Shown here in pieces: positions 1-64,000 of a stretch of 64,000 bases of DNA. The position numbers were made by a program, and so were the translations under genes. The notes beneath the pieces are model-generated. The model was not told the DNA's origin and did not search any database. It was given only the letters and a program-made list of their open reading frames with translations. Positions within the stretch are counted from its first letter, which is position 1. Each line of letters opens with the position of its first letter. Source of the stretch: Halalkalicoccus jeotgali B3 (GTDB taxonomy: Archaea > Halobacteriota > Halobacteria > Halobacteriales > Halalkalicoccaceae); the NCBI RefSeq assembly GCF_000196895.1, contig NC_014297.1, positions 1,999,345-2,063,344 of the forward strand. The letters run 5' to 3'.

Positions 1-554
1 CACTCGCGCCCGTCGTCGGTGATCTGGTAGCGATAGAGCGCCCGCTCGATGGTCTCTGCGGGCGGGAACATATATAGGCAGTCACGACACCATAGGCGGT
101 CTTCGGGCGTCTCGAAGACCTCCCCACACTCCTTGCAGACGTACTGTTGTCGCCGCGAGAGGCCCTCCTCGCGGACCGTCGTCTCACAGTCGGGACACGC
201 GAGGTCGCCCTCGTCCTCGAAGTACGATTCGGGTGCAGCGTACCCACAGGCCTGGTGTTCGAGGACGGTCGTCTCGACGGCGTGTGCGGATTCACAGGCC
301 GGACACGCGGTCGTATACTGCATTCCCTGTGTATCACATTCCGGACAGCTATAGACTTTCGAGACGAACTCCCCTTCGAGTACCCCCCGAGCTCCGTACC
401 GTTCGAGGACGTCGACGACGTCAGGATCCCGGTCGTCGAGCAGCCGTTCGGCGGTCGGGTACTCGACCGCACCGCCCGGCCCGGTCTCGGGTGTGAACTC
501 GTTCGTCCCCTCGGAGAGTTCGGTCAGCAGTCGCAGCTCGCCTGGCGAAACCAT
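1..554 (-). CDS. Cys-rich zinc-ribbon protein, TackOD1-like, 3' end cut by window
   Basis: The gene reads leftwards and runs off the left edge, so only about 184 N-terminal residues are visible. Starting at the ATG at 554, an acidic stretch of about 65 residues is followed by successive cysteine pairs (CPEC at about 70-73, then CPAC, CPDC, CKEC and CRDC), typical of several stacked zinc ribbons. The spacing resembles the TackOD1 output domain of archaeal signalling proteins, but that assignment is from memory of the family. No transmembrane segment is seen. It diverges from the TraB gene. Function is unknown; a metal-binding or protein-interaction role is inferred. Confidence 0.7.
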   Translation of the reverse strand, partial: MVSPGELRLLTELSEGTNEFTPETGPGGAVEYPTAERLLDDRDPDVVDVLERYGARGVLEGEFVSKVYSCPECDTQGMQYTTACPACESAHAVETTVLEHQACGYAAPESYFEDEGDLACPDCETTVREEGLSRRQQYVCKECGEVFETPEDRLWCRDCLYMFPPAETIERALYRYQITDDGRE

Positions 555-668
555 GGTCGTACTGGAACGCTTCGTGCCGATACGTATAGAACCCCACGTA
601 TCCGTCCGGCCGAGTGGGACGGTCGATCCTTCGACACGGCTAAAAGTACCGCCCGACAACTGACGGTG

Positions 669-1964
669 ATGACCGACCGGCAGGTGCCACAGGAGACGAC
701 GGCGGGCTCGGTTCGCCTCGTCGGCACCGCCCACATCTCCGCGGACAGCGTCACCGAAGTCGAGGAGACCATCGAGCGCGAGCGTCCCGACGTCGTTGCC
801 GTCGAACTCGACGAGGGACGATACCGCCAGCTCAAAGGCGAGCTTCCCGACGATCTCGACGCCGGGGACCTGCTCCGTGGCAACACCGTCTTCCAGTTCC
901 TGGCTTACTGGATGCTCTCGTACGTCCAGACCCGCTTGGGCGAGCGCTTCGACATCGAACCCGGGGCGGACATGCGCGCCGCCGTCGAGACCGCCGAGTC
1001 CCTGGGGCTGGGCGTCGCCCTGGTCGACCGGGAGATCCAGACGACGATCCAGCGCTTCTGGGCGCGCATGACGCTTCTCGAGAAGCTCAAACTCGTCGGC
1101 AGCCTGTTTCTGGGGATGTTCGGTTTCGGCGCCGGCGAGGAGGAGGAACTCGACATGGCGGAGCTGACCGACGCCGACGTGGTGACCGCGATGATGGCCG
1201 AGTTTCGCCGGTTCTCGCCGGGCGGCGCCGAGGCGCTGATCGACGAGCGCGACGCCTACATCGCCCACAAGCTGCTCGCGCTTCGCGAGGGGGGCCACGA
1301 CGTGATCGCCGTCGTCGGGGCGGGCCACCGCGAGGGGATCGAACGCTATCTCGCGGATCCCGCGAGCCTGCCGCCGATGGCGTCGCTGGTGGGCAAACAG
1401 ACGGGACGGCGCTTTTCGATCTACAAGGCCGTCGGCTACCTGATCGCGATCGCCTTTCTCGCCTTCTTCTTCCTGCTCGTGATGGCCGGCGCACAGAGCG
1501 ACTTCCTCCTCAGAGTGTTCGCCGCGTGGTTCCTCTTCAACGGCGTCTTCGCCTTTTCGCTCGCGAAGCTCGCGGGCGCTCACTGGCCCAGCGCGACCGT
1601 CGGGGGCGCCATCGCGTGGATGACCAGCATCAACCCGCTGTTGGCACCGGGCTGGTTCGCGGGCTACGTCGAACTGCGCTACCAGCGGGTCAACGTCGCC
1701 GACATCGGAACGTTGAACGAGATCCTCGCCGATGAGGAGAGTCCCATCACCGACCTGTTCGGACGGCTACTGGATGTGCCGCTGTTCCGGCTGATCGCTG
1801 TCGTCGCCGCGACGAACATCGGAAGCATCATCGCCACGTTGCTCTTCCCGCTGGTGGTGTTGCCGTGGCTCGCCGCGGACGTCGGCGGTGTGGGTGCGAT
1901 CGCGGACCTGATGGTCGAGGGCGCGAGAAACAGCGCCGAACTGGTCTGGAGGGCCGTCTCGTGA
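669..1964 (+). CDS. TraB-domain membrane protein
   Basis: The 431-residue product begins with the TraB/PrgY/GumN-type domain: GTAH at residues 19-22, a following ERPDVVAVEL segment and a second VVGAGHREGI motif near residue 215. The C-terminal half has several hydrophobic segments, so it is a multi-pass membrane protein. Family members are linked to peptide pheromone inhibition in bacteria and are common in haloarchaea without a known role. The ATG at 669 directly precedes the conserved domain; an in-frame extension upstream lacks haloarchaeal protein character and overlaps the divergent gene. Its stop overlaps the GTG start of the M50 protease gene (GTGA), so the two are probably co-translated. 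Confidence 0.88.
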   Translation: MTDRQVPQETTAGSVRLVGTAHISADSVTEVEETIERERPDVVAVELDEGRYRQLKGELPDDLDAGDLLRGNTVFQFLAYWMLSYVQTRLGERFDIEPGADMRAAVETAESLGLGVALVDREIQTTIQRFWARMTLLEKLKLVGSLFLGMFGFGAGEEEELDMAELTDADVVTAMMAEFRRFSPGGAEALIDERDAYIAHKLLALREGGHDVIAVVGAGHREGIERYLADPASLPPMASLVGKQTGRRFSIYKAVGYLIAIAFLAFFFLLVMAGAQSDFLLRVFAAWFLFNGVFAFSLAKLAGAHWPSATVGGAIAWMTSINPLLAPGWFAGYVELRYQRVNVADIGTLNEILADEESPITDLFGRLLDVPLFRLIAVVAATNIGSIIATLLFPLVVLPWLAADVGGVGAIADLMVEGARNSAELVWRAVS

Positions 1965-2572
1965 GCGCGATCGCCGGGATCCGCTTCGGGAGCCGGGAGA
2001 TCAGGGACCTCCTGCTCGCGTGGGTCGCGCTCGGGGTCGCCTTCGCGCTGTTTTTCGCCGGCGGCGCGGCGGGCGTCCAGCGCGGGGGCTTTCTCCCCCT
2101 GCTCGTGATCAGCATGCTCACCGCCGGGGTGGGCTTTCTGCTTCACGAACTCGCCCACAAGGTCGTCGCGGTGCGGTTCGGCCAGCAGGCGGCCTTCCGG
2201 GCCGACTACAGCATGCTGGGACTCGCCGTCGTGAGCGCGATGGCCGGGTTCATCTTCGCGGCCCCCGGTGCGGTGTATCACCGCGGGCGGATCACGAAGC
2301 GCGAAAACGGCCTGATCGCGGTGGCCGGTCCCGTGACGAACCTCGTGCTGGCCCTGCTGTTCGCCCCTCTCCTGCTTGCCCCCGTCGAGTTCGTCGCCCG
2401 ACTGGGCCTCTACGGGGTCGGGATCAACCTCCTGCTGGCGGCGTTCAACATGCTTCCCTTCGGCCCGCTCGACGGTCGGACGGTCCTCTCATGGAGCCTG
2501 CCCGCGTTCTTGCTGGCGTTTATCGTGAGCGCGGGCCTCGCGGTCGGGGCAGCCGTCGTCTTCTTCCTGTAG
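1961..2572 (+). CDS. Site-2 protease-like M50 metalloprotease
   Basis: A 203-residue multi-pass membrane protein. HELAH at residues 62-66 is the zinc-binding HExxH site inside a membrane segment, and an NMLPFGPLDG motif near 163-172 supplies the third zinc ligand region of the M50 family. The short form, without PDZ or CBS domains, matches haloarchaeal metalloproteases annotated as site-2 protease family. GTG at 1961 is chosen because it overlaps the TraB stop by four bases and is followed at once by the conserved membrane core. It probably cleaves membrane proteins; the substrate is unknown, and the TraB coupling suggests a shared process. Confidence 0.88.
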   Translation: MSAIAGIRFGSREIRDLLLAWVALGVAFALFFAGGAAGVQRGGFLPLLVISMLTAGVGFLLHELAHKVVAVRFGQQAAFRADYSMLGLAVVSAMAGFIFAAPGAVYHRGRITKRENGLIAVAGPVTNLVLALLFAPLLLAPVEFVARLGLYGVGINLLLAAFNMLPFGPLDGRTVLSWSLPAFLLAFIVSAGLAVGAAVVFFL

Positions 2573-2578
2573 TACCGC

Positions 2579-3493
2579 TCACTCGATCGAGACACACTGT
2601 CCCGTGTGTCGAGCACGCTCGGCCAGCCGTTCGACTCGTTCGTCGGTCGCCGGATGCGTCGAAAACACCCGCTCTAAAGGGCTCTCCTCGCGGACGACCG
2701 GGAGCCGGAACGGGCCGACGCGAGGCTGGGAGGCGCGGTCGATCCGCCGCAGGGCCCGCGCCAGCGCCAGCGGATCGCCGGTCACGTCGGCGGCGCGGTC
2801 GTCGGCGGCGATCTCGCGGCGACGCGAGCGGGCCCGCGCCAGCGCCGTGAGCACGAGAGCGACCAGACCGACGCCCGCACCCAATGCCGCCCGGAGCCTG
2901 AGGACGGGGTTGTCCCGGCGACCGGTCAGCAGGGCCAGTCCGTAGCCGATTCCCGTGAGCGCGAGCGCAAACGGGGCCGCGAGGACGAGGGCCACCCCCA
3001 GAAGCGTTTGGACCGACGCGAAGACCAGCGACCGGACCAGTCCGTCGTCGTTCTCGAGGTGGGCGAGTTCGTGGGCGACGATCCCGGTCAGTTCGTCCGC
3101 CGAGAGCAGCCCCAACAGCCCGACATCGAGGACGATCGCGCCCCGTCGGGAACTGCCCACCGCGAGGGCGTTGGGCGCGCCCAGCGACGCGACGAACACC
3201 GACGGCGGGTCGAGGTCCATCGCCTTCGAGAGGGCGTCGATCTGCCGGTGGAGCCGGGGGGCGCGCTCGCGACCCAGAGGACGCGCGTCGAGGCTGCGAA
3301 GCAGTCCCCGCGTGCCGAAGCGATAGCTCAGATAGCCCGAAAGGAGGGTCCCAACCAGCAACCCCCCGAGGAGGGTCGGCGGATCGAGCGCACCGAGGAC
3401 GGCGACCAGCCCCCGGTAGAGCAGGTAGGCGGCCCCGAGGTAGCCCCCCAGTACCGCGACGGCGAGCAGACCGGCGAGCGTGCGGCGTCCCAT
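2579..3493 (-). CDS. M48 family membrane metalloprotease (HtpX/Ste24-like)
   Basis: The 304-residue product has two N-terminal membrane segments, then an AHELAHLEND motif near residue 140 (HExxH plus the trailing residues typical of M48), two further hydrophobic segments and a C-terminal region with the HPxxxxR element (THPATDERVERL). This order fits HtpX-type quality-control proteases of the cytoplasmic membrane. The ATG at 3493 opens directly onto the first membrane helix; an upstream in-frame ATG at 3565 would add a polar segment overlapping the purM promoter. It converges on the M50 gene with six bases between the stops. Confidence 0.9.
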   Translation of the reverse strand: MGRRTLAGLLAVAVLGGYLGAAYLLYRGLVAVLGALDPPTLLGGLLVGTLLSGYLSYRFGTRGLLRSLDARPLGRERAPRLHRQIDALSKAMDLDPPSVFVASLGAPNALAVGSSRRGAIVLDVGLLGLLSADELTGIVAHELAHLENDDGLVRSLVFASVQTLLGVALVLAAPFALALTGIGYGLALLTGRRDNPVLRLRAALGAGVGLVALVLTALARARSRRREIAADDRAADVTGDPLALARALRRIDRASQPRVGPFRLPVVREESPLERVFSTHPATDERVERLAERARHTGQCVSIE

Positions 3494-3582
3494 ATCGGAG
3501 GGAGGCGGCGCGGGCCCAAACGCGTGTCGGGCCGGGGGACCGAAACGGTGGGCTTTTGCCTGCACCGGACGCCCAGTCGGCC

Positions 3583-4566
3583 ATGAACGAGGAGACGGAG
3601 GAACTCACCTACTCGGGATCGGGTGTCGATATCGCCGACAGCGAGGCCGCGACGGCGGCGCTGGTCTCGGCGGTCGGCGGGGGCGACTCGGATACGGATA
3701 GCGATTATGCGGGGTTGCTCGACATCGGCGAGCGGTATCTGGCGCTCGCGACCGACGGGGTCGGCACCAAGTTGCTCGTCGCCGAAGCGCTCGAAGACTA
3801 CTCCACCATCGGTATCGACTGTATCGCGATGAACGCCAACGACCTGGTCGCGGCGGGCGTCGAGCCGGTCGCCTTCGTCGATTACCTCGCGGTCGAACGG
3901 CCCGACGAGGACGTCGCCGAACAGGTCGGCGAGGGCCTCGCGGCGGGCGCCGAGAAAGCCGACCTCACGCTGGTCGGCGGGGAGACCGCGGTGATGCCCG
4001 ACGTGATCCGCGGGCTCGACCTTGCGGGGACCTGTGCGGGCCTGGCTCCCAAAGAGGCGGTCTTCGAGGGCCGGGCGAAACCGGGCGACGCACTCGTCGG
4101 GTGGGCGTCCTCGGGAATCCACTCGAACGGCCTGACGCTCGCCCGCGAGGCCGCGACCCGCGAGGGCGGATACGACGACGCGTTTCCCGACGAGGGCTAC
4201 GACACCGTCGGCGAGGCGCTTTTGGAACCCACTCGGATCTACACCGAGCTGCTGGAGCCGATGCGTGCCCACGGGGTCCGGGGCGCGGCCCACATCACCG
4301 GCGGCGGGTGGAGTAACCTCGAGCGCCTCGGCGATCGGAACTACGTCATCGAGGACCCCCATCCGGCCCAGCCGGTCTTCGGGTTCGTCCAGTCGGCGGG
4401 CGTCACCGACGAGGAGATGCACCGCACCTTCAACATGGGAACGGGCTTCGTCGCGGCGGTGTCCGACACCGGGGCGGCCGAAGCGCTCGCCGGGGAGACC
4501 GACGGACGGGTGATCGGCGTCGTCGAGGAGGGGTCGGGGGTCGATATCCGCGGGTTGACGCTCTAG
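3583..4566 (+). CDS. purM: Phosphoribosylformylglycinamidine cyclo-ligase
   Basis: PurM makes aminoimidazole ribonucleotide from formylglycinamidine ribonucleotide with ATP, a step of purine synthesis. The 327-residue length and sequence fit the AIR-synthase fold: SGVDIADSEAA at the N-terminus, the ATDGVGTK phosphate-binding motif, the DCIAMNANDLV segment, GGETAVMPD, and in the C-terminal domain a GAAHITGGG glycine loop. The start at 3583 lies 25 bases behind a GGCTTTTG element, consistent with a leaderless transcript. The stop overlaps that of a small gene on the other strand by four bases. Confidence 0.96.
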   Translation: MNEETEELTYSGSGVDIADSEAATAALVSAVGGGDSDTDSDYAGLLDIGERYLALATDGVGTKLLVAEALEDYSTIGIDCIAMNANDLVAAGVEPVAFVDYLAVERPDEDVAEQVGEGLAAGAEKADLTLVGGETAVMPDVIRGLDLAGTCAGLAPKEAVFEGRAKPGDALVGWASSGIHSNGLTLAREAATREGGYDDAFPDEGYDTVGEALLEPTRIYTELLEPMRAHGVRGAAHITGGGWSNLERLGDRNYVIEDPHPAQPVFGFVQSAGVTDEEMHRTFNMGTGFVAAVSDTGAAEALAGETDGRVIGVVEEGSGVDIRGLTL

Positions 4567-4739
4567 AAGACCGAGCGGTCGTCGACGGAGTCGACCTCCT
4601 CGTTGAGGATCGCGACGAGGTTCGCGTACGGGACGAACGCGATCAGTTCCTCCTCGTCGGTGTAGAGTTCGACACCGTTTTCGGTCTGTTCGTAGCTCGC
4701 ACAGTCGAAATCGCCCTCGGGAAGGATCGCGCGGAACAT
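4563..4739 (-). CDS. Small conserved-looking acidic protein (58 aa), unknown function
   Basis: The ATG at 4739 opens a 58-residue acidic frame (MFRAILPEGDFDC at the N-terminus, ending VDDRSVF) that converges tail-to-tail with purM and overlaps its stop by four bases. The composition is typical of haloarchaeal cytosolic proteins, with a hydrophobic LIAFVPYANLVAIL core suggesting a small folded beta/alpha unit. A GTTAAAG promoter-like element lies about 25 bases upstream on the same strand. No known domain is recognised. The call rests on codon usage, acidic composition and the clean fit between neighbours. Confidence 0.7.
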   Translation of the reverse strand: MFRAILPEGDFDCASYEQTENGVELYTDEEELIAFVPYANLVAILNEEVDSVDDRSVF

Positions 4740-4812
4740 GGTATGAGTAAGGCTCGGCAGGCACTTTAACGTATCACCGGACCCGAGAACCGAGCATCCA
4801 TCGCGGTGGCGG

Positions 4813-4842
4813 GCCGGCGCGACGGGATCGCGCCGGCTTTTT
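4813..4842 (+). terminator. Strong GC hairpin followed by T5
   Basis: A 10-base perfect inverted repeat (GCCGGCGCGA at 4813-4822 with TCGCGCCGGC at 4828-4837, 5-base loop) is followed directly by TTTTT at 4838-4842. It lies beyond the purM stop and the small gene on the other strand. Archaeal termination needs mainly the T tract; the hairpin is additional. A second hairpin (8-base stem at 4874-4881 and 4885-4892, 3-base loop) follows. Confidence 0.5.
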
Positions 4843-4906
4843 CGAGGAGGTTTTTCGAGGAGCGGCTTCCACGGCGCGGCCTATGGCCGCGCGAAGAAAC
4901 CCGACG

Positions 4907-4912
4907 AAAAAA
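4907..4912 (-). terminator. T6 tract just after ribL
   Basis: On the minus strand the ribL stop at 4919 is followed within seven bases by TTTTTT, an archaeal-type oligo-T termination signal. The rest of the 4740-4918 gap holds the two hairpins described separately and no gene. Confidence 0.5.
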
Positions 4913-4918
4913 GGCCCA

Positions 4919-5347
4919 TTAGCACCGCCGCTCGCAGATCCGGTCGACGATCCGCCCCGTCGAGAGGAGTTCGCCGTCGTAGGCGGGGTCCCGTGGGGAT
5001 GCGCGTCGTACGCCACAATCGATCCCCCGATCGCCGAGCGCGCGTTCGATCGCCGCCTCGTCGTGGTGCTGGTCGTGGCCCAGCACGATCACGTCGGGGT
5101 CGATCTCCTCGATGGGGACGAAGATATCCGACTCGTGGCCCAATAGCGCGTGATCGACGACCTCCAGGGCCCCGATCATGTCCCGGCGCTGGCGGCCGTC
5201 GAGGACCGGGGCTCGCTTGTGGGTGACGTTCGCGCTCCGGGCGACGATGACGTACAGTTCGTCACCCATCCGGGCGGCCTCCTCAAGGTAGTGGATGTGG
5301 CCCGGATGCAACAGATCGAAGGTCCCCTGTGCGAGCGCCCTCACCAT
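4919..5347 (-). CDS. ribL: FAD synthetase (archaeal RibL type)
   Basis: RibL adenylates FMN to FAD. The 142-residue protein is a nucleotidyltransferase with [10 protein letters not shown] near the N-terminus (HxGH at 14-17), VLGHDQHH in the middle and [11 protein letters not shown] as the ISSTxxR-like motif. It ends in CERRC; C-terminal cysteines are a known trait of archaeal RibL, linked in the Methanocaldococcus enzyme to oxygen sensitivity. The ATG at 5347 is chosen because the fold begins there and it overlaps the upstream JAMM gene by seven bases, so translation is probably coupled. Glycerol-3-phosphate cytidylyltransferase-type relatives are the alternative. Confidence 0.9.
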
Positions 5348-5853
5348 CGGCGGCGCCCCTCCTCTTTCAGTTCGCGGTCGATGTCCTGCTGGTCGAAGTC
5401 GAAGAATCGCTCCTCGGGCAACGAGACGTCGAGCACGTCGAGGTCGCGGGGCTCGCCGCGCGAGTCGAACGCTCGCCAGGAGTCGTGACGGTAGGGTGCG
5501 CCGAGGATGATGTGGACCGATCCGCGGCCAAACGTCCCCAGATCGGCGTCGCTGGGTTCGAGCACGCCGTTGGGGTGTGAGTGGATCGAGCCGATCCCCG
5601 AGAGATCGTTGGGGATCATGTTCGTCTTGACGGTCGCGCTCACGGGGTTCGATTCGGTGCCGGGGATCACGAGGACGTCGGTGATGACGGTGCCGTCGCG
5701 ATCCAGTCCGAGCGAGCGGGCGTCCTCGCCGCGGAGCATCCCCATATACTCGTCGGGATGGGTTTCGGCCGACGCCGAGAGGGCAAAATCGAGCGTGTCG
5801 GCCGCGATGCCGAGGATCTCGCTCGATCGAAACAGCGACCGGAACAGTCCCAT
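5341..5853 (-). CDS. JAMM/MPN+ metalloprotease (desampylase-like)
   Basis: The 170-residue protein carries a full JAMM site: Glu35 in HPDEYMG, then HSHPNG (His91, His93), Ser101 and Asp104, matching E-xn-HxHP-x6-S-x2-D. JAMM proteases in haloarchaea remove ubiquitin-like SAMP proteins; from memory, the pairing of this gene with ribL and a RecJ gene matches Haloferax volcanii HvJAMM2 (HVO_1016) rather than the characterised HvJAMM1. The complete catalytic set argues for activity, but the substrate is not shown. It is the first gene of a pair with ribL and diverges from the RecJ gene across a symmetric promoter region. Confidence 0.9.
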
Positions 5854-5878
5854 ACACCACCTCGCCGGCGGCGCGTAC

Positions 5879-5918
5879 TAACGGTTGCGAAACCCCCGAG
5901 CGTGCTTGACAACCGTTA
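5879..5918. promoter_or_regulatory. 9-bp inverted repeat between divergent JAMM and RecJ genes
   Basis: TAACGGTTG at 5879-5887 and CAACCGTTA at 5910-5918 form a perfect inverted repeat with a 22-base spacer. Each arm lies about 26-30 bases from its start codon (5853 and 5946) and contains the TTAA that could serve as the TATA core, so this may be two mirrored promoters or an operator. The RecJ gene also has a ribosome binding site GGGAGGT at 5936-5942. Confidence 0.4.
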
Positions 5919-5945
5919 AACCGAGCGCTCACAAAGGGAGGTCTA

Positions 5946-7829
5946 ATGACAGTAGAACCCGAGTTCGAGGACGTCGTCGTCTCCGAACTCGACCCGGCGT
6001 GTACGGCCGAGGACCTCGATTCGGAGGGTGCGTATCTCGCAACCGTCAACGGCGTCGTCGAGTACGGCGTCTTCGTCGACCTCTCGGAGGAGGTCTCCGG
6101 GCTCGTCCACGAGTCCACCCTCGACGAGGAGTACGCCGTCGGCGACCGACTCGTCGTCAGACTCGATCAGATCCGCGAGAACGGCGACATCGCCTTCGAA
6201 CCCGCGGGGATCGACCCCGAGTCGGCGACCGTCGAGACGGTGGCACACAGCTACGAGATCACCCCCACCGCGAAACTAACGGAACGCGAATCGGCCCACC
6301 TCGAGGGCGAGGTCGTCCAGATCAAACAGACCGGCGGGCCGACGGTCTTTCAGGTCCGCGACGGGAGCGGGATCGTCCCCTGTACCGCCTTCGAGGGGGC
6401 CGGCGTCCGGGCATACACCGACGTCGAGGTCGGCGATCTCGTCCACGTCTCGGGGGAGGTCGAGCGTCGAAACGGCGGCCGGCAGGTCGAAGTCGAGACA
6501 CTCGACGTCCTCGAAGGCGAGCAGGCGACGGAGTCGAAAGCGCGCCTCGCCGACGCCACGGAAGAGCGCGCCCGGCCCCACGAGATCGAACCGCTGATCG
6601 AGTGGCCCGCCCTCTCGCCCATGCTCTCGGGACTGGAGGAGGTCGCCGAGTTGATCCGGCGGACGGTCCTCGAAGGTCGCCCGGTCCGGATGCGCCACCA
6701 CGCCGACGGCGACGGGATGTGCGCCGCCGTTCCGGTCGCGCTCGCCATCGAGCGCTTCATCGAGGAGGTCCACGAGGACGACGACGCCGCCCAGCACCTG
6801 CTCAAGCGTCTGCCGAGCAAGGCCCCGTTCTACGAGATGGAAGACGCCACGCGCGATCTCAACTACTCGCTTGGCGACCGGGCGCGCCACGGCCAGAAGC
6901 TCCCCCTCCTTTTGATGCTCGACAACGGCAGCACCGAGGAGGACGTCCCGGCCTACGAGACGCTCGCCCACTACGACATCCCGATCGCCGCCGTCGATCA
7001 CCACCACCCCGACCCCGAGGCGGTCGAGGACCTGCTCGCGGCCCACGTCAATCCCTACCTGCACGGCGAGGACTACCGGATCACGACGGGGATGCTCTGT
7101 GTCGAACTCGCACGGATGATCGACCCGACGATCACCGACGAGTTGCGCCACGTTCCCGCGGTCGCGGGCATCGCGGACCGTTCGAAGGCCGACGCGATGG
7201 AGCGCTATCTCGAGTTGGCTCACGAGGAGGGCTACGACGAGAGCGATCTCGAAGACATCAGCGAGGCGCTCGATTACGCCGCCCACTGGCTGCGCTACAG
7301 CGCCGGCCGCTCACTCATCGCGGACGTGCTCGATCTGAGCGACGGCGAGTATCACGCGGACCTCGTCGACTTTCTCGCCGAGCGCGCCCAGCGCGACATC
7401 GACGAGCAACTCGATGCGGCGATGCCACACCTCGAACGCGAACGGCTCGATAACGGCGCGCACCTCTGTCGGATCGACGTCGAGAACCACGCCCATCGCT
7501 TTACGTTCCCTGCACCCGGCACCACGACCGGCGAGATCCACGACCGGATCGTCGAGGAGACGGGCGATCCCGTCATCACGATCGGCTACGGCCCCGACTT
7601 CGCTGTCCTCCGGAGCGACGGCGTTCGCCTCGACATCCCGCGGATGGTGAGCGAACTCACCGAGGAGATCGACGGCGGCGGGGTCTCGGGCGGCGGTCAT
7701 CTGGTGGTCGGCTCGATCAAGTTCGTCAAGGGGATGCGCGAGGAGGTACTGGACGCGCTGGTCGAGAAGATGGACGAAGCCGAGATCGACGAGGCCCTTT
7801 CGAGTGCGGAGACGGTCACCGATCGCTAG
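5946..7829 (+). CDS. DHH-family RecJ-like exonuclease with S1 domain (GAN/RecJ type)
   Basis: A 627-residue single-strand exonuclease candidate. It opens with an S1-like RNA-binding domain (about residues 15-75), then an OB-fold segment (about 100-190), then the DHH core: motif I RHHADGDG (His252, Asp254, Asp256), motif II MLDNGS, motif III VDHHHP (Asp351-His353), and a C-terminal DHHA1 glycine motif with SGGGH ending at His585. All metal ligands are intact, unlike the second DHH-like gene at 13027-14073. Haloarchaea carry several RecJ paralogues acting in repair or, with GINS, in replication. A Shine-Dalgarno sequence lies four bases before the ATG. The stop overlaps that of the next gene by four bases. 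Confidence 0.92.
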
Positions 7830-9424
7830 TCGAAGCGGAGCACCCGCGAGCCGACCAGCACCGCACCGCCGGTCGCGGCGGCAACCCCGAGTCCGAGCCC
7901 GACCGGAAGCGACGGACGCCCGCCGCCGCCGTCCTCCCAGTCGGTCTCGAAGACCGTCGCGAAGTGGCCCGCGATCGCCTCGCTCTCGACGATCAGCGCC
8001 ACCTCGCGGTTGTTCTCGACCGAGTTCGCGTTCCAGTTGAGGCTGCCGACCATCGCGGTGTGGTCGTCGACGACGACGCCCTTGGCGTGGAGCTTCTCGA
8101 AGCGTTCGGAGTCGACCAGCCGCGCCTCGATCGGCAATCCACCCGCCTCGGCCTGATCCTCGAGCCACCGAACGAGTTCGCGGTTTTCCTCCTCGACGTA
8201 CCACGACGAATCGAGCAGGATTCGCACCTCGACGCCCCGCTTTGCGGCGTCGACCGCCGCCTCGAGGAAGGCGTGGTCGCGGGCGATCGTCGGCTGTTGG
8301 ATCCGGATCGACTCCTCGGCTTCCGAAAGCAGCGACAGCGTCTCCACCTCTGCGTTGTCCGGCGCGGTGACGACCCGGACCGACTCGACCTCGGCCGTCG
8401 TCGGTTCGAACCGATCGGCAAACTCTCCGTCGGGCGGATCGGCCTCGACCAGTGTCCCCGCGAGCGAGCGGTCCCACGGGGCGGTGTCCTCCCAGCCCGC
8501 GTCGGCCTCGAAGACCGCCGCGAGCTCCGTGGCGACCGCCTCGCCCTCGACGACGACGCCCCAGCCGCGACTCGACTCCCCGCCGGTCCCCGCGGGCTTC
8601 CAGTTCTCGGTCATGACCAGCGCCCGGTCGTCGACGACGGCGTACTTGGGGTGATGATACCGATAGCGCCTCGCCGACCCCTCGAAGACCCGCACCTCGA
8701 CGCCCGCCGCCGAGAGTCGATCGAGCGCCGCCGCCTCCGCTTTCGACTGGCCGCCGACGGGCGTTCCATCGACCAGCACGCGCACCTCGACACCGCGCTC
8801 GTGGGCGGCGATCAGCGATTCGAGCGCGCGCTCGGAGTGAAAGGAGTAGCCCGCCAGATAGAGGCGCTCGTCGGCGTCCCGGAGGGTTTCGATCGGCGTC
8901 TCGGGGGAATCGGGCAGGCTGAAGGCCGTCGCGCGCTCGGCGGGGAGATCGCGCGCGTCGAACTCCGTCGCCCCCCGAGGTCGCCACTCCCATCCGTCGT
9001 CCGCGAGGATCCAGCGCTCGCCGTCCGGGGCGCGCTCGTAGGTCGCCTCGTCGACGGGTTCGGAGTTCCGACGGAGGCGGATCGTCTCGCCCGATTGGGC
9101 CATCTCGAAGCGCTCGGGGAGTTCGTAGACGGGGTATTCGACCATCTCGCGGGTCGTCTCGGGCGTGCGCGAAAAGGCGACGGTCCCCGATACTGTTTCG
9201 GTACCCAACGGCGTGCTCGTCTCCCCGTCGGCCAGCGAGAACGCCGCCAGATCGCTCTCGGCGGGAAACGCCACGACGACGTACTCGCCGGCGTTATCCG
9301 GATGGTGGGTGTTGGGATAGATCTCGACGATGCTCGCCCCGGTCGGCGCGCCGGCGGCGCTGCCGGTACCGAGACACGCGATCAGGAGTACACAGCCGAA
9401 GAGTGCGACGTACGACCGGGACAC
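7826..9424 (-). CDS. Secreted phospholipase D-like protein with lamin-tail domain and C-terminal membrane anchor
   Basis: The 532-residue product has an N-terminal signal peptide (hydrophobic stretch ending near ASAAG-type residues 20-26), a lamin-tail-like segment (IVEIYPN, then GEYVVV), and two HKD motifs: HPKYAVVDD near residue 258 and HAKGVVVDD near 446, the pair needed for one phospholipase D active site. The end (GLGVAAATGGAVLVG then RVLRFD) is a membrane helix with a short basic tail. The combination points to an outside-facing nuclease or phosphodiesterase held at the membrane. Lipid hydrolysis is possible but less likely given the lamin-tail domain, common in extracellular nucleases. 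Confidence 0.85.
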   Translation of the reverse strand: MSRSYVALFGCVLLIACLGTGSAAGAPTGASIVEIYPNTHHPDNAGEYVVVAFPAESDLAAFSLADGETSTPLGTETVSGTVAFSRTPETTREMVEYPVYELPERFEMAQSGETIRLRRNSEPVDEATYERAPDGERWILADDGWEWRPRGATEFDARDLPAERATAFSLPDSPETPIETLRDADERLYLAGYSFHSERALESLIAAHERGVEVRVLVDGTPVGGQSKAEAAALDRLSAAGVEVRVFEGSARRYRYHHPKYAVVDDRALVMTENWKPAGTGGESSRGWGVVVEGEAVATELAAVFEADAGWEDTAPWDRSLAGTLVEADPPDGEFADRFEPTTAEVESVRVVTAPDNAEVETLSLLSEAEESIRIQQPTIARDHAFLEAAVDAAKRGVEVRILLDSSWYVEEENRELVRWLEDQAEAGGLPIEARLVDSERFEKLHAKGVVVDDHTAMVGSLNWNANSVENNREVALIVESEAIAGHFATVFETDWEDGGGGRPSLPVGLGLGVAAATGGAVLVGSRVLRFD

Positions 9425-9464
9425 ACCGCGGGTGGTCCCCTCCTAGAACAAGAAGGTTCGGCGC

Positions 9465-10898
9465 TCAGGCGACCTTTCGCGCCTCGGACTGGACGAGAAA
9501 GGCCCGGTCGTCGGCGTACGGTTCGACCGCCTCGAGGGCGTCTTCGGTTCCGATCTGGTTGAGCGCCCACGCGGCGCTCGCCCGAACGGAATCGGCGTCG
9601 TCGTCCTCGAGAACGTCCGACAGCGGCGAGATAGCCCGCGTATCGCCGATCAGCCCAAGCGAGCGGGCCGCGGCGCTTCGAACCTCGGGGTTCTCGGAGG
9701 TCAGTCGGTCCGCGACGGCCTGGGTGGCCTCCTCGCTGCCGATCTCGCCGAGCGCCTTCAGCGTCACGAGCTGGAGCTTCGGGTCGCCGTCGGACGCAGC
9801 GTACTCGGTGAGCATCTCGACGGAGTCGTCGCTCCCGATCTTGCCGAGCGCCGTGATCGCGGGCTTGTCGCGCTTGTTCGCACGCTGGGTCATCACGTCG
9901 AGGGCCTCGACGGCGCCCATTCGCGTGAGCGACTCGATACAGTGGCGCTCCATGAACTCGGAGCCGAGTTGGTCGAGCGCAAGGAGAATGGGTTCGGCCT
10001 CGCCGCGCTTCTCGTAGACCTTGATGGCATGCCACTCGGGCGGGTAGTCCTTGCGGTGGTCCAAAACGTCATAGAAGCCGTGAGCGGCGAGTTTCTCGCG
10101 AGTCGTGAGATCGTCCCACTCCTCGGCGTCCTCGATCCCGGCCTGAAGCTCCTCGACGGCGTCGAGCAACGCGGCGATCTCCTCCTCATCCTCGTCGGGG
10201 TCGAGCGAGGCGTCCCCGACCGCCGCGGCGGCGGATTCGAGCGTCGTCACGAGACTGGCGGGCTCCTCGCCGTCGAGGCCGAGGTCGGTCCCGAGGATCT
10301 CGTTTTCGCGCTCGATGAACGCTTCGACGGGGGCGACGAGTTCCGCCTCGCCCGTCTCGGTCCAGCGCGTCTCATCGATGGTGGTGCCGGCCTCCTCAAT
10401 CCCCTCGATGACGTCCTCGCTGTACGGTCCGCGCTGGGATTCGAGGTCGTCCTGCAGGTCCGAGAGGCGCGATTCGAGGCGTTCGCGGGGGTCTTCGGCC
10501 TCCTCCTCGTCTTCGTCCTCGTCCGCTTCGGGTTCGGGCAGATCGGCTTCCTCTAAGTCGTCGCCGATCGAGACGAGCGTCGCCGAAACGTCGTCGAGGT
10601 CCGACTCGGTTTCGGCCTCCTCGAGGGCGGCCTCGGCGCCGTCGAGTCGCTCGTCGAGCGACTCCTCGGTGAGCGGTTCGGTCAGCGCGGTCGACTCCTC
10701 GCCTCCCTCTTCCGGCTCGTCAGCGTCGCCGCCGGCTTCGTCGTTGCTTTCGCGTTCCTCGGTCTCGGTGCTCTCGTCTTCGGTGTCGCCGTCGGCCGGC
10801 GTCTCGGGGGTCTCGTCGGCGTCCTCGCCCTGTGTCTCATCGGGAGCCTCCTCTTCCTCGGGAGGGGCCTCGCTCTCGTCGGGGGCGTCCTCGCTCAT
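9465..10898 (-). CDS. Highly acidic HEAT-repeat protein
   Basis: The 477-residue product has about 110 N-terminal residues almost entirely Asp, Glu, Ser, Thr and Pro, likely disordered, then a helical, partly coiled-coil middle region, and a C-terminal array of four to five HEAT repeats (about residues 330-470), each with the ALGKIG or LGEIGSEEA style turn. HEAT arrays are protein-binding scaffolds; PBS-lyase-type HEAT proteins are common in haloarchaea. No catalytic motif is seen. The ATG at 10898 starts the acidic tail. It lies 23 bases behind the phospholipid synthase gene on the same strand, possibly one operon. Confidence 0.82.
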   Translation of the reverse strand: MSEDAPDESEAPPEEEEAPDETQGEDADETPETPADGDTEDESTETEERESNDEAGGDADEPEEGGEESTALTEPLTEESLDERLDGAEAALEEAETESDLDDVSATLVSIGDDLEEADLPEPEADEDEDEEEAEDPRERLESRLSDLQDDLESQRGPYSEDVIEGIEEAGTTIDETRWTETGEAELVAPVEAFIERENEILGTDLGLDGEEPASLVTTLESAAAAVGDASLDPDEDEEEIAALLDAVEELQAGIEDAEEWDDLTTREKLAAHGFYDVLDHRKDYPPEWHAIKVYEKRGEAEPILLALDQLGSEFMERHCIESLTRMGAVEALDVMTQRANKRDKPAITALGKIGSDDSVEMLTEYAASDGDPKLQLVTLKALGEIGSEEATQAVADRLTSENPEVRSAAARSLGLIGDTRAISPLSDVLEDDDADSVRASAAWALNQIGTEDALEAVEPYADDRAFLVQSEARKVA

Positions 10899-10921
10899 AC
10901 AGGGAGGTCCGGCCGAGCGAC

Positions 10922-11626
10922 CTATGAGCGTTTCCCTTCCCCAGCGCGCTCGGCCTCGCCCCAGTAGAGCCACGGTCCCAACAGGAGGTAGGCGAGCGAC
11001 AGCGTCACCAGCGCGACGGGGAACATCCCGCCCTGAAAGCCGGGGATCAGAACGGCCAGCACGTGGACGACGCCCATCAGTACGGCGTCTCGTGCGAGCA
11101 GGTCGGGGTACTCGATCGAGGAGACCATCAGATAACAGAACGCCACGGTAATCGCGAGCACCGCTGCCGGCGCCTCGATCCCAGCCAGAACCGCCGCCCC
11201 GAGGGCCGTCGCCGCGAGCGTGCTCGGCGCGCCCAGCGTCGTCGTGTGGGCCGCGTCGTAAGCGGTATACAGCCCCAGTCTGACGACGGCCATCGCGACG
11301 AACAACGCCGGGATCCCGAAGACGATCACCGCGGAGGCTTCGGTCACCCCATCCACGGCGAGCGTGACCGCCAGCATGGCCGGCGCGACCCCGAAGGAGG
11401 CGACGTCGGCAAGCGAATCGAGGTACGGACCGGCGGGCGTACCACCGTAGCGCCGGGCGAGCACGCCGTCGAGACCGTCGAGCACCGCCGCCAGCAGGAC
11501 CAACCGCGCCGCGGCCGCGACGTCGGTCGTCGCGAGCGCCGCCGCCAGAAAGCCAAGCGCGGCGTTGCCAACCGTCACCGCGTCCGCGACCCCGAGTCGG
11601 CCGACAAAGCGGGGCGCGAGATCCAT
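10922..11626 (-). CDS. pssA: CDP-alcohol phosphatidyltransferase (archaetidylserine synthase-like)
   Basis: A 234-residue membrane enzyme with the CDP-alcohol phosphotransferase signature DGxxAR-x8-GxxxDxxxD, seen as DGVLARR followed by GPYLDSLAD near residues 50-75, plus about six to seven hydrophobic segments. The family joins a CDP-activated lipid to an alcohol such as serine or glycerol phosphate at the cytoplasmic membrane. The length and the SLADVASFGVAP motif favour the PssA branch, which makes archaetidylserine in archaea; the exact alcohol is inferred. A CGATAAAAGG box about 25 bases upstream suggests a leaderless transcript. Confidence 0.88.
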   Translation of the reverse strand: MDLAPRFVGRLGVADAVTVGNAALGFLAAALATTDVAAAARLVLLAAVLDGLDGVLARRYGGTPAGPYLDSLADVASFGVAPAMLAVTLAVDGVTEASAVIVFGIPALFVAMAVVRLGLYTAYDAAHTTTLGAPSTLAATALGAAVLAGIEAPAAVLAITVAFCYLMVSSIEYPDLLARDAVLMGVVHVLAVLIPGFQGGMFPVALVTLSLAYLLLGPWLYWGEAERAGEGKRS

Positions 11627-11693
11627 ATCCCCCGCTCACACACCGCCCTTTTATCGGTTGTGGATCGATCACCGCTCGGGCGCCCAACCGACA

Positions 11694-11703
11694 GTCTATA
11701 GAC
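11694..11703 (+). promoter_or_regulatory. Palindromic TATA-like box of the copper-protein gene
   Basis: GTCTATAGAC is a perfect palindrome centred about 27 bases before the ATG at 11726, the position expected for a TATA box of a leaderless transcript. The symmetry could also serve a regulator. Confidence 0.45.
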
Positions 11704-11725
11704 CGTCGACCCCCGAGGCCGACGC

Positions 11726-12142
11726 ATGCAACGGCGCGCGTTTCTCGCTGCCATCGGCGGTGGCTCACTCGCCGCCCTCGCAGGCTGTACCGCCGTCGCG
11801 AGCCTGACCGAGAGCCACGACGTCGGCATGAGCGCCCACGAGTTCCTGCCCGACACCTACACCGTCGAGGTCGGCGACACCGTGATTTGGGAGAACACCG
11901 GCTCGCGGGCCCACACCATCACCGCCTACGACGGGGGCCAGCCCGATGGTGCGGCGTTCTTTTCAACGGGAGCCTTCGAGGGCGAGAACGCGGCCCGGAA
12001 GGCGTGGTACGACGACCGCGAGGGGTCGATCTACACCGGCGACCGGTTCGAACACACCTTCGAGGTGTCCGGCGAGCACAACTACTACTGCATCCCCCAC
12101 GAACGCGGCGGGATGGTCGGGCGGATCGTCGTCGAAAAGTAG
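11726..12142 (+). CDS. Halocyanin/plastocyanin-like blue copper lipoprotein
   Basis: A 138-residue electron carrier candidate. It starts with a twin-arginine-like basic N-terminus (MQRRAF), a hydrophobic stretch and the lipobox LAGC (Cys near 22), so it should be exported and lipid-anchored. The cupredoxin core shows the type 1 copper ligands: His in AHTIT, then YCIPH supplying Cys and His, and Met in GGMVG. It is shorter than multi-domain halocyanins and has one copper site. The partner oxidoreductase is not in the window. It ends 20 bases from the convergent rps3ae stop. Confidence 0.92.
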   Translation: MQRRAFLAAIGGGSLAALAGCTAVASLTESHDVGMSAHEFLPDTYTVEVGDTVIWENTGSRAHTITAYDGGQPDGAAFFSTGAFEGENAARKAWYDDREGSIYTGDRFEHTFEVSGEHNYYCIPHERGGMVGRIVVEK

Positions 12143-12162
12143 CGAACGCGACCGAGCGCCGG

Positions 12163-12798
12163 TTACGCCTCGACGTCCGATTCGTCGACGTCGACGGCCG
12201 TCTCCTCTTCCTCTGCGACCTCTTCCGGTCGCGCTTCGAGGGTGAGCTTCTGGATCTCCACTCTTCGGAGGGGGTAGATCGTCTTGGCCTCGCCGTAGAT
12301 CGCACTCGAGAGTCGGCCCTCGATGACGCTGTCGACGAGCCCCTCGAAGGTGCGCTCGGCGCCTGCTTCGCGGACCATCTCGATCATTCGGTTCCGGATG
12401 GCGTGTTCCTGGCTGTGGTCTGCCTTCTTGGTCGTGAAGGCGACGGGCTGGACCTGCACGCGGTAGTCGTCGGTCGTCAGGACCGTGACGTAGGCGTCGA
12501 TCTTCGAGGCGCCCCGTCGTACGAGGCTGCGCAGGTAATCGCGCGTCAGTTCGTGTTTCGTAAACTCGGTGTACGCCGAGTCGCTCCCCACGTCGTTGAT
12601 CTTGAACGTGAGCTTGATGTTGTTCTCGCTTGCGTTGTTCGTCAGCTCGCCGAGCGTCGTCTCGAGGTTACGGCCGAGGAGCTGATCGGGTTCGTTCGCG
12701 GGTGATTGGCCGAGTTCGGCCCGGTCGAACTGTTCGGGCGCGAGCACGGTGTACCACCGTTTCTGTTGCTGCTGTCGGGAAACTGATCGTTCACTCAT
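12163..12798 (-). CDS. rps3ae: 30S ribosomal protein S3Ae (eS1)
   Basis: The 211-residue product matches archaeal/eukaryotic eS1: a basic N-terminus (SVSRQQQQKRWYTV), the segment GRNLETTLGEL, and the RNRMIEMVREAG region, with an acidic C-terminal tail typical of haloarchaea. It is the last gene of the rps15 - DHH-like - pcc1 - rps3ae operon; its start overlaps the pcc1 stop by eight bases. The protein sits near the mRNA exit region of the small subunit. Confidence 0.97.
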   Translation of the reverse strand: MSERSVSRQQQQKRWYTVLAPEQFDRAELGQSPANEPDQLLGRNLETTLGELTNNASENNIKLTFKINDVGSDSAYTEFTKHELTRDYLRSLVRRGASKIDAYVTVLTTDDYRVQVQPVAFTTKKADHSQEHAIRNRMIEMVREAGAERTFEGLVDSVIEGRLSSAIYGEAKTIYPLRRVEIQKLTLEARPEEVAEEEETAVDVDESDVEA

Positions 12799-13030
12799 GA
12801 TTGGTTGCTGTGATTTTGTCTGAAAGCTGTGCTACCTCGTCGGCGACCGCGAGGTTCACGACGTAGTCGTCGGTCGTGGTCCGCAGGCCGCCGGTCGAAT
12901 CGCGCGTGATCGTCGTGACCACCCGTCCGTCCTCGATGTGCGTCTCCATCTCCGGGGTGTTGTCCGGCGTGATCGAGCGCGCGACGAGGGCAGGGTCGTC
13001 GTGGGTCGTCCGGATCTCGATGCGTTTCAT
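12791..13030 (-). CDS. pcc1: KEOPS complex subunit Pcc1
   Basis: A 79-residue protein of the Pcc1 (CTAG/Pcc1) family, the dimerisation subunit of KEOPS, which makes the t6A modification at position 37 of ANN-decoding tRNAs. The start MKRIEIRTTHDD and the middle VVTTITRDSTGGLRTTTDD hairpin followed by a helix (VNLAVADEVAQL) fit the fold and usual length of about 80 residues. It overlaps the DHH-like gene stop by four bases upstream and rps3ae by eight downstream, placing a tRNA-modification subunit inside a ribosomal operon. Confidence 0.93.
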   Translation of the reverse strand: MKRIEIRTTHDDPALVARSITPDNTPEMETHIEDGRVVTTITRDSTGGLRTTTDDYVVNLAVADEVAQLSDKITATNHE

Positions 13031-14073
13031 GCTATCGCCTCCCGGAAGGACTCGAGAAAGGCCTCGGGGGGACAATCGAAGCGGGCGACACCTCGTGTGG
13101 AGGTGCCCCCGCCGGTCCCGTCGACCGCGCCGGCGGCGTCGGCCATCGCCTCGCCGGTCCCTGCGGTGGCACTCGAAAGGCCCGCCGCGCCCGCCGTCGT
13201 ATCGGAAACGACGAGGACGACGGGTTCGGGCGAGCGAAAGTCCCGGAGGAGACGGGCGATCGTCTCGACTGGTCCCCCGGCGATCCGGGCGACGAAGAGG
13301 CCGTCGTACCGGCCCGTGTCGGCCTCGCGGATCGCCTCGTGGGCCGCCTTCGAGTGGGCACGCCACGCGTCGAGGGCGGGCGTGCGCACGTCGTGGCCCG
13401 TCGCGAGCGCGAGGGCAAGGCCCGGCGCGTCGCCGGCGAGACAGTCGAGCACGTCAGCGAACCCCTCCGCGGTTTCGAAGGGGCCCTCGGGGGTGACGTG
13501 TGGGCGAAGCGCCCGCTCGATGGCGGTTGCGGCGCGCTCGCTCGCGGCGTCTGCGCCAACGGTTTCGAGCGCGGTCAGCGAGGCCACCGCCCGGTCGTCG
13601 TCGACGAGGTCTGCGAGTTCGGCCCCTGCGGCCGTCTCGTCGCCCGAGAACGCCGCGTGAAACAGCGTCGAGTGGGCAAGCCCGTCGGGGAGATCGGCCG
13701 TGGGGATCCCCACGCCGTCTCGCCGTTCGAGGTCGGTCTCGGGATCGTCGCCCCCGAGCAGGCGTCCGGCGAGTTCGAGTCCGGGATCGGGGTCGCAGTC
13801 GAGGTCGCGTGCGAGATCGGCCGCGGCGGCGGTCGCCGGGCGCTCGTCCGCGAATCCGTCGGGAAAACCGATCGGGACGGTCGCCTCGTCGGGCGGGTCC
13901 TCGACGAGCGGGACCACGCGGGCCTGATACGGGATCGATCGGGACGAGAGCGCTCGCAGGAGCACTCCGGCGGCGGCGATAGCCTCGCCGTCCGCACGCG
14001 GGGCTACCCGGACGAACGCCGAGTCCGTGAGGCGGGCGGCGAGATCGCGCTCCGATCGACCCGTGGCGGCCAT
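13027..14073 (-). CDS. DHH/RecJ-related protein lacking catalytic motifs (Cdc45-like candidate)
   Basis: A 348-residue protein whose N-terminus aligns with DHH motif I (VAPRADGEAIAAAG) but with Arg26 and Glu30 where the intact RecJ of this window has His and Asp. No DHH triad or motif II aspartate pair is visible further on. The place, between rps15 and pcc1, is where many haloarchaeal genomes annotate exonuclease RecJ. Archaeal RecJ relatives without nuclease activity pair with GINS as Cdc45 counterparts; that role is inference here. It overlaps the rps15 stop by one base and the pcc1 start by four. Confidence 0.8.
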   Translation of the reverse strand: MAATGRSERDLAARLTDSAFVRVAPRADGEAIAAAGVLLRALSSRSIPYQARVVPLVEDPPDEATVPIGFPDGFADERPATAAAADLARDLDCDPDPGLELAGRLLGGDDPETDLERRDGVGIPTADLPDGLAHSTLFHAAFSGDETAAGAELADLVDDDRAVASLTALETVGADAASERAATAIERALRPHVTPEGPFETAEGFADVLDCLAGDAPGLALALATGHDVRTPALDAWRAHSKAAHEAIREADTGRYDGLFVARIAGGPVETIARLLRDFRSPEPVVLVVSDTTAGAAGLSSATAGTGEAMADAAGAVDGTGGGTSTRGVARFDCPPEAFLESFREAIA

Positions 14074-14537
14074 TATTCGAGGAGTTCCTGGGCGTTTCGG
14101 TAGGTGTAGCGGAAGTCCATGGGCAGCTCGTCGCCGCGGTAGTAGTTGACGAGCCGGCGGACTTTCGCCTCCGTGTTCTGGAGTGCGCGCTTGTTCTGGG
14201 CGTCCTGCTGGTTGTCCTGCATGTGCTCGCGCAGGCGGATCGCCCGCTCCATCAGGTTCCGGAGGTCCTCGGGGACCTCGGGCGAGGCGTCGTTCTCCTC
14301 TAAGATCTCGCCGACCTTCTTGTCGGTGGCGAGTTTGACGTTCGGGATCGGGGTCCCTTTGACGCCCTCGTCGCGCAGTTTCATGCCGATCTGGCTGGGG
14401 TCGTGGCCCTGTTCTGCGAGTTCGACGACGCGCGATTCGATCTCGCTTGCGTCGACGTCGCTCCATTCCGGTGGTTCGTCTGCCGCCGGCCGGTCCGAAC
14501 CGGACGAGCCGCGACGGCGTGTATGCATTCGTGCCAT
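14073..14537 (-). CDS. rps15: 30S ribosomal protein S15 (uS15)
   Basis: The 154-residue archaeal-length uS15 starts MARMHTRRRGSSGSD, has the archaeal N-terminal helical extension (DPSQIGMKLRDEG), and ends with the RNA-binding helices KVRRLVNYYRGDELP. It binds 16S rRNA and helps dock the central domain. It leads the four-gene operon ending in rps3ae. The more than 200 bases upstream are rich in inverted repeats and could be a regulatory leader; bacterial S15 controls itself through a structured leader. Confidence 0.97.
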   Translation of the reverse strand: MARMHTRRRGSSGSDRPAADEPPEWSDVDASEIESRVVELAEQGHDPSQIGMKLRDEGVKGTPIPNVKLATDKKVGEILEENDASPEVPEDLRNLMERAIRLREHMQDNQQDAQNKRALQNTEAKVRRLVNYYRGDELPMDFRYTYRNAQELLE

Positions 14538-14558
14538 AGTCGAGGATAGGAACCGCAC

Positions 14559-14754
14559 AGACCGCAGACGGCACGTTACGTGCACTACCGCAATCCCAGA
14601 GCCACGGAGCCATCGTACACATCTCGAAACGAACGAGCGGGCGTAGCCCGCGAGTCGCGGAGACATCGACGGCTCGTGGCGAGTCGGATTTGCGGCCGTG
14701 CTGTTCCCACCGTGATTCGTCCGTCTGCGGTCTAAAGGATTGCGACTCGCCACG
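14559..14754 (-). promoter_or_regulatory. Repeat-rich intergenic region upstream of rps15: possible structured leader or small RNA
   Basis: This 268-base gap (14538-14804) contains three perfect inverted-repeat pairs: 13 bases (14559-14571 with 14721-14733), 12 bases (14675-14686 with 14743-14754) and 8 bases (14589-14596 with 14737-14744). The pairs interleave, so not all can form at once except as pseudoknots. Small hairpins lie inside (GCACG-TTA-CGTGC at 14571-14583; CGGGC-GTA-GCCCG near 14638-14650). On the minus strand a GATAAA box at about 14771-14776 would start transcription near 14745, making this an rps15 leader; a separate RNA is also possible. No protein frame looks real. Confidence 0.4.
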
Positions 14755-14769
14755 ACGGGCGTTCGAAGC

Positions 14770-14778
14770 GTTTATCAC
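14770..14778 (+). promoter_or_regulatory. TATA-like box before tRNA-Ala
   Basis: GTTTATCAC lies about 30 bases before the tRNA 5' end at 14805. Its complement (GTGATAAAC) could also drive transcription leftwards towards rps15. Confidence 0.4.
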
Positions 14779-14804
14779 TCCACCGCGGGTACCGGGGAAT
14801 GCGA

Positions 14805-14876
14805 GGGCTCGTAGATCAGTGGTAGATCACTCCCTTGGCATGGGAGAGGCCCCGGGTTCAAATCCCGGCGAGTCCA
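14805..14876 (+). tRNA. tRNA-Ala (GGC)
   Basis: A full cloverleaf: acceptor stem GGGCTCG with CGAGTCC (one G-U pair), anticodon stem CTCCC/GGGAG around the loop TTGGCAT with anticodon GGC at 14837-14839, T arm with GGTTCAAAT, discriminator A at 14876. It reads GCC/GCT alanine codons. CCA is not encoded and no intron is present. A TTTT tract at 14884-14887 may terminate it. Confidence 0.97.
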
Positions 14877-14967
14877 CTACCGGTTTTCCGTTCGACTCCT
14901 TGCGACTGTCCTCAGTCCCGAATTCCCACGGAACACGTAGTCTTATCCGAGAGGGTTCTCGGCTCGG

Positions 14968-17394
14968 TTAGGATGGCGATTCGGTCTCCGCTCGCCCGGG
15001 ACCCGACCCGCGGCGGAGCTTCAACAGGAAGCGATACGGGGTAAACAGTGCCGACTGCACTCGGCCCCGCAGGCCGGTTTCGCTGGCGTAGACCAACACA
15101 GGAACGTCGCGGTTGGCCGTCCGCCGGACGACCTTGTCGGCGTTGCTCCCGAAGACGAACCGTCGGAACACCCGATTGCGCGAGGCCCCGACCACGAGGG
15201 GGCCGCCGACGTCGGTCGCCACCTCGATCAGCGCGTCGGCGACGTCGTCGGCCTGCATCGCGTGGACCTCGACACTGTCGCGGTCGTCGAACCGCTCGAG
15301 GGTCCGATCGAGGTCCTCGGGCGTGCCGCTGGTTCCGGTCGGTTCGACGTTGACGACGTGGACGGTCGTCCCCCGGCGAGCGAGCAGGCTCGCGACGTCG
15401 AGGAGGTGGTCGTGGTGCGGGCCGCCGCCGACGCCGATAGTGATCGTCGAGAGATCGAGGGGGCCGTCGACGCGACTCGCAAAGACCACGTCACAGGGGG
15501 CCCTGTACTCGACCGATTCGGTGATGTCGGGTCGGTCCTCCGGGTAGCCCATGACGATCCGGTCGACCGATTCCTCGCGGGCGGTCGCGACGATGTCGAA
15601 CGCGACGTCGCGACTGATGTGGCCTTCGAGGAGGACCGTCGCATCGAGGTCGTCGCGAACGGTTTCGAGTCGGGCCTCGATGCGGTCTGCACGCTCGACG
15701 GCGATGTCGACGACGGTGTCACTGCCGGTCTGATCGGGGACCTCGGTGACGTTGAGCAGGCGAACGACCGGATCATCGCCGTAGAGCCGGCCGATATCGG
15801 CCGCCAGACGCGCGTAGTGGATCGCGCGGTCGGGGCGTTCGATCGGGACGAGGACCTCGTAGCGCTCCTCGGAAACCGACTCGGCGTCAGTGACGAGGGG
15901 CTCGCCTTCGGTCGAGGGCTCGTCCCGATCGGCCGCCGGTACGCTTGCCGACTCGACCTTCGGACCGCCGTTTGCGGTGACCTGCCGAGCGGCGACGGTT
16001 TCGTTAATCAGTTCGTCCCGGTCGGGCGCCCCGCCCCAGAGAAGGTACACACAGACCAGCACCGCCTCGACGAGGACGGCGACGGCGATGCCGACCGGCG
16101 GGAGGTTCGTGATCAGCGCGAGGTTCGCGAGGACGCCCACGATCGGAAGCCACGGCGAAGCGGGCACCGAGAAAGGACGCTCGATGTCAGGGAAGCGGCG
16201 CCGGTTGACGATCAGCGCGACGTTGACGACCGCCAGCGGCGCGAGTAGGTTCATGTTCGCAAAGCCGGTCAGCCCCTCGAGGCCGAGCGCGAACGGGACC
16301 GCACCCGAGAGCCCGCCCTCGGCGGGGAACAGCCCGACGAACACCGCGATCAGCGCCACGATCATCCCGGTGACGGCGACGATGCTCCAGAAGGGCGTGT
16401 TGTATTCCTGATGAATCCGCGAGAACGATCGGGGCCCTTGTCCCTGCCGCCCCATCAGATCCCCGATGCTCGATGCGGCGAGGATCGAGGCGTTCGAGGC
16501 CGACACCATCGAGAAGATCGCGCCCGCGACGATGAGCGCCTGACCCGCCGGACCCATGAAGGAGGCGGCGACGGTCCCCATCGCGGTCTCGCCGGCGCGC
16601 AACACGGAGTCATCGACGGGCGCGTTGACCATCGCGACGATGACGAACGTATAGAGAACCGTGACGGTGACGATGGAGGCGGCGATGGCCTTCGGAACCG
16701 TCTTGCGGGGTTCGATGATCTCGCCGGCGCTGGCGGCGATCGCCGAGAACCCGAAGAAGGTGATAAACGCCAGCGCGGCGATCGAGACGATGCCGGCGGG
16801 GTCGCCGAACTCGAAGCCGGTCGCGAACGTCGCCGTCGCCTGTGCGGGGCCGGCGTAGGCGACCGCGCCGCCAATGAAGGCAAAGAGGACGGCGACCTTC
16901 GCACCCGTAACCATCAACTGGAAGGTCCCGCTTTCTTCAGTTCCCTGCGCGTTTAGTCCGCCGAGCAAGAGCGCAGTCAGGATCCCCCAGACCCCGCCCG
17001 GGAGGTGGATCTCGCCGAGTCCGACCAGTTCGAGTGCCGGCCCGAAGACGAACTGCTCGACCCAGTGGTCCATCGTTCCCAGATAGAAGGCCGTCGTCGC
17101 ACAGTAGCCCATGAACAGGGAGGCCCCGATCCCGAACAGGAGGTACTCGTTGTCGAAGGTCCGCGAGGAAAAGAGGTACCCGCCGCCGTTCTCGGAGTAG
17201 ATCGAGGCGAACTCGGAGTAGCTCGCGGCGGTGATACTGGCGATGAGTGCCGCGATGACGAACGCGATCACGGCACTGGACCCGATCTCGTAGACCGCCC
17301 GCCCGGACAGCGAGAAGATACCGGCGGCGATCATAGTCCCCAGCCCCAGCGCGAACGCGATCTTGAAATCGAGCGTGCGTGTTTTCTCTACCAT
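14968..17394 (-). CDS. APC-superfamily amino acid permease with two C-terminal universal-stress domains
   Basis: An 808-residue protein. Residues 1 to about 450 form a 12-helix APC permease with the GLGTMIAAGIFSLSG substrate-site region in helix 1 and a SGxAxA-like stretch later. After a linker, two UspA-like domains follow (about 510-640 and 650-765), the second with the nucleotide-binding-like VGASRNRVFRRFVFGSNADKV. Usp domains bind ATP or AMP and probably gate or regulate transport. The substrate is likely an amino acid or related cation; it cannot be named. A TATAC-n5-GTATA palindrome lies upstream, and the next gene upstream encodes an Lrp-type regulator. Confidence 0.9.
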   Translation of the reverse strand: MVEKTRTLDFKIAFALGLGTMIAAGIFSLSGRAVYEIGSSAVIAFVIAALIASITAASYSEFASIYSENGGGYLFSSRTFDNEYLLFGIGASLFMGYCATTAFYLGTMDHWVEQFVFGPALELVGLGEIHLPGGVWGILTALLLGGLNAQGTEESGTFQLMVTGAKVAVLFAFIGGAVAYAGPAQATATFATGFEFGDPAGIVSIAALAFITFFGFSAIAASAGEIIEPRKTVPKAIAASIVTVTVLYTFVIVAMVNAPVDDSVLRAGETAMGTVAASFMGPAGQALIVAGAIFSMVSASNASILAASSIGDLMGRQGQGPRSFSRIHQEYNTPFWSIVAVTGMIVALIAVFVGLFPAEGGLSGAVPFALGLEGLTGFANMNLLAPLAVVNVALIVNRRRFPDIERPFSVPASPWLPIVGVLANLALITNLPPVGIAVAVLVEAVLVCVYLLWGGAPDRDELINETVAARQVTANGGPKVESASVPAADRDEPSTEGEPLVTDAESVSEERYEVLVPIERPDRAIHYARLAADIGRLYGDDPVVRLLNVTEVPDQTGSDTVVDIAVERADRIEARLETVRDDLDATVLLEGHISRDVAFDIVATAREESVDRIVMGYPEDRPDITESVEYRAPCDVVFASRVDGPLDLSTITIGVGGGPHHDHLLDVASLLARRGTTVHVVNVEPTGTSGTPEDLDRTLERFDDRDSVEVHAMQADDVADALIEVATDVGGPLVVGASRNRVFRRFVFGSNADKVVRRTANRDVPVLVYASETGLRGRVQSALFTPYRFLLKLRRGSGPGRAETESPS

Positions 17395-17414
17395 ATCCCT
17401 ACACCCCGATCGGG

Positions 17415-17483
17415 ATTCAAAAATCTATTGCAGTCTATATGCGCTATCGAAACTATACAGACAGTATAATTCGCATTCAAAAA
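17415..17483 (-). promoter_or_regulatory. Operator-like palindrome and direct repeats upstream of the APC permease
   Basis: Within the 100-base gap, TATACAGACAGTATA at 17454-17468 is an inverted repeat (TATAC/GTATA arms, 5-base spacer) flanked by a 9-base direct repeat ATTCAAAAA at 17415-17423 and 17475-17483. The AT-rich stretch also carries the likely promoter of the permease. The Lrp-type regulator encoded just upstream is the obvious candidate binder; this is inference. Confidence 0.4.
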
Positions 17484-17494
17484 CAGCCACTCAG

Positions 17495-18247
17495 TCAGCG
17501 CGTACTCGAGAGTCCCGTGAACGCCTCGAGGAGGTCGTCCTGAACGCCCTCGCGGGAGAGGACCGTCACGACGTCGCCGACTCGGAGGGCGGTCCCCCCA
17601 CGGGGCGTGATGACGTCGTCCTCGCGCTCGACGGCGATCACCAGCACGTCCTCGCTGAGGATCCCCTCGCCGACGGCCTCCTCGACGGTGCGCTCGGCGA
17701 GGGGTGCGTCCTCCATGACGGGGATCTCGATCACCTCCGCGCCCCCCGAGAGGCTCATCACGTCGGTCAGCGGGCTCCGGTCGTGGGTTTCGGCTGGCCC
17801 GTACTGGTCGTAGGGCCGGTAGTATTCGCCGTTGACCAGTCCCTCGTCCTCAATGTCCAGACCCAGCTCCGCGAGTTCGCGTTTGATCCGCGTCAGCTCG
17901 CCCGTGTCGTCGCCGATCGCCTGGACGTGGAGGTTCTCGCGGCCGGTCATCGTCGAGCGGACGTGGACCACGCCGGGGACCTGCAACACACGAGCAACGA
18001 CATCATCGAGGCTCGTGGGGGCGTTACAGAGGAAGATGTTCATCAGCTTGCCCTCGGCGGTCTCGTAGTCGATGTCGGCGTGATACCCCTGAATGACGCC
18101 CCGTTCCTCGAGTTGCCCGATCCGGTTGCGAATCGTCGCCGCCGAGACGTCGACCTCCTCGGCGATCATCGGGGCGGTCGTGTTCCGGGCGTCGACCCGG
18201 AGGTAATAGAGGATGCGCTTGTCGATATCGTCGAGTCGGGTCCGCAT
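17495..18247 (-). CDS. Lrp/AsnC-type transcriptional regulator fused to a TrkA-C (RCK_C) domain
   Basis: The 250-residue protein has an AsnC-type winged helix-turn-helix (about residues 1-55; RLDDIDKRILYYL and VSAATIRNRIGQLEERG), a RAM-like ligand domain (about 65-135, with VPGVVHVRSTMTG), and a C-terminal RCK_C domain (about 165-245, VIEIPVMEDAPLAERTV then LRVGDVVTVLS). RCK_C domains sense nucleotides or ions in potassium channels and transporters, so this looks like a regulator that reads the same signal as TrkA. The ATG at 18247 precedes the HTH. It follows trkA by 58 bases on the same strand. Confidence 0.9.
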   Translation of the reverse strand: MRTRLDDIDKRILYYLRVDARNTTAPMIAEEVDVSAATIRNRIGQLEERGVIQGYHADIDYETAEGKLMNIFLCNAPTSLDDVVARVLQVPGVVHVRSTMTGRENLHVQAIGDDTGELTRIKRELAELGLDIEDEGLVNGEYYRPYDQYGPAETHDRSPLTDVMSLSGGAEVIEIPVMEDAPLAERTVEEAVGEGILSEDVLVIAVEREDDVITPRGGTALRVGDVVTVLSREGVQDDLLEAFTGLSSTR

Positions 18248-18305
18248 AGCGGGTCGTTGATCGGGGTCGACAATCAGTCCTTCCGTCCGGTTTCGACTCG
18301 GGGGT

Positions 18306-19622
18306 TCAGATCGCCTCGCTGACCTCGGGGGCCACCTCGGCGTCGACGAACGCGATGACCCGGTCGCCGGTCTCGATGACGCGGTTCCCACGGGGGAGTT
18401 CGAGCTGGCCGTCGCGGATGATCGCCCCGACGACGACGCCCCCGGGCAGCGTCTCGGCGGACTCGCCGAGCGTGCGCCCCGCGAGGACGCTCTCGGTATC
18501 GACGACGACCTCGAGGATCTCGGCGTCGTCGTGGTCGAGCGTGCCGACGGTCTCCGGACCGGACCCGTAGATCACCCGCAGCACGTCGCCGATGAGGAGG
18601 TCCTCGGGGTGGACGACCACGTCCAGACCGCTCTCCTCGACGAGATCGACGAGTGTGGGGTCCTCGACGACGACGGCGGTCGCCCCGACACCCAGCTCGC
18701 GGGCGAGTTGTCCCAACAGGTAGTTGGTCTCGTCGTCGGCCGCGCCGACGACCAGGTCGGCCGCCTCGAACAGCCCCGGATCGATCCCCTCGATCGTCGG
18801 CTCCGCGTCGTCGCCCTCGCCCCCGGCAGGGACGGTCGAGGCCTCGAGAGCGGGTTCGACGAGACGCGGCTCCCAACCCCGACTCTCGAAGCGGCGGGCG
18901 ATCCGCGAGCCGAGGCCATCCGAGCCGACGACCACGACGTTAGCCGTCGAATCCAGCGCACCCCGCTGGTCGAGGCTCGCTGCGAACCGGCCGATACCCG
19001 AGAGGCTGCCGATGACGACCAGCGAGTCGCCCGCCCGGATGACCGTCTCGCCGTCCGGGATGACGATCCCTCCGTCCCTGAGGAGGGCCGCGAACGTGAC
19101 CGAGGCGTAGCGGTCGGCCGCCGCGACCGTCTGGCCGGCGATCGACGCCCCCTCCTCGATGTCGAACTCCGCGACCTCGACGACGCCCTCCGCGAACGTA
19201 TCGACGGCCTTGGCCCCCGGCAGCGCGCACGTCCGGACGAGCGCGTCGGCGGCGAGGTCGTCGAGACAGCGCATCGCATCAACCCCGAGTCCCCCATCGA
19301 GCGACTGCCAACTCCGGTACAGGTCGCCGTCTTTGACCCGGGCGATCGTGTCGGCATCGCCCCAGCGTTTGGCGGCGTTACAGACCATGACGTTCGTCGC
19401 GTCCCTGTCGGTGCTTGCCACGACGATCTCGGCGCGGTCTATCGAGGCCTCCCCGAGTACCGCCGCCGAACGACCGTCGCCGACGACGCCCGTCACGTCA
19501 AGGCGGGCGGTCAGGGCGTCGACCCGCTCGGGATCCGAGTCGACGACCGTTACGTCGTGGTTCGGTGCCAGGTCCGCGGCGATGTTCGAGCCGACGTTTC
19601 CCGCTCCGACGATCAGTATCAT
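18306..19622 (-). CDS. trkA: Trk potassium uptake regulatory subunit TrkA
   Basis: The 438-residue protein has the duplicated RCK layout of full-length TrkA: an NAD-binding N lobe (VGAGNVGSNIA, residues 5-15, with Asp-ending strand VVDSD), an RCK_C lobe, a second N lobe with a degraded glycine motif (VGSDGLGSRIA) and a second RCK_C lobe. It gates the TrkH pore in response to bound nucleotide. It diverges from trkH across a 280-base gap and leads a minus-strand run with the Lrp-RCK_C regulator and the Usp-linked permease. Confidence 0.94.
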   Translation of the reverse strand: MILIVGAGNVGSNIAADLAPNHDVTVVDSDPERVDALTARLDVTGVVGDGRSAAVLGEASIDRAEIVVASTDRDATNVMVCNAAKRWGDADTIARVKDGDLYRSWQSLDGGLGVDAMRCLDDLAADALVRTCALPGAKAVDTFAEGVVEVAEFDIEEGASIAGQTVAAADRYASVTFAALLRDGGIVIPDGETVIRAGDSLVVIGSLSGIGRFAASLDQRGALDSTANVVVVGSDGLGSRIARRFESRGWEPRLVEPALEASTVPAGGEGDDAEPTIEGIDPGLFEAADLVVGAADDETNYLLGQLARELGVGATAVVVEDPTLVDLVEESGLDVVVHPEDLLIGDVLRVIYGSGPETVGTLDHDDAEILEVVVDTESVLAGRTLGESAETLPGGVVVGAIIRDGQLELPRGNRVIETGDRVIAFVDAEVAPEVSEAI

Positions 19623-19902
19623 CCCACCCTCGATAAGGGGCCGACTACCGTAAGCGTTTATCTATCCCGACAATTTTATCGATTCGATATCTTAACTTAT
19701 ATACTCTTTTTCGAAGTCGAACCCCGCCCCGTTGTCGGGTAGTGGCTTCGCCCCGAAAACCGGCGGCCGTGGTCGGTCCGTCCTCCGGCGAGCGCGCCCG
19801 GTCGACCGAGTGCCGGGCTCGCGGAGCGGTTCGGGGCGGTTTCGATGCGTTCTTGAGCGGAGCCGGGCGTATCGGAGTACGCATGGATCGGGGCCGATAC
19901 GC
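19623..19902. promoter_or_regulatory. Divergent trkA-trkH control region
   Basis: The 280-base gap holds an AT-rich block at about 19650-19710 (TTTATC, TTTTATC, TTAACTTATATAC) able to carry promoters in both directions, then a GC-rich stretch at 19725-19902 with no convincing protein frame. If trkH starts from the TATATA near 19697, its mRNA would have an untranslated leader of roughly 180 bases, long for a haloarchaeon. Confidence 0.4.
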
Positions 19903-21435
19903 GTGAGCTTACATATCGACTGGCGGGCGAGCGTCGGGCTCGTCGGAACGGTCGTGAAGTACCTCTCGTTGACGATGCTCGTCCCGCTGTTCGTCGCGAT
20001 CATCTACCGCGAGGACGTCTGGGTGTTCGTCGTTTCGATCCTGATCACGATCAGCATCGGGCTGGCGCTCGAACGCATCGAGCCCGATCCGGACCTCGGC
20101 CCCGAGGAGGCGCTGTTGTTGGTCACGCTCGCGTGGCTCGCGGCCGCGCTGATCGGTACGATACCCTACTTGCTTGCGGGCTACGGGACGGCCTCGACGC
20201 TTTCACACCCGATAAACGCCCTCTTCGAGTCGATGAGCGGCTTCACCACGACCGGTGCCACGGTGATGGGCGAGATCGGCGTCGAGCGCCACTCGCACGC
20301 CCTGATGATGTGGCGCCAGCTCACCCAGTGGCTCGGCGGGATGGGGATCATCGTGCTGATGATCGCGATCCTCCCCGAGTTGGCCGTCAACGGGGCCCAG
20401 TTGATGGGCTCTGAGGCCCCCGGCCCGACCCTCCAGAAGCTGACCCCGAAGATCGCCCAGACCGCACGCGCGCTCTGGATGGTCTACTTCGGGTTCACCA
20501 TCGCGTTGATCTGTCTGCTCTATGCGCTGCACGTCCTCGGACTGGCGCCGAACATGGACCTGTACAACGCGATCGCCCACGGCTTTTCGACGCTCCCGAC
20601 CGGGGGCTTTTCCACGCGGGCCGACAGCATCGCCGCGTTCTCGGCGGCGGTGCAGTGGGCGCTCGTCCCGTTTATGGTGATCGCGGGGGTGAACTTCGCG
20701 CTGTTCTGGCAGGTGCTTCGCGGCGAGTGGCGCGCGCTCTTCGAGGACACCGAGTTTCGGGTGTACACGGGGGCGATCGCGGTGCTGGTCGCGGTGCTTG
20801 CGGTGGTGTTGTTCCGCGGGGGCGCGCCGGTCCTCGAACTCGGCGGCGCGACCGAAGGCGTGAGCGAGAACGCGCTGCGACAGGCCGCCTTCCAGATCGG
20901 CTCGTTACTGAACTCGACCGGGTACGCCACGAGCGATTTCGCCCAGTGGGACGCCCACGCGCGGATGGTGCTGCTCTTTGCGATGTTCATCGGCGGGTCG
21001 GCGGGGTCGACGGGTGGCGGGATCAAGGTGATCCGGTGGCTCGTGATCCTCAAGACCCTCAGACGGGAGCTGTTCGTGGCGGCCCACCCGCGGGCGGTCC
21101 GGCCCGTGCGCCTGGCCGGACGGGTCGTCGACGAGGACGTGATCCGGGGGCTCGTGGCCTTTACGTTCCTCTACTTGCTCCTGTTCGGTCTCAGCGCCGT
21201 GTTCCTCTCGCTCGACGCCGCACGGATCGGCTACGAGCTGACGCCAATGGAGGCGATCACCGCGTCGCTTGCGACCATCGGGAACATCGGCCCCGGGTTC
21301 GGGTCGCTCGGGCCCTTCGGGAGCTATCTAGCGTTCTCGAACGTGTCGAAGCTCCTGATGACGTTTCTGATGTGGGTCGGCCGCCTCGAAATCGTACCGG
21401 TCCTCGCGCTGTTCGTCCTCTCGATCGAGGAGTGA
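19903..21435 (+). CDS. trkH: Trk potassium uptake membrane subunit TrkH
   Basis: The 510-residue protein forms the potassium-translocating pore. It has multiple membrane helices arranged as repeated M1-P-M2 units; filter-like loops are seen as SGFTTTGATV, LPTGGFSTR, NSTGYATSD and ATIGNIGPGFG, each with the key glycine. GGSAGSTGGGIKV is the typical TrkH cytosolic loop. GTG at 19903 is chosen because membrane-core sequence (SLHIDWRASVG) follows directly; an in-frame extension upstream is Arg/Gly-rich and unlike haloarchaeal protein. Confidence 0.93.
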   Translation: MSLHIDWRASVGLVGTVVKYLSLTMLVPLFVAIIYREDVWVFVVSILITISIGLALERIEPDPDLGPEEALLLVTLAWLAAALIGTIPYLLAGYGTASTLSHPINALFESMSGFTTTGATVMGEIGVERHSHALMMWRQLTQWLGGMGIIVLMIAILPELAVNGAQLMGSEAPGPTLQKLTPKIAQTARALWMVYFGFTIALICLLYALHVLGLAPNMDLYNAIAHGFSTLPTGGFSTRADSIAAFSAAVQWALVPFMVIAGVNFALFWQVLRGEWRALFEDTEFRVYTGAIAVLVAVLAVVLFRGGAPVLELGGATEGVSENALRQAAFQIGSLLNSTGYATSDFAQWDAHARMVLLFAMFIGGSAGSTGGGIKVIRWLVILKTLRRELFVAAHPRAVRPVRLAGRVVDEDVIRGLVAFTFLYLLLFGLSAVFLSLDAARIGYELTPMEAITASLATIGNIGPGFGSLGPFGSYLAFSNVSKLLMTFLMWVGRLEIVPVLALFVLSIEE

Positions 21436-21436
21436 A

Positions 21437-21634
21437 TCACGCATACCGGCCGAGGATCCGCAAGAACGCCCACATCGTCCAGACGACGACGAGGAGTGCC
21501 ACGACGACGAGTTCCTGTTCGACGAGAAAGGCCCCGGTGATCTGCAAGACCACGTACTCGATCCCGACGTAGATCAACACTACCGCGAGGATGTCCCAGA
21601 TCGACCGTGGGTTCCTGATACTGGGGGGTCTCAT
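21437..21634 (-). CDS. Small two-helix membrane protein (65 aa), unknown function
   Basis: The 65-residue frame has a short basic start (MRPPSIRNPRSIW), a first hydrophobic segment (DILAVVLIYVGIEYVVLQI) and a second (LVVVALLVVVWTMWAFL), ending GRYA. The positive-inside pattern puts the N-terminus in the cytosol. It converges on trkH with one base between stops and lies beside a UspA gene. No family is recognised; a role linked to the transporter is only a guess from position. Confidence 0.72.
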   Translation of the reverse strand: MRPPSIRNPRSIWDILAVVLIYVGIEYVVLQITGAFLVEQELVVVALLVVVWTMWAFLRILGRYA

Positions 21635-21700
21635 GGGGTCGTCGGATGCGGGTTCGGTCCGACGGTATATCGGTCTATCCCCGCCGCCAGTGGAGTGCGA

Positions 21701-22132
21701 TCAGGTCCGTTCGGGGGGCAAGACGAGCACCGGGCGGGTCGTCTCCGTGATCAGCTTTCGGGCGGTGTCCCCCGAGAGGAGGTCGACGAGGCGGTTGCTG
21801 GGCCGGGGCTGGAAGACGATGTAGGTGACGTCAAGGTCCTCGGCGGCCTCGAAGACGGTCTCGACGAGGTCCGTCCCGTACCGGACCTCCTGATGGAGGT
21901 CGTAGGACGTCCCCTCGAGGTGCTCCCGGAGCGTCGAGAACGTCTCTTGGGCCTCGGCTTCGAGTTGCGAGGGGGATGCGGGGTCGATCCCGCCCTCGGT
22001 GTGTTCGATCACGTGGAGCGCGTGGACGGTCGTCCCCGACGGGAGGTACCGTCGAAGCGCCGTCGCGGTCTGTCGAGCGTCGTCCTCGTTGGCCAGCGGG
22101 AGCAATACCGACTCGACGGTCCGATCGGTCAT
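21701..22132 (-). CDS. Universal stress protein (UspA family)
   Basis: A 143-residue single-domain Usp: N-terminal strand ESVLLPLANEDDA, HVIEH after the second strand, and C-terminal RKLITETTRPVLVLPP. The glycine-rich ATP loop is weak (PRPSNRLVDLLSGDTARK), so nucleotide binding is uncertain. The ATG at 22132 (MTDRTVESV) is preferred to an upstream in-frame ATG at 22156, which would add a non-conserved segment. The neighbourhood of TrkA/TrkH and the Usp-fused permease suggests osmotic or ionic stress response. Confidence 0.87.
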   Translation of the reverse strand: MTDRTVESVLLPLANEDDARQTATALRRYLPSGTTVHALHVIEHTEGGIDPASPSQLEAEAQETFSTLREHLEGTSYDLHQEVRYGTDLVETVFEAAEDLDVTYIVFQPRPSNRLVDLLSGDTARKLITETTRPVLVLPPERT

Positions 22133-22239
22133 ACCGTCCCATGGGAACGAGGCCACGGTAAGGCTGTCGCCCCTCCGAGGGTCGGGTTCGCCGACCGCAG
22201 GCCGCAGGCTTTTGGTTACGAACCACGGCAGTACCCTCG

Positions 22240-22971
22240 ATGGAAGTCGCCATCCTCACCGTCGGTGACGAGGTGCTCGCGGGGGACACCCCGAACACGA
22301 ACGCGACGTGGCTCGCAAGCGAACTCACGGATCGCGGCGCGACCGTCGCCCGGATCCTGACCGTCCCCGACGAGCACGACCTCATCGTCGAGACCCTCCG
22401 GCGGTGGGGCGAGCGCTTCGACGCCGTGATCGTCACCGGCGGGCTGGGCGGGACCCACGACGACGTGACCGCGGACGCGTTGGCGGCGGCGTTCGGTCGG
22501 GAACTCGTCGTCGACGACGCCGTCCGCGAGGACGTCCTCGAGACGGTCGCGGCCTACCGGGAGGAAAACCCCGAGACGGTGGCCGCCCACGACGTCGAGA
22601 TCGACGTCGACGCATGGGCGGCCCTCCCCGAGGGGAGTCGCGTCCTGTTGAACCCCGAGGGGCTCTGTCCAGGCTGTGTTCTAGAGAACGTCTACGCGTT
22701 TCCGGGCGTCCCCGACGAGATGAAGGCGCTGTTTTCGGGGGTCGTCGCGGAGTTCGGTGGCGAGACGGTCACGAGAACGCTCTATACGCCCCAGCCCGAG
22801 GGGTCGATGCTCGACGCGCTTGCGGGCGTCCGGGAACGCTTCGACGTGGCGGTGGGGAGCTACCCGGCGACCGAGGGGCAGAACCGCCTCAAGCTGTCGG
22901 GAACCGACCCCGAGGCGGTCGCCGGGGCGGTCGAGTGGCTCCGCGGACGGGTCGAGATCGCCGAGGAGTGA
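22240..22971 (+). CDS. CinA-type molybdopterin-binding domain protein
   Basis: The 243-residue protein matches the N-terminal (MoCF/COG1058) domain of CinA: ILTVGDEVLAGDTPNTNATWLA-type start, VTGGLGGTHDDVT as the nucleotide/pterin-binding motif and an FPGVPDEMK motif in the second half. The C-terminal nicotinamide-nucleotide amidase domain of bacterial CinA is absent. In some CinA proteins this part hydrolyses ADP-ribose; activity here is not established. A GGCTTTTG box lies 25 bases before the ATG. It converges with a zinc-ribbon gene one base away. Confidence 0.9.
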   Translation: MEVAILTVGDEVLAGDTPNTNATWLASELTDRGATVARILTVPDEHDLIVETLRRWGERFDAVIVTGGLGGTHDDVTADALAAAFGRELVVDDAVREDVLETVAAYREENPETVAAHDVEIDVDAWAALPEGSRVLLNPEGLCPGCVLENVYAFPGVPDEMKALFSGVVAEFGGETVTRTLYTPQPEGSMLDALAGVRERFDVAVGSYPATEGQNRLKLSGTDPEAVAGAVEWLRGRVEIAEE

Positions 22972-22972
22972 G

Positions 22973-23149
22973 TCACTCGAAGGCTGCGGCTGACTCCCCG
23001 TCCTCGAGGATCCGGTAGTCGGCCTCCTCACAGCACCCGTCCTCGGACCCGATTGGATGGATCGTGCCGTCGGGCCAGACGCGCACGGGTGCCAGCTCGC
23101 CACAGCCGTCACACACCGCGACCGCCTTCGTTTTCTCCACGTCTGCCAT
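22973..23149 (-). CDS. Small zinc-ribbon-like protein (58 aa)
   Basis: The 58-residue acidic frame starts at the ATG at 23149 (MADVEKTKAVAVC) and has a CDGC pair near residues 13-16 and a GCC pair near 39-40, enough for one small zinc site. It ends GESAAAFE. It lies tail-to-tail with the CinA-like gene, one base apart. Similar tiny ribbons are frequent in haloarchaea; no function is assigned. Confidence 0.7.
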   Translation of the reverse strand: MADVEKTKAVAVCDGCGELAPVRVWPDGTIHPIGSEDGCCEEADYRILEDGESAAAFE

Positions 23150-23294
23150 ACCTGTAAGAGGGATACTGCACGAGAACCCATCAGCGTATCCATCCGCGTT
23201 CCGCCGTGTGGGTGTGCGAGCCACCCTGAAACCGGTCGCGACTGCCGCGTAAGGAAGGGCTTTTGTACCGAATCGGCTAGTTCGGGCGAGTTCT

Positions 23295-24740
23295 GTGAGC
23301 CGCGTTCCGAACCCCGTTGCACTACTCATCCGTTGGGTCGGGCTGGCGCTCTCGCGGGCCGGTCTGATCGATCGCCACCGCGCCCGCCGGATCACCGACC
23401 TGGCGTGGCCCCGAGTAGTGACGGGCATCGCCCGAATGTCGAAAAACGCCGTCGACGTCGCGATGGTCGGGATCGCCGCCGGCTCGGGTGCGATCGCCGG
23501 CGTCGGGTTCGCGGGCTCGTACTGGGGGCTCGCCTTCGCGATCGGGGGCGGGGTCGCCGGCGGGACGATCGCGCTGGTCTCCCAGTCGTTCGGGGCCGAC
23601 GCCGACCGGGAGCTCGGGCGGGCGGTCCGCTCGAGCGTCCTGTTGGTCGTCGTCCTCACCCTCCCGATCACCGCCGGCCTGTGGGCGTTCTCGACCGAAC
23701 TGCTCGATCTGATCAGCAACGACCCCGAGGCGATCGAACTCGGGAGCCGGTACCTGCGGGTCGTCTCGGTGGGAGTGCCCTTCGCGGCGCTGAACCTGAT
23801 CGGCAGTCGCGTGCTCGTGGGGGCCGACGACGCCTACACCGCGATGCTCGCGCGGGCGGGCGGGGCGGTCGTCAACGTCGGGCTCAACGCCGTGTTGATC
23901 TTCGGGCTCGACATGGGCGTCGTCGGTGCGGCCGTCGGGACCGTGCTCTCGAACGTGGTCGTCGCGGGGGCGTTCGCGACGGGACTGGTCGCCGGCCGAG
24001 CCCCCGGGCTGGGTCGGTTCCCCGTCACCGTCTCGCCGACCGGCCCGTACCTCGATATCGGGATGGTCCGCCAGCTCGTCTCGATCGGCCTGCCGGTGAT
24101 GGGCCGGAACCTCGCCTGGCGGCTGGCGGACTTCCCGCTGCTGGCGATCGTCGACGTCTTCGGCCAGGACACCGCCGCCGCGTACGTCATCGCGCGGCGG
24201 ATCTGGGGGATCATGAACACGCCCGGCTGGGGCTTCGGGCTTGCGTCCTCTAGTCTCGTCGGCCAGGAACTAGGGGAGGACGACGAGCGCACCGCCGAGG
24301 CCTACGGCCGGGAGATCGTCCGTTTCGCGGTCGCAGTCTATGCGGTCTCGGCGCTGTTGGTCTTCGCGTTCGCCGAGCCGATCGTGCTGGCGTTCGTCGA
24401 CGATCCCGCCACCCCGACGGTGCCGATCGCCGTGTCGCTGGTCTATGCGGCCTGCGTCGCCACGATCCTTCAGGGCGTCTCGAAGGGCGCGGCCGGGCCG
24501 CTCGACGCCAGCGGCGACACGCGCTGGCCCTTCTATAGCCAGGCGATCGGAATGTTCGCCTTCTCGATCCCGCTCGCGTATCTCGGCGCGACGACGTCGC
24601 TTGGCCTCTGGGGGCTGTATCTCGCGTTCGTCGCCGAGACCGCCGTGCCGGCCGCGATCAACTATCACCGCTTTGCGACCGGCAAATGGAAGGTCATCAG
24701 CCGCTCGTACGGGCCGCGAAGCGCCACGAGCAGCGATTAG
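23295..24740 (+). CDS. MATE family efflux transporter
   Basis: The 481-residue membrane protein has twelve hydrophobic segments and MATE features: an N-terminal AMVGIAAGSGAIAGVGFAG stretch and the matching second-half repeat after NTPGWGFGLASSSLVGQELG, a signature region of the family. It exports cationic compounds by sodium or proton antiport; the substrate is unknown. GTG at 23295 is used because a GGCTTTTG promoter-like box ends 30 bases before it. It converges with the small zinc-ribbon gene downstream, overlapping its stop by four bases. Confidence 0.9.
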   Translation: MSRVPNPVALLIRWVGLALSRAGLIDRHRARRITDLAWPRVVTGIARMSKNAVDVAMVGIAAGSGAIAGVGFAGSYWGLAFAIGGGVAGGTIALVSQSFGADADRELGRAVRSSVLLVVVLTLPITAGLWAFSTELLDLISNDPEAIELGSRYLRVVSVGVPFAALNLIGSRVLVGADDAYTAMLARAGGAVVNVGLNAVLIFGLDMGVVGAAVGTVLSNVVVAGAFATGLVAGRAPGLGRFPVTVSPTGPYLDIGMVRQLVSIGLPVMGRNLAWRLADFPLLAIVDVFGQDTAAAYVIARRIWGIMNTPGWGFGLASSSLVGQELGEDDERTAEAYGREIVRFAVAVYAVSALLVFAFAEPIVLAFVDDPATPTVPIAVSLVYAACVATILQGVSKGAAGPLDASGDTRWPFYSQAIGMFAFSIPLAYLGATTSLGLWGLYLAFVAETAVPAAINYHRFATGKWKVISRSYGPRSATSSD

Positions 24741-24928
24741 AGGAGCAACATCAGGAGAACGATCAGCAGGACGACCAGCGCGACCAGCCCGTAGCGCACC
24801 CGTCGGTCATCGAGGAGGCCGCCGTCGTCGCCGTGATAGGGACTCAGCACCGTGTTACCGCACGACCGGCATTTGCTCGGGTTTCGCCGGTGGACGGTTC
24901 CACAGGAGTCGCACTTCCACTTTGCCAT
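24737..24928 (-). CDS. Small zinc-ribbon protein with C-terminal membrane helix (63 aa)
   Basis: The frame from the ATG at 24928 (MAKWKCDSC) carries CDSC near residues 6-9 and CRSC near 20-23, a compact rubredoxin-like or zinc-ribbon knuckle pair, followed by a linker and a single very hydrophobic C-terminal helix (VALVVLLIVLLMLLL) that should tail-anchor it. An in-frame upstream ATG at 24955 adds nine residues outside the ribbon. It diverges from the pilin-like gene at 25013 over a short AT-rich gap. Function is unknown. Confidence 0.75.
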   Translation of the reverse strand: MAKWKCDSCGTVHRRNPSKCRSCGNTVLSPYHGDDGGLLDDRRVRYGLVALVVLLIVLLMLLL

Positions 24929-24983
24929 CGACGGCCGTAGACGCCGAACATACATAAGGGAATTTGCCGATAGTATCGAAACA

Positions 24984-25005
24984 AATATATTTTTTTAAAT
25001 ATATT
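24984..25005. promoter_or_regulatory. AT-rich palindrome between divergent genes
   Basis: A nearly pure A/T stretch of 22 bases forms an inverted repeat (AATATAT and ATATATT arms around TTTTTTAA). It sits 8-29 bases before the ATG at 25013, where a TATA box is expected, and could serve the zinc-ribbon gene in the other direction. In such GC-rich DNA it is conspicuous. Confidence 0.45.
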
Positions 25006-25012
25006 ATCCTCT

Positions 25013-26440
25013 ATGAACGTGTCGCGGCGCCGAGAGTGGCGATCGGGCGAACGCGGGCAGTCCGAGGTGATCGGCGTCGTGTTGGTGCTCTCGTTGACGG
25101 TGATCGGTGCGACCGCGCTCGCGGCGACGGGCGCCGCGGTGCTTTCCGACTCCCAGTCGAACGCCCAGCTCTCGCAGGCCGAGAACGCGATGTCCCAGAT
25201 GAGTTCGAAGGCTAGTCTGGTCGCGCTCGGCGACTCCGGAAGCCAGTCGTTCGATCTGGGACGGCTCGACGGCGGGACGGTCGATGTCCGCGAGGACGCC
25301 GGTTGTGTGACGGTGTACACGGAGAACGCGACCGGATCGAACGTGCTGTACTCCGAACCCTACGGCGCGGTCGTCGCGACCGTCGATGGGACGGACGTGG
25401 CCTATCAGGGCGGGGGCGTCTGGCGGACGGACGGCGACGGGAGCGTGATGGTCTCGCCGCCGGAGTTTCACTATCGGTCGGACACGCTGACGTTCCCGAT
25501 CGTTCGCGTGACCGGCGAGGGACGGGCGAGCGGGGCCGTGGACGGGCGGTTCACGAACGTCAACAAGAGCAGTCAGATCTATCCCGCCGGGAACCGCCAC
25601 AACCCCCTCGAAGAGGGGACGGTGATCGTCGAGATCGAGAGCGAGTACTACGAGGCGTGGGGACGGTTTTTCGACGAGCGGACCGCCGGCGAGGTCGAGA
25701 TCGACCACGGGAACCGGACGGTGCGGGTCGAACTCACCGTTCCGACCGAGGAGCGCATCGAGAACGCCGTCGCCGTCGCCGAACCGAACGGCATCACGGT
25801 AAACGGCCCCGAGAAACCGGAACCCTACCGCGAGGGAGTTCAGTACCCTTCGGCGGATTCGGCGATCGACGGACGGGTCGAGGCGTGTACCGACCCCGAC
25901 GGCGAATGCGTGGAGTTGACGGGCGAGACGACGATCACCGGCGAGGACGGGGAGACGACCCGGTACTACGCGAGCGACGGGACGCCCCCCGACGACCTGA
26001 CGGTCGAAACGAACGGCGGGGACGTCGAACTCGTCGTTGACGGCGTCTTCGAGCCGGACGGCCTCTCGGTCGAGGGCGACGGGACCGTCTCCGTATACGT
26101 CACCGAAGGGTTCTCGCTCGCCGGCAACTCCGGGGCGAACGTCGGCGGGGATGCCGCCCAGTTGCGGATCTACCTCCATTCCGAGACCACCATGTCGTCC
26201 CAGAGGGGGACCCCGTCGTTCACCGGTGTGCTCTACGCGCCGAGCACGGACGTCGACCTGAGCGGGAACACCGATTTCGAGGGCGCGCTGATCGCCAAAA
26301 CCCTCCATATCAACGGCAAGGCGGGCAACTTCGAGTACGACGAAGCCCTCGCGGAGATCGCGATCGAGATCACCCCCTCGCAGGACCCGATCAGATACCT
26401 CCACGTGACCGACAACGAGGTCGGTGTCGAACTCCGGTAG
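25013..26440 (+). CDS. Large pilin-like protein with class III signal peptide and C-terminal beta-rich domain
   Basis: The 475-residue product starts with a charged leader, the prepilin-peptidase motif ERGQSEVIG (RG|QS) and one hydrophobic helix (VVLVLSLTVIGATALAA), the layout of archaeal type IV pilins. The remainder is beta-rich and acidic, with a segment near 350-440 (GNSGANVGG, then FTGVLYAPSTDVDLSGNTDFEGAL) resembling adhesin or PilX-like domains of minor pilins. From memory the family resembles haloarchaeal DUF7289. It converges, with no gap, on the seven-gene secretion operon to its right, so it is probably an accessory subunit, perhaps the exposed tip. Confidence 0.82.
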   Translation: MNVSRRREWRSGERGQSEVIGVVLVLSLTVIGATALAATGAAVLSDSQSNAQLSQAENAMSQMSSKASLVALGDSGSQSFDLGRLDGGTVDVREDAGCVTVYTENATGSNVLYSEPYGAVVATVDGTDVAYQGGGVWRTDGDGSVMVSPPEFHYRSDTLTFPIVRVTGEGRASGAVDGRFTNVNKSSQIYPAGNRHNPLEEGTVIVEIESEYYEAWGRFFDERTAGEVEIDHGNRTVRVELTVPTEERIENAVAVAEPNGITVNGPEKPEPYREGVQYPSADSAIDGRVEACTDPDGECVELTGETTITGEDGETTRYYASDGTPPDDLTVETNGGDVELVVDGVFEPDGLSVEGDGTVSVYVTEGFSLAGNSGANVGGDAAQLRIYLHSETTMSSQRGTPSFTGVLYAPSTDVDLSGNTDFEGALIAKTLHINGKAGNFEYDEALAEIAIEITPSQDPIRYLHVTDNEVGVELR

Positions 26441-27175
26441 CTACCGGAGTCGCAACCGGACCCACGTGACCGAGACGGACGTGTACTCGCAGTCGACGGT
26501 GGACTCGCAGTCGATGGTGAACTCGACCGTGTCCCCGGTTCGATTGGGCTCCAGTTCCGACCGGTCCAGGTAGCGCTCCCAGACGTCCGCACGCGGCGAC
26601 TCGATCACGACGGTGACGGGCTCCTCGCTCCTCACGACGTGGAGTTGCGTCCGCTGGTGGGAACTCGTCACCAACACCGTCCGCTGGCCAGCGATCGACG
26701 CCCGGTCGCCGGGCGTCGTCGTCACCAGCAAGGGCAGGGTCGAGCGCTCGCCGACGATCAGCGGCGGCCCACCCAGCATCACGCCGTGATCGCCGTCGGT
26801 GCGAACGATACCGCCGAGTTCGTAGGCGATCTCCGTATCGCCGTTCCGATAGACCAGCGGGTACGTTTCGAACGTAGAACTGTTCTCACTGTTCTCACCC
26901 CACTCGACCGTGACTCGTACCGGCTCGCCGTGGGCGAGCGTCCCGCCCGAGAGACGCATCTCGGTCGACCGGCTCGGCGCACCATCCAGGTGGACTTCCT
27001 CGACATTCGTCCCGAGTACTTCGAAGGCCCGCTCGACGTTGGTGACCCGTTCGGTGTGCTGTGCGTCCTGTAGCCCGCCGAACCCGGCGGTGAAGACGAG
27101 CGCGATCGTCATCGTGATCAGCGAGAACGTGAGGACGAAGCCGAGGACCTCGCTGACCGCCCGGTCGTCGCTCAT
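26441..27175 (-). CDS. Pilin-like protein, class III signal peptide (DUF7289-like)
   Basis: A 244-residue protein beginning MSDDRAVSEVLG (RA|VS prepilin-peptidase motif) with the hydrophobic helix FVLTFSLITMTIALVFTAGF, then an acidic beta-rich region with GEPVRVTVEWG and a short disulfide-capable pair near the C-terminus (two Cys in TIDCESTVDCEY). It is the last gene of the operon running from 33813; its start overlaps the preceding stop by four bases. The N-terminal half resembles the convergent pilin-like protein at 25013, suggesting duplication. Likely a minor pilin of the same machine. Confidence 0.82.
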   Translation of the reverse strand: MSDDRAVSEVLGFVLTFSLITMTIALVFTAGFGGLQDAQHTERVTNVERAFEVLGTNVEEVHLDGAPSRSTEMRLSGGTLAHGEPVRVTVEWGENSENSSTFETYPLVYRNGDTEIAYELGGIVRTDGDHGVMLGGPPLIVGERSTLPLLVTTTPGDRASIAGQRTVLVTSSHQRTQLHVVRSEEPVTVVIESPRADVWERYLDRSELEPNRTGDTVEFTIDCESTVDCEYTSVSVTWVRLRLR

Positions 27176-27630
27176 GCGGAGGTGACCTCCAGTCGCTCGC
27201 TCCCGGAGGCGTACTCGATACGGAGGTCTCCGCCACGGAGTCGCGACGGCACAGTCACGTCGTGGGCCGTCGCGACCCGGGTCGTGGATTCGACCGCCGG
27301 ATCGCTCGTTGTGAGGGTGAGTTCGACGTGCTCGCTCTCGGGATCGGGGGCGATCTCGATCGCGTATCCGGCCCCCGCGACTCGACGCGGCAGCGCGACC
27401 GTGAGCCGGACGCTGGCGGCCTCGCCCTCCGCGCTCTGGGCTAGTCGATCCGCGCTCGCGAGGTCGGCGGCGAGTCGCTCCCCGAGGACGTCGAGTTGGT
27501 TCTGGATCGCGCGTTCGGACTGGGACTGCATCAGCGACCCCGCGGCGACGAACAGCCCGCTCAACAGCAACGCCGTGATGGCAAGCGTCAGCACGTAGTT
27601 AACGGTGACCGACACCCCGCGGTCGCTCAC
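27172..27630 (-). CDS. Small pilin-like protein (DUF7266-like)
   Basis: A 152-residue protein starting MSDRGVSVTVNYV (RG|VS motif) followed by the helix LTLAITALLLSGLFVAAGSL and an acidic globular part with VRLTVALPRRVAG and VELTLTTSDP strands. The class III signal implies processing by a prepilin peptidase and assembly by the ATPase/core proteins encoded upstream. It overlaps both neighbours by four bases, so the operon is tightly coupled. The DUF number is recalled, not checked. Confidence 0.82.
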   Translation of the reverse strand: MSDRGVSVTVNYVLTLAITALLLSGLFVAAGSLMQSQSERAIQNQLDVLGERLAADLASADRLAQSAEGEAASVRLTVALPRRVAGAGYAIEIAPDPESEHVELTLTTSDPAVESTTRVATAHDVTVPSRLRGGDLRIEYASGSERLEVTSA

Positions 27631-28481
27631 GCCGACTCACCCGCCTGCACGGTCGTTTCGGTGGTGTATTCGAGTTCCGCGGTCCGATAGTGGATCGCGA
27701 GGTCCACACTTTCGACGGTGGTCGGCCCCGTCGCCCGGAAGTCGTACGAGCCCGTCACCCGGTCGGCGTTCTCGTATCGGATCTCGTTCGGTTCGGTGGG
27801 GAGATCGAACGCGGCCTCTCGCCCGTCGATCGTCCCGTTTCCGAGATCCACCTTGACCGGGGTCGCGTTGGAGGGGCGCGCGAAGGTCCACGAGCTCCCG
27901 TTGGCCTCGATCGCGATCCGGGCGTCCTCCGTATCCGGCGTCGTCTCGACGGCGATCGTCAGCACCCAGTCGCCCACGACCAGTCGGAACGGGTCCTCCG
28001 AACCGGTCGCGGGTTCGACCGACTCGATCGTCAGGACGAACCGCTCCATGTCGGTTACGTTCCTCGCCACGGTCGCGTTGGATCCGCTCTCGGCGAACGC
28101 CCGGGATTCGATCTCCCAGTCGATCGGTGACCCCTCGTGGATCTCGGAGGTCGTCTCGGCGACCGCACCGCGGGCGAGGTGGCGCTCCGAGAGCGTCCTG
28201 TTGATGGTCTCGGTACCGTTCTCGACGCCCGCGACCGGCAGGTTCCCCTCGTAATAGCGTTCGTTTTCCGCGGCGATCAACTCGCTCACCGACCCGACGA
28301 CGGCCGCCCGGTACTCGAGCGCGTCGGCGCCGCCCGCGTCGACGCCACGGGTCGCCAGGTTCTCCGTATAGATGACCGTGTTCAACAGGACGACCAGCGC
28401 GACCAGCACCACGGCGATCGTCAACCCGGTCACGAGGATCAACTGGCCCCGCTCGGCCGTCGGGCGGCTCAGAGCCGCCAT
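27627..28481 (-). CDS. Pilin-like protein (DUF7261-like)
   Basis: A 284-residue protein with a 14-residue leader, the motif ERGQLILV (RG|QL) and a long hydrophobic helix (TGLTIAVVLVALVVLLNTVIY). The rest is acidic and beta-rich, with ENGT/NRT-type sequons suitable for N-glycosylation. It is the largest pilin-like protein of the operon itself. It overlaps the gene before it by 13 bases and the one after by four. Confidence 0.82.
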   Translation of the reverse strand: MAALSRPTAERGQLILVTGLTIAVVLVALVVLLNTVIYTENLATRGVDAGGADALEYRAAVVGSVSELIAAENERYYEGNLPVAGVENGTETINRTLSERHLARGAVAETTSEIHEGSPIDWEIESRAFAESGSNATVARNVTDMERFVLTIESVEPATGSEDPFRLVVGDWVLTIAVETTPDTEDARIAIEANGSSWTFARPSNATPVKVDLGNGTIDGREAAFDLPTEPNEIRYENADRVTGSYDFRATGPTTVESVDLAIHYRTAELEYTTETTVQAGESA

Positions 28482-29062
28482 ACGACGATCCTCACCTCCA
28501 CGACGGTGTACACCTGGCTGTCCGGGTCGATGTCGGCCGCGTAGAACTCGTCCTCGGCTTCAGCCAGCGTTTTCGACGCCGTTTCGTTGCCACCGAGTTC
28601 CGTCGAGTCGTAGAGAACGACCGTCCGCGTCGCCGAGACGGCGTTGTCGCTTGGCGAGCCCATCACGACCATCGGCTGTGTGTTCCACCCTGTCGATCCG
28701 GAGTCGCTCCGGTATCTCACGTCGACGTTGTACGCCAGCTGGCGGTCGGCGAGGAACGTCGAGAGAGTCTGCGAGAGCGGGTTCTCGGCAGGAGGTGTGG
28801 TGGTGTAGTAGGCCCGCTCCTCGGAGGAGGCGACGAATCCCGTGGTTTCGTTCCAGTGGACGACCGCCTCGCGAAGCGAGCCGTTCTCGGCGGTCACCGC
28901 GAGCAGGTCGTTCGCGACGGCTCGGTGTTGGTTCTCGAGGTGCTGGTTCGACGTACTCGCAGACAGGGGCGTCACGGCGGTCGCCTGACTCGCGAAGACG
29001 AGCCCGGCGACGAGGATCAGGGCGGCGACGAACGCTTCGAGGGTGTGGGCCTGTGCGCGCAC
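28469..29062 (-). CDS. Pilin-like protein (DUF7288-like)
   Basis: The 197-residue product is read from GTG at 29062, giving a very short leader, M/V-RAQAHTLEAF (RA|QA motif), and the helix VAALILVAGLVFASQATA. GTG is preferred because it is one base from the stop of the preceding gene and places the motif at the N-terminus; upstream in-frame codons give an Arg/Ser-rich tail unlike haloarchaeal protein. The acidic globular region contains NETTG and NETAS sequons. Part of the same secretion operon. Confidence 0.8.
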   Translation of the reverse strand: MRAQAHTLEAFVAALILVAGLVFASQATAVTPLSASTSNQHLENQHRAVANDLLAVTAENGSLREAVVHWNETTGFVASSEERAYYTTTPPAENPLSQTLSTFLADRQLAYNVDVRYRSDSGSTGWNTQPMVVMGSPSDNAVSATRTVVLYDSTELGGNETASKTLAEAEDEFYAADIDPDSQVYTVVEVRIVVWRL

Positions 29063-29063
29063 G

Positions 29064-29501
29064 CTACCACACCTCCACCGTGAGGCGGTGGTTCTCCCCG
29101 CCGATCGAGACGAGACGCTGGGAGATCGACACCGACGCGCCCGGTGGCGGCTCTTCGCCACAGGTCAATGCCGTTCCGTTCACTACCGCTGGATCGTCGC
29201 CCGATCCGATCGCGATCCGCGCGTTTCGTCCGTCGATCCCGAGTTCCGATTCGATCGGACAGGTCTCGAAGAACGCCTCCGTTTCAGTCGTCTCAAGCAG
29301 GTTCGGCGTCGTCGGATGCGAAACGAGGGTATCCTCCGCTAGCTGTGCGGCGCTGCGGTCGGCGACGAGATCGTCGTCCACGCCGTGGCCGGTAAAGGGG
29401 TCGAACATCGTCGGGACGAACGCGAAGACGAACCCGACCGCGATCAGGAAGACGGTCATCCCGACCAAGAAATCCATCCCCGTCTGTGCGCGCTCGCTCA
29501 T
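29064..29501 (-). CDS. Pilin-like protein (DUF7287-like)
   Basis: A 145-residue protein beginning MSERAQTGMDFLVG (RA|QT motif) with the helix MTVFLIAVGFVFAFVPTMF. The globular region has two cysteines (FETCPIE and LTCGEE), a possible disulfide outside the cell. It directly follows the membrane core gene, overlapping its stop by four bases, the usual place of a major or first pseudopilin. The ATG at 29501 is the only start that keeps the class III signal short. Confidence 0.82.
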   Translation of the reverse strand: MSERAQTGMDFLVGMTVFLIAVGFVFAFVPTMFDPFTGHGVDDDLVADRSAAQLAEDTLVSHPTTPNLLETTETEAFFETCPIESELGIDGRNARIAIGSGDDPAVVNGTALTCGEEPPPGASVSISQRLVSIGGENHRLTVEVW

Positions 29502-31507
29502 CCGACCACCGCCCAGACCGCAAGCGCGATCGTCAGTAACACGACGACGTACTTCACTCCACTCAGGATGGCCGCATCGCGGATGTAGCCGCTGATCAGC
29601 CCCGAGAGGATCGCCTGCATCGTCACCGCGTGAAAGAACAGCACCGACAGGAGCCCGGTATCGATTCCGCCGCCGAAACTGGGGCCGCCGCCGACGCTCG
29701 TGGCCTCCGCCCCGCCGGTGTCGAGACCGGCCATCACGTCGAGGAACTGGGTCTTGAGGATCGCCATCACTGCGAGCAACGTGAGGTAGGTCATGAGGAT
29801 GATCACGACCTGCATGCGGGTCCGAGAGCGGCGCTCGCGCTCGATCTCGTCTCGATTCTCGCTCGCCTGTGCTGCGGTCGTGAGGACGGCCGTGATCTGA
29901 CTCGAGGCCTCCTGGGCCTTGCTGATGAGTTTGACCGTCCGGGCCAGCCGGGGGATGTGGTACTCGTTGTTGAACTCCGTCAGCGAGTCCTTGAGACTCG
30001 TCCCGTAGGCGACCTTCGCGTGAATCACCTCGAACTCGCGGGCGAGCGGTCCCGAGGAGGTCTCGGCGACGACGCGGATGGATTCGAGCAGCGTCATGCC
30101 GGTCTCGTTGGCGCTCGAGAGTTTCCGGAGGGTATCCGAGAGCGACCCGGTGATCGCCGTCCGCGAGTGGACGTTCCACTCGCGAAAGACCGCGAGCGGA
30201 ACACAGACCACGTAGACGGGAACGTACACCCACAGGACGGTCGCGCCGACGGGCGCGGCGACAAAGCCCGACCACGACAGCGGTGCGGCCCCCGAGACGA
30301 CAGCGGTGATCAGTAGCGCCAGCGCGGCGGGTATCGTCAGCGCAAGCGTGTAGGTCGGGTGATCCCGGAAGAAGCGATGGGGATATCGGAGCAACCGTCC
30401 GGTCTCGTAGCTCCCCTCACGGCGCTCGATACGATCGAACATACCGAACCGTCCGGCGTACCGGTGGATCAGCCCGAGATCGAAGAGGGGGTTTCGTCCC
30501 GTCGAATCGGCCGTCTCGTCATCGGCCCCGAGATAGCCGTCGCCGGGTTCGTCCTGCTTGACCGTCGAGACGAGCACGAGAAAGCCCGCACCCACCAGCG
30601 GAATCAGCGCGTAGACCGTCGCATACAGCATGAACTCCGAGGCCTCCCCGAGCATGCTCATGATCACGAGCAGGATGATGAGAAGCAGGGGAAACAGCGA
30701 GAGGGTCATATACATCTCGCCGAACAGTTCGAGGGTCTCGAGGGTGAGTTCCTCCTGCTGTTTTGCGGTGCGCATGTGTTTGTCCTTCTTGTCCTCGAAA
30801 AAGCGCGTCATGTCGCCGCCGGAGTCGACGATCGAGAGCATGTCCGTCAGAAACTGGCTCAGTTCCTCGGAGGGGGTCTCGCGGGCCTGGGTCCTGATCG
30901 CACTGCGGTAGTCCGTATCGAAGTACTCGGTCTCGTGGACGATCGACTGGAACTCCCGGGAGACCTCCCCGTACGTGTCGTCGGCATTCGCTATCGCCTC
31001 GAGGATCTCGAGTTGGTTGAGTCCGCCGACCGACAGCGCGTACATGAACGCGATCGAGTCCGCAAGCAGCATATCGATCTCCCGTTTGCGCGCCGAGACC
31101 CGCGAGTAGGGGATCGCCACGAGCGCACCGAACGCGAGTGCGAACCCGGCCGACCCGAAGGTCACGCCGGTGATCAGGACCAGCGAGGGGATCCGCGCCG
31201 CGATCACGAGTTCGAGCAACCGGTCGTTGGGGATCGACACGCCGATGATCGGCGGGGAAACCAGCCCGGTTGCGAACAGTCCGTATCCCGCGGCGATACC
31301 GACGATCCACAGCAACCCCCCCGAAAGCACGCCGTAGGCGAGCGCCCGCGAGAGGTAGTGTTCGACGGTATCGCCCATCCGGGCCCGCTTGAGCGTGGTC
31401 TGGAACTCGGCGGCGAACTGGCTGTCCTCACCGAACAGGCGACGATAGAGCGGGTAGAAGGCGTCGCCGAGTCGGTCGGTCCCGCCTTCCCCGAGCGCGA
31501 GGCTCAC
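29498..31507 (-). CDS. Archaeal type IV pilus/Tad membrane core protein (two T2SSF/TadC domains)
   Basis: A 669-residue protein with two GspF/TadC-type domains in tandem: one about residues 135-300 (MLADSIAFMYALSVGGLNQL and TRFFEDKKDKH), another about 490-610 (TLRKLSSANETGMTLLESI, YGTSLKDSL), each followed by membrane helices. This double form corresponds to bacterial TadB plus TadC in one chain and forms the platform on which the ATPase acts. It overlaps the ATPase gene and the first pilin-like gene by four bases each. Symbols such as pilC are used for homologues, but the paralogue number cannot be set. Confidence 0.93.
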   Translation of the reverse strand: MSLALGEGGTDRLGDAFYPLYRRLFGEDSQFAAEFQTTLKRARMGDTVEHYLSRALAYGVLSGGLLWIVGIAAGYGLFATGLVSPPIIGVSIPNDRLLELVIAARIPSLVLITGVTFGSAGFALAFGALVAIPYSRVSARKREIDMLLADSIAFMYALSVGGLNQLEILEAIANADDTYGEVSREFQSIVHETEYFDTDYRSAIRTQARETPSEELSQFLTDMLSIVDSGGDMTRFFEDKKDKHMRTAKQQEELTLETLELFGEMYMTLSLFPLLLIILLVIMSMLGEASEFMLYATVYALIPLVGAGFLVLVSTVKQDEPGDGYLGADDETADSTGRNPLFDLGLIHRYAGRFGMFDRIERREGSYETGRLLRYPHRFFRDHPTYTLALTIPAALALLITAVVSGAAPLSWSGFVAAPVGATVLWVYVPVYVVCVPLAVFREWNVHSRTAITGSLSDTLRKLSSANETGMTLLESIRVVAETSSGPLAREFEVIHAKVAYGTSLKDSLTEFNNEYHIPRLARTVKLISKAQEASSQITAVLTTAAQASENRDEIERERRSRTRMQVVIILMTYLTLLAVMAILKTQFLDVMAGLDTGGAEATSVGGGPSFGGGIDTGLLSVLFFHAVTMQAILSGLISGYIRDAAILSGVKYVVVLLTIALAVWAVVG

Positions 31508-33813
31508 GGGGAGTCGGCCCCGCGTCCGTCGGTCGCGAGCTCGACACCGGTCGTCTCCGGCGAGTCACGGTACCCCTCGAAGAGGCGCTCGTCGGCGTGT
31601 TCGAGGATGGATCTTGCGAGTTCGGCTGTCCGCTCGTCAGGATCGGGCCGGGGGACGAGCGCTTCCGTCTGAGAATCGACGTCGATCAGAACGCTCTCCA
31701 TCGAGCGCAGGTCGGCCAAATTCTCGGTGAGTCGGTCGTTCGCGATCAGTTCGACGATCGTCTCGGGGTCGTTGATGAACGCCTGCAGGGTCGCGGCGAC
31801 CTGCCGGTACTCGTTGAGACCGTTGTCGATGAGGTAGGCAAGTACCGCCTGCCGAACGAGCAACTGCTCTTGTAGCTCTTCGCGGCTCCACCCGCGGTCG
31901 AAGCGGATCTCCTCGAGTGTGTTCGAATCGCCGACCTCGAGGAACTCGTCCGACTCGGCCTGCCACTCGTAGACGTCCCGGACGTTGATCTCGTCGTGTT
32001 CGGCGTCGTAGTGGTTGATCTCGGTCAGGGACTTGTTGCGCCGGACCTTCCGACCCCGTACCCGGGTGGAGGTCTGGACCGAGACGAGATCCAGCGCCGT
32101 GAACATCGTCTTCGAGACGTTGATCGGGTCGGTCGTAAAGCGTTTCAGCACCTCACCCACGCTGTCGGCGTGGAAGGTGGTGTAGGTGGTGTGGCCCGTC
32201 GACATCACCTGAAACAGCGTGCGCCCTTCCTCACCCCTGATCTCGCCCATCACGATGTAGTCGGGCCGTTGGCGAAGCGCGGCTTCGAGTAGGTCGAACT
32301 CGTCGACGTCGCCGCCATCGCCCTCCGAAAAGGAGGGCCGCGTTACGGAGGCGATCCAGTTTCGCTGGGGGAGTTCGACCTCGCGGGTGTCCTCGATCGA
32401 GACGATCTTCGCGTTCGAGGGGATGAACAGCGAGACGGCGTTCAGGCTCGTGGTCTTCCCGCTCGCGGTGCCGCCCGCGAAGATCAGTGATTTGTGGTTC
32501 TCGATACAGAGCCAGAGGTAGGCCATCTGTTCGAGCGAGAAGGTATGCCAGTTGATCAGGTCGATCGGGGTGAAGGGAACGTCCTTGAACTGTCGGATGG
32601 TGTAGTTGGTGCCGTGATCCGAGACCTCCCGACCCAGTGTGAGTTGGGCCCGCGAGCCATCGGGGAGGGTCGCATCGACCTGTGGGCGACGCTTGCTGAT
32701 CCCCTTGCCCGAGCGCTGGGCGAGTTTGACCACGAAGTCGTCGAGGCGCTCGCGTCCGTGGGCCACGTTGGTGATGATCTGCTCGTAGTCGGTGTGGTAG
32801 ACGAAGACGGGCGAGTCGTAGCCGTCACAGGAGATGTCCTCGACGTTGATGTCGTGTTTGATCGGGTCGATCCGCTCGTAGCCGACGAAGTCGCGCGTGA
32901 GATAGTACAGCAGCTTCGTGACCTGCGCTTCGGTCACCGTCTCGGGGTCCTCCGCGAGGATCGCCGGCTCCGGACGGACGGGATCGACCGCCGAGTGCGT
33001 CACCGCCTCCTCCCGTCCGAAAAGCGATCGGATCCGGTCGAACACTCCGCGGTCGGACCGTTCGAGCAGGTCATAGCGGTCGAGCAGCCGTCTGGTTTCT
33101 CGCTCGATGACCGACGTTCGCTCCTCGACGCTTCCCTCGACGCTCACCTCGTCGTCGGAGTACTTGATCGCGGTGCGCAGTTTGCCCGTGAGGAACTCGG
33201 CGAGGTCGGTTTCGATCGGGTTGAGATACGGCTCGATCGCGTAGTACTTGATCTCGTTTTCCTTTCGGGAGTGAAAAACGATCACGAACGAGTAGGGTTC
33301 GTTGACCCAGTAGCGCTCGACCTCCTCGAAGTGGCGCTTTTTCGCCATCGGAACGGCCCTCTCTAGGTCGTACCGGGTCGTGATCGTCGGCTCCCCGTGC
33401 GAGGTAAAGAAGGCGTCTTCGTCGACGGCGGGGTTGACGTCGACGGTCCGTTCCTCGATGAGCGTCGAGAGTGCGCTCGCGGCCGCCACGCCCGAGCGAA
33501 GGACTGCCGCCGTCCGATCGGGAGCGAATCCCAGCAGTTCCACGGGCTCGAACGGGATCGGGTCGCCCGCCGAATCACGGGGCACCGACCCGTCCTCCTC
33601 GTAGTAGTACTTCCTCTTGACGTGTGCCCACCCATATAGGTCCTTGCGGACCAACCGGTCGGGATCGAGATAGGCATTCAGTCGTTTCGCGGTCGTGACA
33701 GCGACGGCGACGCTTCCCGGGACGCCGGCGGGACGATCCCCGACGCTCGGGTCGTCTCCCGTCGAGGGCGACGTCGATTTCCCTCGAACCCCCGTGGTGT
33801 CGTCCATCGGCAT
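31504..33813 (-). CDS. Type IV pilus/Tad-type secretion ATPase (PilB/TadA/VirB11 family)
   Basis: A 769-residue ATPase that powers assembly. About 330 N-terminal residues form a region without a recognised motif; the ATPase follows: IFAGGTASGKTTSLNA Walker A (in the last 45 percent of the chain), an Asp box (IVSIEDTREVELP), Walker B YIVMGEIRGEEGR and the His box (MSTGHTTYTTFHAD). It heads the operon. The ATG at 33813 is taken; ATG 33807 is equally possible because a TATA-like CTATATG lies about 25 bases upstream of it. No prepilin peptidase gene is in the window, so processing must be supplied elsewhere. Confidence 0.94.
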   Translation of the reverse strand: MPMDDTTGVRGKSTSPSTGDDPSVGDRPAGVPGSVAVAVTTAKRLNAYLDPDRLVRKDLYGWAHVKRKYYYEEDGSVPRDSAGDPIPFEPVELLGFAPDRTAAVLRSGVAAASALSTLIEERTVDVNPAVDEDAFFTSHGEPTITTRYDLERAVPMAKKRHFEEVERYWVNEPYSFVIVFHSRKENEIKYYAIEPYLNPIETDLAEFLTGKLRTAIKYSDDEVSVEGSVEERTSVIERETRRLLDRYDLLERSDRGVFDRIRSLFGREEAVTHSAVDPVRPEPAILAEDPETVTEAQVTKLLYYLTRDFVGYERIDPIKHDINVEDISCDGYDSPVFVYHTDYEQIITNVAHGRERLDDFVVKLAQRSGKGISKRRPQVDATLPDGSRAQLTLGREVSDHGTNYTIRQFKDVPFTPIDLINWHTFSLEQMAYLWLCIENHKSLIFAGGTASGKTTSLNAVSLFIPSNAKIVSIEDTREVELPQRNWIASVTRPSFSEGDGGDVDEFDLLEAALRQRPDYIVMGEIRGEEGRTLFQVMSTGHTTYTTFHADSVGEVLKRFTTDPINVSKTMFTALDLVSVQTSTRVRGRKVRRNKSLTEINHYDAEHDEINVRDVYEWQAESDEFLEVGDSNTLEEIRFDRGWSREELQEQLLVRQAVLAYLIDNGLNEYRQVAATLQAFINDPETIVELIANDRLTENLADLRSMESVLIDVDSQTEALVPRPDPDERTAELARSILEHADERLFEGYRDSPETTGVELATDGRGADSP

Positions 33814-33830
33814 TAGATGTAATGATAACA

Positions 33831-33842
33831 CATATAGAAAAA
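33831..33842 (-). promoter_or_regulatory. Promoter of the secretion operon
   Basis: On the minus strand TTTTTTCTATATG lies 18-29 bases before the two candidate ATGs (33813, 33807), a TATA box for a leaderless start. No other promoter-like sequence is seen inside the following 7.3 kb of overlapping genes. Confidence 0.45.
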
Positions 33843-34001
33843 AGACTTTCTGTCAGATGAAAAATTCTCTCGGGCTCAGACGGATCGGTTCGCAGGAGGT
33901 GGCAGTCGGACCCGGCCGCGTCGGAAAGACGGTGTTCCTTGATGATTGTTTTCTCTGAAAATTGTTAAGTTATTGAGGCTCTTACTACAGAACGAGTGAA
34001 A

Positions 34002-34121
34002 ATGAGTCGGACACGACATATGGAGAACGCGGGCGCAGCGATGGACGGGTACAGCGGCAAGACGACGGCGGATCATCCGCGCCGATTCCGGGAGTTTCTG
34101 AGTCAGCTCGCCGGGAACTGA
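34002..34121 (+). CDS. Possible 39-residue protein
   Basis: A short frame from the ATG at 34002 (MSRTRHMENAGAAMDG) to TGA at 34119 in a 420-base gap between the secretion operon and tRNA-Arg. It contains a DHPRRFREFLSQLAGN C-terminus of plausible amphipathic helix. Upstream (33850-34000) is AT-rich and could hold a promoter (GTTAAGTTATTG). No family is recognised and the frame may be fortuitous. The rest of the gap (33843-34001 and 34122-34234) shows no gene. Confidence 0.35.
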   Translation: MSRTRHMENAGAAMDGYSGKTTADHPRRFREFLSQLAGN

Positions 34122-34234
34122 TCGAGACCCATCCGGCGGATGCAACGGTGTTCGACGACCGGATTTTCTGCTATGCAAACCGTGAGCGCAGCGAACGACG
34201 GTCAGAAACACCGCGAACGAGTGCAGCGAGTGAA

Positions 34235-34307
34235 CGGGCGTGACGGGATTCGAACCCGCGGTCTGAAGGTTAGGAACCTTCCGCCCTATCCGCTAGGCCA
34301 CACGCCC
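34235..34307 (-). tRNA. tRNA-Arg (CCT)
   Basis: On the minus strand the acceptor stem GGGCGTG pairs with CACGCCC, the D stem GCCT/GGGC is complete, and the anticodon stem GAAGG/CCTTC encloses TTCCTAA with anticodon CCT (complement of 34272-34274), reading AGG. The T arm has GGTTCGAAT. Discriminator G; CCA not encoded; no intron. Confidence 0.96.
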
Positions 34308-34339
34308 TGTCGGTACGTGGCGTGGGGACGAAAAAACGG

Positions 34340-34675
34340 TTATCGGTTCTCCTCGGTTTCGAGGTCGGCGTCCGTTTCCGACCTCGTCTCCGTGGCGGAT
34401 GTCTCGGTGTTGGCGGTCGAATCGTCGGTTCCGATCTCGGGTTCGGGCTCGTCGGTGGTGTCGGAGGGACTGCGGGTCGCACCGTCGCGCATCTCTTGGA
34501 GCTCCTGATCGATCTCTTCGCGCCCCTTCTGGAATTCGCCCATCGCCTGTCCGGTCGAGCGGGCGAGTTTGGGGATCTTGTTCGCACCGAAGAGCAGGAT
34601 CGCGATGAGCACGATCACCGCCAGTTCGATCCCGCCCGGGATCGGCCCGAACAGCGGGACAAATTGTACTGTCAT
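34340..34675 (-). CDS. tatA: Sec-independent (Tat) translocase subunit TatA
   Basis: A 111-residue protein with one N-terminal membrane helix ([25 protein letters not shown]) carrying the TatA FGxxKxP hinge, then an amphipathic helix ([15 protein letters not shown]) and an acidic, disordered tail rich in Glu, Thr and Asp. TatA oligomerises to export folded proteins; haloarchaea send most secreted proteins this way. TatC is not in the window. A TATA-like CTATAAC at 34702-34708 places the transcription start near the ATG. It diverges from thrS. Confidence 0.93.
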
Positions 34676-34701
34676 CCTAGTCGTTTCTACCCACGTCTAA
34701 G

Positions 34702-34708
34702 TTATAGG
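34702..34708 (-). promoter_or_regulatory. TATA box of tatA
   Basis: GCCTATAACTTAG on the minus strand lies 27-33 bases before the tatA ATG at 34675, the distance of a leaderless promoter. Confidence 0.5.
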
Positions 34709-34768
34709 CTTTTTGCTCGCTGCGCTCCGGATAAATGCTTATTTACGCCACGCTGGCTCAGGATAGGT

Positions 34769-36691
34769 ATGAGCGTTACCGTAACCCTCCCCGACGGCTC
34801 GGAACTGGCCGTTGAGGCCGGTTCGACGGTCGAGGACGTCGCCTACGAGATCGGGCCCGGTCTCGGTCGCGACACCGTCGCCGGCGTCGTCGACGGCGAG
34901 TTCGTCGCCAAGGAACACCCCATCGAGAAAGACGTCGAAATCGAGATCGTCACCGAAAGCAGCGACGAGTACCTCGACGCGCTGAGACATTCGGCGGCCC
35001 ACGTCTTCGCACAGGCGCTGCAGCGACTCCACTCCGAGGCGACGCTTACCATCGGCCCGTGGACCGACGACGGCTTTTACTACGACGTTACCGGCGTCGA
35101 ACTCGACGAGGCCGATCTGGAGGAGATCAGCGCCGAGGCAGAGGAGATCATCGAGGCGGACCTTCCCATCGAGCGCGTCGAGATGAGTCGTGAAGAGGCC
35201 TTCGAGTACTACGAGGACAACCCGTTCAAACGGGAGATCCTGGAGGAGGAAGCGGCCGGCGAGGACCCCGTCAGTTTCTACGAGCAGGCGGAGTTCCGCG
35301 ACCTCTGTCGGGGCCCACACGTCGCCTCGACCGGCGAGATCGGTGGCTTTGCCTTACTGGAGATCTCGGGGGCCTACTGGCGCGGGACCGAGGACAACGA
35401 GATGCTCACTCGCGTGTACGGAACGGCGTTCCCCAGCGAGTCGGAGTTAGAGGAGTTCCTCGACCGGCGCGAACAGGCAAAAGAGCGCGACCACCGCAAG
35501 ATCGGCCGCGAGATGGACCTGTTTTCGGTGCCCGATCACTCGCCGGGCTGTCCCCATTACCATCCCAACGGGATGACGATCCGCCGGGAGCTCGAGGAGT
35601 ACATCCGCACACAGAACGACGCGCTTGGCTACGAGGAGGTCAGAACACCCGAACTCAACAAAAAGGAGCTATGGGAGGAGTCCGGCCACCTCGATTTCTT
35701 CGGTTCGGAGGGGGAGTTCTTCCTCTGGGAGGAAAACGAGACCGAGTACGGCCTGAAACCGATGAACTGCGCGAACCACGCGTACATCTACGACCAACAG
35801 GTCCGTTCGTATCGGGACCTTCCCGTGCGGTTCTCGGAGTTCGGCAATGTCTATCGCAACGAACAATCGGGTGAACTGTCGGGGCTTCTCAGGGTCCGGG
35901 GCATGACCCAGGATGACGGCCACGCCTTCATTCGTCGCGACCAGATCCAAACGGAGATCACGGAGACGCTACGGGTCATCGAGGAGATCTACGAACAGTT
36001 CGACTTCGAGGTGCTGTACAAACTCGAGACGAAGGGCGATCACGCGGTCGGTAGCGACGAGGTCTGGGCTGAGGCGACCGAGGCGCTCCGCAACGCTCTC
36101 GAAGCCGAGGGACTAGAGTACGACGTCGAAGAGGGCGAGGCGTCGTTCTACGGCCCGAAGATCGGGCTCGATGCCCGCGATACGCTAGGCCGGGAGTGGA
36201 CCATCGGCACGGTCCAACTCGACTTCAACATCCCCGAGCGCCTCGACCTCTCGTATACGGGCGAGGACAACGAGGAACATCGGCCCGTAATGGTTCACCG
36301 CGCTCTGTTGGGGAGCTTCGAGCGGTTCATGGGCGTGATGATCGAGCACTTCAACGGCAAGTTCCCGACGTGGCTCGCGCCCGAACAGGTCCGCATCCTT
36401 CCGATCAGCGACGACAACGTCGCCTACGCGGAGGAGATCAGAGAGGTGCTCTCTGACTTTCGCGTCGGAATCGAGGACCGCTCGTGGACCATCGGCAAGA
36501 AGATCCAAACGGCCCACGACGACCGCGTACCCTACATGCTGATCGTCGGGGGCAACGAGGAAGCGGCCGGAACGATCTCGGTTCGGGACCGCTTCGAGCG
36601 CGAGCGCGGGGACGTCTCGCCCGAAGAGTTCCGCACGGCGCTCGAAACCGAAGTCGAGGAGAAGCGGACCGAGCCGGGCTTCCTCGGGTAG
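34769..36691 (+). CDS. thrS: Threonyl-tRNA synthetase, bacterial-type domain layout
   Basis: The 640-residue enzyme charges tRNA-Thr. It begins with a TGS domain ([16 protein letters not shown]), then the bacterial/eukaryotic N2 editing domain with His74 and His78 (RHSAAH) and the CRGPH motif (Cys180, His184), then the class II core ([20 protein letters not shown] as motif 2, MNCANH with the zinc Cys) and an anticodon-binding domain. The archaeal-specific N-terminal editing domain (D-aminoacyl-tRNA deacylase-like) is absent. ATG 34769 opens the TGS domain; an upstream in-frame extension overlaps tatA on the other strand. Confidence 0.97.
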
Positions 36692-36771
36692 TCCTACCGA
36701 CGGCACGCTCCCGACTGAACCCGAACCGGACCCCGATCGCTTCCGGCCCCCGTCCTCGCCGGGAACCATCA

Positions 36772-36780
36772 TAGTTATTA
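36772..36780 (+). promoter_or_regulatory. TATA-like box of the TAXI transporter operon
   Basis: TAGTTATTA lies 24-32 bases before the ATG at 36804, after a GC-rich gap that follows thrS. Confidence 0.45.
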
Positions 36781-36803
36781 GCGGCTGATGTGGCCATAGG
36801 GAT

Positions 36804-37790
36804 ATGGCTCGAAACCGGACCAGTCGCGTGGATCGACGAACGTTCTTGGGCACGGCCGGCGCGGCCGCGCTCGTCGGACTCGCCGGCTGTGGGGGCGGTG
36901 GCGGCGGCGGGGGCGGCGGGGGCGACGGATCGCAGTTCGTGACCATCGGCACCGGCGGGACCGGCGGGGTCTACTACCCGCTCGGTGGCGGGATGGCCGA
37001 CATCCTCAATCAGAACCTCGACGTCGAGGCTTCGGCCGAATCCACGGGCGCGAGCGTCGAGAACTGTCGGCTCGTCGCAAACGAGGACATGACGATGGCG
37101 CTCGCACTCGGCAACTCCGTGTTGCTGGCGGTCAACGGCGAGGGCGACTTCGACGAGGCCCTGCCGCTATCGGCGGCGTTCGGTGCCTACCAGAACGCGA
37201 CCCAGGTCGTCGTCCCGGCCGACTCGCCCGTCGAGACGCTCGCGGACATGGAAGGCTTGACCGTCAGCGTCGGCGCGCCCGGCAGCGGCACGGAGGTCAT
37301 CGCCGAGGAGCTGTTGGGCGTTTACGGACTCACCTACGACGACATCGACGTACAGCGCCTCTCGTTTTCCGAGACCGCAAGTGCACTCCAGGACGGCCAG
37401 ATTGACGCCGGCTTCTGGAGCGTTGCCTTCCCCGCCTCCTCGATCCAGGACCTCGCGAGCCAGCGAGCGATTCGGCTGATAGACTTCCCCGACGAGGAGA
37501 TGAGCCAGATCACGAGCGAGTTCGACTACTACAACGCCGCGACCGTTCCGGGAGGCACCTACGAGGGCGTCGAGGAGGACGTGCAGGTTCCCGGCGTGAC
37601 CAACACGATGATCGTTCGCGAGGACATGAACGAGGATTCGGTCTACGACATCGTCGAGGCGATCTACACCAACCTCGACCAGCTCGCGGAAGTCCACCCC
37701 GCCGCAGAACAGTTCGAGGAGAACGCCCGCGAGGCCCCGATCGACCTGCATCCGGGCGCAGCACAGTACTTCGACGACGCCGGGCTGTGA
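36804..37790 (+). CDS. TAXI-family TRAP transporter solute-binding lipoprotein
   Basis: A 328-residue exported binding protein. The start RVDRRTFLG is a twin-arginine signal, followed by a hydrophobic stretch and the lipobox LAGC near residue 32, then eleven glycines as a linker. The mature part has the TAXI hallmarks IGTGGTGGVYYPLGG and TGASVENCRLV, plus VSVGAPGSGTEV. It captures a solute (often a dicarboxylate or amino acid in this family) outside the cell for the fused permease downstream. The DUF1850 gene starts one base after its stop. Confidence 0.93.
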   Translation: MARNRTSRVDRRTFLGTAGAAALVGLAGCGGGGGGGGGGGDGSQFVTIGTGGTGGVYYPLGGGMADILNQNLDVEASAESTGASVENCRLVANEDMTMALALGNSVLLAVNGEGDFDEALPLSAAFGAYQNATQVVVPADSPVETLADMEGLTVSVGAPGSGTEVIAEELLGVYGLTYDDIDVQRLSFSETASALQDGQIDAGFWSVAFPASSIQDLASQRAIRLIDFPDEEMSQITSEFDYYNAATVPGGTYEGVEEDVQVPGVTNTMIVREDMNEDSVYDIVEAIYTNLDQLAEVHPAAEQFEENAREAPIDLHPGAAQYFDDAGL

Positions 37791-37791
37791 G

Positions 37792-38283
37792 ATGCGGCGA
37801 CGTCGAGTGCTCTCCGCGATCGCAGGTGGTCTGGTCCTGTCTCCGCTGGCCGCGACGGACGTGACCGCGTTGCGACTGGCGGATCCACAAAGCGGCGAGA
37901 CACTCGGCGTCGAACGCGTTTCGACGGGCGATCGATTCGCCATCCACTACGTCCACTCGTTCGATAAGACCCCCATCCACGAGGTCTACGAAGTGAGGGA
38001 CGAGGGGATCGTCCAGATCCGCGAGGAGTTCGAGTACCACGCCATCGGCCTCGAGTACACCGAGGGCAACCAGACCCGCGAAGACGGCTTTACCGTCCTG
38101 CATATGGAGCGCGAACTCGGCTCCTTTACGATCCGGGTGGCAAAGTACACCGACCAGTCGCTCGTGATCGACGGGGAAAGTCGCCCGCTTTCGGCGTACA
38201 CCGAAGAGTGGGAACCGGTCCGGTTTTCCGTCGAGCGGGTGAGCTATCTGCGCTATCTCGAATGGAGGCTACAGACGCTATGA
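37792..38283 (+). CDS. DUF1850 protein of TAXI-TRAP systems
   Basis: A 163-residue protein with an N-terminal signal-like stretch (VLSAIAGGLVLSPLAA) and the DUF1850 core with FAIHYVHSFDKTPIHEVYEV. DUF1850 proteins lie almost always between TAXI binding proteins and fused TRAP permeases; their role in transport is unknown. The start is one base from the binding-protein stop and the stop overlaps the permease start (ATGA), so the three genes are one unit. Confidence 0.88.
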   Translation: MRRRRVLSAIAGGLVLSPLAATDVTALRLADPQSGETLGVERVSTGDRFAIHYVHSFDKTPIHEVYEVRDEGIVQIREEFEYHAIGLEYTEGNQTREDGFTVLHMERELGSFTIRVAKYTDQSLVIDGESRPLSAYTEEWEPVRFSVERVSYLRYLEWRLQTL

Positions 38284-40271
38284 GCACGACGACCAAATCG
38301 ACGACCGACGGACTGACCGACGCCGAGGAGAAATCGGGTCGAACCCTCCGCGGGAACACGCGGATCCTCGCGCTTTCGGTGGCGGTACTCGCGGGACTGT
38401 ATCACATCGCCATCGCGGGTTTTGGCACACCGGGAGCCTTCATCAACCGCTCGATCCACCTGACCGCAGTGGTGGTCCTCGCCCTGCTGTACTTCCCCGC
38501 GCGGGCCGCCGACACCGATCGCGTCCCGTGGTATGACTGGCTGTTGCTTGCGGTCGGCGTCCCGAGTACACTGTATATCGCCTACGCGGTCCGCTTCGGG
38601 ACGCTCGCCCAGCGCTCGGGGTCGCCCCTGCCGCGCGATCTCGTCTTCGGCGCGATCGCGATCCTCCTCGTTCTCGAAATTACCCGCCGGGCGACCGGGC
38701 GGGCGCTGCCGATCATCGGGCTGGCCTTCCTCGCGTACGCCTACTACGGGCGGCTGATGCCCGGCCCGCTCATCCACCGGGGCTACGACATCGACCGCAT
38801 CATCGCCCACTCGTATCTCACCACCGAGGGGATCTTCGGCATCCCGCTAGGGGTAAGCGCGACGTTCGTCGTCGTGTTCATCATCCTCGGGGCCTTTCTG
38901 GAGGTGACCGGCGTCGGCGACTGGTTCATCGACCTAGCGTACGGGGCGACCGGCCGCTCGACCGGCGGCCCCGCGAAGACCTCGGTGCTCGCGAGCGGCT
39001 TCATGGCCAGCCTCAACGGCAGCGCGGTCGCGAACGCGGCGACGACCGGCGCCTTCACCATCCCGCTGATGAAACGCAGCGGCTTCCAGAGCCGCTACGC
39101 CGCGGCCGTCGAGTCGGCGGCCTCCTCGGGGGGACAGATCATGCCCCCCGTGATGGGCGCCGGCGCCTTCATCATGTCCGCCTGGACGGGCATCAGCTAC
39201 GTCACCATCATCGCGGCGGCGGCCATTCCAGCCCTCCTGTACTTCTTGGGCGTCGGCGCGGCGGTTCACTTCCGTGCGAAACACGAAGGGTTGGAGGGCG
39301 TTGCGGCGAGCGAACTGCCGAACCCGTGGGAGCTGCTCAAGACCGGCGCGCACTTTACGATCCCGCTGATCGCGCTCGTCTGGATGCTGGTGGCGGGCTA
39401 CTCGGCGATGCTCGCGGCGTTCGTCGCCATCCTGCTGACGACCGTCGTCGCGATCCCGCTGTCGGCGGCCCGCGAGTTCGCGCGCGCCGTCCCGCGGGGC
39501 GACGCCGAGACCCTCTCGCGACTCGCCGGCGCCGCAGGGGTCACGATCGTCAACGCGCTGGATCGCGGGATGCGCATGACCATCGTCGTCGCGGCGGCGT
39601 GTGCGACCGCCGGCCTCGTCGTCGGGGTCGTCACGCTCACGGGGCTGGGGCTGAAGTTCAGTTCGCTGATCACGACCGCCTCGGGCGGCGTTCTCATCAT
39701 CGCGCTGATCCTGACGATGATCACCTCGATCATCCTCGGAATGGGACTACCGACGACCGCCGCCTACGTCGTGCTGGCGGCACTTGGCGCGCCCGCACTC
39801 ACCGCGCTGGGCGTCGAGTTGCTCGCCGCACACCTCTTTATTTTCTACTTCGGGATCATCAGTGCCATCACCCCGCCGATCATGCTCGCGGTGTTCACCA
39901 CGAGCAGCATCGCCGAATCGGACCCGTGGAAGACCGGCTTCACGGCGGTCAACCTCGCGGCGGCCGGCTTTCTCGTTCCCTACCTGTTCGTGCTCGGGCC
40001 CGAGCTCCTGTTGATCGGCGAGACGACCGCCATCGTTGCCAGTGTTGTCACCGCCGTCATCGGCGTGATCGCCCTCTCGGCGGGCACGCAGGGGTACTTC
40101 TACGCGCCGGCCCATCTCGTCGAGCGGGTGGCGCTGGTCGCCGGCGCGGTGGCGCTGATCTATCCGGGAACCACAGCGGATCTGGTCGGACTCGCAGTCA
40201 TCGCCGCCGTGTTCCTCCGTCAGTACGTCACGGTGCGCCGGAGCGGGCCGGCGGCCACGCCAGCGAACTGA
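38280..40271 (+). CDS. TRAP transporter fused permease (small + large subunit)
   Basis: A 663-residue membrane protein combining the 4-helix DctQ-like and the 12-helix DctM-like parts. Signature segments include the central GGQIMPPVMGAGAFIM, preceded by NGSAVANAATTG, and a second half with GLPTTAAYVVLAALGAPAL. It moves the solute delivered by the TAXI protein using an ion gradient, probably sodium. The ATG at 38280 overlaps the DUF1850 stop by four bases; an upstream in-frame ATG at 38208 would run through the DUF1850 gene. Confidence 0.93.
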   Translation: MSTTTKSTTDGLTDAEEKSGRTLRGNTRILALSVAVLAGLYHIAIAGFGTPGAFINRSIHLTAVVVLALLYFPARAADTDRVPWYDWLLLAVGVPSTLYIAYAVRFGTLAQRSGSPLPRDLVFGAIAILLVLEITRRATGRALPIIGLAFLAYAYYGRLMPGPLIHRGYDIDRIIAHSYLTTEGIFGIPLGVSATFVVVFIILGAFLEVTGVGDWFIDLAYGATGRSTGGPAKTSVLASGFMASLNGSAVANAATTGAFTIPLMKRSGFQSRYAAAVESAASSGGQIMPPVMGAGAFIMSAWTGISYVTIIAAAAIPALLYFLGVGAAVHFRAKHEGLEGVAASELPNPWELLKTGAHFTIPLIALVWMLVAGYSAMLAAFVAILLTTVVAIPLSAAREFARAVPRGDAETLSRLAGAAGVTIVNALDRGMRMTIVVAAACATAGLVVGVVTLTGLGLKFSSLITTASGGVLIIALILTMITSIILGMGLPTTAAYVVLAALGAPALTALGVELLAAHLFIFYFGIISAITPPIMLAVFTTSSIAESDPWKTGFTAVNLAAAGFLVPYLFVLGPELLLIGETTAIVASVVTAVIGVIALSAGTQGYFYAPAHLVERVALVAGAVALIYPGTTADLVGLAVIAAVFLRQYVTVRRSGPAATPAN

Positions 40272-40369
40272 CTGTTCTCGATTCGACCCCGCTTTCGGAC
40301 CCCGTCCACGACTCGGGGCCGCCAGTCCGGAACCGCTAAACGACTGCCTTTCGACCACTCACACAACGA

Positions 40370-41869
40370 ATGCGACTGCCACCGATACAGGCGGCGGTTC
40401 TCGAGGCCGCGAGCGCCACCGAGGACCGCACGATAGAACGGCTCGCCGAGGAGCTCGGCGAAAAACCCGAGGCCGTCACCGGGGCGGTCTTCGCCCTCGA
40501 AGAGGAGGGACTGCTCGACGTTACCGAAGAGACCGTCGAGGCCGTCTCGCTCACCGACGAAGGGACAGAGTACGTGGAGATGGGCCTGCCCGAACGCCGC
40601 CTCTACGAGGCCGCCCTCGAACTCGACGCCGACGAGGAGTCAGTTTCGATGGGCGAGGCCATCGGCCGGTCGGGCTTGGAGGGTCCGGAAGTCGACATCG
40701 CGCTGTCGAACTACGCCCGGAAGGGCTACGGGGAGATCGACTCCGGCGAACTCTCGGCGACCGCGGGTCGAGAGGAGGACGCCGAAGCCGACGCACTGGC
40801 GTTGATCGCGGCCGAGGAGCCGATCACCGACGCGGTCCTCGACGATCTCGCCCGGCGCGACCTCGTCTCCCGGCGGGAGTCGACGGTCCGCTCGGTGACG
40901 CTGACCGACGCGGGCGTCACCGCGCTGATGGAGGGAATCGAGGAGAGCGAGACGGTCGGCCAGCTCACCCCAGAACTGCTCACCACCGGCGAGTGGGATG
41001 ACGTGGAGTTCGCCGAGTACAACGTCGAGGCCGACGCCGCCGAGGTGGTGGGCGGAAAGAAACACGTCCTGCGCCAGACCGCCGACCGCGTGAAGGACGT
41101 TCTCGTGGGAATGGGTTTCGAGGAGATGGACGGCCCACACGTCGACTCGGAGTTCTGGATCAACGACGCGCTGTTCATGCCCCAGGACCACCCAGCACGA
41201 ACCCACTGGGACCAGTTCGCGCTCGAAGAGCCAAGCGAAACGGCCGACCTCCCCGAGGAACTCGTCGAGCGCGTGTGCTCGGCCCACCTGGAGGGCGTCG
41301 GCCCCGACGGCGACGGCTATCACTCGCCGTGGACCGAGGAGGTCGCCCGCGGGATGGACCTCCGCGGGCACACCACCTCGCTGTCGATGCGCTATCTCTC
41401 CGGGGAGGCGGTGGGAAAACTCGAACCGCCCCAGCGGTACTTCTCGGTCGAGAAAGTCTACAGGAACGACACCCTCGACCCGACGCACCTACTGGAGTTC
41501 TTCCAGATCGAGGGCTGGGTGATGGCCGAGGACCTCTCCGTGCGCGACCTCAAGGGCACTTTCACGGAGTTCTACGAGCGCTTCGGCATCACCGACCTGC
41601 AGTTCAAGCCCCACTACAATCCCTACACCGAACCGAGCTTCGAGCTGTTCGGTCACCACCCCGAGACGGGCGAACTGATCGAGATAGGAAATTCAGGGAT
41701 GTTCCGGCCCGAGGTGCTCGAACCGCTGGGTGTGGAGTGTGACGTGATGGCGTGGGGACTGGCCCTCGAACGTCTCGCGATGCTCATTACGGGTGCGGAG
41801 GACATCCGCGACCTCCATGGAACCCTCGCAGACATCGAGTTCCTCCGGAACGCGGAGGTGATCTACTGA
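40370..41869 (+). CDS. pheS: Phenylalanyl-tRNA synthetase alpha subunit
   Basis: A 499-residue catalytic subunit of the archaeal/eukaryotic type. About 190 N-terminal residues are winged-helix repeats (ERLAEELGEKPEAVTGAVFAL and a second unit), used to bind tRNA. The class II core follows, with motif 2 around KVYRNDTLDPTHLLEFFQIEG and motif 3 VMAWGLALERLAML. Charging of tRNA-Phe needs the beta subunit encoded next; the stop and the pheT start share bases (TGATG). Confidence 0.97.
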   Translation: MRLPPIQAAVLEAASATEDRTIERLAEELGEKPEAVTGAVFALEEEGLLDVTEETVEAVSLTDEGTEYVEMGLPERRLYEAALELDADEESVSMGEAIGRSGLEGPEVDIALSNYARKGYGEIDSGELSATAGREEDAEADALALIAAEEPITDAVLDDLARRDLVSRRESTVRSVTLTDAGVTALMEGIEESETVGQLTPELLTTGEWDDVEFAEYNVEADAAEVVGGKKHVLRQTADRVKDVLVGMGFEEMDGPHVDSEFWINDALFMPQDHPARTHWDQFALEEPSETADLPEELVERVCSAHLEGVGPDGDGYHSPWTEEVARGMDLRGHTTSLSMRYLSGEAVGKLEPPQRYFSVEKVYRNDTLDPTHLLEFFQIEGWVMAEDLSVRDLKGTFTEFYERFGITDLQFKPHYNPYTEPSFELFGHHPETGELIEIGNSGMFRPEVLEPLGVECDVMAWGLALERLAMLITGAEDIRDLHGTLADIEFLRNAEVIY

Positions 41870-43572
41870 TGCCCGTCGTCGACATCGACACCGACGAACT
41901 GCGACAGCTCACGGGTACCGACAAGGACGACGACCGGCTCAAGGACGACCTGTTCGGACTCGGATTGGAGTACGAGGGCGAGACGGAGGACGGCGACCTC
42001 CAGTTCGAGTTCGCGCCCGACCGGCTGGACCGCCTCTCGGTCGAGGGGGTCGCACGCTCGCTTCGGTACCAGTACGGCGAGGAGCGGGGCACGTACGTCC
42101 CGCCGACGAACAGCCCCGACTGGACGATCGAGGTCGAGGACGTCCCCGAGGAGCGACCGTACGTCACCGGCGCGGTGATTCGGGGGGTCGACCTCGACGA
42201 GAAGGGACTGGACTCGCTGATCCAGCTCCAGGAGAAACTCCACGCGACGATGGGCCGAAAGCGCGCGAAGGGCGCGATCGGGATCCACGACCTCACCATG
42301 CTGAAGGGCAAATCGCTCTCGGAGGAGGGCGGCCCGTCGATCAAGTATCGGGGCGTCGAGCCCGACGAGCCGCGGTTCGTTCCGCTGGATTCGAACGAGG
42401 AGCTCACACCCGCCGCGGTGCTCGAAGCACACCCCACGGGCCGGGAGTACGCGGCTCTCGTCGAGGGATATGACCGATATCCGGCGATCTACGACGAACT
42501 CGGCCTCTTTTCGTTCCCGCCGGTGATCAACGGCCGGCGAACCGAGGTCACGACCGATTCCCGCGAGCTGTTCGTCGAACTCACGGGTACGGACCAGTGG
42601 ACGATCGATAAGATGTGTGCGATCGTCTGCTATGCGCTGTCGGCCCGGGGCGCGACCATCGAGGAGGTCGAGGTCGAGTACCCCGACGCGACCCTCCTGC
42701 GTCCGGATTTCGAGGTTCGGAAGAAACGCGTCTCACACGATCGTATCGAGGGCATGCTCGGCATGGCGTTCGAACCCGAGACGGTCATCGACTGCTTTGA
42801 GCGTGCCGGGCTCTCGGCGACGCAAGTACTCGGTGAGGAGTCCGCCTACGATGTCGAGATCCCGCCCTATCGCGTCGACGTGCTCCATCCCGTTGACCTG
42901 ATCGACGACGTGGGCCGGGCCTACGGCTTCGATGCCCTGATCCCAACCTACCCCGACGTGGGCACCGTCGGCGGGCGCCACGAACGCACCAGACTGGAAG
43001 ACGCGACCCGAAACGTCCTCTGTGGGCTGGGCTTTGAGGACACGCTGAACTTCCACCTCATCAACGAGGCCGAGAACTACGACCGCCTCCGGGTCGAACC
43101 CGGCAATGAGGTCCTCGGCGCGGGCGAGGCGGCGACCATCCGCGAACCCTACAGCGAGGACTACACCATGGTCCGGACGTGGGCGCTGCCCTCGCTGCTG
43201 ATCCTGCTGGAGAACAACACGCATCGTTCGTACCCGCAAGACCTCGCGGAGGTCGGCTTCGCCGCCGAGCTCGACGCCTCGACGGAGACCGGCGTCGCCG
43301 AACGCCGGACCGTCGCTGGCGTGCTCGCGCGCACGGATGCCTCCTACGAGGACGCGAAGGGGCGACTGCAGGCGATCGCCCGCGCGTTCGACGTCGATCT
43401 CGAGACGCCCCCGACGACGCATCCGACGTTCATCGACGGGCGGACCGCCACGGTGGAGATCGACGGCCACTCGGTGGGGGTCGTCGGCGAGATCCATCCC
43501 GAAGTGCTTGTCGAACACGACCTCGAACTCCCGGTCGCGGCCTTCGAGTTCCGGTTGGACGCACTGGAGTAG
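41869..43572 (+). CDS. pheT: Phenylalanyl-tRNA synthetase beta subunit
   Basis: The 567-residue archaeal-length beta subunit starts MPVVDIDTDELRQLTG and contains the B3/B4 editing region (ENRLSVEG-like FAPDRLDRLSVEG at the N-terminal part, then the TTDSRELFVELTGTD region) and the B5 domain, followed by a catalytic-like module. It completes the alpha2-beta2 enzyme and hydrolyses mischarged Tyr-tRNA. It lacks the N-terminal EMAP-like domain of bacterial PheT, as normal for archaea. Confidence 0.97.
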   Translation: MPVVDIDTDELRQLTGTDKDDDRLKDDLFGLGLEYEGETEDGDLQFEFAPDRLDRLSVEGVARSLRYQYGEERGTYVPPTNSPDWTIEVEDVPEERPYVTGAVIRGVDLDEKGLDSLIQLQEKLHATMGRKRAKGAIGIHDLTMLKGKSLSEEGGPSIKYRGVEPDEPRFVPLDSNEELTPAAVLEAHPTGREYAALVEGYDRYPAIYDELGLFSFPPVINGRRTEVTTDSRELFVELTGTDQWTIDKMCAIVCYALSARGATIEEVEVEYPDATLLRPDFEVRKKRVSHDRIEGMLGMAFEPETVIDCFERAGLSATQVLGEESAYDVEIPPYRVDVLHPVDLIDDVGRAYGFDALIPTYPDVGTVGGRHERTRLEDATRNVLCGLGFEDTLNFHLINEAENYDRLRVEPGNEVLGAGEAATIREPYSEDYTMVRTWALPSLLILLENNTHRSYPQDLAEVGFAAELDASTETGVAERRTVAGVLARTDASYEDAKGRLQAIARAFDVDLETPPTTHPTFIDGRTATVEIDGHSVGVVGEIHPEVLVEHDLELPVAAFEFRLDALE

Positions 43573-43631
43573 CGTTTCGAGCCGGCGTTTCGGCGGCCAT
43601 CACTTATCACAGTGGCGTGCGAACGCCCGCC

Positions 43632-43865
43632 ATGGACCTGATCGGTCGGACGCTCGCGCCCTCGCTCGCCTGCCACGATTGTGACACCGAGATCGATCCC
43701 GAGGGTGGGATCTACGTCGGGGCGGACGCCGACGAGGTGTGGCCGGTCTGTCCCGAGCACGCCACGGACGCGACGGGCGTCGAGGTCGAACGGCGCTCGC
43801 GGCCCGAAAACGAGAAACGGTGGGACGAGTGGTACGTCATCACCTCGGTCCCCGACGGCGGCTGA
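43632..43865 (+). CDS. Small zinc-binding-like protein (77 aa)
   Basis: From the ATG at 43632 (MDLIGRTLAPSLA) the frame gives 77 acidic residues with CHDC near 14-17 and a CPEH motif near 40-43, likely one zinc site made of three cysteines and a histidine. It ends DEWYVITSVPDGG. It lies between pheT and the GST-like gene with its own 60-base upstream gap. No function is recognised. Confidence 0.72.
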   Translation: MDLIGRTLAPSLACHDCDTEIDPEGGIYVGADADEVWPVCPEHATDATGVEVERRSRPENEKRWDEWYVITSVPDGG

Positions 43866-43870
43866 GTCGT

Positions 43871-43878
43871 TTTATATC
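43871..43878 (+). promoter_or_regulatory. TATA box of the GST-like gene
   Basis: TTTATATC lies 20-27 bases before the GTG at 43898, fitting a leaderless transcript and supporting GTG as the start. Confidence 0.55.
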
Positions 43879-43897
43879 TCCACCCCGTAGAGTTCGC

Positions 43898-44878
43898 GTG
43901 AATCAACTGGTCGACGGCGAGTGGCGCACAGACGTCTATGAGACGACGAACGACGAGGGGGCTTTCGAGCGCCAGGAGACGACCTTTCGCGACCGGATCG
44001 GCGAGGAGTTTCCCGCCGAATCGGGTCGGTATCACCTCTACGTCTCCTATGCCTGCCCGTGGGCCCACCGCACCCTGCTCGCACGGTCGTTGAAAGGGCT
44101 CGAAGAGGCGATCTCTGTCTCGGTCGTTGATCCGTTCCGGGACGCCGAGGGCTGGCAGTTCAGCCCCGAGAAGGAGGGCTGCACCGAGGACCCGGTGATG
44201 AACGCGGACTACCTCCGGGAGCTCTACGTCCGGGCGGACCCTGACGTGACCTGTCGTGTAACCGTGCCGGTGCTCTGGGACAAAGAAGAAGAGACCATCG
44301 TCAACAACGAATCCCGCGAGGTATTGCGGATGCTCGACACCGAATTCGAGGCGTACGCGACCCACGAGGTCGACCTCTTCCCGGAGGGCTACCGCGAGGA
44401 AGTCGACGAGATCATCGACGCGATCTACGAACCGATCAACAACGGCGTCTATCGGGCCGGCTTTGCGAGCTCACAGGAGGCCTACGACGAGGCCATCGAC
44501 GACCTCTTTTCGGCCCTAGAGCACTGGGACTCGGTCCTTGCCGACCGGCGCTACCTCGCAGGCGATCGCCTCACCGAGGCCGACATCTGTCTGTTCACCA
44601 CGCTGATCCGGTTCGATCAGGTCTATCACACGCACTTCATGTGTAACGTCATGCAGATCCAGGATTACGACCACCTCTGGCCGTACCTGCGCGATCTGTA
44701 TCAGACCGCCGGCGTCGCCGAGACGGTGGAGATGGACCACATCAAGGAACACTACTACACGACCCATCCGGACGTGACCCCGTCGCGGATCGTCGCGCGC
44801 GGCCCGGATCTGGACTTCACCGCCCCTCACGACCGGGATGCATTGGCCGGAGAGTCGTCCGAGGCGCTAGTCCGGTAG
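43898..44878 (+). CDS. Xi-class glutathione S-transferase / glutathionyl-hydroquinone reductase-like protein
   Basis: The 326-residue protein has the Xi-class active-site motif YACPWAHR (Cys53) in a thioredoxin-fold N-terminal part (with TVPVLWDKEEETIVNNES) and an all-helical C-terminal part containing LTEADICLFTTLIRFD. Bacterial relatives reduce glutathionyl-hydroquinones. Haloarchaea use gamma-glutamylcysteine rather than glutathione, so the natural thiol is probably different. GTG at 43898 is used because a TATA box precedes it and the domain begins there. Confidence 0.9.
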   Translation: MNQLVDGEWRTDVYETTNDEGAFERQETTFRDRIGEEFPAESGRYHLYVSYACPWAHRTLLARSLKGLEEAISVSVVDPFRDAEGWQFSPEKEGCTEDPVMNADYLRELYVRADPDVTCRVTVPVLWDKEEETIVNNESREVLRMLDTEFEAYATHEVDLFPEGYREEVDEIIDAIYEPINNGVYRAGFASSQEAYDEAIDDLFSALEHWDSVLADRRYLAGDRLTEADICLFTTLIRFDQVYHTHFMCNVMQIQDYDHLWPYLRDLYQTAGVAETVEMDHIKEHYYTTHPDVTPSRIVARGPDLDFTAPHDRDALAGESSEALVR

Positions 44879-44916
44879 CGGCGCGTTGATCTTCTCTGGA
44901 TACGTTACCGTACCGC

Positions 44917-46209
44917 ATGGATAGCGAGAGCGAGACGGAGGTGGTCATCGTCGGCGCCGGGCCGGGAGGCTGCCTGCTGGCCTATCTGCTCGCCCGGAGC
45001 GGTATCGAGACGGTCCTGATCGAGCGCCACGCCACGCTGGACCGGGAGTTTCGCGGCTACCTGTTCCAGCCGCGCGCGCTCGAAGTCTTCGAGCAACTGG
45101 GGCTTCTAGAGAGCGTCCTCGGACTGGCCCACGAACGGGTCTCGCGCCCGGAGGTGGTGGTCTACGGCCGGCCCTACCGAACCATCGATTTCGCGGCACT
45201 CGACGGTGCGTACGACTACGCGCTGTTGATGGAACAGCCGCCGCTCTTGGAGATGCTCATCGAGCGCGCCAGCGCGTTCCCGAACTTCGAGTACCACGAC
45301 CGGCTGCCGGCCCGAGACCTGTTGTACGAGGGCGAGCGCGTCGTAGGCCTGCTCGCGACCAACCGCCGGACCGGCGAGGCGGTACGGATCCGCTCGCGGC
45401 TCGTCGTCGGCGCGGACGGGCGCTACTCCACGGTTCGGAGCGCAGCCGCGATCGACTCCGGCAGGCTGGACTCGAAGCTCGATCTGCTGTGGTTCAAGCT
45501 CCCGGCCGACGCCGTCGGCGAGATCGCACAGGGTCGGTACGGCGAGGCCGGCCTCCTACTCTACTTCGGGCTCGGCGGTGGTGTCGCCCAGGCCGGCTGG
45601 TTCATCCCGCGGGGGAGCTACAGCGATCTCCGCGAGGCGGGAATCGAGGCGCTTCGCGAGCGGATTGCGAGTGTCGATCCCGGCCTCGACGGGGTGTTGC
45701 CCGACGCACTCGAGGGGTTCGAGGACTGCACTCTACTGCGGATCGAACCCGGGATCAGCGAGCGGTGGGTCGAGGACGGACTCCTCCTGCTGGGCGATGC
45801 GGCCCACATCGCCTCGCCGGTCGGCGGGCAGGGCAATGCCCTGGCGCTCGCGGACGCCGTCGTCGCCCACGAAGTGATCGCCCGCACGCTCTCGCTCGAT
45901 CCCGGCGACGGCCCGCTTCCCGCTTGCGCGCTCGGGCGCTACGAGACGCGCCGCCGTCCCGCCGTCGAAGAGATAGTACGAACGCAACGCCGGGTCGAAC
46001 GGGCGTTGACGGCGCTGGTGCTGTACGGCGGGCGGGTCCCGAAACCGCTCCGACGGCCCCTCCTGCGAGCGCTGTTCTCGCTCGCGCCGCACACGCCCGG
46101 TTCGGGGCGAACGGCCGAACTGTTCGCCTTTGGGGCCGAGCCGGTCCGCGTGGACGACTCGTGGTTCGTCCGGCCGGAATCCGAACGCTCTTCCGGGAGA
46201 CGTCTCTAG
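44917..46209 (+). CDS. FAD-dependent monooxygenase (PHBH/UbiH family)
   Basis: A 430-residue flavoprotein. It has the N-terminal dinucleotide motif VVIVGAGPGGCLLAY with the strand-ending Glu (LIERH), the DG motif VVGADGRYSTVR and the GD motif LLGDAAHIASPVGGQGNAL, the three marks of aromatic-ring hydroxylase-type enzymes. The substrate is unknown; possibilities include quinones, isoprenoids or aromatics. It follows the GST-like gene by 38 bases on the same strand and precedes a peroxiredoxin by seven bases, so a redox or quinone theme is possible. Confidence 0.9.
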   Translation: MDSESETEVVIVGAGPGGCLLAYLLARSGIETVLIERHATLDREFRGYLFQPRALEVFEQLGLLESVLGLAHERVSRPEVVVYGRPYRTIDFAALDGAYDYALLMEQPPLLEMLIERASAFPNFEYHDRLPARDLLYEGERVVGLLATNRRTGEAVRIRSRLVVGADGRYSTVRSAAAIDSGRLDSKLDLLWFKLPADAVGEIAQGRYGEAGLLLYFGLGGGVAQAGWFIPRGSYSDLREAGIEALRERIASVDPGLDGVLPDALEGFEDCTLLRIEPGISERWVEDGLLLLGDAAHIASPVGGQGNALALADAVVAHEVIARTLSLDPGDGPLPACALGRYETRRRPAVEEIVRTQRRVERALTALVLYGGRVPKPLRRPLLRALFSLAPHTPGSGRTAELFAFGAEPVRVDDSWFVRPESERSSGRRL

Positions 46210-46216
46210 TCGGCCC

Positions 46217-46693
46217 ATGGCAGAGGTAGGCGACCCCGCGCCGGATATCACCGCACCGCTCGCGAACGGCGACGTCGAACCGTTCGTGCTCTCCGATCAG
46301 TTGGGAGACGGCCCCGTCGTACTGGCGTTCTTCCCCGGTGCGTTCACGAGCGTCTGTACCACCGAAATGAGCACGCTACAGGGCGACCTCGACCGGCTCC
46401 AAGAGAGCGGCGCGACGCTCTATGGTGTGAGCGTCGATACGCCGTTCGCACTCAACGAGTTCCGCGAGCAGGAGGACTTGGAGTTCGGCCTGATCAGCGA
46501 TACGAACAAGGCGGTTATCGAGGACTACGGCGTGGAGATGGACTTTGCGGACCTGGGCTATCACGGCGTCGCAAAGCGTGCGGTGTTCGTCCTCGACGAG
46601 GACGGCGAGATCACCTACGCGTGGGTCAGCGACGACCCCGGCGCGGAACCGGACTACGACGAACTGGTCGAAGCCGCGAGCGACGCCGCGTAA
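46217..46693 (+). CDS. Peroxiredoxin (AhpC/TSA family), single-cysteine type
   Basis: A 158-residue thioredoxin-fold peroxidase with the active-site FFPGAFTSVCTTEM (Cys47, with Thr44 and conserved Pro40). No other cysteine occurs, so it should work as a 1-Cys enzyme with an outside thiol, resembling AhpE or BCP-like proteins. It reduces hydrogen and organic peroxides. The ATG at 46217 lies eight bases after the monooxygenase stop, suggesting co-transcription. Confidence 0.94.
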   Translation: MAEVGDPAPDITAPLANGDVEPFVLSDQLGDGPVVLAFFPGAFTSVCTTEMSTLQGDLDRLQESGATLYGVSVDTPFALNEFREQEDLEFGLISDTNKAVIEDYGVEMDFADLGYHGVAKRAVFVLDEDGEITYAWVSDDPGAEPDYDELVEAASDAA

Positions 46694-46729
46694 ACGGGGG
46701 TTTTTCTACCTCGCGGACGGATCGAGGGT

Positions 46730-47530
46730 ATGGCTGAGACGACCGGTAACAGACGCTACGATCCCGACGCCGAGCACGCCTTTCCCGACGGTCGGGTCAA
46801 CGCGGTGCTCTCGTCTATCGAAGACGACGAGGAGATCCAGGCGTACCTCGAAGCCCAGAACGTCAATCCGGTCACCCGAATGCGCTACAACGACCACGGC
46901 GAGAAGCACATCGAGATCGTGCTGAACCGCGCGCTGTGTCTCTACGATCTGCTCAAGCGCGGCGGTGTCGAGTTCAACGGAGCCCGCGAGCAGGGCCTCG
47001 AAGAGGACGACGAAGCGGTGATCCTCGCCCTGGCCGCGAAGCTCCACGACATCGGCCACGTCGTCCACCGCTCGGACCACGCCTACTACTCGATCCCGCT
47101 CGCGGCGGATATCCTCGACCGGATCCTGCCGGAGTTCTACGATGTCGGCGGGCAGGTCCGGGTGAAAGGCGAGGTGCTGCACGCGATCCTCTGTCATCAC
47201 ACCGAGGAGACCCCCCTCACGCGGGAGGCGGGCGTCATCCGGATCTGTGACGGGCTGGACATGGAACGCGGGCGCTCGCGAAACCCCTACGAACGGGGCG
47301 GTCGGGGGATCAACACCGTCTCCAGTCAGGCGATCCAGCGCGTCTCCCTCCAGAAGGGCGAGGACGTCCCGGTCCACGTCGAGATCGAGATGACCGACGC
47401 GGCGGGCGTCTATCAGGTCGACAGCCTGCTGAAGGCCAAACTCGACGACTCGGGACTCGAGGACTTCGTTCGGATCGTCGCGCTCAACACCCGCAGTGAG
47501 AACGAACTCGTCAAGCGGATCGAGCTGTAA
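46730..47530 (+). CDS. HD-domain metal-dependent phosphohydrolase
   Basis: A 266-residue archaeal HD protein: RMRYNDHGEKHIEIVL supplies the first His, KLHDIGHVVHRSDH the HD pair, and AILCHHTEE further His ligands, with Asp in RICDGLDMERGR. The C-terminal 60 residues (VPVHVEIEMTD, VDSLLKAKLDD) form a separate small domain. Substrates of this subgroup may be nucleotides or phosphodiesters; none is shown. A TTTTT-containing promoter-like run lies about 28 bases upstream. Confidence 0.88.
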   Translation: MAETTGNRRYDPDAEHAFPDGRVNAVLSSIEDDEEIQAYLEAQNVNPVTRMRYNDHGEKHIEIVLNRALCLYDLLKRGGVEFNGAREQGLEEDDEAVILALAAKLHDIGHVVHRSDHAYYSIPLAADILDRILPEFYDVGGQVRVKGEVLHAILCHHTEETPLTREAGVIRICDGLDMERGRSRNPYERGGRGINTVSSQAIQRVSLQKGEDVPVHVEIEMTDAAGVYQVDSLLKAKLDDSGLEDFVRIVALNTRSENELVKRIEL

Positions 47531-47575
47531 ACGGGCGATGAGACGGCCCACCCGCTCGCAGTCGGTGGGGCGGCC

Positions 47576-48703
47576 ATGAGCGACTGGCTCCTGCTGGTCG
47601 GCGTGCTCGTCGCGGCGTTCGTCGGCTACAACGTCGGCGGGGCGACGACCGGTCCGGCCTTCGGCCCAGCGGTCGGGGCGGGGGCGATCTCGAAGGTCGG
47701 GGCGGCGGCGCTGATGACGGTGTTTTTCTTCGGCGGCGGCTGGACCCTCGGCCGGGAGGTCGTCGACACGCTCGGTGGCGAGATCGTCCCGAGCGCGCTG
47801 TTTACCCTCGAAGTCTCCATCGCCGTCCTCTTTTTCGTCGGCGGGGCGCTGTTCGTCGGGAACGTCTTCGGCGTGCCCGCCTCGACCTCGATGAGCGCCG
47901 TCGGCTCGATCGCGGGCCTGGGCATCGCGACCGGCCGAATCGACTGGGCGACGATGGGCGTGATCGTCACGTGGTGGCTCGTCGCGCCCGTGATCGCGTT
48001 CTGGATCAGCGGGGTCATCGGTCGGTATTTCTACCCGTCGCTCGACCGATGGGTCGCGATCCCCCGAAACGACCGCTCGACGTTCGTTCTCGACCGAACC
48101 GGTCGGGTGCCCCGTCCCAGGGCGGGCGAGGCCGTGGCCCGCCGGGAGGTCTTCGGTACGCTCGGATTGATCGCGATCGGCTGTTACATGGCGTTCAGTT
48201 CGGGTGCGAGCAACGTCGCAAACGCGGTCGCCCCGCTGGTGGGAAGCGGCGAGCTGGCGATGAGCCCCGCGATCGCGCTGGCGGCCGGGGCGACCGGGCT
48301 GGGGGCGTTTACGATCGCCAGACGCACCCTCGAAACGCTCGGCAACGACATCACCGACCTCCCGCTGACCGCCGCGATCGTCGTCGCGGTCGTCAGCGCG
48401 ACCATCATCACCCTCCTGTCGGCGGCCGGGATCCCCGCGAGTTTCGTCGTGGTCGCGACGATGAGCATCATCGGCCTCGGATGGGGTCGGGCGACCCGGA
48501 CGGTGCCGGCCGAGGACCCCCTCCTCGAGGACGACGCGCTCGCGGGGGCCGACGGGAGCGATTCGGAGGCAATCCCTCGAGCCACGGACCTGTTCGACCC
48601 GCAGACGACCGCGCGGGTCATCCTCCTCCAGAACGTCGTCCCCACCCTCGCGACCCTCGGGGCGTACCTCACCTTCCGGTTCGTGCCGCTTTTCGGCCTC
48701 TAA
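47576..48703 (+). CDS. Inorganic phosphate transporter (PiT family)
   Basis: A 375-residue membrane protein with about ten helices and the duplicated PiT motif: a degraded first copy VGYNVGGATTGPAFGPAVG at the N-terminus and the clearer second copy SSGASNVANAVAPLVGS in the second half, followed by GAFTIARRTLETLGNDI. The family imports phosphate with sodium or protons. The first copy lacks the usual Asp, as also recalled for other haloarchaeal members. It converges with the HNH gene, one base apart. Confidence 0.9.
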   Translation: MSDWLLLVGVLVAAFVGYNVGGATTGPAFGPAVGAGAISKVGAAALMTVFFFGGGWTLGREVVDTLGGEIVPSALFTLEVSIAVLFFVGGALFVGNVFGVPASTSMSAVGSIAGLGIATGRIDWATMGVIVTWWLVAPVIAFWISGVIGRYFYPSLDRWVAIPRNDRSTFVLDRTGRVPRPRAGEAVARREVFGTLGLIAIGCYMAFSSGASNVANAVAPLVGSGELAMSPAIALAAGATGLGAFTIARRTLETLGNDITDLPLTAAIVVAVVSATIITLLSAAGIPASFVVVATMSIIGLGWGRATRTVPAEDPLLEDDALAGADGSDSEAIPRATDLFDPQTTARVILLQNVVPTLATLGAYLTFRFVPLFGL

Positions 48704-48704
48704 A

Positions 48705-48980
48705 TCAGTCCCGCCAGCGCCTGACCCGGTCGCTGTCGTCGACCCGGACGTGGGTCTTATCGGTTTTCCTGATCCACGCGAGAAACGACTGGAGGCGCTC
48801 GGCCCCGCGCAGTGCCTCGACCGTGTCGTACTCCTGTTTCAGTTCGTGGTGGGTGAACGTCGCGTGGACCTGTTTGTGACAGGGCTGACACAGCCGTGCC
48901 GTCGGGCTCTCCGTACGGTTTTTCGGGATCAGGTGATGGGTCGTGGTCTCGACGGCCCGACCACAGAGTTCACAGCCCAT
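48705..48980 (-). CDS. HNH endonuclease domain protein (91 aa)
   Basis: A 91-residue protein: CELC near residues 3-6, THHLIPKNR with the HNH core histidine, and CQPCHKQVHATF closing the zinc site and active site. This small architecture is widespread in archaea and bacteria; it could be a nicking or restriction-like nuclease, but no partner methylase is nearby. The ATG at 48980 starts directly at the zinc motif. It diverges from the UspA gene. Confidence 0.9.
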   Translation of the reverse strand: MGCELCGRAVETTTHHLIPKNRTESPTARLCQPCHKQVHATFTHHELKQEYDTVEALRGAERLQSFLAWIRKTDKTHVRVDDSDRVRRWRD

Positions 48981-49046
48981 ACTGGATCGAGGGACCGGGG
49001 AACCGAAAGCGTGTCCACTTTTCACCCGGGGAGTTCTGCTTGGAGT

Positions 49047-49442
49047 ATGCAGATCCTCGTCCCGATCGACGGCTCGGGTAGCAGTTTCGACGCGCTCCGC
49101 TTTGGCGTCGAGTTCGCTCGCGGGTTCGACGCCGACCTCGCCGTGGTCCACTTCGCCGCCGAGCGAACCGAGGCGACTGACGACCTCTTCGAGCGCGCTC
49201 GTGGGGAGATCCGGGACGGTGGTCTCGAGGCCGACCCCGAACTGATCGAGACCGACGTCGTCACCGAGTCGGGCGCAGCCCGGAAGGTCGGAGAACGGAT
49301 CGTCTCGCTCGCCCGAGAGCGGGGCTACGACCACGTCGTGATGGGGCGGGCCACCAGCGGCCGACTCGAACGGTTCGTCGTCGGCAGCGCCTCGGAGGCG
49401 GTCGTCGAGGAGAGCGACCTGCCGGTGACGCTCATCCCGTAG
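49047..49442 (+). CDS. Universal stress protein (UspA family)
   Basis: A 131-residue Usp with all core features: N-terminal ILVPIDGSGSSFDAL, then VVHF, and the ATP-binding-like loop VMGRATSGRLERFVVGSASEAVVEE near the C-terminus (GxxG-x9-GS/T pattern), so it probably binds ATP, unlike the Usp at 21701. The ATG at 49047 begins the first strand. Stand-alone gene. Confidence 0.92.
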   Translation: MQILVPIDGSGSSFDALRFGVEFARGFDADLAVVHFAAERTEATDDLFERARGEIRDGGLEADPELIETDVVTESGAARKVGERIVSLARERGYDHVVMGRATSGRLERFVVGSASEAVVEESDLPVTLIP

Positions 49443-49492
49443 GTTGCGCACTCCGGGCGTACGTTTTTGCAAGTGAGCGCCGAACCGCGCCC

Positions 49493-49993
49493 ATGACCGA
49501 CATCGGCGGACATCGACGGGCACTCCTGTTGTGGGGCGGGGTCTTCGGGTTCGGGCTGGGCGCGGTGCTGGACGTAGTGATCTTCCACCAGATCCTCCAG
49601 ACCCACCACCTGCTCTCGAGCGTCTACGACCCGTTGAGCTACGACGGGCTGCGAACGAACGTCATGTTCGACGGGCTGTTCTCGCTGTCGATGCTCCTGA
49701 TCGCGGGCCTGGGGGCGACGATGCTCTGGCGGACGGTCAATCGCGCCAGAGAGCCCCTGTCCGGGCTCGTCGTCGTGGGGGCGGGCCTCGTCGGAGCCGG
49801 CGTGTTCAACGTCTTCGACGGCGTCGTCGACCACTACCTGCTGGGGATCCACGACGTGGTCCACGGAACCGAAGCGTGGAACCCACCGTGGGTGCTCGTC
49901 AGCCTGTTGATGCTCGGTGCCGGCCTGCTCGCGCTGCGAGTCGCCGACCGGCGCGACGGTCCCCGGGACGCTACCGAGGAAGTCGCAGACTGA
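49493..49993 (+). CDS. DUF2243 family membrane protein
   Basis: A 166-residue protein with four hydrophobic segments and the DUF2243 marks: GVFGFGLGAVLDVVIFHQIL(Q)THH near the N-terminus and NVFDGVVDHYLLGIHDV in the third helix region. Conserved histidines and Asp on the helix faces suggest metal or heme binding, which is unproven. Its 3' end overlaps the convergent lipoprotein gene by 23 bases. Confidence 0.88.
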   Translation: MTDIGGHRRALLLWGGVFGFGLGAVLDVVIFHQILQTHHLLSSVYDPLSYDGLRTNVMFDGLFSLSMLLIAGLGATMLWRTVNRAREPLSGLVVVGAGLVGAGVFNVFDGVVDHYLLGIHDVVHGTEAWNPPWVLVSLLMLGAGLLALRVADRRDGPRDATEEVAD

Positions 49994-50987
49994 ACTCGCC
50001 CCGGTCGAAAAACGCCGTCTCGTAGCCCTCGTGGCGCGCCAGTTGCGGTGGCGTCTCGATCGCTATCGTCACTCGCTCACCCTCGGCGAGTTCGACGGGC
50101 GCACCGTAGTGGTGACCGATTCCGGGGGCGAACGACTCCGAGAGGGCGACGGAGTCGCCCGTGTTCTCGCCCTCGGTCCGCGCCGACAGCGACGCCGCTG
50201 CCAGCGGAAACCCGTTGTGCGGCGTCCGCGGCGAAGCGATCAGGTACTCCCCGTCGAGCGCCACGGCGACCCGACAGTCGCCGGCGCGTCCGGTTCCAAG
50301 CGGGGTGGGAAGCGCCTCGATCGGCGGTGCGGTCGGAGCCGCCGAGCCCTCGCCGCCCATCGGTTCGACGGCCCCGGGATCGCCCCGGCGCGTTTCGTCG
50401 ATGACCGTCCTCTCGAGGGCCTCGATGGCTGCCGGATCGTACTCGAACTCGACGTCGTGGACCGCGGGTTCGAACCGGGTTGAGGGGTCGCGGTGGCGAA
50501 CCCCGGCGGGGAGGACCCGGACGCTCGCTGCGTAAGTTCCCGGACCGGGCAGGGTGACGTTGTCGCCGTGGTGTGGTCCCATCCGCTGGGAGAGCATCGG
50601 CCAGAGCGTTCGATCGAGCCGGTCGCCCTCGCGGGGGATCGAGACCCGGACCTCCGCGGGCAGGTACCGCCCCGAGCCCGACTCGCGGACCGTCGCCATC
50701 AGGTGAACGGAGTCGGACTCGCGCATCGCGACCTGATTCGTCTCGGTGCCGGTGACCGTCCAAAAGCCGTGGGGACGACTCGCGGAAAGCGAGAGGTCGT
50801 ACCCGCCGGCGCTCGCACCCGCGAGCGGGACCATCCCGTGGACCTCCGGGGGGACGTAGACCGCCTCGGGTCGGTCGACGACGAGGTCGCGCCAGGCCGA
50901 CTGGGAGCCGAGCGTATCGAGACAGCCCGCAAGCGAGGCTCCGCCGAGGAACGCCAACCCGGAGCGGAGCGCGGCGCGACGCTGCAT
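49971..50987 (-). CDS. Secreted lipoprotein, iron-transport (Tpd/P19)-like
   Basis: A 338-residue protein with a twin-arginine-like start (MQRRAALRSG), hydrophobic stretch and lipobox LAGC (Cys near 22). Two beta-rich halves follow; the first has VPPEVHGMVPL and MGPHHGDNVTLPGPG, the second GIGHHYGAPVEL, resembling P19/Tpd proteins that bind metal through His and Met. The family assignment (haloarchaeal DUF7350, formerly iron transporter) is from memory. No permease lies beside it. Confidence 0.78.
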   Translation of the reverse strand: MQRRAALRSGLAFLGGASLAGCLDTLGSQSAWRDLVVDRPEAVYVPPEVHGMVPLAGASAGGYDLSLSASRPHGFWTVTGTETNQVAMRESDSVHLMATVRESGSGRYLPAEVRVSIPREGDRLDRTLWPMLSQRMGPHHGDNVTLPGPGTYAASVRVLPAGVRHRDPSTRFEPAVHDVEFEYDPAAIEALERTVIDETRRGDPGAVEPMGGEGSAAPTAPPIEALPTPLGTGRAGDCRVAVALDGEYLIASPRTPHNGFPLAAASLSARTEGENTGDSVALSESFAPGIGHHYGAPVELAEGERVTIAIETPPQLARHEGYETAFFDRGEFSLRLPR

Positions 50988-50996
50988 GGGTACGAT

Positions 50997-51290
50997 CTAG
51001 CCGAGGTTGAGCGAGTCGAGATCGAAGCGGTCCTTCGCGCGGTCCAACAGCGCGTCGATCCGGTCCTGGAACTCCTCGACCGAGCGCTCGACGTAGTAGA
51101 CCTTTTCTTTGGGAATCCGCCGGACGACGTCGTTGCCCGCCCCGTCCTCGCCGGCTTTGACCTGCCAGTGGTCCTGGAAGTAGACGACGTACTCGTTTTC
51201 GACCGTGAGGTGATCGACCTCGCCGTTGGGCGTCTCGAAGACGATCGTCGCGGTACCCAGTTCCGGATCGGGAACGTCCAGTTCGTCCAT
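50997..51290 (-). CDS. Conserved-looking hypothetical protein (97 aa)
   Basis: From the ATG at 51290 (MDELDVPDPELG) an acidic 97-residue protein with a beta-strand N-terminal half (TATIVFETPNGEVDHLTVENEYVVYF as alternating strands) and a helical C-terminal half (VEEFQDRIDALLDRAKDRF). No known motif, signal or membrane segment. It precedes the iron-transport-like lipoprotein gene by nine bases on the same strand, so they could be co-transcribed. An in-frame upstream ATG at 51329 gives a less acidic extension and is not preferred. Confidence 0.72.
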   Translation of the reverse strand: MDELDVPDPELGTATIVFETPNGEVDHLTVENEYVVYFQDHWQVKAGEDGAGNDVVRRIPKEKVYYVERSVEEFQDRIDALLDRAKDRFDLDSLNLG

Positions 51291-51401
51291 ACCGATAGGA
51301 GACACGGCGGCGGGAAAACGATGGGGCATGATGCTCCCGGCGACGGGCGAGAGCGGTAGACGCGTGGCTGTCCGCTCGAGCGCGTTTTCGGAAAGAGGGG
51401 A

Positions 51402-51686
51402 TCAGTTGATGTGGCCTTCGCGCCGGAGCTGATCGGCGTCCTGGCTGTCGTAGCGCCACTCGATGTCTGCCTTCTCGTCCTGCCAGTCCCACGGCTCGAT
51501 CAGCACGACGTCCCCCTCGTTGATCCAGGTGCGAAAGCGCATCCGACCGGGGATCCGGCCCATGCGCTCTTTGCCGTCGTTGCACTGGAGTCTGACGCGC
51601 CCGCCACCGAGCATGTCGGTGACGACGGCGAACATCTCGTCGTCGTTGGGCATCCGAAGGTTCCGGCGCCCGCTTTCGTCGCTCAC
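51402..51686 (-). CDS. eif1a: Translation initiation factor aIF-1A
   Basis: A 94-residue archaeal IF-1A: an N-terminal tail ([13 protein letters not shown]), the OB fold with [31 protein letters not shown] in short strands, and [15 protein letters not shown]. It binds the A site of the small subunit during initiation. A GATTTAACC box about 25-30 bases before the ATG at 51686 indicates a leaderless promoter. Confidence 0.96.
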
Positions 51687-51843
51687 AGGCGTCGTACGAG
51701 CGGGGGACGGTTAAATCGTGTGTTCCGGGCCGTCGGGTCCGCCCGGGACTCGCTCCTCGCGAGGAATTCGTATCACTCGATAGGACTCTCGATCACACCC
51801 GAGATGTACCAAGATTCAATACCCGAGGTTGTCTGGGAGAACT

Positions 51844-53706
51844 ATGGTTGGAATCTGGGGAGCGATAGGTATGCAAGCGGGAGGGGGCGAGCGAATCGAG
51901 GCGCTGACGGCCGATCTGTGCTGGAACGACCGGGAAGCGACCGAGGAGGTCACGAAGGAGGATCTGACGGTCGCGATCGCGGCCCACCCCTCCGAGCCGC
52001 CGCCGGTCCGGACCGGGACCGACGTGACGGTCTGGCTGTGGGGATCGGTCTGGGGGTTCGACGGCCCGGCGGGCTACTCGGTTCTCGACGGCCCGGCGGC
52101 GGTCGAATGTGCAAGACTCTACGAGGAACACGGTCCCGAGTTCGTCGGCGGCCTCAACGGGAGTTTCGTCGGCGTCGTCCACGATCGCTCCGAGGGGACC
52201 GTCTCGCTGTTCACCGACCGACTGGGAAGCCGGGCGGTTCACTACTACCGAACCGACGAGGGGGTCGTCTTCTCGACGAACGTCCAGTCGCTGGCGTTGC
52301 ATCCGGCCGTCGAGACGGGGTTCGACGTCGAGTACCTCGCGGAGTACTTCTCGCTCCAGCGGACGTTCGGCGTGAAGACGCCGCTCGAAGGCGTCGAACG
52401 CCTCCCACCGGGCTCGATCACGACCGTCTCGACCGACGGGACGACGATGGAGACCGAACGCTACTGGAGCCCCGACTACGACCCGGGAGACGTCTCCCGG
52501 GAGTCCGTCTCTCGCCGGCTCGCGGAGACGCTCGTGCGGGCGGTCGAGGAGCGAACCGATCCCGACACGGAGTACGGATTGCTTCTCAGCGGGGGCAGCG
52601 ACTCACGGTTGACGCTTGCGGCGTTGCGGGCCGCGGACAGGGACGTGCAGTGTTACCACCTCGCGGACTGGGTCAATCCGGAGGCAAGAACCGCAAAGCG
52701 GGTCGCCGAGGCCGCGGACGCCCCGATCACGCTGTTGCGACGCGACCGGGACTACCAGGCCCGAGCCTCGAAAAGGACGCCCCGCGCCGGGAACTTCGTC
52801 GGCTACTTCAACCAGATCCACGCCGCCGGGTTCGAAGGGCGCCTGCGCGAGGACGTCGAGTTCCTCTTTACAGGTCACTACGGCGATATGCTGTTCAAGG
52901 GTAACCACGTCCCGACGCCGCGGATCGACGTCGGCGGTTTCGGCTCGTTTCCCGTCCCGCTCGAGGAGCGAGCCGAAAGCGTCGAGGAGTACGTTTCCGG
53001 GCGCGTCTCGGAGGCCCCGGCGTACGTCCGGGGAGCGCTCTCTCGGGGGATCGAGGAAGTCTATGCCGCGAACGTCTCCCGGGAGGAAGAGGGGATCGTC
53101 GATCACGGAGTCACCTACGGTTCGCTTCGCGAGGCGACCGTCTGTAGCCGGTTCCCGCTAACCAACGGGACTTCGCAGTTCTTCTACCACGGCACCCTCC
53201 AGACGATGCCCTCGGGGACGCTCTTTCTGGACAACCGCCTGATCGACCTGTTCCTCTCGACGCCCGTCTCCGACCTCCTCCGGGGCAACCTCATCGGGCG
53301 AGCCATCGAGCACCTCGATCCCGACCTCGCGAAAATTCCCCACGGAAGCACGAACGTCCCGGTGTCCGCCCCGTTCGCGCTTCAGCACGCCGGCCGGGTC
53401 CTCACGGCGTTCCGGCGCCGTCACTTCTCCGGACCGTTCGAGGAGCCCCATTGGACGGCCGGCCCGTGGACGGACCACGCCGAACTCATCCGCACTCACG
53501 GGTTCGTCCGGGAGACGATCGACGAACACGAGGACCTCATTCGGTCGCTGCCGTTTTTGAGCTGGGAGGGCGTCAACGAGTGTTATCGGGCTCACCTCGA
53601 CGGCGAGGACAACCTCGCGGCGCTGTATACGCTCGTGACGTTCCTGAGAATGCCACTCACTCGACGACTCACGGGAGAGGAGCGACCCGCCACACCGACG
53701 GCGTAG
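51844..53706 (+). CDS. Asparagine synthetase-like enzyme without glutaminase cysteine
   Basis: A 620-residue protein with the class II amidotransferase plus synthetase layout of AsnB. The N-terminus reads MVGIWGAIG where AsnB has MCGI, so the catalytic Cys2 is Val. The rest of the N-terminal domain fits (GLNGSFVGVV, LFTDRLGSRAVHY). The synthetase part has the ATP pyrophosphatase loop SGGSDSR (249-255). It may use free ammonia or, like beta-lactam synthetases that also lack the cysteine, join an internal amine. ATG 51844 aligns with the family start; a TTG at 51829 would add five residues. The 157-base gap before it shows nothing clear. Confidence 0.88.
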   Translation: MVGIWGAIGMQAGGGERIEALTADLCWNDREATEEVTKEDLTVAIAAHPSEPPPVRTGTDVTVWLWGSVWGFDGPAGYSVLDGPAAVECARLYEEHGPEFVGGLNGSFVGVVHDRSEGTVSLFTDRLGSRAVHYYRTDEGVVFSTNVQSLALHPAVETGFDVEYLAEYFSLQRTFGVKTPLEGVERLPPGSITTVSTDGTTMETERYWSPDYDPGDVSRESVSRRLAETLVRAVEERTDPDTEYGLLLSGGSDSRLTLAALRAADRDVQCYHLADWVNPEARTAKRVAEAADAPITLLRRDRDYQARASKRTPRAGNFVGYFNQIHAAGFEGRLREDVEFLFTGHYGDMLFKGNHVPTPRIDVGGFGSFPVPLEERAESVEEYVSGRVSEAPAYVRGALSRGIEEVYAANVSREEEGIVDHGVTYGSLREATVCSRFPLTNGTSQFFYHGTLQTMPSGTLFLDNRLIDLFLSTPVSDLLRGNLIGRAIEHLDPDLAKIPHGSTNVPVSAPFALQHAGRVLTAFRRRHFSGPFEEPHWTAGPWTDHAELIRTHGFVRETIDEHEDLIRSLPFLSWEGVNECYRAHLDGEDNLAALYTLVTFLRMPLTRRLTGEERPATPTA

Positions 53707-53743
53707 AGCCCGCCAATCGGCGCTTCCGGTGGTGTAAGGAACG

Positions 53744-53748
53744 AAAAA
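53744..53748 (-). terminator. T5 terminator of tRNA-Gly
   Basis: On the minus strand the tRNA 3' end at 53749 is followed immediately by TTTTT, an archaeal-type termination signal. Confidence 0.55.
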
Positions 53749-53819
53749 TGCGCCGGCCGGGATTTGAACCCGGGCCATGAGCTTGGAAGGCTCAGGTCCT
53801 GCCACTAGACCACCGGCGC
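53749..53819 (-). tRNA. tRNA-Gly (TCC)
   Basis: On the minus strand: acceptor GCGCCGG with CCGGCGC, D stem GTCT/GGAC, anticodon stem TGAGC/GCTCA with loop CTTCCAA and anticodon TCC (complement of 53785-53787), reading GGA. T arm has GGTTCAAAT. Discriminator A; CCA not encoded; no intron. A wobble U34 makes it a candidate for U34 modification. Confidence 0.96.
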
Positions 53820-53956
53820 GAACTCGCTTCGCTCGTTCGCGCCGAGAATCGCAGTTCCTTCGGAACTGCTCACCACCGGCGCGTCGTCCGCACCGTATTC
53901 GGCGCGAACTGACGAACGCAGCGTATCTCCCACTACCTGCGCCCCGGTTAAGGGCC
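53820..53956 (-). repeat. Hairpins and duplicated tRNA 5' end upstream of tRNA-Gly
   Basis: The 137-base gap holds GGCGCGAAC/GTTCGCGCC (9-base arms, about 53815-53843), GCAGTTCC/GGAACTGC (8-base arms, 53851-53869), and a 12-base direct repeat ACCACCGGCGCG at 53809-53820 (tRNA 5' end) and 53872-53883. No protein frame is seen. It may reflect recombination at the tRNA or promoter structure. Confidence 0.45.
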
Positions 53957-54592
53957 TTACTGTTCTCGTTTCACCGTCGCATAGCAGTTCCCGCTGGAGA
54001 CCTCGAACGACTCCACTGCGAGCGCGCTGTCTTCGACCTCCGCGCGGAACTCCTCGGGCGCGTAGATGTGATAGAACCGGGGCACCGTCTCGCCGCCCGG
54101 CAGCGTCCAGTCGACGGTGGTATCGAACCCCGCCTCGGCGTCGAACTTCCCGTGGGCGGTGCTCCAGGCGCTGACCAGCGCCCGGCCGCCCGGCGCGAGT
54201 ACGCGTGCGAGTTCGTCGAGACTCCCGACCCGCGTCTCGCGGTCGGGCAGGTGGTGGATCGTCGCGACGTACACGGCTAGGTCCACCCGCTCCGAGCGGA
54301 CCGGCAGGGCCGCTGCGTCGCCCTGCAGCAGGTCGACCCCGAACCCCCGATCTCGGGCGCGCGTTCGAGCCTCGAAGAGGAGCCCGCGGCTCGCGTCCAC
54401 CCCGAGGACCCGATCCGTGCGGGCGGCGAGCAACTGGGCGTGGCGGCCGTTCGCACAGCCCACGTCGAGCCCCAGCGTCCCCTGTCGACCTTCGAGAAAC
54501 GCCTCGACCTCGGGCCACGGGTGCTCGCGGGTGTCCGCGAAGTGGGAGGCGATCCGGTCGTAGGTCTCGCGGACCCGCCGCGATTCGTCCAT
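53957..54592 (-). CDS. SAM-dependent methyltransferase, Trm9/ABH8-like
   Basis: A 211-residue class I methyltransferase. The N-terminus RETYDRIASHFADTREHPWPEVEAF matches the Trm9 pattern (YxxIAxHFxxTRxxPWPxVxxF, here quoted in parts), motif I is LDVGCANGRHAQLL, then LLQGDAA and VATIHHLP. Eukaryotic Trm9 with Trm112 methylates the carboxymethyl group on U34 of tRNAs including Gly-UCC and Arg-UCU; the archaeal substrate is not established. ATG 54592 starts the conserved region; an in-frame GTG/ATG upstream adds a non-conserved segment. The tRNA-Gly(UCC) gene lies 137 bases downstream on the same strand. Confidence 0.87.
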   Translation of the reverse strand: MDESRRVRETYDRIASHFADTREHPWPEVEAFLEGRQGTLGLDVGCANGRHAQLLAARTDRVLGVDASRGLLFEARTRARDRGFGVDLLQGDAAALPVRSERVDLAVYVATIHHLPDRETRVGSLDELARVLAPGGRALVSAWSTAHGKFDAEAGFDTTVDWTLPGGETVPRFYHIYAPEEFRAEVEDSALAVESFEVSSGNCYATVKREQ

Positions 54593-54734
54593 GGTCGGGG
54601 CTCGGCGACGAGCGGGTAAACCCCTGCGGTCGCGGGGCGGATCGCACACTCGATAGGGGAGTTGGGAACTGCCATCCGTCGGTGAGGTGGGCGTTACGTT
54701 CATGGCCTCGCAGTTCGTACCGTTCGGTGAACTG

Positions 54735-55205
54735 ATGAGGCGCGATTACTTCACGCTCGATGTTCGCGGGATCGACTGGGTCGAGGAGGGGGGCGCGCCG
54801 ACCACACCGACGGTCGTCATCGATTTCGAGGGCCCAGCCGACGAACTCGAAGCGCGCCTGAGTGCGTCCGACGACGAACTCCTCTCGGCCGCCCAGACCG
54901 ACGTCGCACTCAGACTCCAGGGGGCGGTCGACGACGCGGGAACGACGGGCGTGGTGAGCGTTACGAACCGGCTCACGGGCGATTTCGTCCTCGAACTCAA
55001 CGAGGAGGCCGGCGACGTCCTGCGGTTCATCCGCGCCGCACGGGCCTACGGCAAGGAGGCCGACTCCGAGGAACGCTACCGGGTCATCATCCGGATCGAC
55101 GGCGAGGAACTCGTCACCTACGAGAAGTCGACGTTTCTGGTCTACGACCGGGAGGGACACTTACTTCGCCAACACAGCCTGATCCCCAGCGGCGTCGAGC
55201 TCTAA
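54735..55205 (+). CDS. DUF5793-like conserved haloarchaeal protein
   Basis: A 156-residue acidic protein starting MRRDYFTLDVRGIDW, recalled as the typical beginning of haloarchaeal DUF5793 proteins, with alternating beta and helix segments (PTVVIDFEGPADELEARL, LTGDFVLELNEEAGDVLRFIRAAR). No membrane or catalytic motif. GGTGA six bases before the ATG at 54735 supports this start over in-frame ATGs at 54702 and 54687. Function unknown. Confidence 0.82.
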   Translation: MRRDYFTLDVRGIDWVEEGGAPTTPTVVIDFEGPADELEARLSASDDELLSAAQTDVALRLQGAVDDAGTTGVVSVTNRLTGDFVLELNEEAGDVLRFIRAARAYGKEADSEERYRVIIRIDGEELVTYEKSTFLVYDREGHLLRQHSLIPSGVEL

Positions 55206-55252
55206 CGTCTCGACCCATCCTCTCTCTGCCCGTCCGATTCGAGAGCCGACAG

Positions 55253-55258
55253 TATATA
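55253..55258 (+). promoter_or_regulatory. TATA box of the phosphohexomutase gene
   Basis: TATATA lies 26-31 bases before the ATG at 55284, the distance expected for a leaderless start. Confidence 0.55.
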
Positions 55259-55283
55259 TGATCGGGGGCGAAACCGCCAGTAT

Positions 55284-56633
55284 ATGATCCGTTTCGGAAC
55301 CGCGGGCATCCGGGGACCGACTCGCGAGGAGGTGACGCCGGCGACCTGTCTGACCGTCGGGCAGGCCGTCGGCGAGGGGGGCATGACGGTCGTCCTCGGG
55401 CGCGACGGGCGCGAGACCGGCCCCGCGCTGGCCGACGCGATGGCTGCCGGCCTCCAGAGCGCCGGCGCGGACGTGATCCGGCTCGGGGTCGTCCCCACCC
55501 CGACGGTGGCGTTCGCCTCGCAGGGCCGCCACGGCGTGATGCTCACCGCCTCGCACAACCCGCCCGCGGACAACGGGATCAAGCTCTTCGCCGACGGGGT
55601 CGAGTACGACCGCGGGGCCGAACGCCGGATCGAGGACACCACGGACGACGGAACCCGCCCGGCGAACTGGGACGCGTGGGGCGAGTCGATCGCTCGGGAC
55701 GTCCGCGAGCGCTACCGGACGGCGGTCGTCGAGTACACACGCGAGTTCGCGGGGGACGCTGACGGACTGCGGGTCGCCGTCGACTGTGGCAACGGGATGG
55801 CGGGTCTCGCGACCCCGCAGGTCCTCTCGACGCTTGGGGCGCAGGTCACGACGCTCAACGCCAACGTCGACGGCCACTTCCCCGGCCGCGGCAGCAAGCC
55901 GACCCCGGAGACGCTGGCGGACCTGCGGGCGTTCGTCGAGGAGGGATCCCACGATCTGGGGATCGGCCACGACGGGGACGCCGACCGGATCGTGATCGTC
56001 GACTCCGCGGGGACGGTGGTCCACGAGGACACGATACTGGCGATCCTCGCCGAGCGCTACACGCGCACGGGCGACGTCGCCGACCCGGTCGTCGTGACGA
56101 CGCCGAACGCCTCCGCGCGGATCGACGAGCGCGTCGAGGCCGCGGGCGGACGGGTCGAACGCGTCCGACTGGGCGCGCTCCACGAGGGGATCGCCCGCGT
56201 CCGGGAGGCGGGCGGCGACGTCGTCTTCGCCGCCGAGCCGTGGAAACACATCCACCCCGAGTTCGGCGGGTGGATCGACGGGGTAACGAGCGCGGCGGTC
56301 CTCGCCGGACTGGTCGCCGAGGCCGGCGGGATTGACTCGTTGCGCGAACCGGTCACCGAACGACCCTACCGGAAGGTCGCCGTCGAGTGCCCCGACCGGC
56401 GAAAGGAGCCGGCGATGGACCGCCTCGAAACGGCGCTTCCCGAGGCGTTCCCGGAGGCCGCCGTCGATACGGCCTACGGCGTGCGCCTCGAGTGGCCCGA
56501 CGGCTCGTGGCTCCTCGTCCGGCCCAGCGGGACCGAACCCTACGTCAGGCTGTACGCCGAAAGCGAGGACGTCGAGGCGCTGGTCGCCGACGCGAGCGCG
56601 GTCATTGAGTCGGCGACGCGTAGTCCTTTATAA
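55284..56633 (+). CDS. Phosphohexomutase family enzyme (GlmM-like; possibly phosphopentomutase)
   Basis: A 449-residue alpha-D-phosphohexomutase. It starts MIRFGTAGIRG, has the phosphoserine loop LTASHNPPADNG, the metal loop DGDADR (GIGHDGDADRIVIVD), the sugar-specificity loop EPWKHIHPEFGGWIDG, and the phosphate-binding RPSGTEPYVRLYAE. The specificity loop lacks the GEMSGH (phosphoglucosamine) sequence, so the sugar is open. Archaeal members of this family include a phosphopentomutase (Thermococcus). Lying just before cytidine deaminase and nucleoside phosphorylase, ribose-1-phosphate/ribose-5-phosphate conversion fits. The stop overlaps the cdd promoter. Confidence 0.9.
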   Translation: MIRFGTAGIRGPTREEVTPATCLTVGQAVGEGGMTVVLGRDGRETGPALADAMAAGLQSAGADVIRLGVVPTPTVAFASQGRHGVMLTASHNPPADNGIKLFADGVEYDRGAERRIEDTTDDGTRPANWDAWGESIARDVRERYRTAVVEYTREFAGDADGLRVAVDCGNGMAGLATPQVLSTLGAQVTTLNANVDGHFPGRGSKPTPETLADLRAFVEEGSHDLGIGHDGDADRIVIVDSAGTVVHEDTILAILAERYTRTGDVADPVVVTTPNASARIDERVEAAGGRVERVRLGALHEGIARVREAGGDVVFAAEPWKHIHPEFGGWIDGVTSAAVLAGLVAEAGGIDSLREPVTERPYRKVAVECPDRRKEPAMDRLETALPEAFPEAAVDTAYGVRLEWPDGSWLLVRPSGTEPYVRLYAESEDVEALVADASAVIESATRSPL

Positions 56634-56634
56634 C
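56627..56634 (+). promoter_or_regulatory. TATA box of cdd inside the mutase 3' end
   Basis: TTTATAAC spans the mutase stop codon and lies 22-29 bases before the cdd ATG at 56656, so cdd can be transcribed on its own. Confidence 0.55.
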
Positions 56635-56655
56635 TCGGCCGTTCGTACTTCGACC

Positions 56656-57048
56656 ATGAAGACGGAGGACCTCGTTCAGGCGGCCAGAGAGGCACACGCC
56701 CACGCCCACGTCCCCTACTCGGAGTATCGGGTGGGGGCGGCCATCGAGACCGTCGACGGCACCGTTTTTACCGGTTGTAACATCGAGAACGCGAACTACT
56801 CCAACAGCCTCCACGCCGAGGAGGTCGCCGTCTCGCAGGCGATCGCCACGGGCCACCGGGAGTTCTCGCGACTGGCCGTGAGTTCCGATCGCCGGGACGG
56901 GGTCACACCCTGCGGGATGTGCAGACAGACCCTCGCGGAGTTCTGCGAGGAGGCCTTTCCCATCGTCTGCGATCGCGGCGACGACTGGACGGAGTACACT
57001 CTTGGGGAACTCCTGCCGGATACGATCACCCAGCACCACCTCGAGTGA
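56656..57048 (+). CDS. cdd: Cytidine deaminase
   Basis: A 130-residue homotetrameric-type cytidine deaminase. It shows YSEYRVGAAIE, the catalytic LHAEEVA motif (His/Cys zinc ligand position replaced by His-Ala-Glu: here SNSLHAEE, the Bacillus-type is CAE) and PCGMCRQTLAEF with the two zinc cysteines. The HAE variant is the one used by larger Escherichia-type enzymes. It converts cytidine and deoxycytidine to uridine forms for the phosphorylase encoded next. Confidence 0.93.
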   Translation: MKTEDLVQAAREAHAHAHVPYSEYRVGAAIETVDGTVFTGCNIENANYSNSLHAEEVAVSQAIATGHREFSRLAVSSDRRDGVTPCGMCRQTLAEFCEEAFPIVCDRGDDWTEYTLGELLPDTITQHHLE

Positions 57049-57148
57049 GCGCCGAACGAACCAGATGCGAGCGAGGAACGGACCCGAGGTGGGACTGCTG
57101 CGGTCGAATGACGCGGTTATTTGCGCCGCGGGCGTCAAGCCGTGGCCC

Positions 57149-57973
57149 ATGCCAGCCGACGACAGCGAGGACCCCAACGCGGACGTACAGTACCACATCG
57201 AGGTCGGCCCCGAGGACGTCGCCCCCTCGGTACTGCTCCCGGGCAACCCCGAGCGCGTCGAAAGGATAACCGGGTTCTGGGACGATGCCGAGGAGAAGGG
57301 GAGCCACCGGGAGTACCGCACCGTCACGGGGCGTTACGACGAGACCCCCATCTCGGTGACCTCGACGGGGATCGGCGGGCCCTCGGCGGCCATCGCCGTC
57401 GAGGAACTCGCACGTGTCGGTGCGGACACCTTCATCCGAGTCGGGTCCTGTGGTGCGATCCAGGAGGGGATGGCCGTCGGCGATCTGGTGATCACCACGG
57501 GCGCAGTGCGTCAGGAAGGCACCAGCGACGAGTACGTCCGCGAGGACTACCCCGCGAGCGCGGATTACGAGGTCGTCTGTGCGCTGGTCGCGGCCGCAGA
57601 ACGCCTCGGCTACGACTACCACACCGGGATCACGATGAGCGCCGATTCCTTCTATGCGGGGCAAGGACGGCCCGGGTTCGAGGGCTTCGAGGCGGCGGGA
57701 AGTACGGCGTTGGTCGAGGAGCTCCGGGACGCGAACGTCAAGAACATCGAGATGGAAGCCAGCGCCATCCTCACGATCGCGAACGTCTACGGGCTGCGCG
57801 CGGGTGCGATCTGTTCGGTCTACGCCAACCGAGTCACCGGCGAGTTCCGTACGGAAGGCGAGGGGCGGGCGAGCGAAACGGCCTCGCTCGCGGTGAAGCT
57901 ACTCGCGCGCATGGACGGGGTGAAAGCGGAGGCCGGCGCGGAGCGGTGGCACGCGGGACTCAGTCTAGAATGA
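57149..57973 (+). CDS. udp: Nucleoside phosphorylase (uridine phosphorylase-like)
   Basis: A 274-residue PNP/UDP-family enzyme: LLPGNPERV as phosphate-binding glycine loop, TGIGGPSAAIAVEEL, FIRVGSCGAIQ, and NIEMEASAILTIANVYG with the ribose-binding Met-Glu pair. It splits uridine with phosphate into uracil and ribose-1-phosphate; purine specificity cannot be excluded. The ATG at 57149 follows a GGTTATTTGC box by about 25 bases. Together with cdd and the mutase it makes a pyrimidine nucleoside salvage line. Confidence 0.92.
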   Translation: MPADDSEDPNADVQYHIEVGPEDVAPSVLLPGNPERVERITGFWDDAEEKGSHREYRTVTGRYDETPISVTSTGIGGPSAAIAVEELARVGADTFIRVGSCGAIQEGMAVGDLVITTGAVRQEGTSDEYVREDYPASADYEVVCALVAAAERLGYDYHTGITMSADSFYAGQGRPGFEGFEAAGSTALVEELRDANVKNIEMEASAILTIANVYGLRAGAICSVYANRVTGEFRTEGEGRASETASLAVKLLARMDGVKAEAGAERWHAGLSLE

Positions 57974-58021
57974 GGGGCGAGTGGAGTCCACGGCGCATCC
58001 GCCGAGATAGCGGTGCGTGTC

Positions 58022-59173
58022 TCAGAGGAACTTCCAGGCGCGCTGTGCACGCTTGACCGAGGAGACGTCCTTGATCCAGCGGGCGGCGACGGCCTTTTTG
58101 AGGGTTTCGGCGCCGATCCAGCCGAAGGTGTTGATCGGCATCGCCTGGACGTTGTGTGCGACCGCGCGGTCGCCGATCGAGATGAGCGTCCCCTTGTCCT
58201 CGTAGGTCCAAGTCTTCAGCGGGCGGCCCTCGCTCGCGCGGGCGATGTTCTCGCCGACGAGTTCGGCGGCCTGCCAGGCGGCCTGTGCGGTCGGCGGTGC
58301 GGGGCTCTCGCCCTGGTCGACGATCGCGGAATCGCCGATGGCGAAGACCCGCTCGTCGTCGGTCTGGAAGGTCGATTCGGCGACGATGCGGTTGTGTTCC
58401 TTCTCGACGTTGGCGTTTTCGAGCGCCGTGCGGCCGGTGATACCGCCGGTCCAGACGAAGACGTTGTAATTGAGGGGCTCGCCCTCGTCGAACTGGATCG
58501 CCTCCTCGTCGGCCTCGGTGATCGGGTCGTCGGTGAGGATCTCGATATCCGCATCGAGTAGCCGTTTCTTGACCGCGCCCTGGAGTTCGGGGTCCTGACC
58601 GGGCATGATCTCGGGTAGCGCCTCGATCAGCGAGATCTCGATGGGCGCGTTGTGCTTATCGCGGAACTCCGCGACCTCGCCAGCGGCCTGGATTCCCGAG
58701 AGGCCTGCGCCGCCGATGGCGATCCGTGCGGGTTCCTCGCGGGTGGCCTCCCGGGCGGCGGTTTTCACGTCGTCGTGGATCGCCAATGCGTCGTCGAGGT
58801 TCTTCAGCGTCAGGGAGTGCTCCTCGAGCCCGGGAATACCGTAGTAGGCGGTGTCGGAACCGAGCGCGACGAGCACGTAGTCGTAGTCGATCTCGGTACC
58901 GTCCGCGAGCGAGACGACCCGCTCGTCGGTGTCGAGGTCGGTGACGGCACCCTCGATAAAGCGCGTGGCGGGCGATTTGATCTCCTCGACCGGGATCGAG
59001 ATGTGATCACGAACGGAGGGATCGCGGATCACGCGGTGGGACTCGTGGAGTACGAGGTGATAATCGGTATCGGAGATCCACGTGATCTGCGCGTCGCTCA
59101 GCTCGTTTTCGAGTTCGGGGATGGCTCCCGCACCGGCGTAACCGGCCCCGAGTACGACGACCTGCTCTGTCAT
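58022..59173 (-). CDS. FAD-dependent NAD(P)H dehydrogenase (NDH-2-like)
   Basis: A 383-residue flavoprotein of the NDH-2/sulfide-quinone reductase superfamily. It has the FAD motif VVVLGAGYAGAGAI, the second nucleotide motif IAIGGAGLSGIQAAGE in the middle, and VFAIGDSAIVDQ for flavin binding. A CxxC pair is absent, which argues against sulfide:quinone reductase and ferredoxin reductases. It probably feeds electrons from NADH to menaquinone on the membrane surface. The last 45 residues (GWIGAETLKKAVAARWIKDV) may form the membrane-binding helix. Confidence 0.9.
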   Translation of the reverse strand: MTEQVVVLGAGYAGAGAIPELENELSDAQITWISDTDYHLVLHESHRVIRDPSVRDHISIPVEEIKSPATRFIEGAVTDLDTDERVVSLADGTEIDYDYVLVALGSDTAYYGIPGLEEHSLTLKNLDDALAIHDDVKTAAREATREEPARIAIGGAGLSGIQAAGEVAEFRDKHNAPIEISLIEALPEIMPGQDPELQGAVKKRLLDADIEILTDDPITEADEEAIQFDEGEPLNYNVFVWTGGITGRTALENANVEKEHNRIVAESTFQTDDERVFAIGDSAIVDQGESPAPPTAQAAWQAAELVGENIARASEGRPLKTWTYEDKGTLISIGDRAVAHNVQAMPINTFGWIGAETLKKAVAARWIKDVSSVKRAQRAWKFL

Positions 59174-59242
59174 ATCTGCTCGTGCGTGAGCGACTGATAC
59201 AAAGCTGTTGAAAGCCGAACCGGGGTGGGAGACTGTGACAGG

Positions 59243-59776
59243 CTAGTGACCCGAGTCGTCCGCGGGCGCGCGCATGTCGTCGATGCGGAGGATGAGGATG
59301 TTGTTCGTGTCGTCCTTCCCGTCGACGGTCCCCTCGATGAGCAGGCGCGACAGCGGCGTCGGACCGACCGTGACCGAATCGCCCTCGTGATACTCACGTA
59401 CCGATCCCTGGATGTGGATCTCCGCGCGACAGAGTTCGGGGTGGTGAACGCTCGAGAGGTCGATCTCCTCGATGTTGACACCCTCGACGCGTTCCCCGTT
59501 GTGTGCCAGTGGGACGGCCGCGGGCTCGTCCATCTGTTGGACGCCGAGCGCCTCGTAGGCGGTCGCGGTCGGTTTGTACCCTCCCTTCGGACCGGGAACG
59601 CCCTCGACCAGCTGCAGGGCCTTCAGGCTCTGCATCTGGTTGCGGATAGTACCGGGGTTTCGATCCACTTCCTCGGCGATGTCCTCGCCCTTGACCGCGT
59701 CTTCGGCCTCGCGGTGGAGGTTGATCAACGCGGTGAGGATGGTTTTCTGACTCGGCGTGAGTTCGATCGATGACAT
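59243..59776 (-). CDS. Winged-helix transcriptional regulator
   Basis: A 177-residue protein with an N-terminal winged helix (ELTPSQKTILTALINL, then EEVDRNPGTIRNQMQSLKALQLVEGVPG) and a C-terminal domain of about 100 residues containing NIEEIDLSSVHHPELC and VTVGPTPLSRLLIEG, similar to haloarchaeal regulators annotated near the Rrf2 or CBS-linked groups. The single Cys and paired His could bind metal. An inverted repeat lies over its own promoter (59788-59819), suggesting autoregulation. It is encoded just upstream of the NDH-2-like gene, 69 bases apart, same strand. Confidence 0.85.
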   Translation of the reverse strand: MSSIELTPSQKTILTALINLHREAEDAVKGEDIAEEVDRNPGTIRNQMQSLKALQLVEGVPGPKGGYKPTATAYEALGVQQMDEPAAVPLAHNGERVEGVNIEEIDLSSVHHPELCRAEIHIQGSVREYHEGDSVTVGPTPLSRLLIEGTVDGKDDTNNILILRIDDMRAPADDSGH

Positions 59777-59787
59777 AGCTGGTCTTC

Positions 59788-59819
59788 GGTATAGATTCGC
59801 TTAAATGCGACGAATACCG
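59788..59819 (-). promoter_or_regulatory. Nested inverted repeat over the regulator's promoter
   Basis: CGGTAT at 59788-59793 with ATACCG at 59814-59819, and inside them ATTCG at 59795-59799 with CGAAT at 59811-59815, surround TTAAAT, the likely TATA core (about 25-30 bases before the ATG at 59776). A repressor bound here would block transcription. Confidence 0.5.
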
Positions 59820-59897
59820 TATCGTACCCGTTCGGATCGGTACCCGCGGGTAGTATCCTTCGATGATCGCTCCGATAGGGTGAGAAAAAATCCGCAG

Positions 59898-59905
59898 GTT
59901 TAATC
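59898..59905 (+). promoter_or_regulatory. TATA-like box of arginase gene
   Basis: GTTTAATC lies 24-31 bases before the ATG at 59929, fitting a leaderless start. Confidence 0.5.
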
Positions 59906-59928
59906 CCGATATTCCCGATTGGGCGACC

Positions 59929-60837
59929 ATGAACGAACGGGTCAGAGTCATCGGTGCGCCCCTCGATTACGGTGCCGACCGCCGGGGCGTGGATATGGGA
60001 CCGTCGGCCATAAGATACGCGGGACTCGCCGGGGAGCTCGCCGCGAGCGGCCGGACCGCCGTCGACCGGGGCGATCTGAGCGTCCCCCGGGCCGAGGAAC
60101 GCGATCCGGACGCCGAGACGCCCGTACGCGGGTCGGCGAAGTTCCTCCGCGAGGTCCGGGACGTCTGCGAGCGGCTCTCGGAAGCCGTCGAGGACACCCT
60201 CGCGGCGGGGGAGTTCCCGCTCGTGTTGGGGGGCGATCACTCGATCGCGATCGGCTCCATACAGGGGTCGAGCCGGAACGCAGACGTCGGTGTGATCTGG
60301 TTCGACGCCCACGGCGATTTCAACACGCCCGAGACGTCCCCCAGCGGCAACGTTCACGGGATGCCGATGGCCGCCGCGCTCGGCCACGGTTCCTTTGCCG
60401 GCACTGACTGGGCCAACGCCCCCGGGGTCGATCCCGAGAACGTCGTGCTCGTCGGGCTTCGAAGTCTCGACGAGAAAGAACGCCTCGCGATCCGCGAGAG
60501 CCCCGTGACCGCCTACACGATGTCCGACATCGACGAGCGCGGCATCACGGCCGTCACCGAGGAGGCACTCGAGGTCGCGGGCAGCGCCGCCGACGGGATC
60601 CACGTCAGCCTCGATATGGACTGGCTCGATCCCAAGGAAGCGCCCGGCGTCGGCACGCCCGTCCGCGGTGGCGTGACCTACCGGGAGGCCCACGCCGCCC
60701 TCGAGATCGTCGCCAACCGCAAAGTGCTTCGCTCGCTCGAGGTCGTCGAGGTCAACCCGATCCTCGATTCGGGCAACGAAACGGCAAGTCTGGCGGTCGA
60801 ACTCGCCGCGAGCGCACTGGGAAAACGCATTCTGTAG
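59929..60837 (+). CDS. rocF: Arginase (ureohydrolase family)
   Basis: A 302-residue ureohydrolase. Metal ligands are seen in GGDHSIAIGS, WFDAHGDFNTPETSPSGNVHGMP and SLDMDWLDPKEAPG. The SGNxHGMP stretch is characteristic of arginases rather than agmatinases, so it should split arginine into ornithine and urea with two manganese ions. Arginine catabolism or urea production fits a haloarchaeon, but no other urea gene lies near. The alternative is agmatinase. Confidence 0.9.
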   Translation: MNERVRVIGAPLDYGADRRGVDMGPSAIRYAGLAGELAASGRTAVDRGDLSVPRAEERDPDAETPVRGSAKFLREVRDVCERLSEAVEDTLAAGEFPLVLGGDHSIAIGSIQGSSRNADVGVIWFDAHGDFNTPETSPSGNVHGMPMAAALGHGSFAGTDWANAPGVDPENVVLVGLRSLDEKERLAIRESPVTAYTMSDIDERGITAVTEEALEVAGSAADGIHVSLDMDWLDPKEAPGVGTPVRGGVTYREAHAALEIVANRKVLRSLEVVEVNPILDSGNETASLAVELAASALGKRIL

Positions 60838-60987
60838 GGCGGAAACACCATCACAGCCCCGCCATGAGGAGGCACTCACCAGCCGACCGAGAGACGGAGC
60901 GCCGCCAGTCCGAACCGGCACATATCCGTCGTTTTTCACGACTTCGCTTATAGTTGCCGGGCGACCGCGGAATCGAGTTTCGAAACG

Positions 60988-60997
60988 AAATACTTAG
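60988..60997 (+). promoter_or_regulatory. TATA-like box of the M28 peptidase gene
   Basis: AAATACTTAG lies 26-35 bases before the ATG at 61023. The ATG at 61018 just before is followed at once by TGA, so 61023 is the usable start. The rest of the 185-base gap after arginase shows no gene. Confidence 0.45.
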
Positions 60998-61022
60998 GCT
61001 CCCGACCGGAGCATGCGATGGC

Positions 61023-62333
61023 ATGACCGACTGGATCGGAGAGACGTTCACTAGTACGGCGGGATGGGACCACCTCGAGGCTATCGTCGACCTCGAAGAC
61101 CGGATGGCGGGCACCGAGGGCGAACGCCGCGGCGCGGAACTGACATGTGAGACGCTCGCCGAGGCCGGCGCGCGAAACGTCCGCCTAGAGGAGTTCCCGA
61201 TCCAGGGCTGGGTCCGTGGTGCGAGCGAGATCCGCGCCGGAGAGACAGTCCAGGACTGCATCGCCCTCCCACGAAGCCCGAGCGAGGCGGCGACGGGCGA
61301 ACTGGTCGATCTGGGCTACGGGCTACCGGAGGATTTCGAGGCGGCGGACATCGAGGGAAAGGTGGTGATGGTCCGCAGTGACGTGCCCGAGTACTTCGAT
61401 CGCTACATCCACCGCCGCGAGAAGTACTACTACGCGGTCGCGAACGGGGCGAGCGCGTTCGTCTACCGTAACCACGTCGAGGGCTGTTTGCCCCCCACCG
61501 GAAGCGTCGGCACCCCGGAAGAACCCATCGGCGACATCCCCGCGGTCGGCGCGAGCAGCGAGGTCGGCGCGCGCCTCGCTCGACGCTTCGACGGTCGGGA
61601 AGTAACGGTCGACGTCGAGGCCGAGATCGGCGACGCGACCAGCCAAAACGTCCACGCAGAGATGGGACCTGACACAGAGGATGCCGTCTTGGTGACGGGC
61701 CACATCGACGCACACGACATCGCCGAGGGCGCAAGCGACAACGGCGCGGGCACGGCGATGGTGATCGAGATCGCAAACGCCCTGGCCGAGCGCGAGGACG
61801 AACTCGACACGCGGGTGGCGTTCGTCGTCTACGGCGCCGAAGAGGTGGGGCTAGTCGGTTCCGAACACCACGCCGCGAATGCCGATCGCGAGTCGATCAG
61901 AGCGATCGTCAACAGCGACGGGGTCGTCCGCGGGCGAACCCTCGAGTTCTACACTCACGGATTTCCCGAACTCGACGTGGCCGCAGAACGCGTCGCCGAC
62001 CGGTTCGACCACCCCGTGAAGACGGTTCCGCGAATGGGACCTCACAGCGACCACTGGCCGTTCGTCCAGTGGGGCGTGCCCGGCTATCACGTCATGAGCG
62101 ACACGGGCGAGCTGGGTCGCGGATGGGGCCACACGTTCGCCGACACGCTCGATAAGGTCGACGTTCGGAACCTGCGCGAACAGGCGGTCGTGCTGACGGA
62201 ACTCGTCGTCGATCTCGCGCGCGAGGGGACGACCGTCGAGCATCGGACGCCCGGGGACATCGCCGCGGCGCTCGAAGACGAGGACCAGGCGGCGGGCATG
62301 AAAGTCATCGGCGACTGGCCATACGACGAGTAA
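61023..62333 (+). CDS. M28 family aminopeptidase with PA-like insert
   Basis: A 436-residue zinc peptidase. The M28 site is seen as LVTGHIDAHDIAEGASDNGAGTA (His and Asp ligands, quoted in parts), VVYGAEEVGLVGSEH (catalytic Glu pair) and a later ligand in GPHSDHWPF. A PA-like domain (about residues 90-170) precedes the catalytic half. There is no signal peptide, so it is cytosolic, probably trimming peptides from the N-terminus. It may also be a carboxypeptidase Q relative. Confidence 0.9.
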   Translation: MTDWIGETFTSTAGWDHLEAIVDLEDRMAGTEGERRGAELTCETLAEAGARNVRLEEFPIQGWVRGASEIRAGETVQDCIALPRSPSEAATGELVDLGYGLPEDFEAADIEGKVVMVRSDVPEYFDRYIHRREKYYYAVANGASAFVYRNHVEGCLPPTGSVGTPEEPIGDIPAVGASSEVGARLARRFDGREVTVDVEAEIGDATSQNVHAEMGPDTEDAVLVTGHIDAHDIAEGASDNGAGTAMVIEIANALAEREDELDTRVAFVVYGAEEVGLVGSEHHAANADRESIRAIVNSDGVVRGRTLEFYTHGFPELDVAAERVADRFDHPVKTVPRMGPHSDHWPFVQWGVPGYHVMSDTGELGRGWGHTFADTLDKVDVRNLREQAVVLTELVVDLAREGTTVEHRTPGDIAAALEDEDQAAGMKVIGDWPYDE

Positions 62334-62373
62334 CCCCGCAGGCTTTTGGCCCCCCGAGCGTAGCCGGTAGTAT

Positions 62374-63114
62374 GTGCGAGCGATCCCGGGTGAGTCGGCG
62401 GTGACGGTTCTCGTCGTCGGTGCGTCCTCGACAGCGATCGAGGCGATCGAGGCCGCGGGTCACACCGTCCGAACGGGAGTGCCGGCGGATCTCGATGCCG
62501 AATCCGGGGACGGCGATCCCGATCCCGATTTCGAGGCCGTCGTCGCCATCGGCGAGAGCGCGTTGCTCGCGGTCGCCCGCCGCCGCCCGAGTATTCCCGT
62601 CCTTCCGGTCGACGTCCCGATCGGTCCCGACGGCGCCGACCGCCGGGCGATCGGTGCTGCGCTTGCGGGAGAGGCGCCCGAACACGCGAGTCCGGTGCTG
62701 TCGGTTTCCGTCGACGGGGAGACCATCGAGCGCGCGGTCATGGACGTAACCCTCGTCACGACCGAACCGGCCCGTATTTCCGAGTACGCCGTCCACCGCA
62801 CCAATGGACGTGTCGCGGCGTTCCGGGCCGACGGCGTGGTGGTCGCGACGCCCGCAGGAAGTCACGGCTACGCCGCCGCCGCGGGCGGACCGACGTTCGT
62901 CCCGGGAACCGAGGCGTTCAGTATCGTGCCGATCGCGCCGTTCCACACCCAATCGAGCCAGTGGGTCGTCGATACGGGCCCGCTTTCGCTGTCGGTGCTG
63001 CGCGACGAGGGCGAGGTGTCGTTGCTCGTCGATGACACCGACCGCGGTGTCGTCGACCCCAACCAGCGGGTCCGACTGGAAGTCGACGACTACGTGCGGA
63101 CGCTCCGTCCGTAG
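62374..63114 (+). CDS. NAD kinase-like protein with degenerate ATP motif
   Basis: A 246-residue member of the ATP-NAD kinase fold. The C-terminal part is well kept (VVATPAGSHGYAAAAGGP and FSIVPIAPF correspond to the family's STPTGS and PICP regions), but where NAD kinases have the GGDGT phosphate motif it reads AIGESALLAV. Catalysis is therefore doubtful; it may bind NAD as a sensor or accessory subunit. GTG at 62374 is preferred because GGCTTTTG ends 26 bases before it; GTG at 62401 is also possible. Confidence 0.82.
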   Translation: MRAIPGESAVTVLVVGASSTAIEAIEAAGHTVRTGVPADLDAESGDGDPDPDFEAVVAIGESALLAVARRRPSIPVLPVDVPIGPDGADRRAIGAALAGEAPEHASPVLSVSVDGETIERAVMDVTLVTTEPARISEYAVHRTNGRVAAFRADGVVVATPAGSHGYAAAAGGPTFVPGTEAFSIVPIAPFHTQSSQWVVDTGPLSLSVLRDEGEVSLLVDDTDRGVVDPNQRVRLEVDDYVRTLRP

Positions 63115-63162
63115 AGGCGAGAATTGGAAACACTCTAATGGACGAACGACAGTTATCCGGAT

Positions 63163-63597
63163 ATGCAACCCCTGCAGTTCGGCGCGATCCACGGGACGCT
63201 CGAAGTGGTGATCCCGTTCGTCGTCTTCGCGCTCGCGCTCGTCAACCTCGTCACCAGACACCTCGCGCACCGCTCGCACGTCTCACAGGCCGACGAACAC
63301 GGCGCTGACGGGATCGAGCGCACCTCGTTTCACACCCTCTCGACGCTCGCGCTCGTGTTGGCGACGTTCGCCTACGTCATGGTGGACCTCCACTACGGCG
63401 TCGCGCTCGCGGCGTTCGCGCTGACGGCGTTCGTCGCCGACTTCTTCGAGTTCGAGGCCCGGCTGGTCGAAGCCCGAACCGACCGACCGCTCGAAGCGCC
63501 CAAGGCGGCCATCGGCGCGTCGCTGTTCATCGTCGCCTACGCCGGCTACATCGTTCTCGTCGAACTGTTCGGGGCGTTCTGGAGCCCCATCATCTGA
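63163..63597 (+). CDS. Membrane protein of unknown function (144 aa; DUF7313-like)
   Basis: The 144-residue protein has four hydrophobic segments (IPFVVFALALVNLVT, LSTLALVLATFAYVMV, ALAAFALTAFVADFF, SLFIVAYAGYIVLVELF) with short charged loops, including a His-rich TRHLAHRSHVS loop after the first. It matches a haloarchaeal family I recall as DUF7313. No catalytic motif. An adjacent small membrane gene on the other strand (cut by the edge) may be its partner. Confidence 0.82.
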   Translation: MQPLQFGAIHGTLEVVIPFVVFALALVNLVTRHLAHRSHVSQADEHGADGIERTSFHTLSTLALVLATFAYVMVDLHYGVALAAFALTAFVADFFEFEARLVEARTDRPLEAPKAAIGASLFIVAYAGYIVLVELFGAFWSPII

Positions 63598-63749
63598 GAA
63601 TACCCTTCCGGGCGTTCTTGCGGACGGGTTTCGCTGACGAGTCCGAGTCTCGCGTGGGGCCGACGGCCCGGTCGGTGTCAGCCCGAGTCGTTCACCGCCG
63701 AGGTCCGTGGTCACTACGGAGCAGGGAAGACACTAAAAAAAGCGGCGGA

Positions 63750-64000
63750 TTACTCGGCGTTTCTCTGTCGGCGGTTCTCGTAGGCGCGTCGTCCCTCCCG
63801 GACCGCGGGAATGACGAACCAGAACGTCAGCGCGCCGAGGATGGCGAACCAGAAGGCGACGTCCTTCATCACGATCAGGATATTGGCGTATAGTCCCACA
63901 TCGGTCGGGTTCGGGGCGATCAGTTGCGTGCCGCCGAAGCTCTCGGTGTTGAACCACGCCGAGACGATGAACCAGAACAGGCCCGCAGTCGTTAGGATGC
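63750..64000 (-). CDS. Small membrane protein, 5' end cut by window
   Basis: The last about 83 residues of a minus-strand gene are visible; the start is beyond the right edge. They show a helix (TTAGLFWFIVSAWF), a loop with NTESFGG and PNPTDVGLY, a second helix (VAFWFAILGALTFWFVIP) and a basic tail (REGRRAYENRRQRN). It looks like a two-helix protein of unknown function, recalled as a haloarchaeal family often next to DUF7313. The 150-base gap between it and the previous stop contains an A-rich tract at 63735-63740. Confidence 0.7.
   Translation of the reverse strand, partial: ILTTAGLFWFIVSAWFNTESFGGTQLIAPNPTDVGLYANILIVMKDVAFWFAILGALTFWFVIPAVREGRRAYENRRQRNAE

Follow-up and report, generated by a model that had tools for sequence, protein, structure and literature searches.

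Organisation of the locus

The window analysed here is a stretch of 64,000 nucleotides from Halalkalicoccus jeotgali B3 (NC_014297.1, positions 1,999,345 to 2,063,344). Positions 25013-33813 of the window hold eight genes, six of which encode products with class III prepilin signals. Seven genes form an operon on the minus strand, where neighbours overlap by 4 or 13 nt or, in one case, are separated by 1 nt. The eighth, gene A (25013-26440), is on the plus strand; it is convergent with the operon and abuts position 26441 of gene B with no gap. An earlier sequence-only reading had described this arrangement, and the open reading frames bear it out.

The operon starts with a gene for a putative assembly ATPase of the VirB11/GspE family (31504-33813; 769 aa), followed by one for a membrane platform protein of PilC type with two TadC/T2SSF domains (29498-31507; 669 aa). 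Five predicted pilins come next: minor pilin F (29064-29501; 145 aa; DUF7287), minor pilin E (28469-29062, with a GTG start at 29062; 197 aa; DUF7288, 215 bits), minor pilin D (27627-28481; 284 aa; DUF7261, 36.8 bits), small pilin C (27172-27630; 152 aa; DUF7266, 96.7 bits) and minor pilin B (26441-27175; 244 aa; DUF7289, 199.5 bits). Their signals are RA/QT, RA/QA, RG/QL, RG/VS and RA/VS respectively. The proposed tip pilin encoded by gene A carries RG/QS and matches DUF7289, DUF7305 and pAdhesive_15. All six pilins thus belong to Pfam families of the DUF class, and all six motifs have R first.

Prepilin signals

The signal site is retained, as a FlaFind-type 4-mer at the aligned site, in 354 of 371 orthologues across the six pilins. 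From RGQS to RAQT, in the order RGQS, RAVS, RGVS, RGQL, RAQA and RAQT, the counts are 13/15, 77/82, 60/67, 67/69, 68/69 and 69/69. The signal sites proposed from the motifs at the six N-termini are thus conserved. Judged by this conservation, the six signals exceed chance; the claim rests on the conservation test because a simple scan for chance occurrences across the window, under a stricter hydrophobicity filter, recovered only three of the six. Long N-terminal helices are predicted by AlphaFold in both pilins that were modelled, those of genes A and C. In the mature DUF7287 protein Asp5 is invariant among 69 orthologues, and so is Glu6 in DUF7288.

ATPase and platform protein

The ATPase matches T2SSE (104.6 bits) and PilB3_C (40.2 bits) in Pfam, and the adjoining gene has two T2SSF stretches; T2SSE and both T2SSF matches are above cut-off. 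The locus does encode one ATPase and one double TadC-type core, as had been read. The closest solved relative of the ATPase is afGspE (2OAP, 398 bits), with FlaI at 238 bits; against models it scores 402 bits for FlaI and 190 bits for BasE. Its core (residues ~294-686) is flanked by a long extra N-terminal region and a shorter C-terminal one, which makes it 769 aa long versus 550-575 aa for the open frames of the PilB3-like group. Identities and a paralogue tree separate groups which are PilB3-like (~50% identity), FlaI-like (~40%) and others (~30%); the group names are inferred. By these comparisons the ATPase is closer to clade 2 (afGspE, PilB3) than to clade 4, the crenarchaeal type. It falls apart from the ~30% group, presumably subclade 4C, both in the identities and in a tree that has no named 4C anchor sequence.

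The term Tad, used in the earlier reading, fits the TadC-type platform. It is otherwise loose, because the ATPase scores 136.7 bits against the TadA model (cut-off 373) and none of the local pilins matches a Tad/Flp pilin family in Pfam.

Other pilus genes in the genome

A T2SSE search finds this ATPase as the only recognisable pilus motor in the genome, which is 98.6% complete; a further motor could be missing because the assembly is in 7 contigs. The second T2SSE match is a PIN/KH ATPase and not a pilus motor. The platform gene is likewise the only T2SSF gene found. No prepilin peptidase is encoded in the locus, as already noted in the earlier reading; the one Peptidase_A24 (PibD-like) gene lies elsewhere (C1:53862, 47 bits), in an ORF with a GGAD motif. 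There are also two stand-alone genes of the PilA/Pilin_N type. One of them (L005) matches the subunit of the solved Natrinema PilA2 filament (5.8e-16). The locus is consequently not self-contained, contrary to what had been supposed: the peptidase and the PilA-type pilins are encoded elsewhere. Taken by sequence, an ATPase with adjacent TadC, class III pilins and a peptidase in the genome are what characterises an archaeal type IV filament machine, and the proposal of such a machine with mostly minor subunits encoded locally is supported. The remark that no gene looks like an abundant small pilin needs one correction: the locus does encode two small products, of 152 and 145 aa, although they are not major pilins of the PilA type.

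Distribution and gene order

DUF7288 is found in 185 of 194 Halobacteria genomes (~95%) and in 61 of 65 genera; the family is also present in H. volcanii. DUF7289 is present in H. volcanii and M. acetivorans. The order ATPase-TadC-7287-7288-7261-7266-7289 is kept in 66 of 80 named loci and holds over 40 genera with few exceptions. The genes therefore co-occur with this ATPase in other genomes, as the earlier reading had required, and by sequence the operon is nearly universal among haloarchaea. The exceptions include 7 of 40 loci where motor genes and pilin cassette are not adjacent, and three genomes (G044, G072 and G156) with an ATPase orthologue and no DUF7288.

In four sampled genomes (G000, G047, G117 and G143) this is the sole motor, and Pilin_N genes are retained in each. 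In G047 (L187) two PilA genes directly precede a tip-type pilin with DUF7289 and DUF7305; in G143 (L188) a PilA pair is ~3.3 kb from such a pilin. Genomes of this kind offer a clean background for finding out what pilins are assembled by this machine.

Genes A, D, E and F have matches among PHROGs families. A viral origin was rejected; despite these matches, an IMG/VR scan (gene E) and INPHARED searches (genes E and A) were empty.

A fixed slot for proposed tip pilins with variable heads

Gene A encodes a DUF7289 pilin module, a beta-solenoid (DUF7305, residues ~244-448) and a conserved last strand (residues 462-474). The pilin module stops early, and the conserved strand comes after the head. 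The AlphaFold model (pLDDT 77.9) has a beta-solenoid of the ice-binding-protein type, and aligns with ice-binding proteins (VIA-align Z 13-15.5) and with the competence tip pilin ComZ (6qvi; Z 10.2). A profile search against the PDB gave no sequence relation of gene A to either, and with Foldseek alone neither the model of gene A nor that of gene C had a match below E 0.001. On the strength of the model, gene A would be a modular tip pilin of the ComZ kind, with an ice-binding-type solenoid on a pilin module.

Gene B encodes a headless paralogue of the proposed tip pilin; it shares 29% identity with the pilin module encoded by gene A. Five loci have B and the tip gene in inverted order. The idea that the convergent pair undergoes phase switching by inversion was considered and rejected in view of this low identity and because long inverted repeats were not found.

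Across 40 genera, the slot occupied by gene A holds a large DUF7289 pilin in 28 (15 with DUF7308, 9 with DUF7305 and 4 other large ones) and is empty of a tip gene in 12. In some named loci the slot pilins have VWA or CARDB heads. DUF7305 and DUF7308 tips can be aligned over their last ~39 columns only (hhalign probability 90.5, E 1.4e-6). The C-terminal strand motif is found in 15/15 and 6/6 of these tips respectively, versus 1 of 14145 background ORFs. The head may be inserted ahead of the last strand of the pilin sheet, but support from joining this strand to the pilin module was weak: the DUF7289 HMM score gained little above shuffled tails. By sequence, then, one fixed slot carries variable heads: beta-solenoid, DUF7308, VWA and CARDB. 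Head exchange between lineages in the slot of the convergent gene is new here.

Proposed function

We propose that the locus is a haloarchaeal clade-2 type IV pilus operon of the PilB4 type, in which the ATPase and double TadC would act as the motor. The PibD-like peptidase encoded elsewhere would process the five operon pilins (DUF7287, DUF7288, DUF7261, DUF7266 and DUF7289), which may then form a priming or tip complex that starts the filament. Gene A would provide an alternative DUF7289 tip pilin with a grafted head, and this head would make contact with a surface, a polymer or another cell. PilA-type major pilins supplied in trans would most likely make up the filament body. As a whole this explanation is moderately probable. 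A wider version is more tentative, and we hold it to be possible but short of probable: a near-universal haloarchaeal pilus whose minor-pilin priming complex is equivalent to the bacterial GspHIJK/PilHIJK/ComZ-PilA2 tip and is capped by a DUF7289 pilin with a lineage-exchanged head. If true, archaea would have a modular pilus-tip system that chooses what the cell binds. The analysis gives a list of DUF families a testable anatomy of motor, priming pilins and exchangeable tip.

Pilin C is central to two other readings. Its model (pLDDT 92.5) has a 61-residue N-terminal helix and antiparallel strands, and resembles the pseudopilins GspI/EpsI/XcpV (VIA-align Z 5.2-5.5). It could be an abundant major pilin of a pilus independent of PilA, being small (152 aa), retained in the operon and a weak match to Pilin_N (E 0.023); Makarova et al. 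2016 (PMC4858521) proposed a dedicated PilA-related major pilin (arCOG03926) for PilB4 loci. This is unlikely, given that DUF7266 is a single gene amid overlapping genes for minor pilins, with a predicted fold like that of GspI, a minor tip pilin. The same predicted fold would suit a short pseudopilus that exports proteins in the manner of type II secretion, with no long filament, which was the reading favoured earlier. The local pilins are mostly large or minor-looking, and the invariant Asp5 and Glu6 recall Glu5 of bacterial pilins and pseudopilins. However, such minor-pilin folds are normal in the tips of bacterial type IV pili (PMC10191384), and no secreted substrate is tied to the locus. 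A pseudopilus that lacks a major pilin is not the preferred explanation because this is the only motor found in the genome, yet PilA-type pilins are kept elsewhere; they also persist in single-motor genomes, beside or near a tip-type pilin. We consider it improbable. Least credible is a DNA-capture pilus with the solenoid pilin as a ComZ-like receptor feeding DNA uptake: the head of gene A resembles ComZ as well as ice-binding proteins, and DUF7266 matches the GspI/EpsI fold as does the ComZ partner PilA2 (PMC6561018), but no second T2SSE motor (a retraction ATPase) was found, and exchange of the head for VWA, CARDB or DUF7308 in other genera suggests differing ligands and not one conserved DNA receptor.

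Comparison with known systems

Judged by its description, the clade-2 PilB4 system of Makarova et al. 2016 (PMC4858521), typified by H. volcanii HVO_1160, fits the operon. Both have an ATPase that is specific to Halobacteria and extended at its N and C termini, a clade-2 relationship and their own set of several pilins. The PilB4 signature pilin, arCOG02911, varies in length (~250-550 aa) and is duplicated, and DUF7289 fits this description. It is treated there as minor and structural; exchangeable heads and a tip slot are not described in the sections consulted. A literature search found no experiment on the locus or its direct orthologues. For the PilB4 type, experiments were found on expression only: pilB4-C4 falls when Haloferax gibbonsii is infected by HFTV1 (PMC12542753).

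The H. volcanii PilB1-C1 and H. salinarum pil-2 systems (PMC6491452, PMC4292770) also consist of an ATPase-TadC-pilin operon, and deletion of PilB1-C1 lowers surface adhesion. They have pilin families in common with PilB4-type loci, according to PMC4858521. PilB1 is placed in subclade 4C, apparently together with pil-2, whereas the ATPase described here is apart from the presumed 4C group.

The Tad/Flp pilus is similar in its TadC-type platform and TadA/VirB11-class ATPase; it differs in that the present ATPase is far below the TadA cut-off and Tad/Flp pilin families are missing locally. The type II secretion pseudopilus (GspGHIJK) is comparable in having several minor pilins, one with the fold predicted for DUF7266. 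Unlike that system, the locus has no recognised GspC/L/M-type parts, and genomes with this single motor retain PilA-type pilins.

In Thermus, ComZ and PilA2 (PMC6561018) likewise pair a pilin bearing a large ice-binding-protein-type beta-solenoid with a GspI/EpsI-fold partner. ComZ has no detected sequence relation to gene A, the DUF7305 family was not found in a Thermus control genome, and the motor of the locus is archaeal. S. sanguinis PilB and other bacterial modular pilins (PMC8179133), together with the adaptable Tad tips (PMC12075869), carry functional heads such as VWA on a pilin module, with a modelled position at the tip. By analogy with them, we read the locus as a tip complex of archaea in which heads can be exchanged; its place at the tip, its stoichiometry and its function are inferred. 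Here the exchange takes place at one fixed slot next to a single conserved operon of archaea. If this reading is right, archaea share the bacterial strategy of grafting a head on a pilin, which lies behind the functional variety of bacterial pili.

The operon and its neighbourhood

All eight genes of the sequence-only reading are found where it placed them, and Pfam assigns families to all their products. The ATPase gene (31504-33813, -; T2SSE) is followed by a TadC-type platform gene (29498-31507, -; two T2SSF domains) and five pilin genes: F (29064-29501, -; DUF7287), E (28469-29062, -; DUF7288), D (27627-28481, -; DUF7261), C (27172-27630, -; DUF7266) and B (26441-27175, -; DUF7289). The convergent gene A (25013-26440, +) encodes DUF7289 and DUF7305 and matches, less strongly, the ice-binding-like family pAdhesive_15. 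The AT-rich palindrome immediately upstream of its start (24974-25001) may be its own promoter region. Nothing unusual was seen among the neighbours examined, which are a MATE exporter at one end and, past the ATPase gene, tRNA-Arg, TatA and ThrS. The tRNA-Arg (cct) gene (34235-34307) adjoins the latter two, about 0.4 kb upstream of the ATPase start. Genes A, D, E and F (25013-29501) match PHROGs viral families; IMG/VR with E and INPHARED with E and A gave no phage or viral contig match, and provirus boundaries drawn too wide are a possible source of the PHROGs matches.

Conservation

Among 371 orthologues of the six pilins in 80 haloarchaeal loci retrieved with the ATPase as query, 354 retain the class III site aligned with the window motif. 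In the mature proteins, DUF7287 has Asp at position 5 and DUF7288 has Glu at position 6, each in 69/69 orthologues; these residues recall the conserved Glu5 of bacterial pilins (PMC10191384) and may have a parallel function. Of the 80 loci, 66 have the complete order ATPase, TadC, 7287, 7288, 7261, 7266, 7289; several of the other 14 are short contigs.

DUF7288 is found in 185/194 Halobacteria genomes (61/65 genera) and, among 14 control genomes, in Haloferax volcanii only. DUF7289 occurs in 113/116 of the genomes sampled for it; two controls, H. volcanii and Methanosarcina acetivorans, also have it. Across 40 genomes picked from the DUF7288-survey list, one per genus, the cassette 7287-7288-(7261)-7266-7289 is retained; DUF7261 is undetected in four loci, in one locus the 7289 position holds nothing but a tip-type pilin, and the motor pair is absent from the fetched upstream stretch in seven.

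Some fetched loci depart from this arrangement. L152, L162, L165, L167, L172, L180 and L184 have pilin cassettes with no motor pair nearby; L039, L040 and L085 have the motor pair with no pilins nearby. In genus g26 (G044), a single 540-aa pilin (L140:5014-6636, -) comes after the motor pair in place of the DUF72xx set; it has an Ig-like Big_1 match slightly below the Pfam cut-off. Both motor-gene orthologues of L139 (G156:C1:1026000-1040000), for the ATPase and for TadC, are broken up over several reading frames; the ATPase match contains an in-frame TAG. In L036, from Halobaculum saliterrae, a PilB3-like ATPase-TadC pair lies immediately ahead of a PilB4-like operon.

Motor and proposed filament

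At 3.7 Mb and 98.6% completeness, the window genome encodes one T2SSE pilus motor (a second T2SSE match is a PIN/KH ATPase), one TadC, a single A24 peptidase and two stand-alone Pilin_N proteins. One of the two Pilin_N proteins has a match (5.8e-16) to PilA2, a pilin of solved structure from Natrinema. It has no FlaI-like archaellum ATPase; the archaellum seems to be lost or missing from the assembly. A congener (G133, locus L127) has such an ATPase, 41% identical to the operon ATPase of the window.

The locus had been read as a self-contained Tad/type IV pilus-like secretion locus, probably for a pseudopilus or short secretion machine. Three other sampled genomes with DUF7288 and a single motor (G047, G117 and G143) retain Pilin_N genes, as the window genome does. 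In G047 a PilA gene pair lies immediately ahead of a DUF7289-DUF7305 pilin; in G143 such a pair and such a pilin are about 3.3 kb apart. Their retention in single-motor genomes, and their place beside or near a tip-type pilin in G047 and G143, favours, short of proof, a filament with PilA-type body subunits over a pilin-poor pseudopilus.

By family membership, the ATPase and double TadC would form the motor, and a lone PibD-like peptidase encoded elsewhere would process the prepilins. Gene content, co-location and bacterial parallels (PMC8179133, PMC10191384, PMC12075869) suggest that the five operon pilins may start the filament, that the gene A product, or an equivalent bearing a different head, may form its tip, and that PilA-type pilins may supply its body in trans.

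The proposed tip slot

A large DUF7289 pilin stands at the operon end in 28/40 genera, mostly convergent. The head carried on its DUF7289 module is DUF7308 in 15 and DUF7305 in nine; the remaining four are other large pilins. Among the named loci, VWA heads occur in L043, L066 and L059, and CARDB-bearing tip proteins of about 1300 aa in L035, L046 and L064. DUF7305 is present in 126/194 genomes, with up to five copies each. In profile comparison, DUF7305- and DUF7308-type tips align over their last 39 columns only (probability 90.5, E 1.4e-6), and a C-terminal strand motif is found in 15/15 and 6/6 of them, respectively, vs 1/14145 background ORFs. Two heads with no relation detected in their sequences thus lie between a common pilin module and a common last strand. 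Joining this strand to the DUF7289 module, to see if it completes that module as a missing last strand, gives an HMM score little above that with shuffled tails. L082, L151, L153, L181 and L185 have an inverted pair: the tip pilin ends the operon and a headless DUF7289 gene is convergent.

Comparison with known systems

Among solved structures, the ATPase is closest to afGspE (2OAP; 398 bits), with FlaI at 238. Haloarchaeal paralogues are about 50% (550-575 aa, PilB3-like), 40% (FlaI-like) or 30% identical to it. PilB4 (HVO_1160) is placed in a clade-2 system by Makarova et al. (PMC4858521). Subclade 4C includes H. volcanii PilB1 (PMC6491452) and, as we read it, H. salinarum pil-2 (PMC4292770). 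With its private pilin set and the long additional N- and C-terminal regions of its ATPase, the locus appears to fit the PilB4 system (PMC4858521) rather than subclade 4C. Operons of this type were already listed in the 2016 census. A partial literature search turned up neither exchangeable heads nor a fixed tip slot as described features of archaeal pili; novelty is therefore claimed only for this variant.

The DUF7266 model (pLDDT 92.5) best matches GspI/EpsI/XcpV pseudopilins (Z 5.2-5.5) and PAK pilin (4.9), the next match being at 3.9; these modest values point to fold similarity and nothing more. In the gene A model (pLDDT 77.9), a long N-helix is followed by a beta domain and a solenoid. 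The predicted solenoid resembles many ice-binding proteins (Z 13-15.5) and, over 180 residues, ComZ, a competence pilin of Thermus (Z 10.2). A tip position has been proposed for ComZ, whose ice-binding-type solenoid is inserted ahead of the last strand of the pilin; ComZ is partnered by PilA2, a pilin of the GspI/EpsI fold (PMC6561018). The gene A product is like ComZ in its predicted ice-binding-type solenoid.
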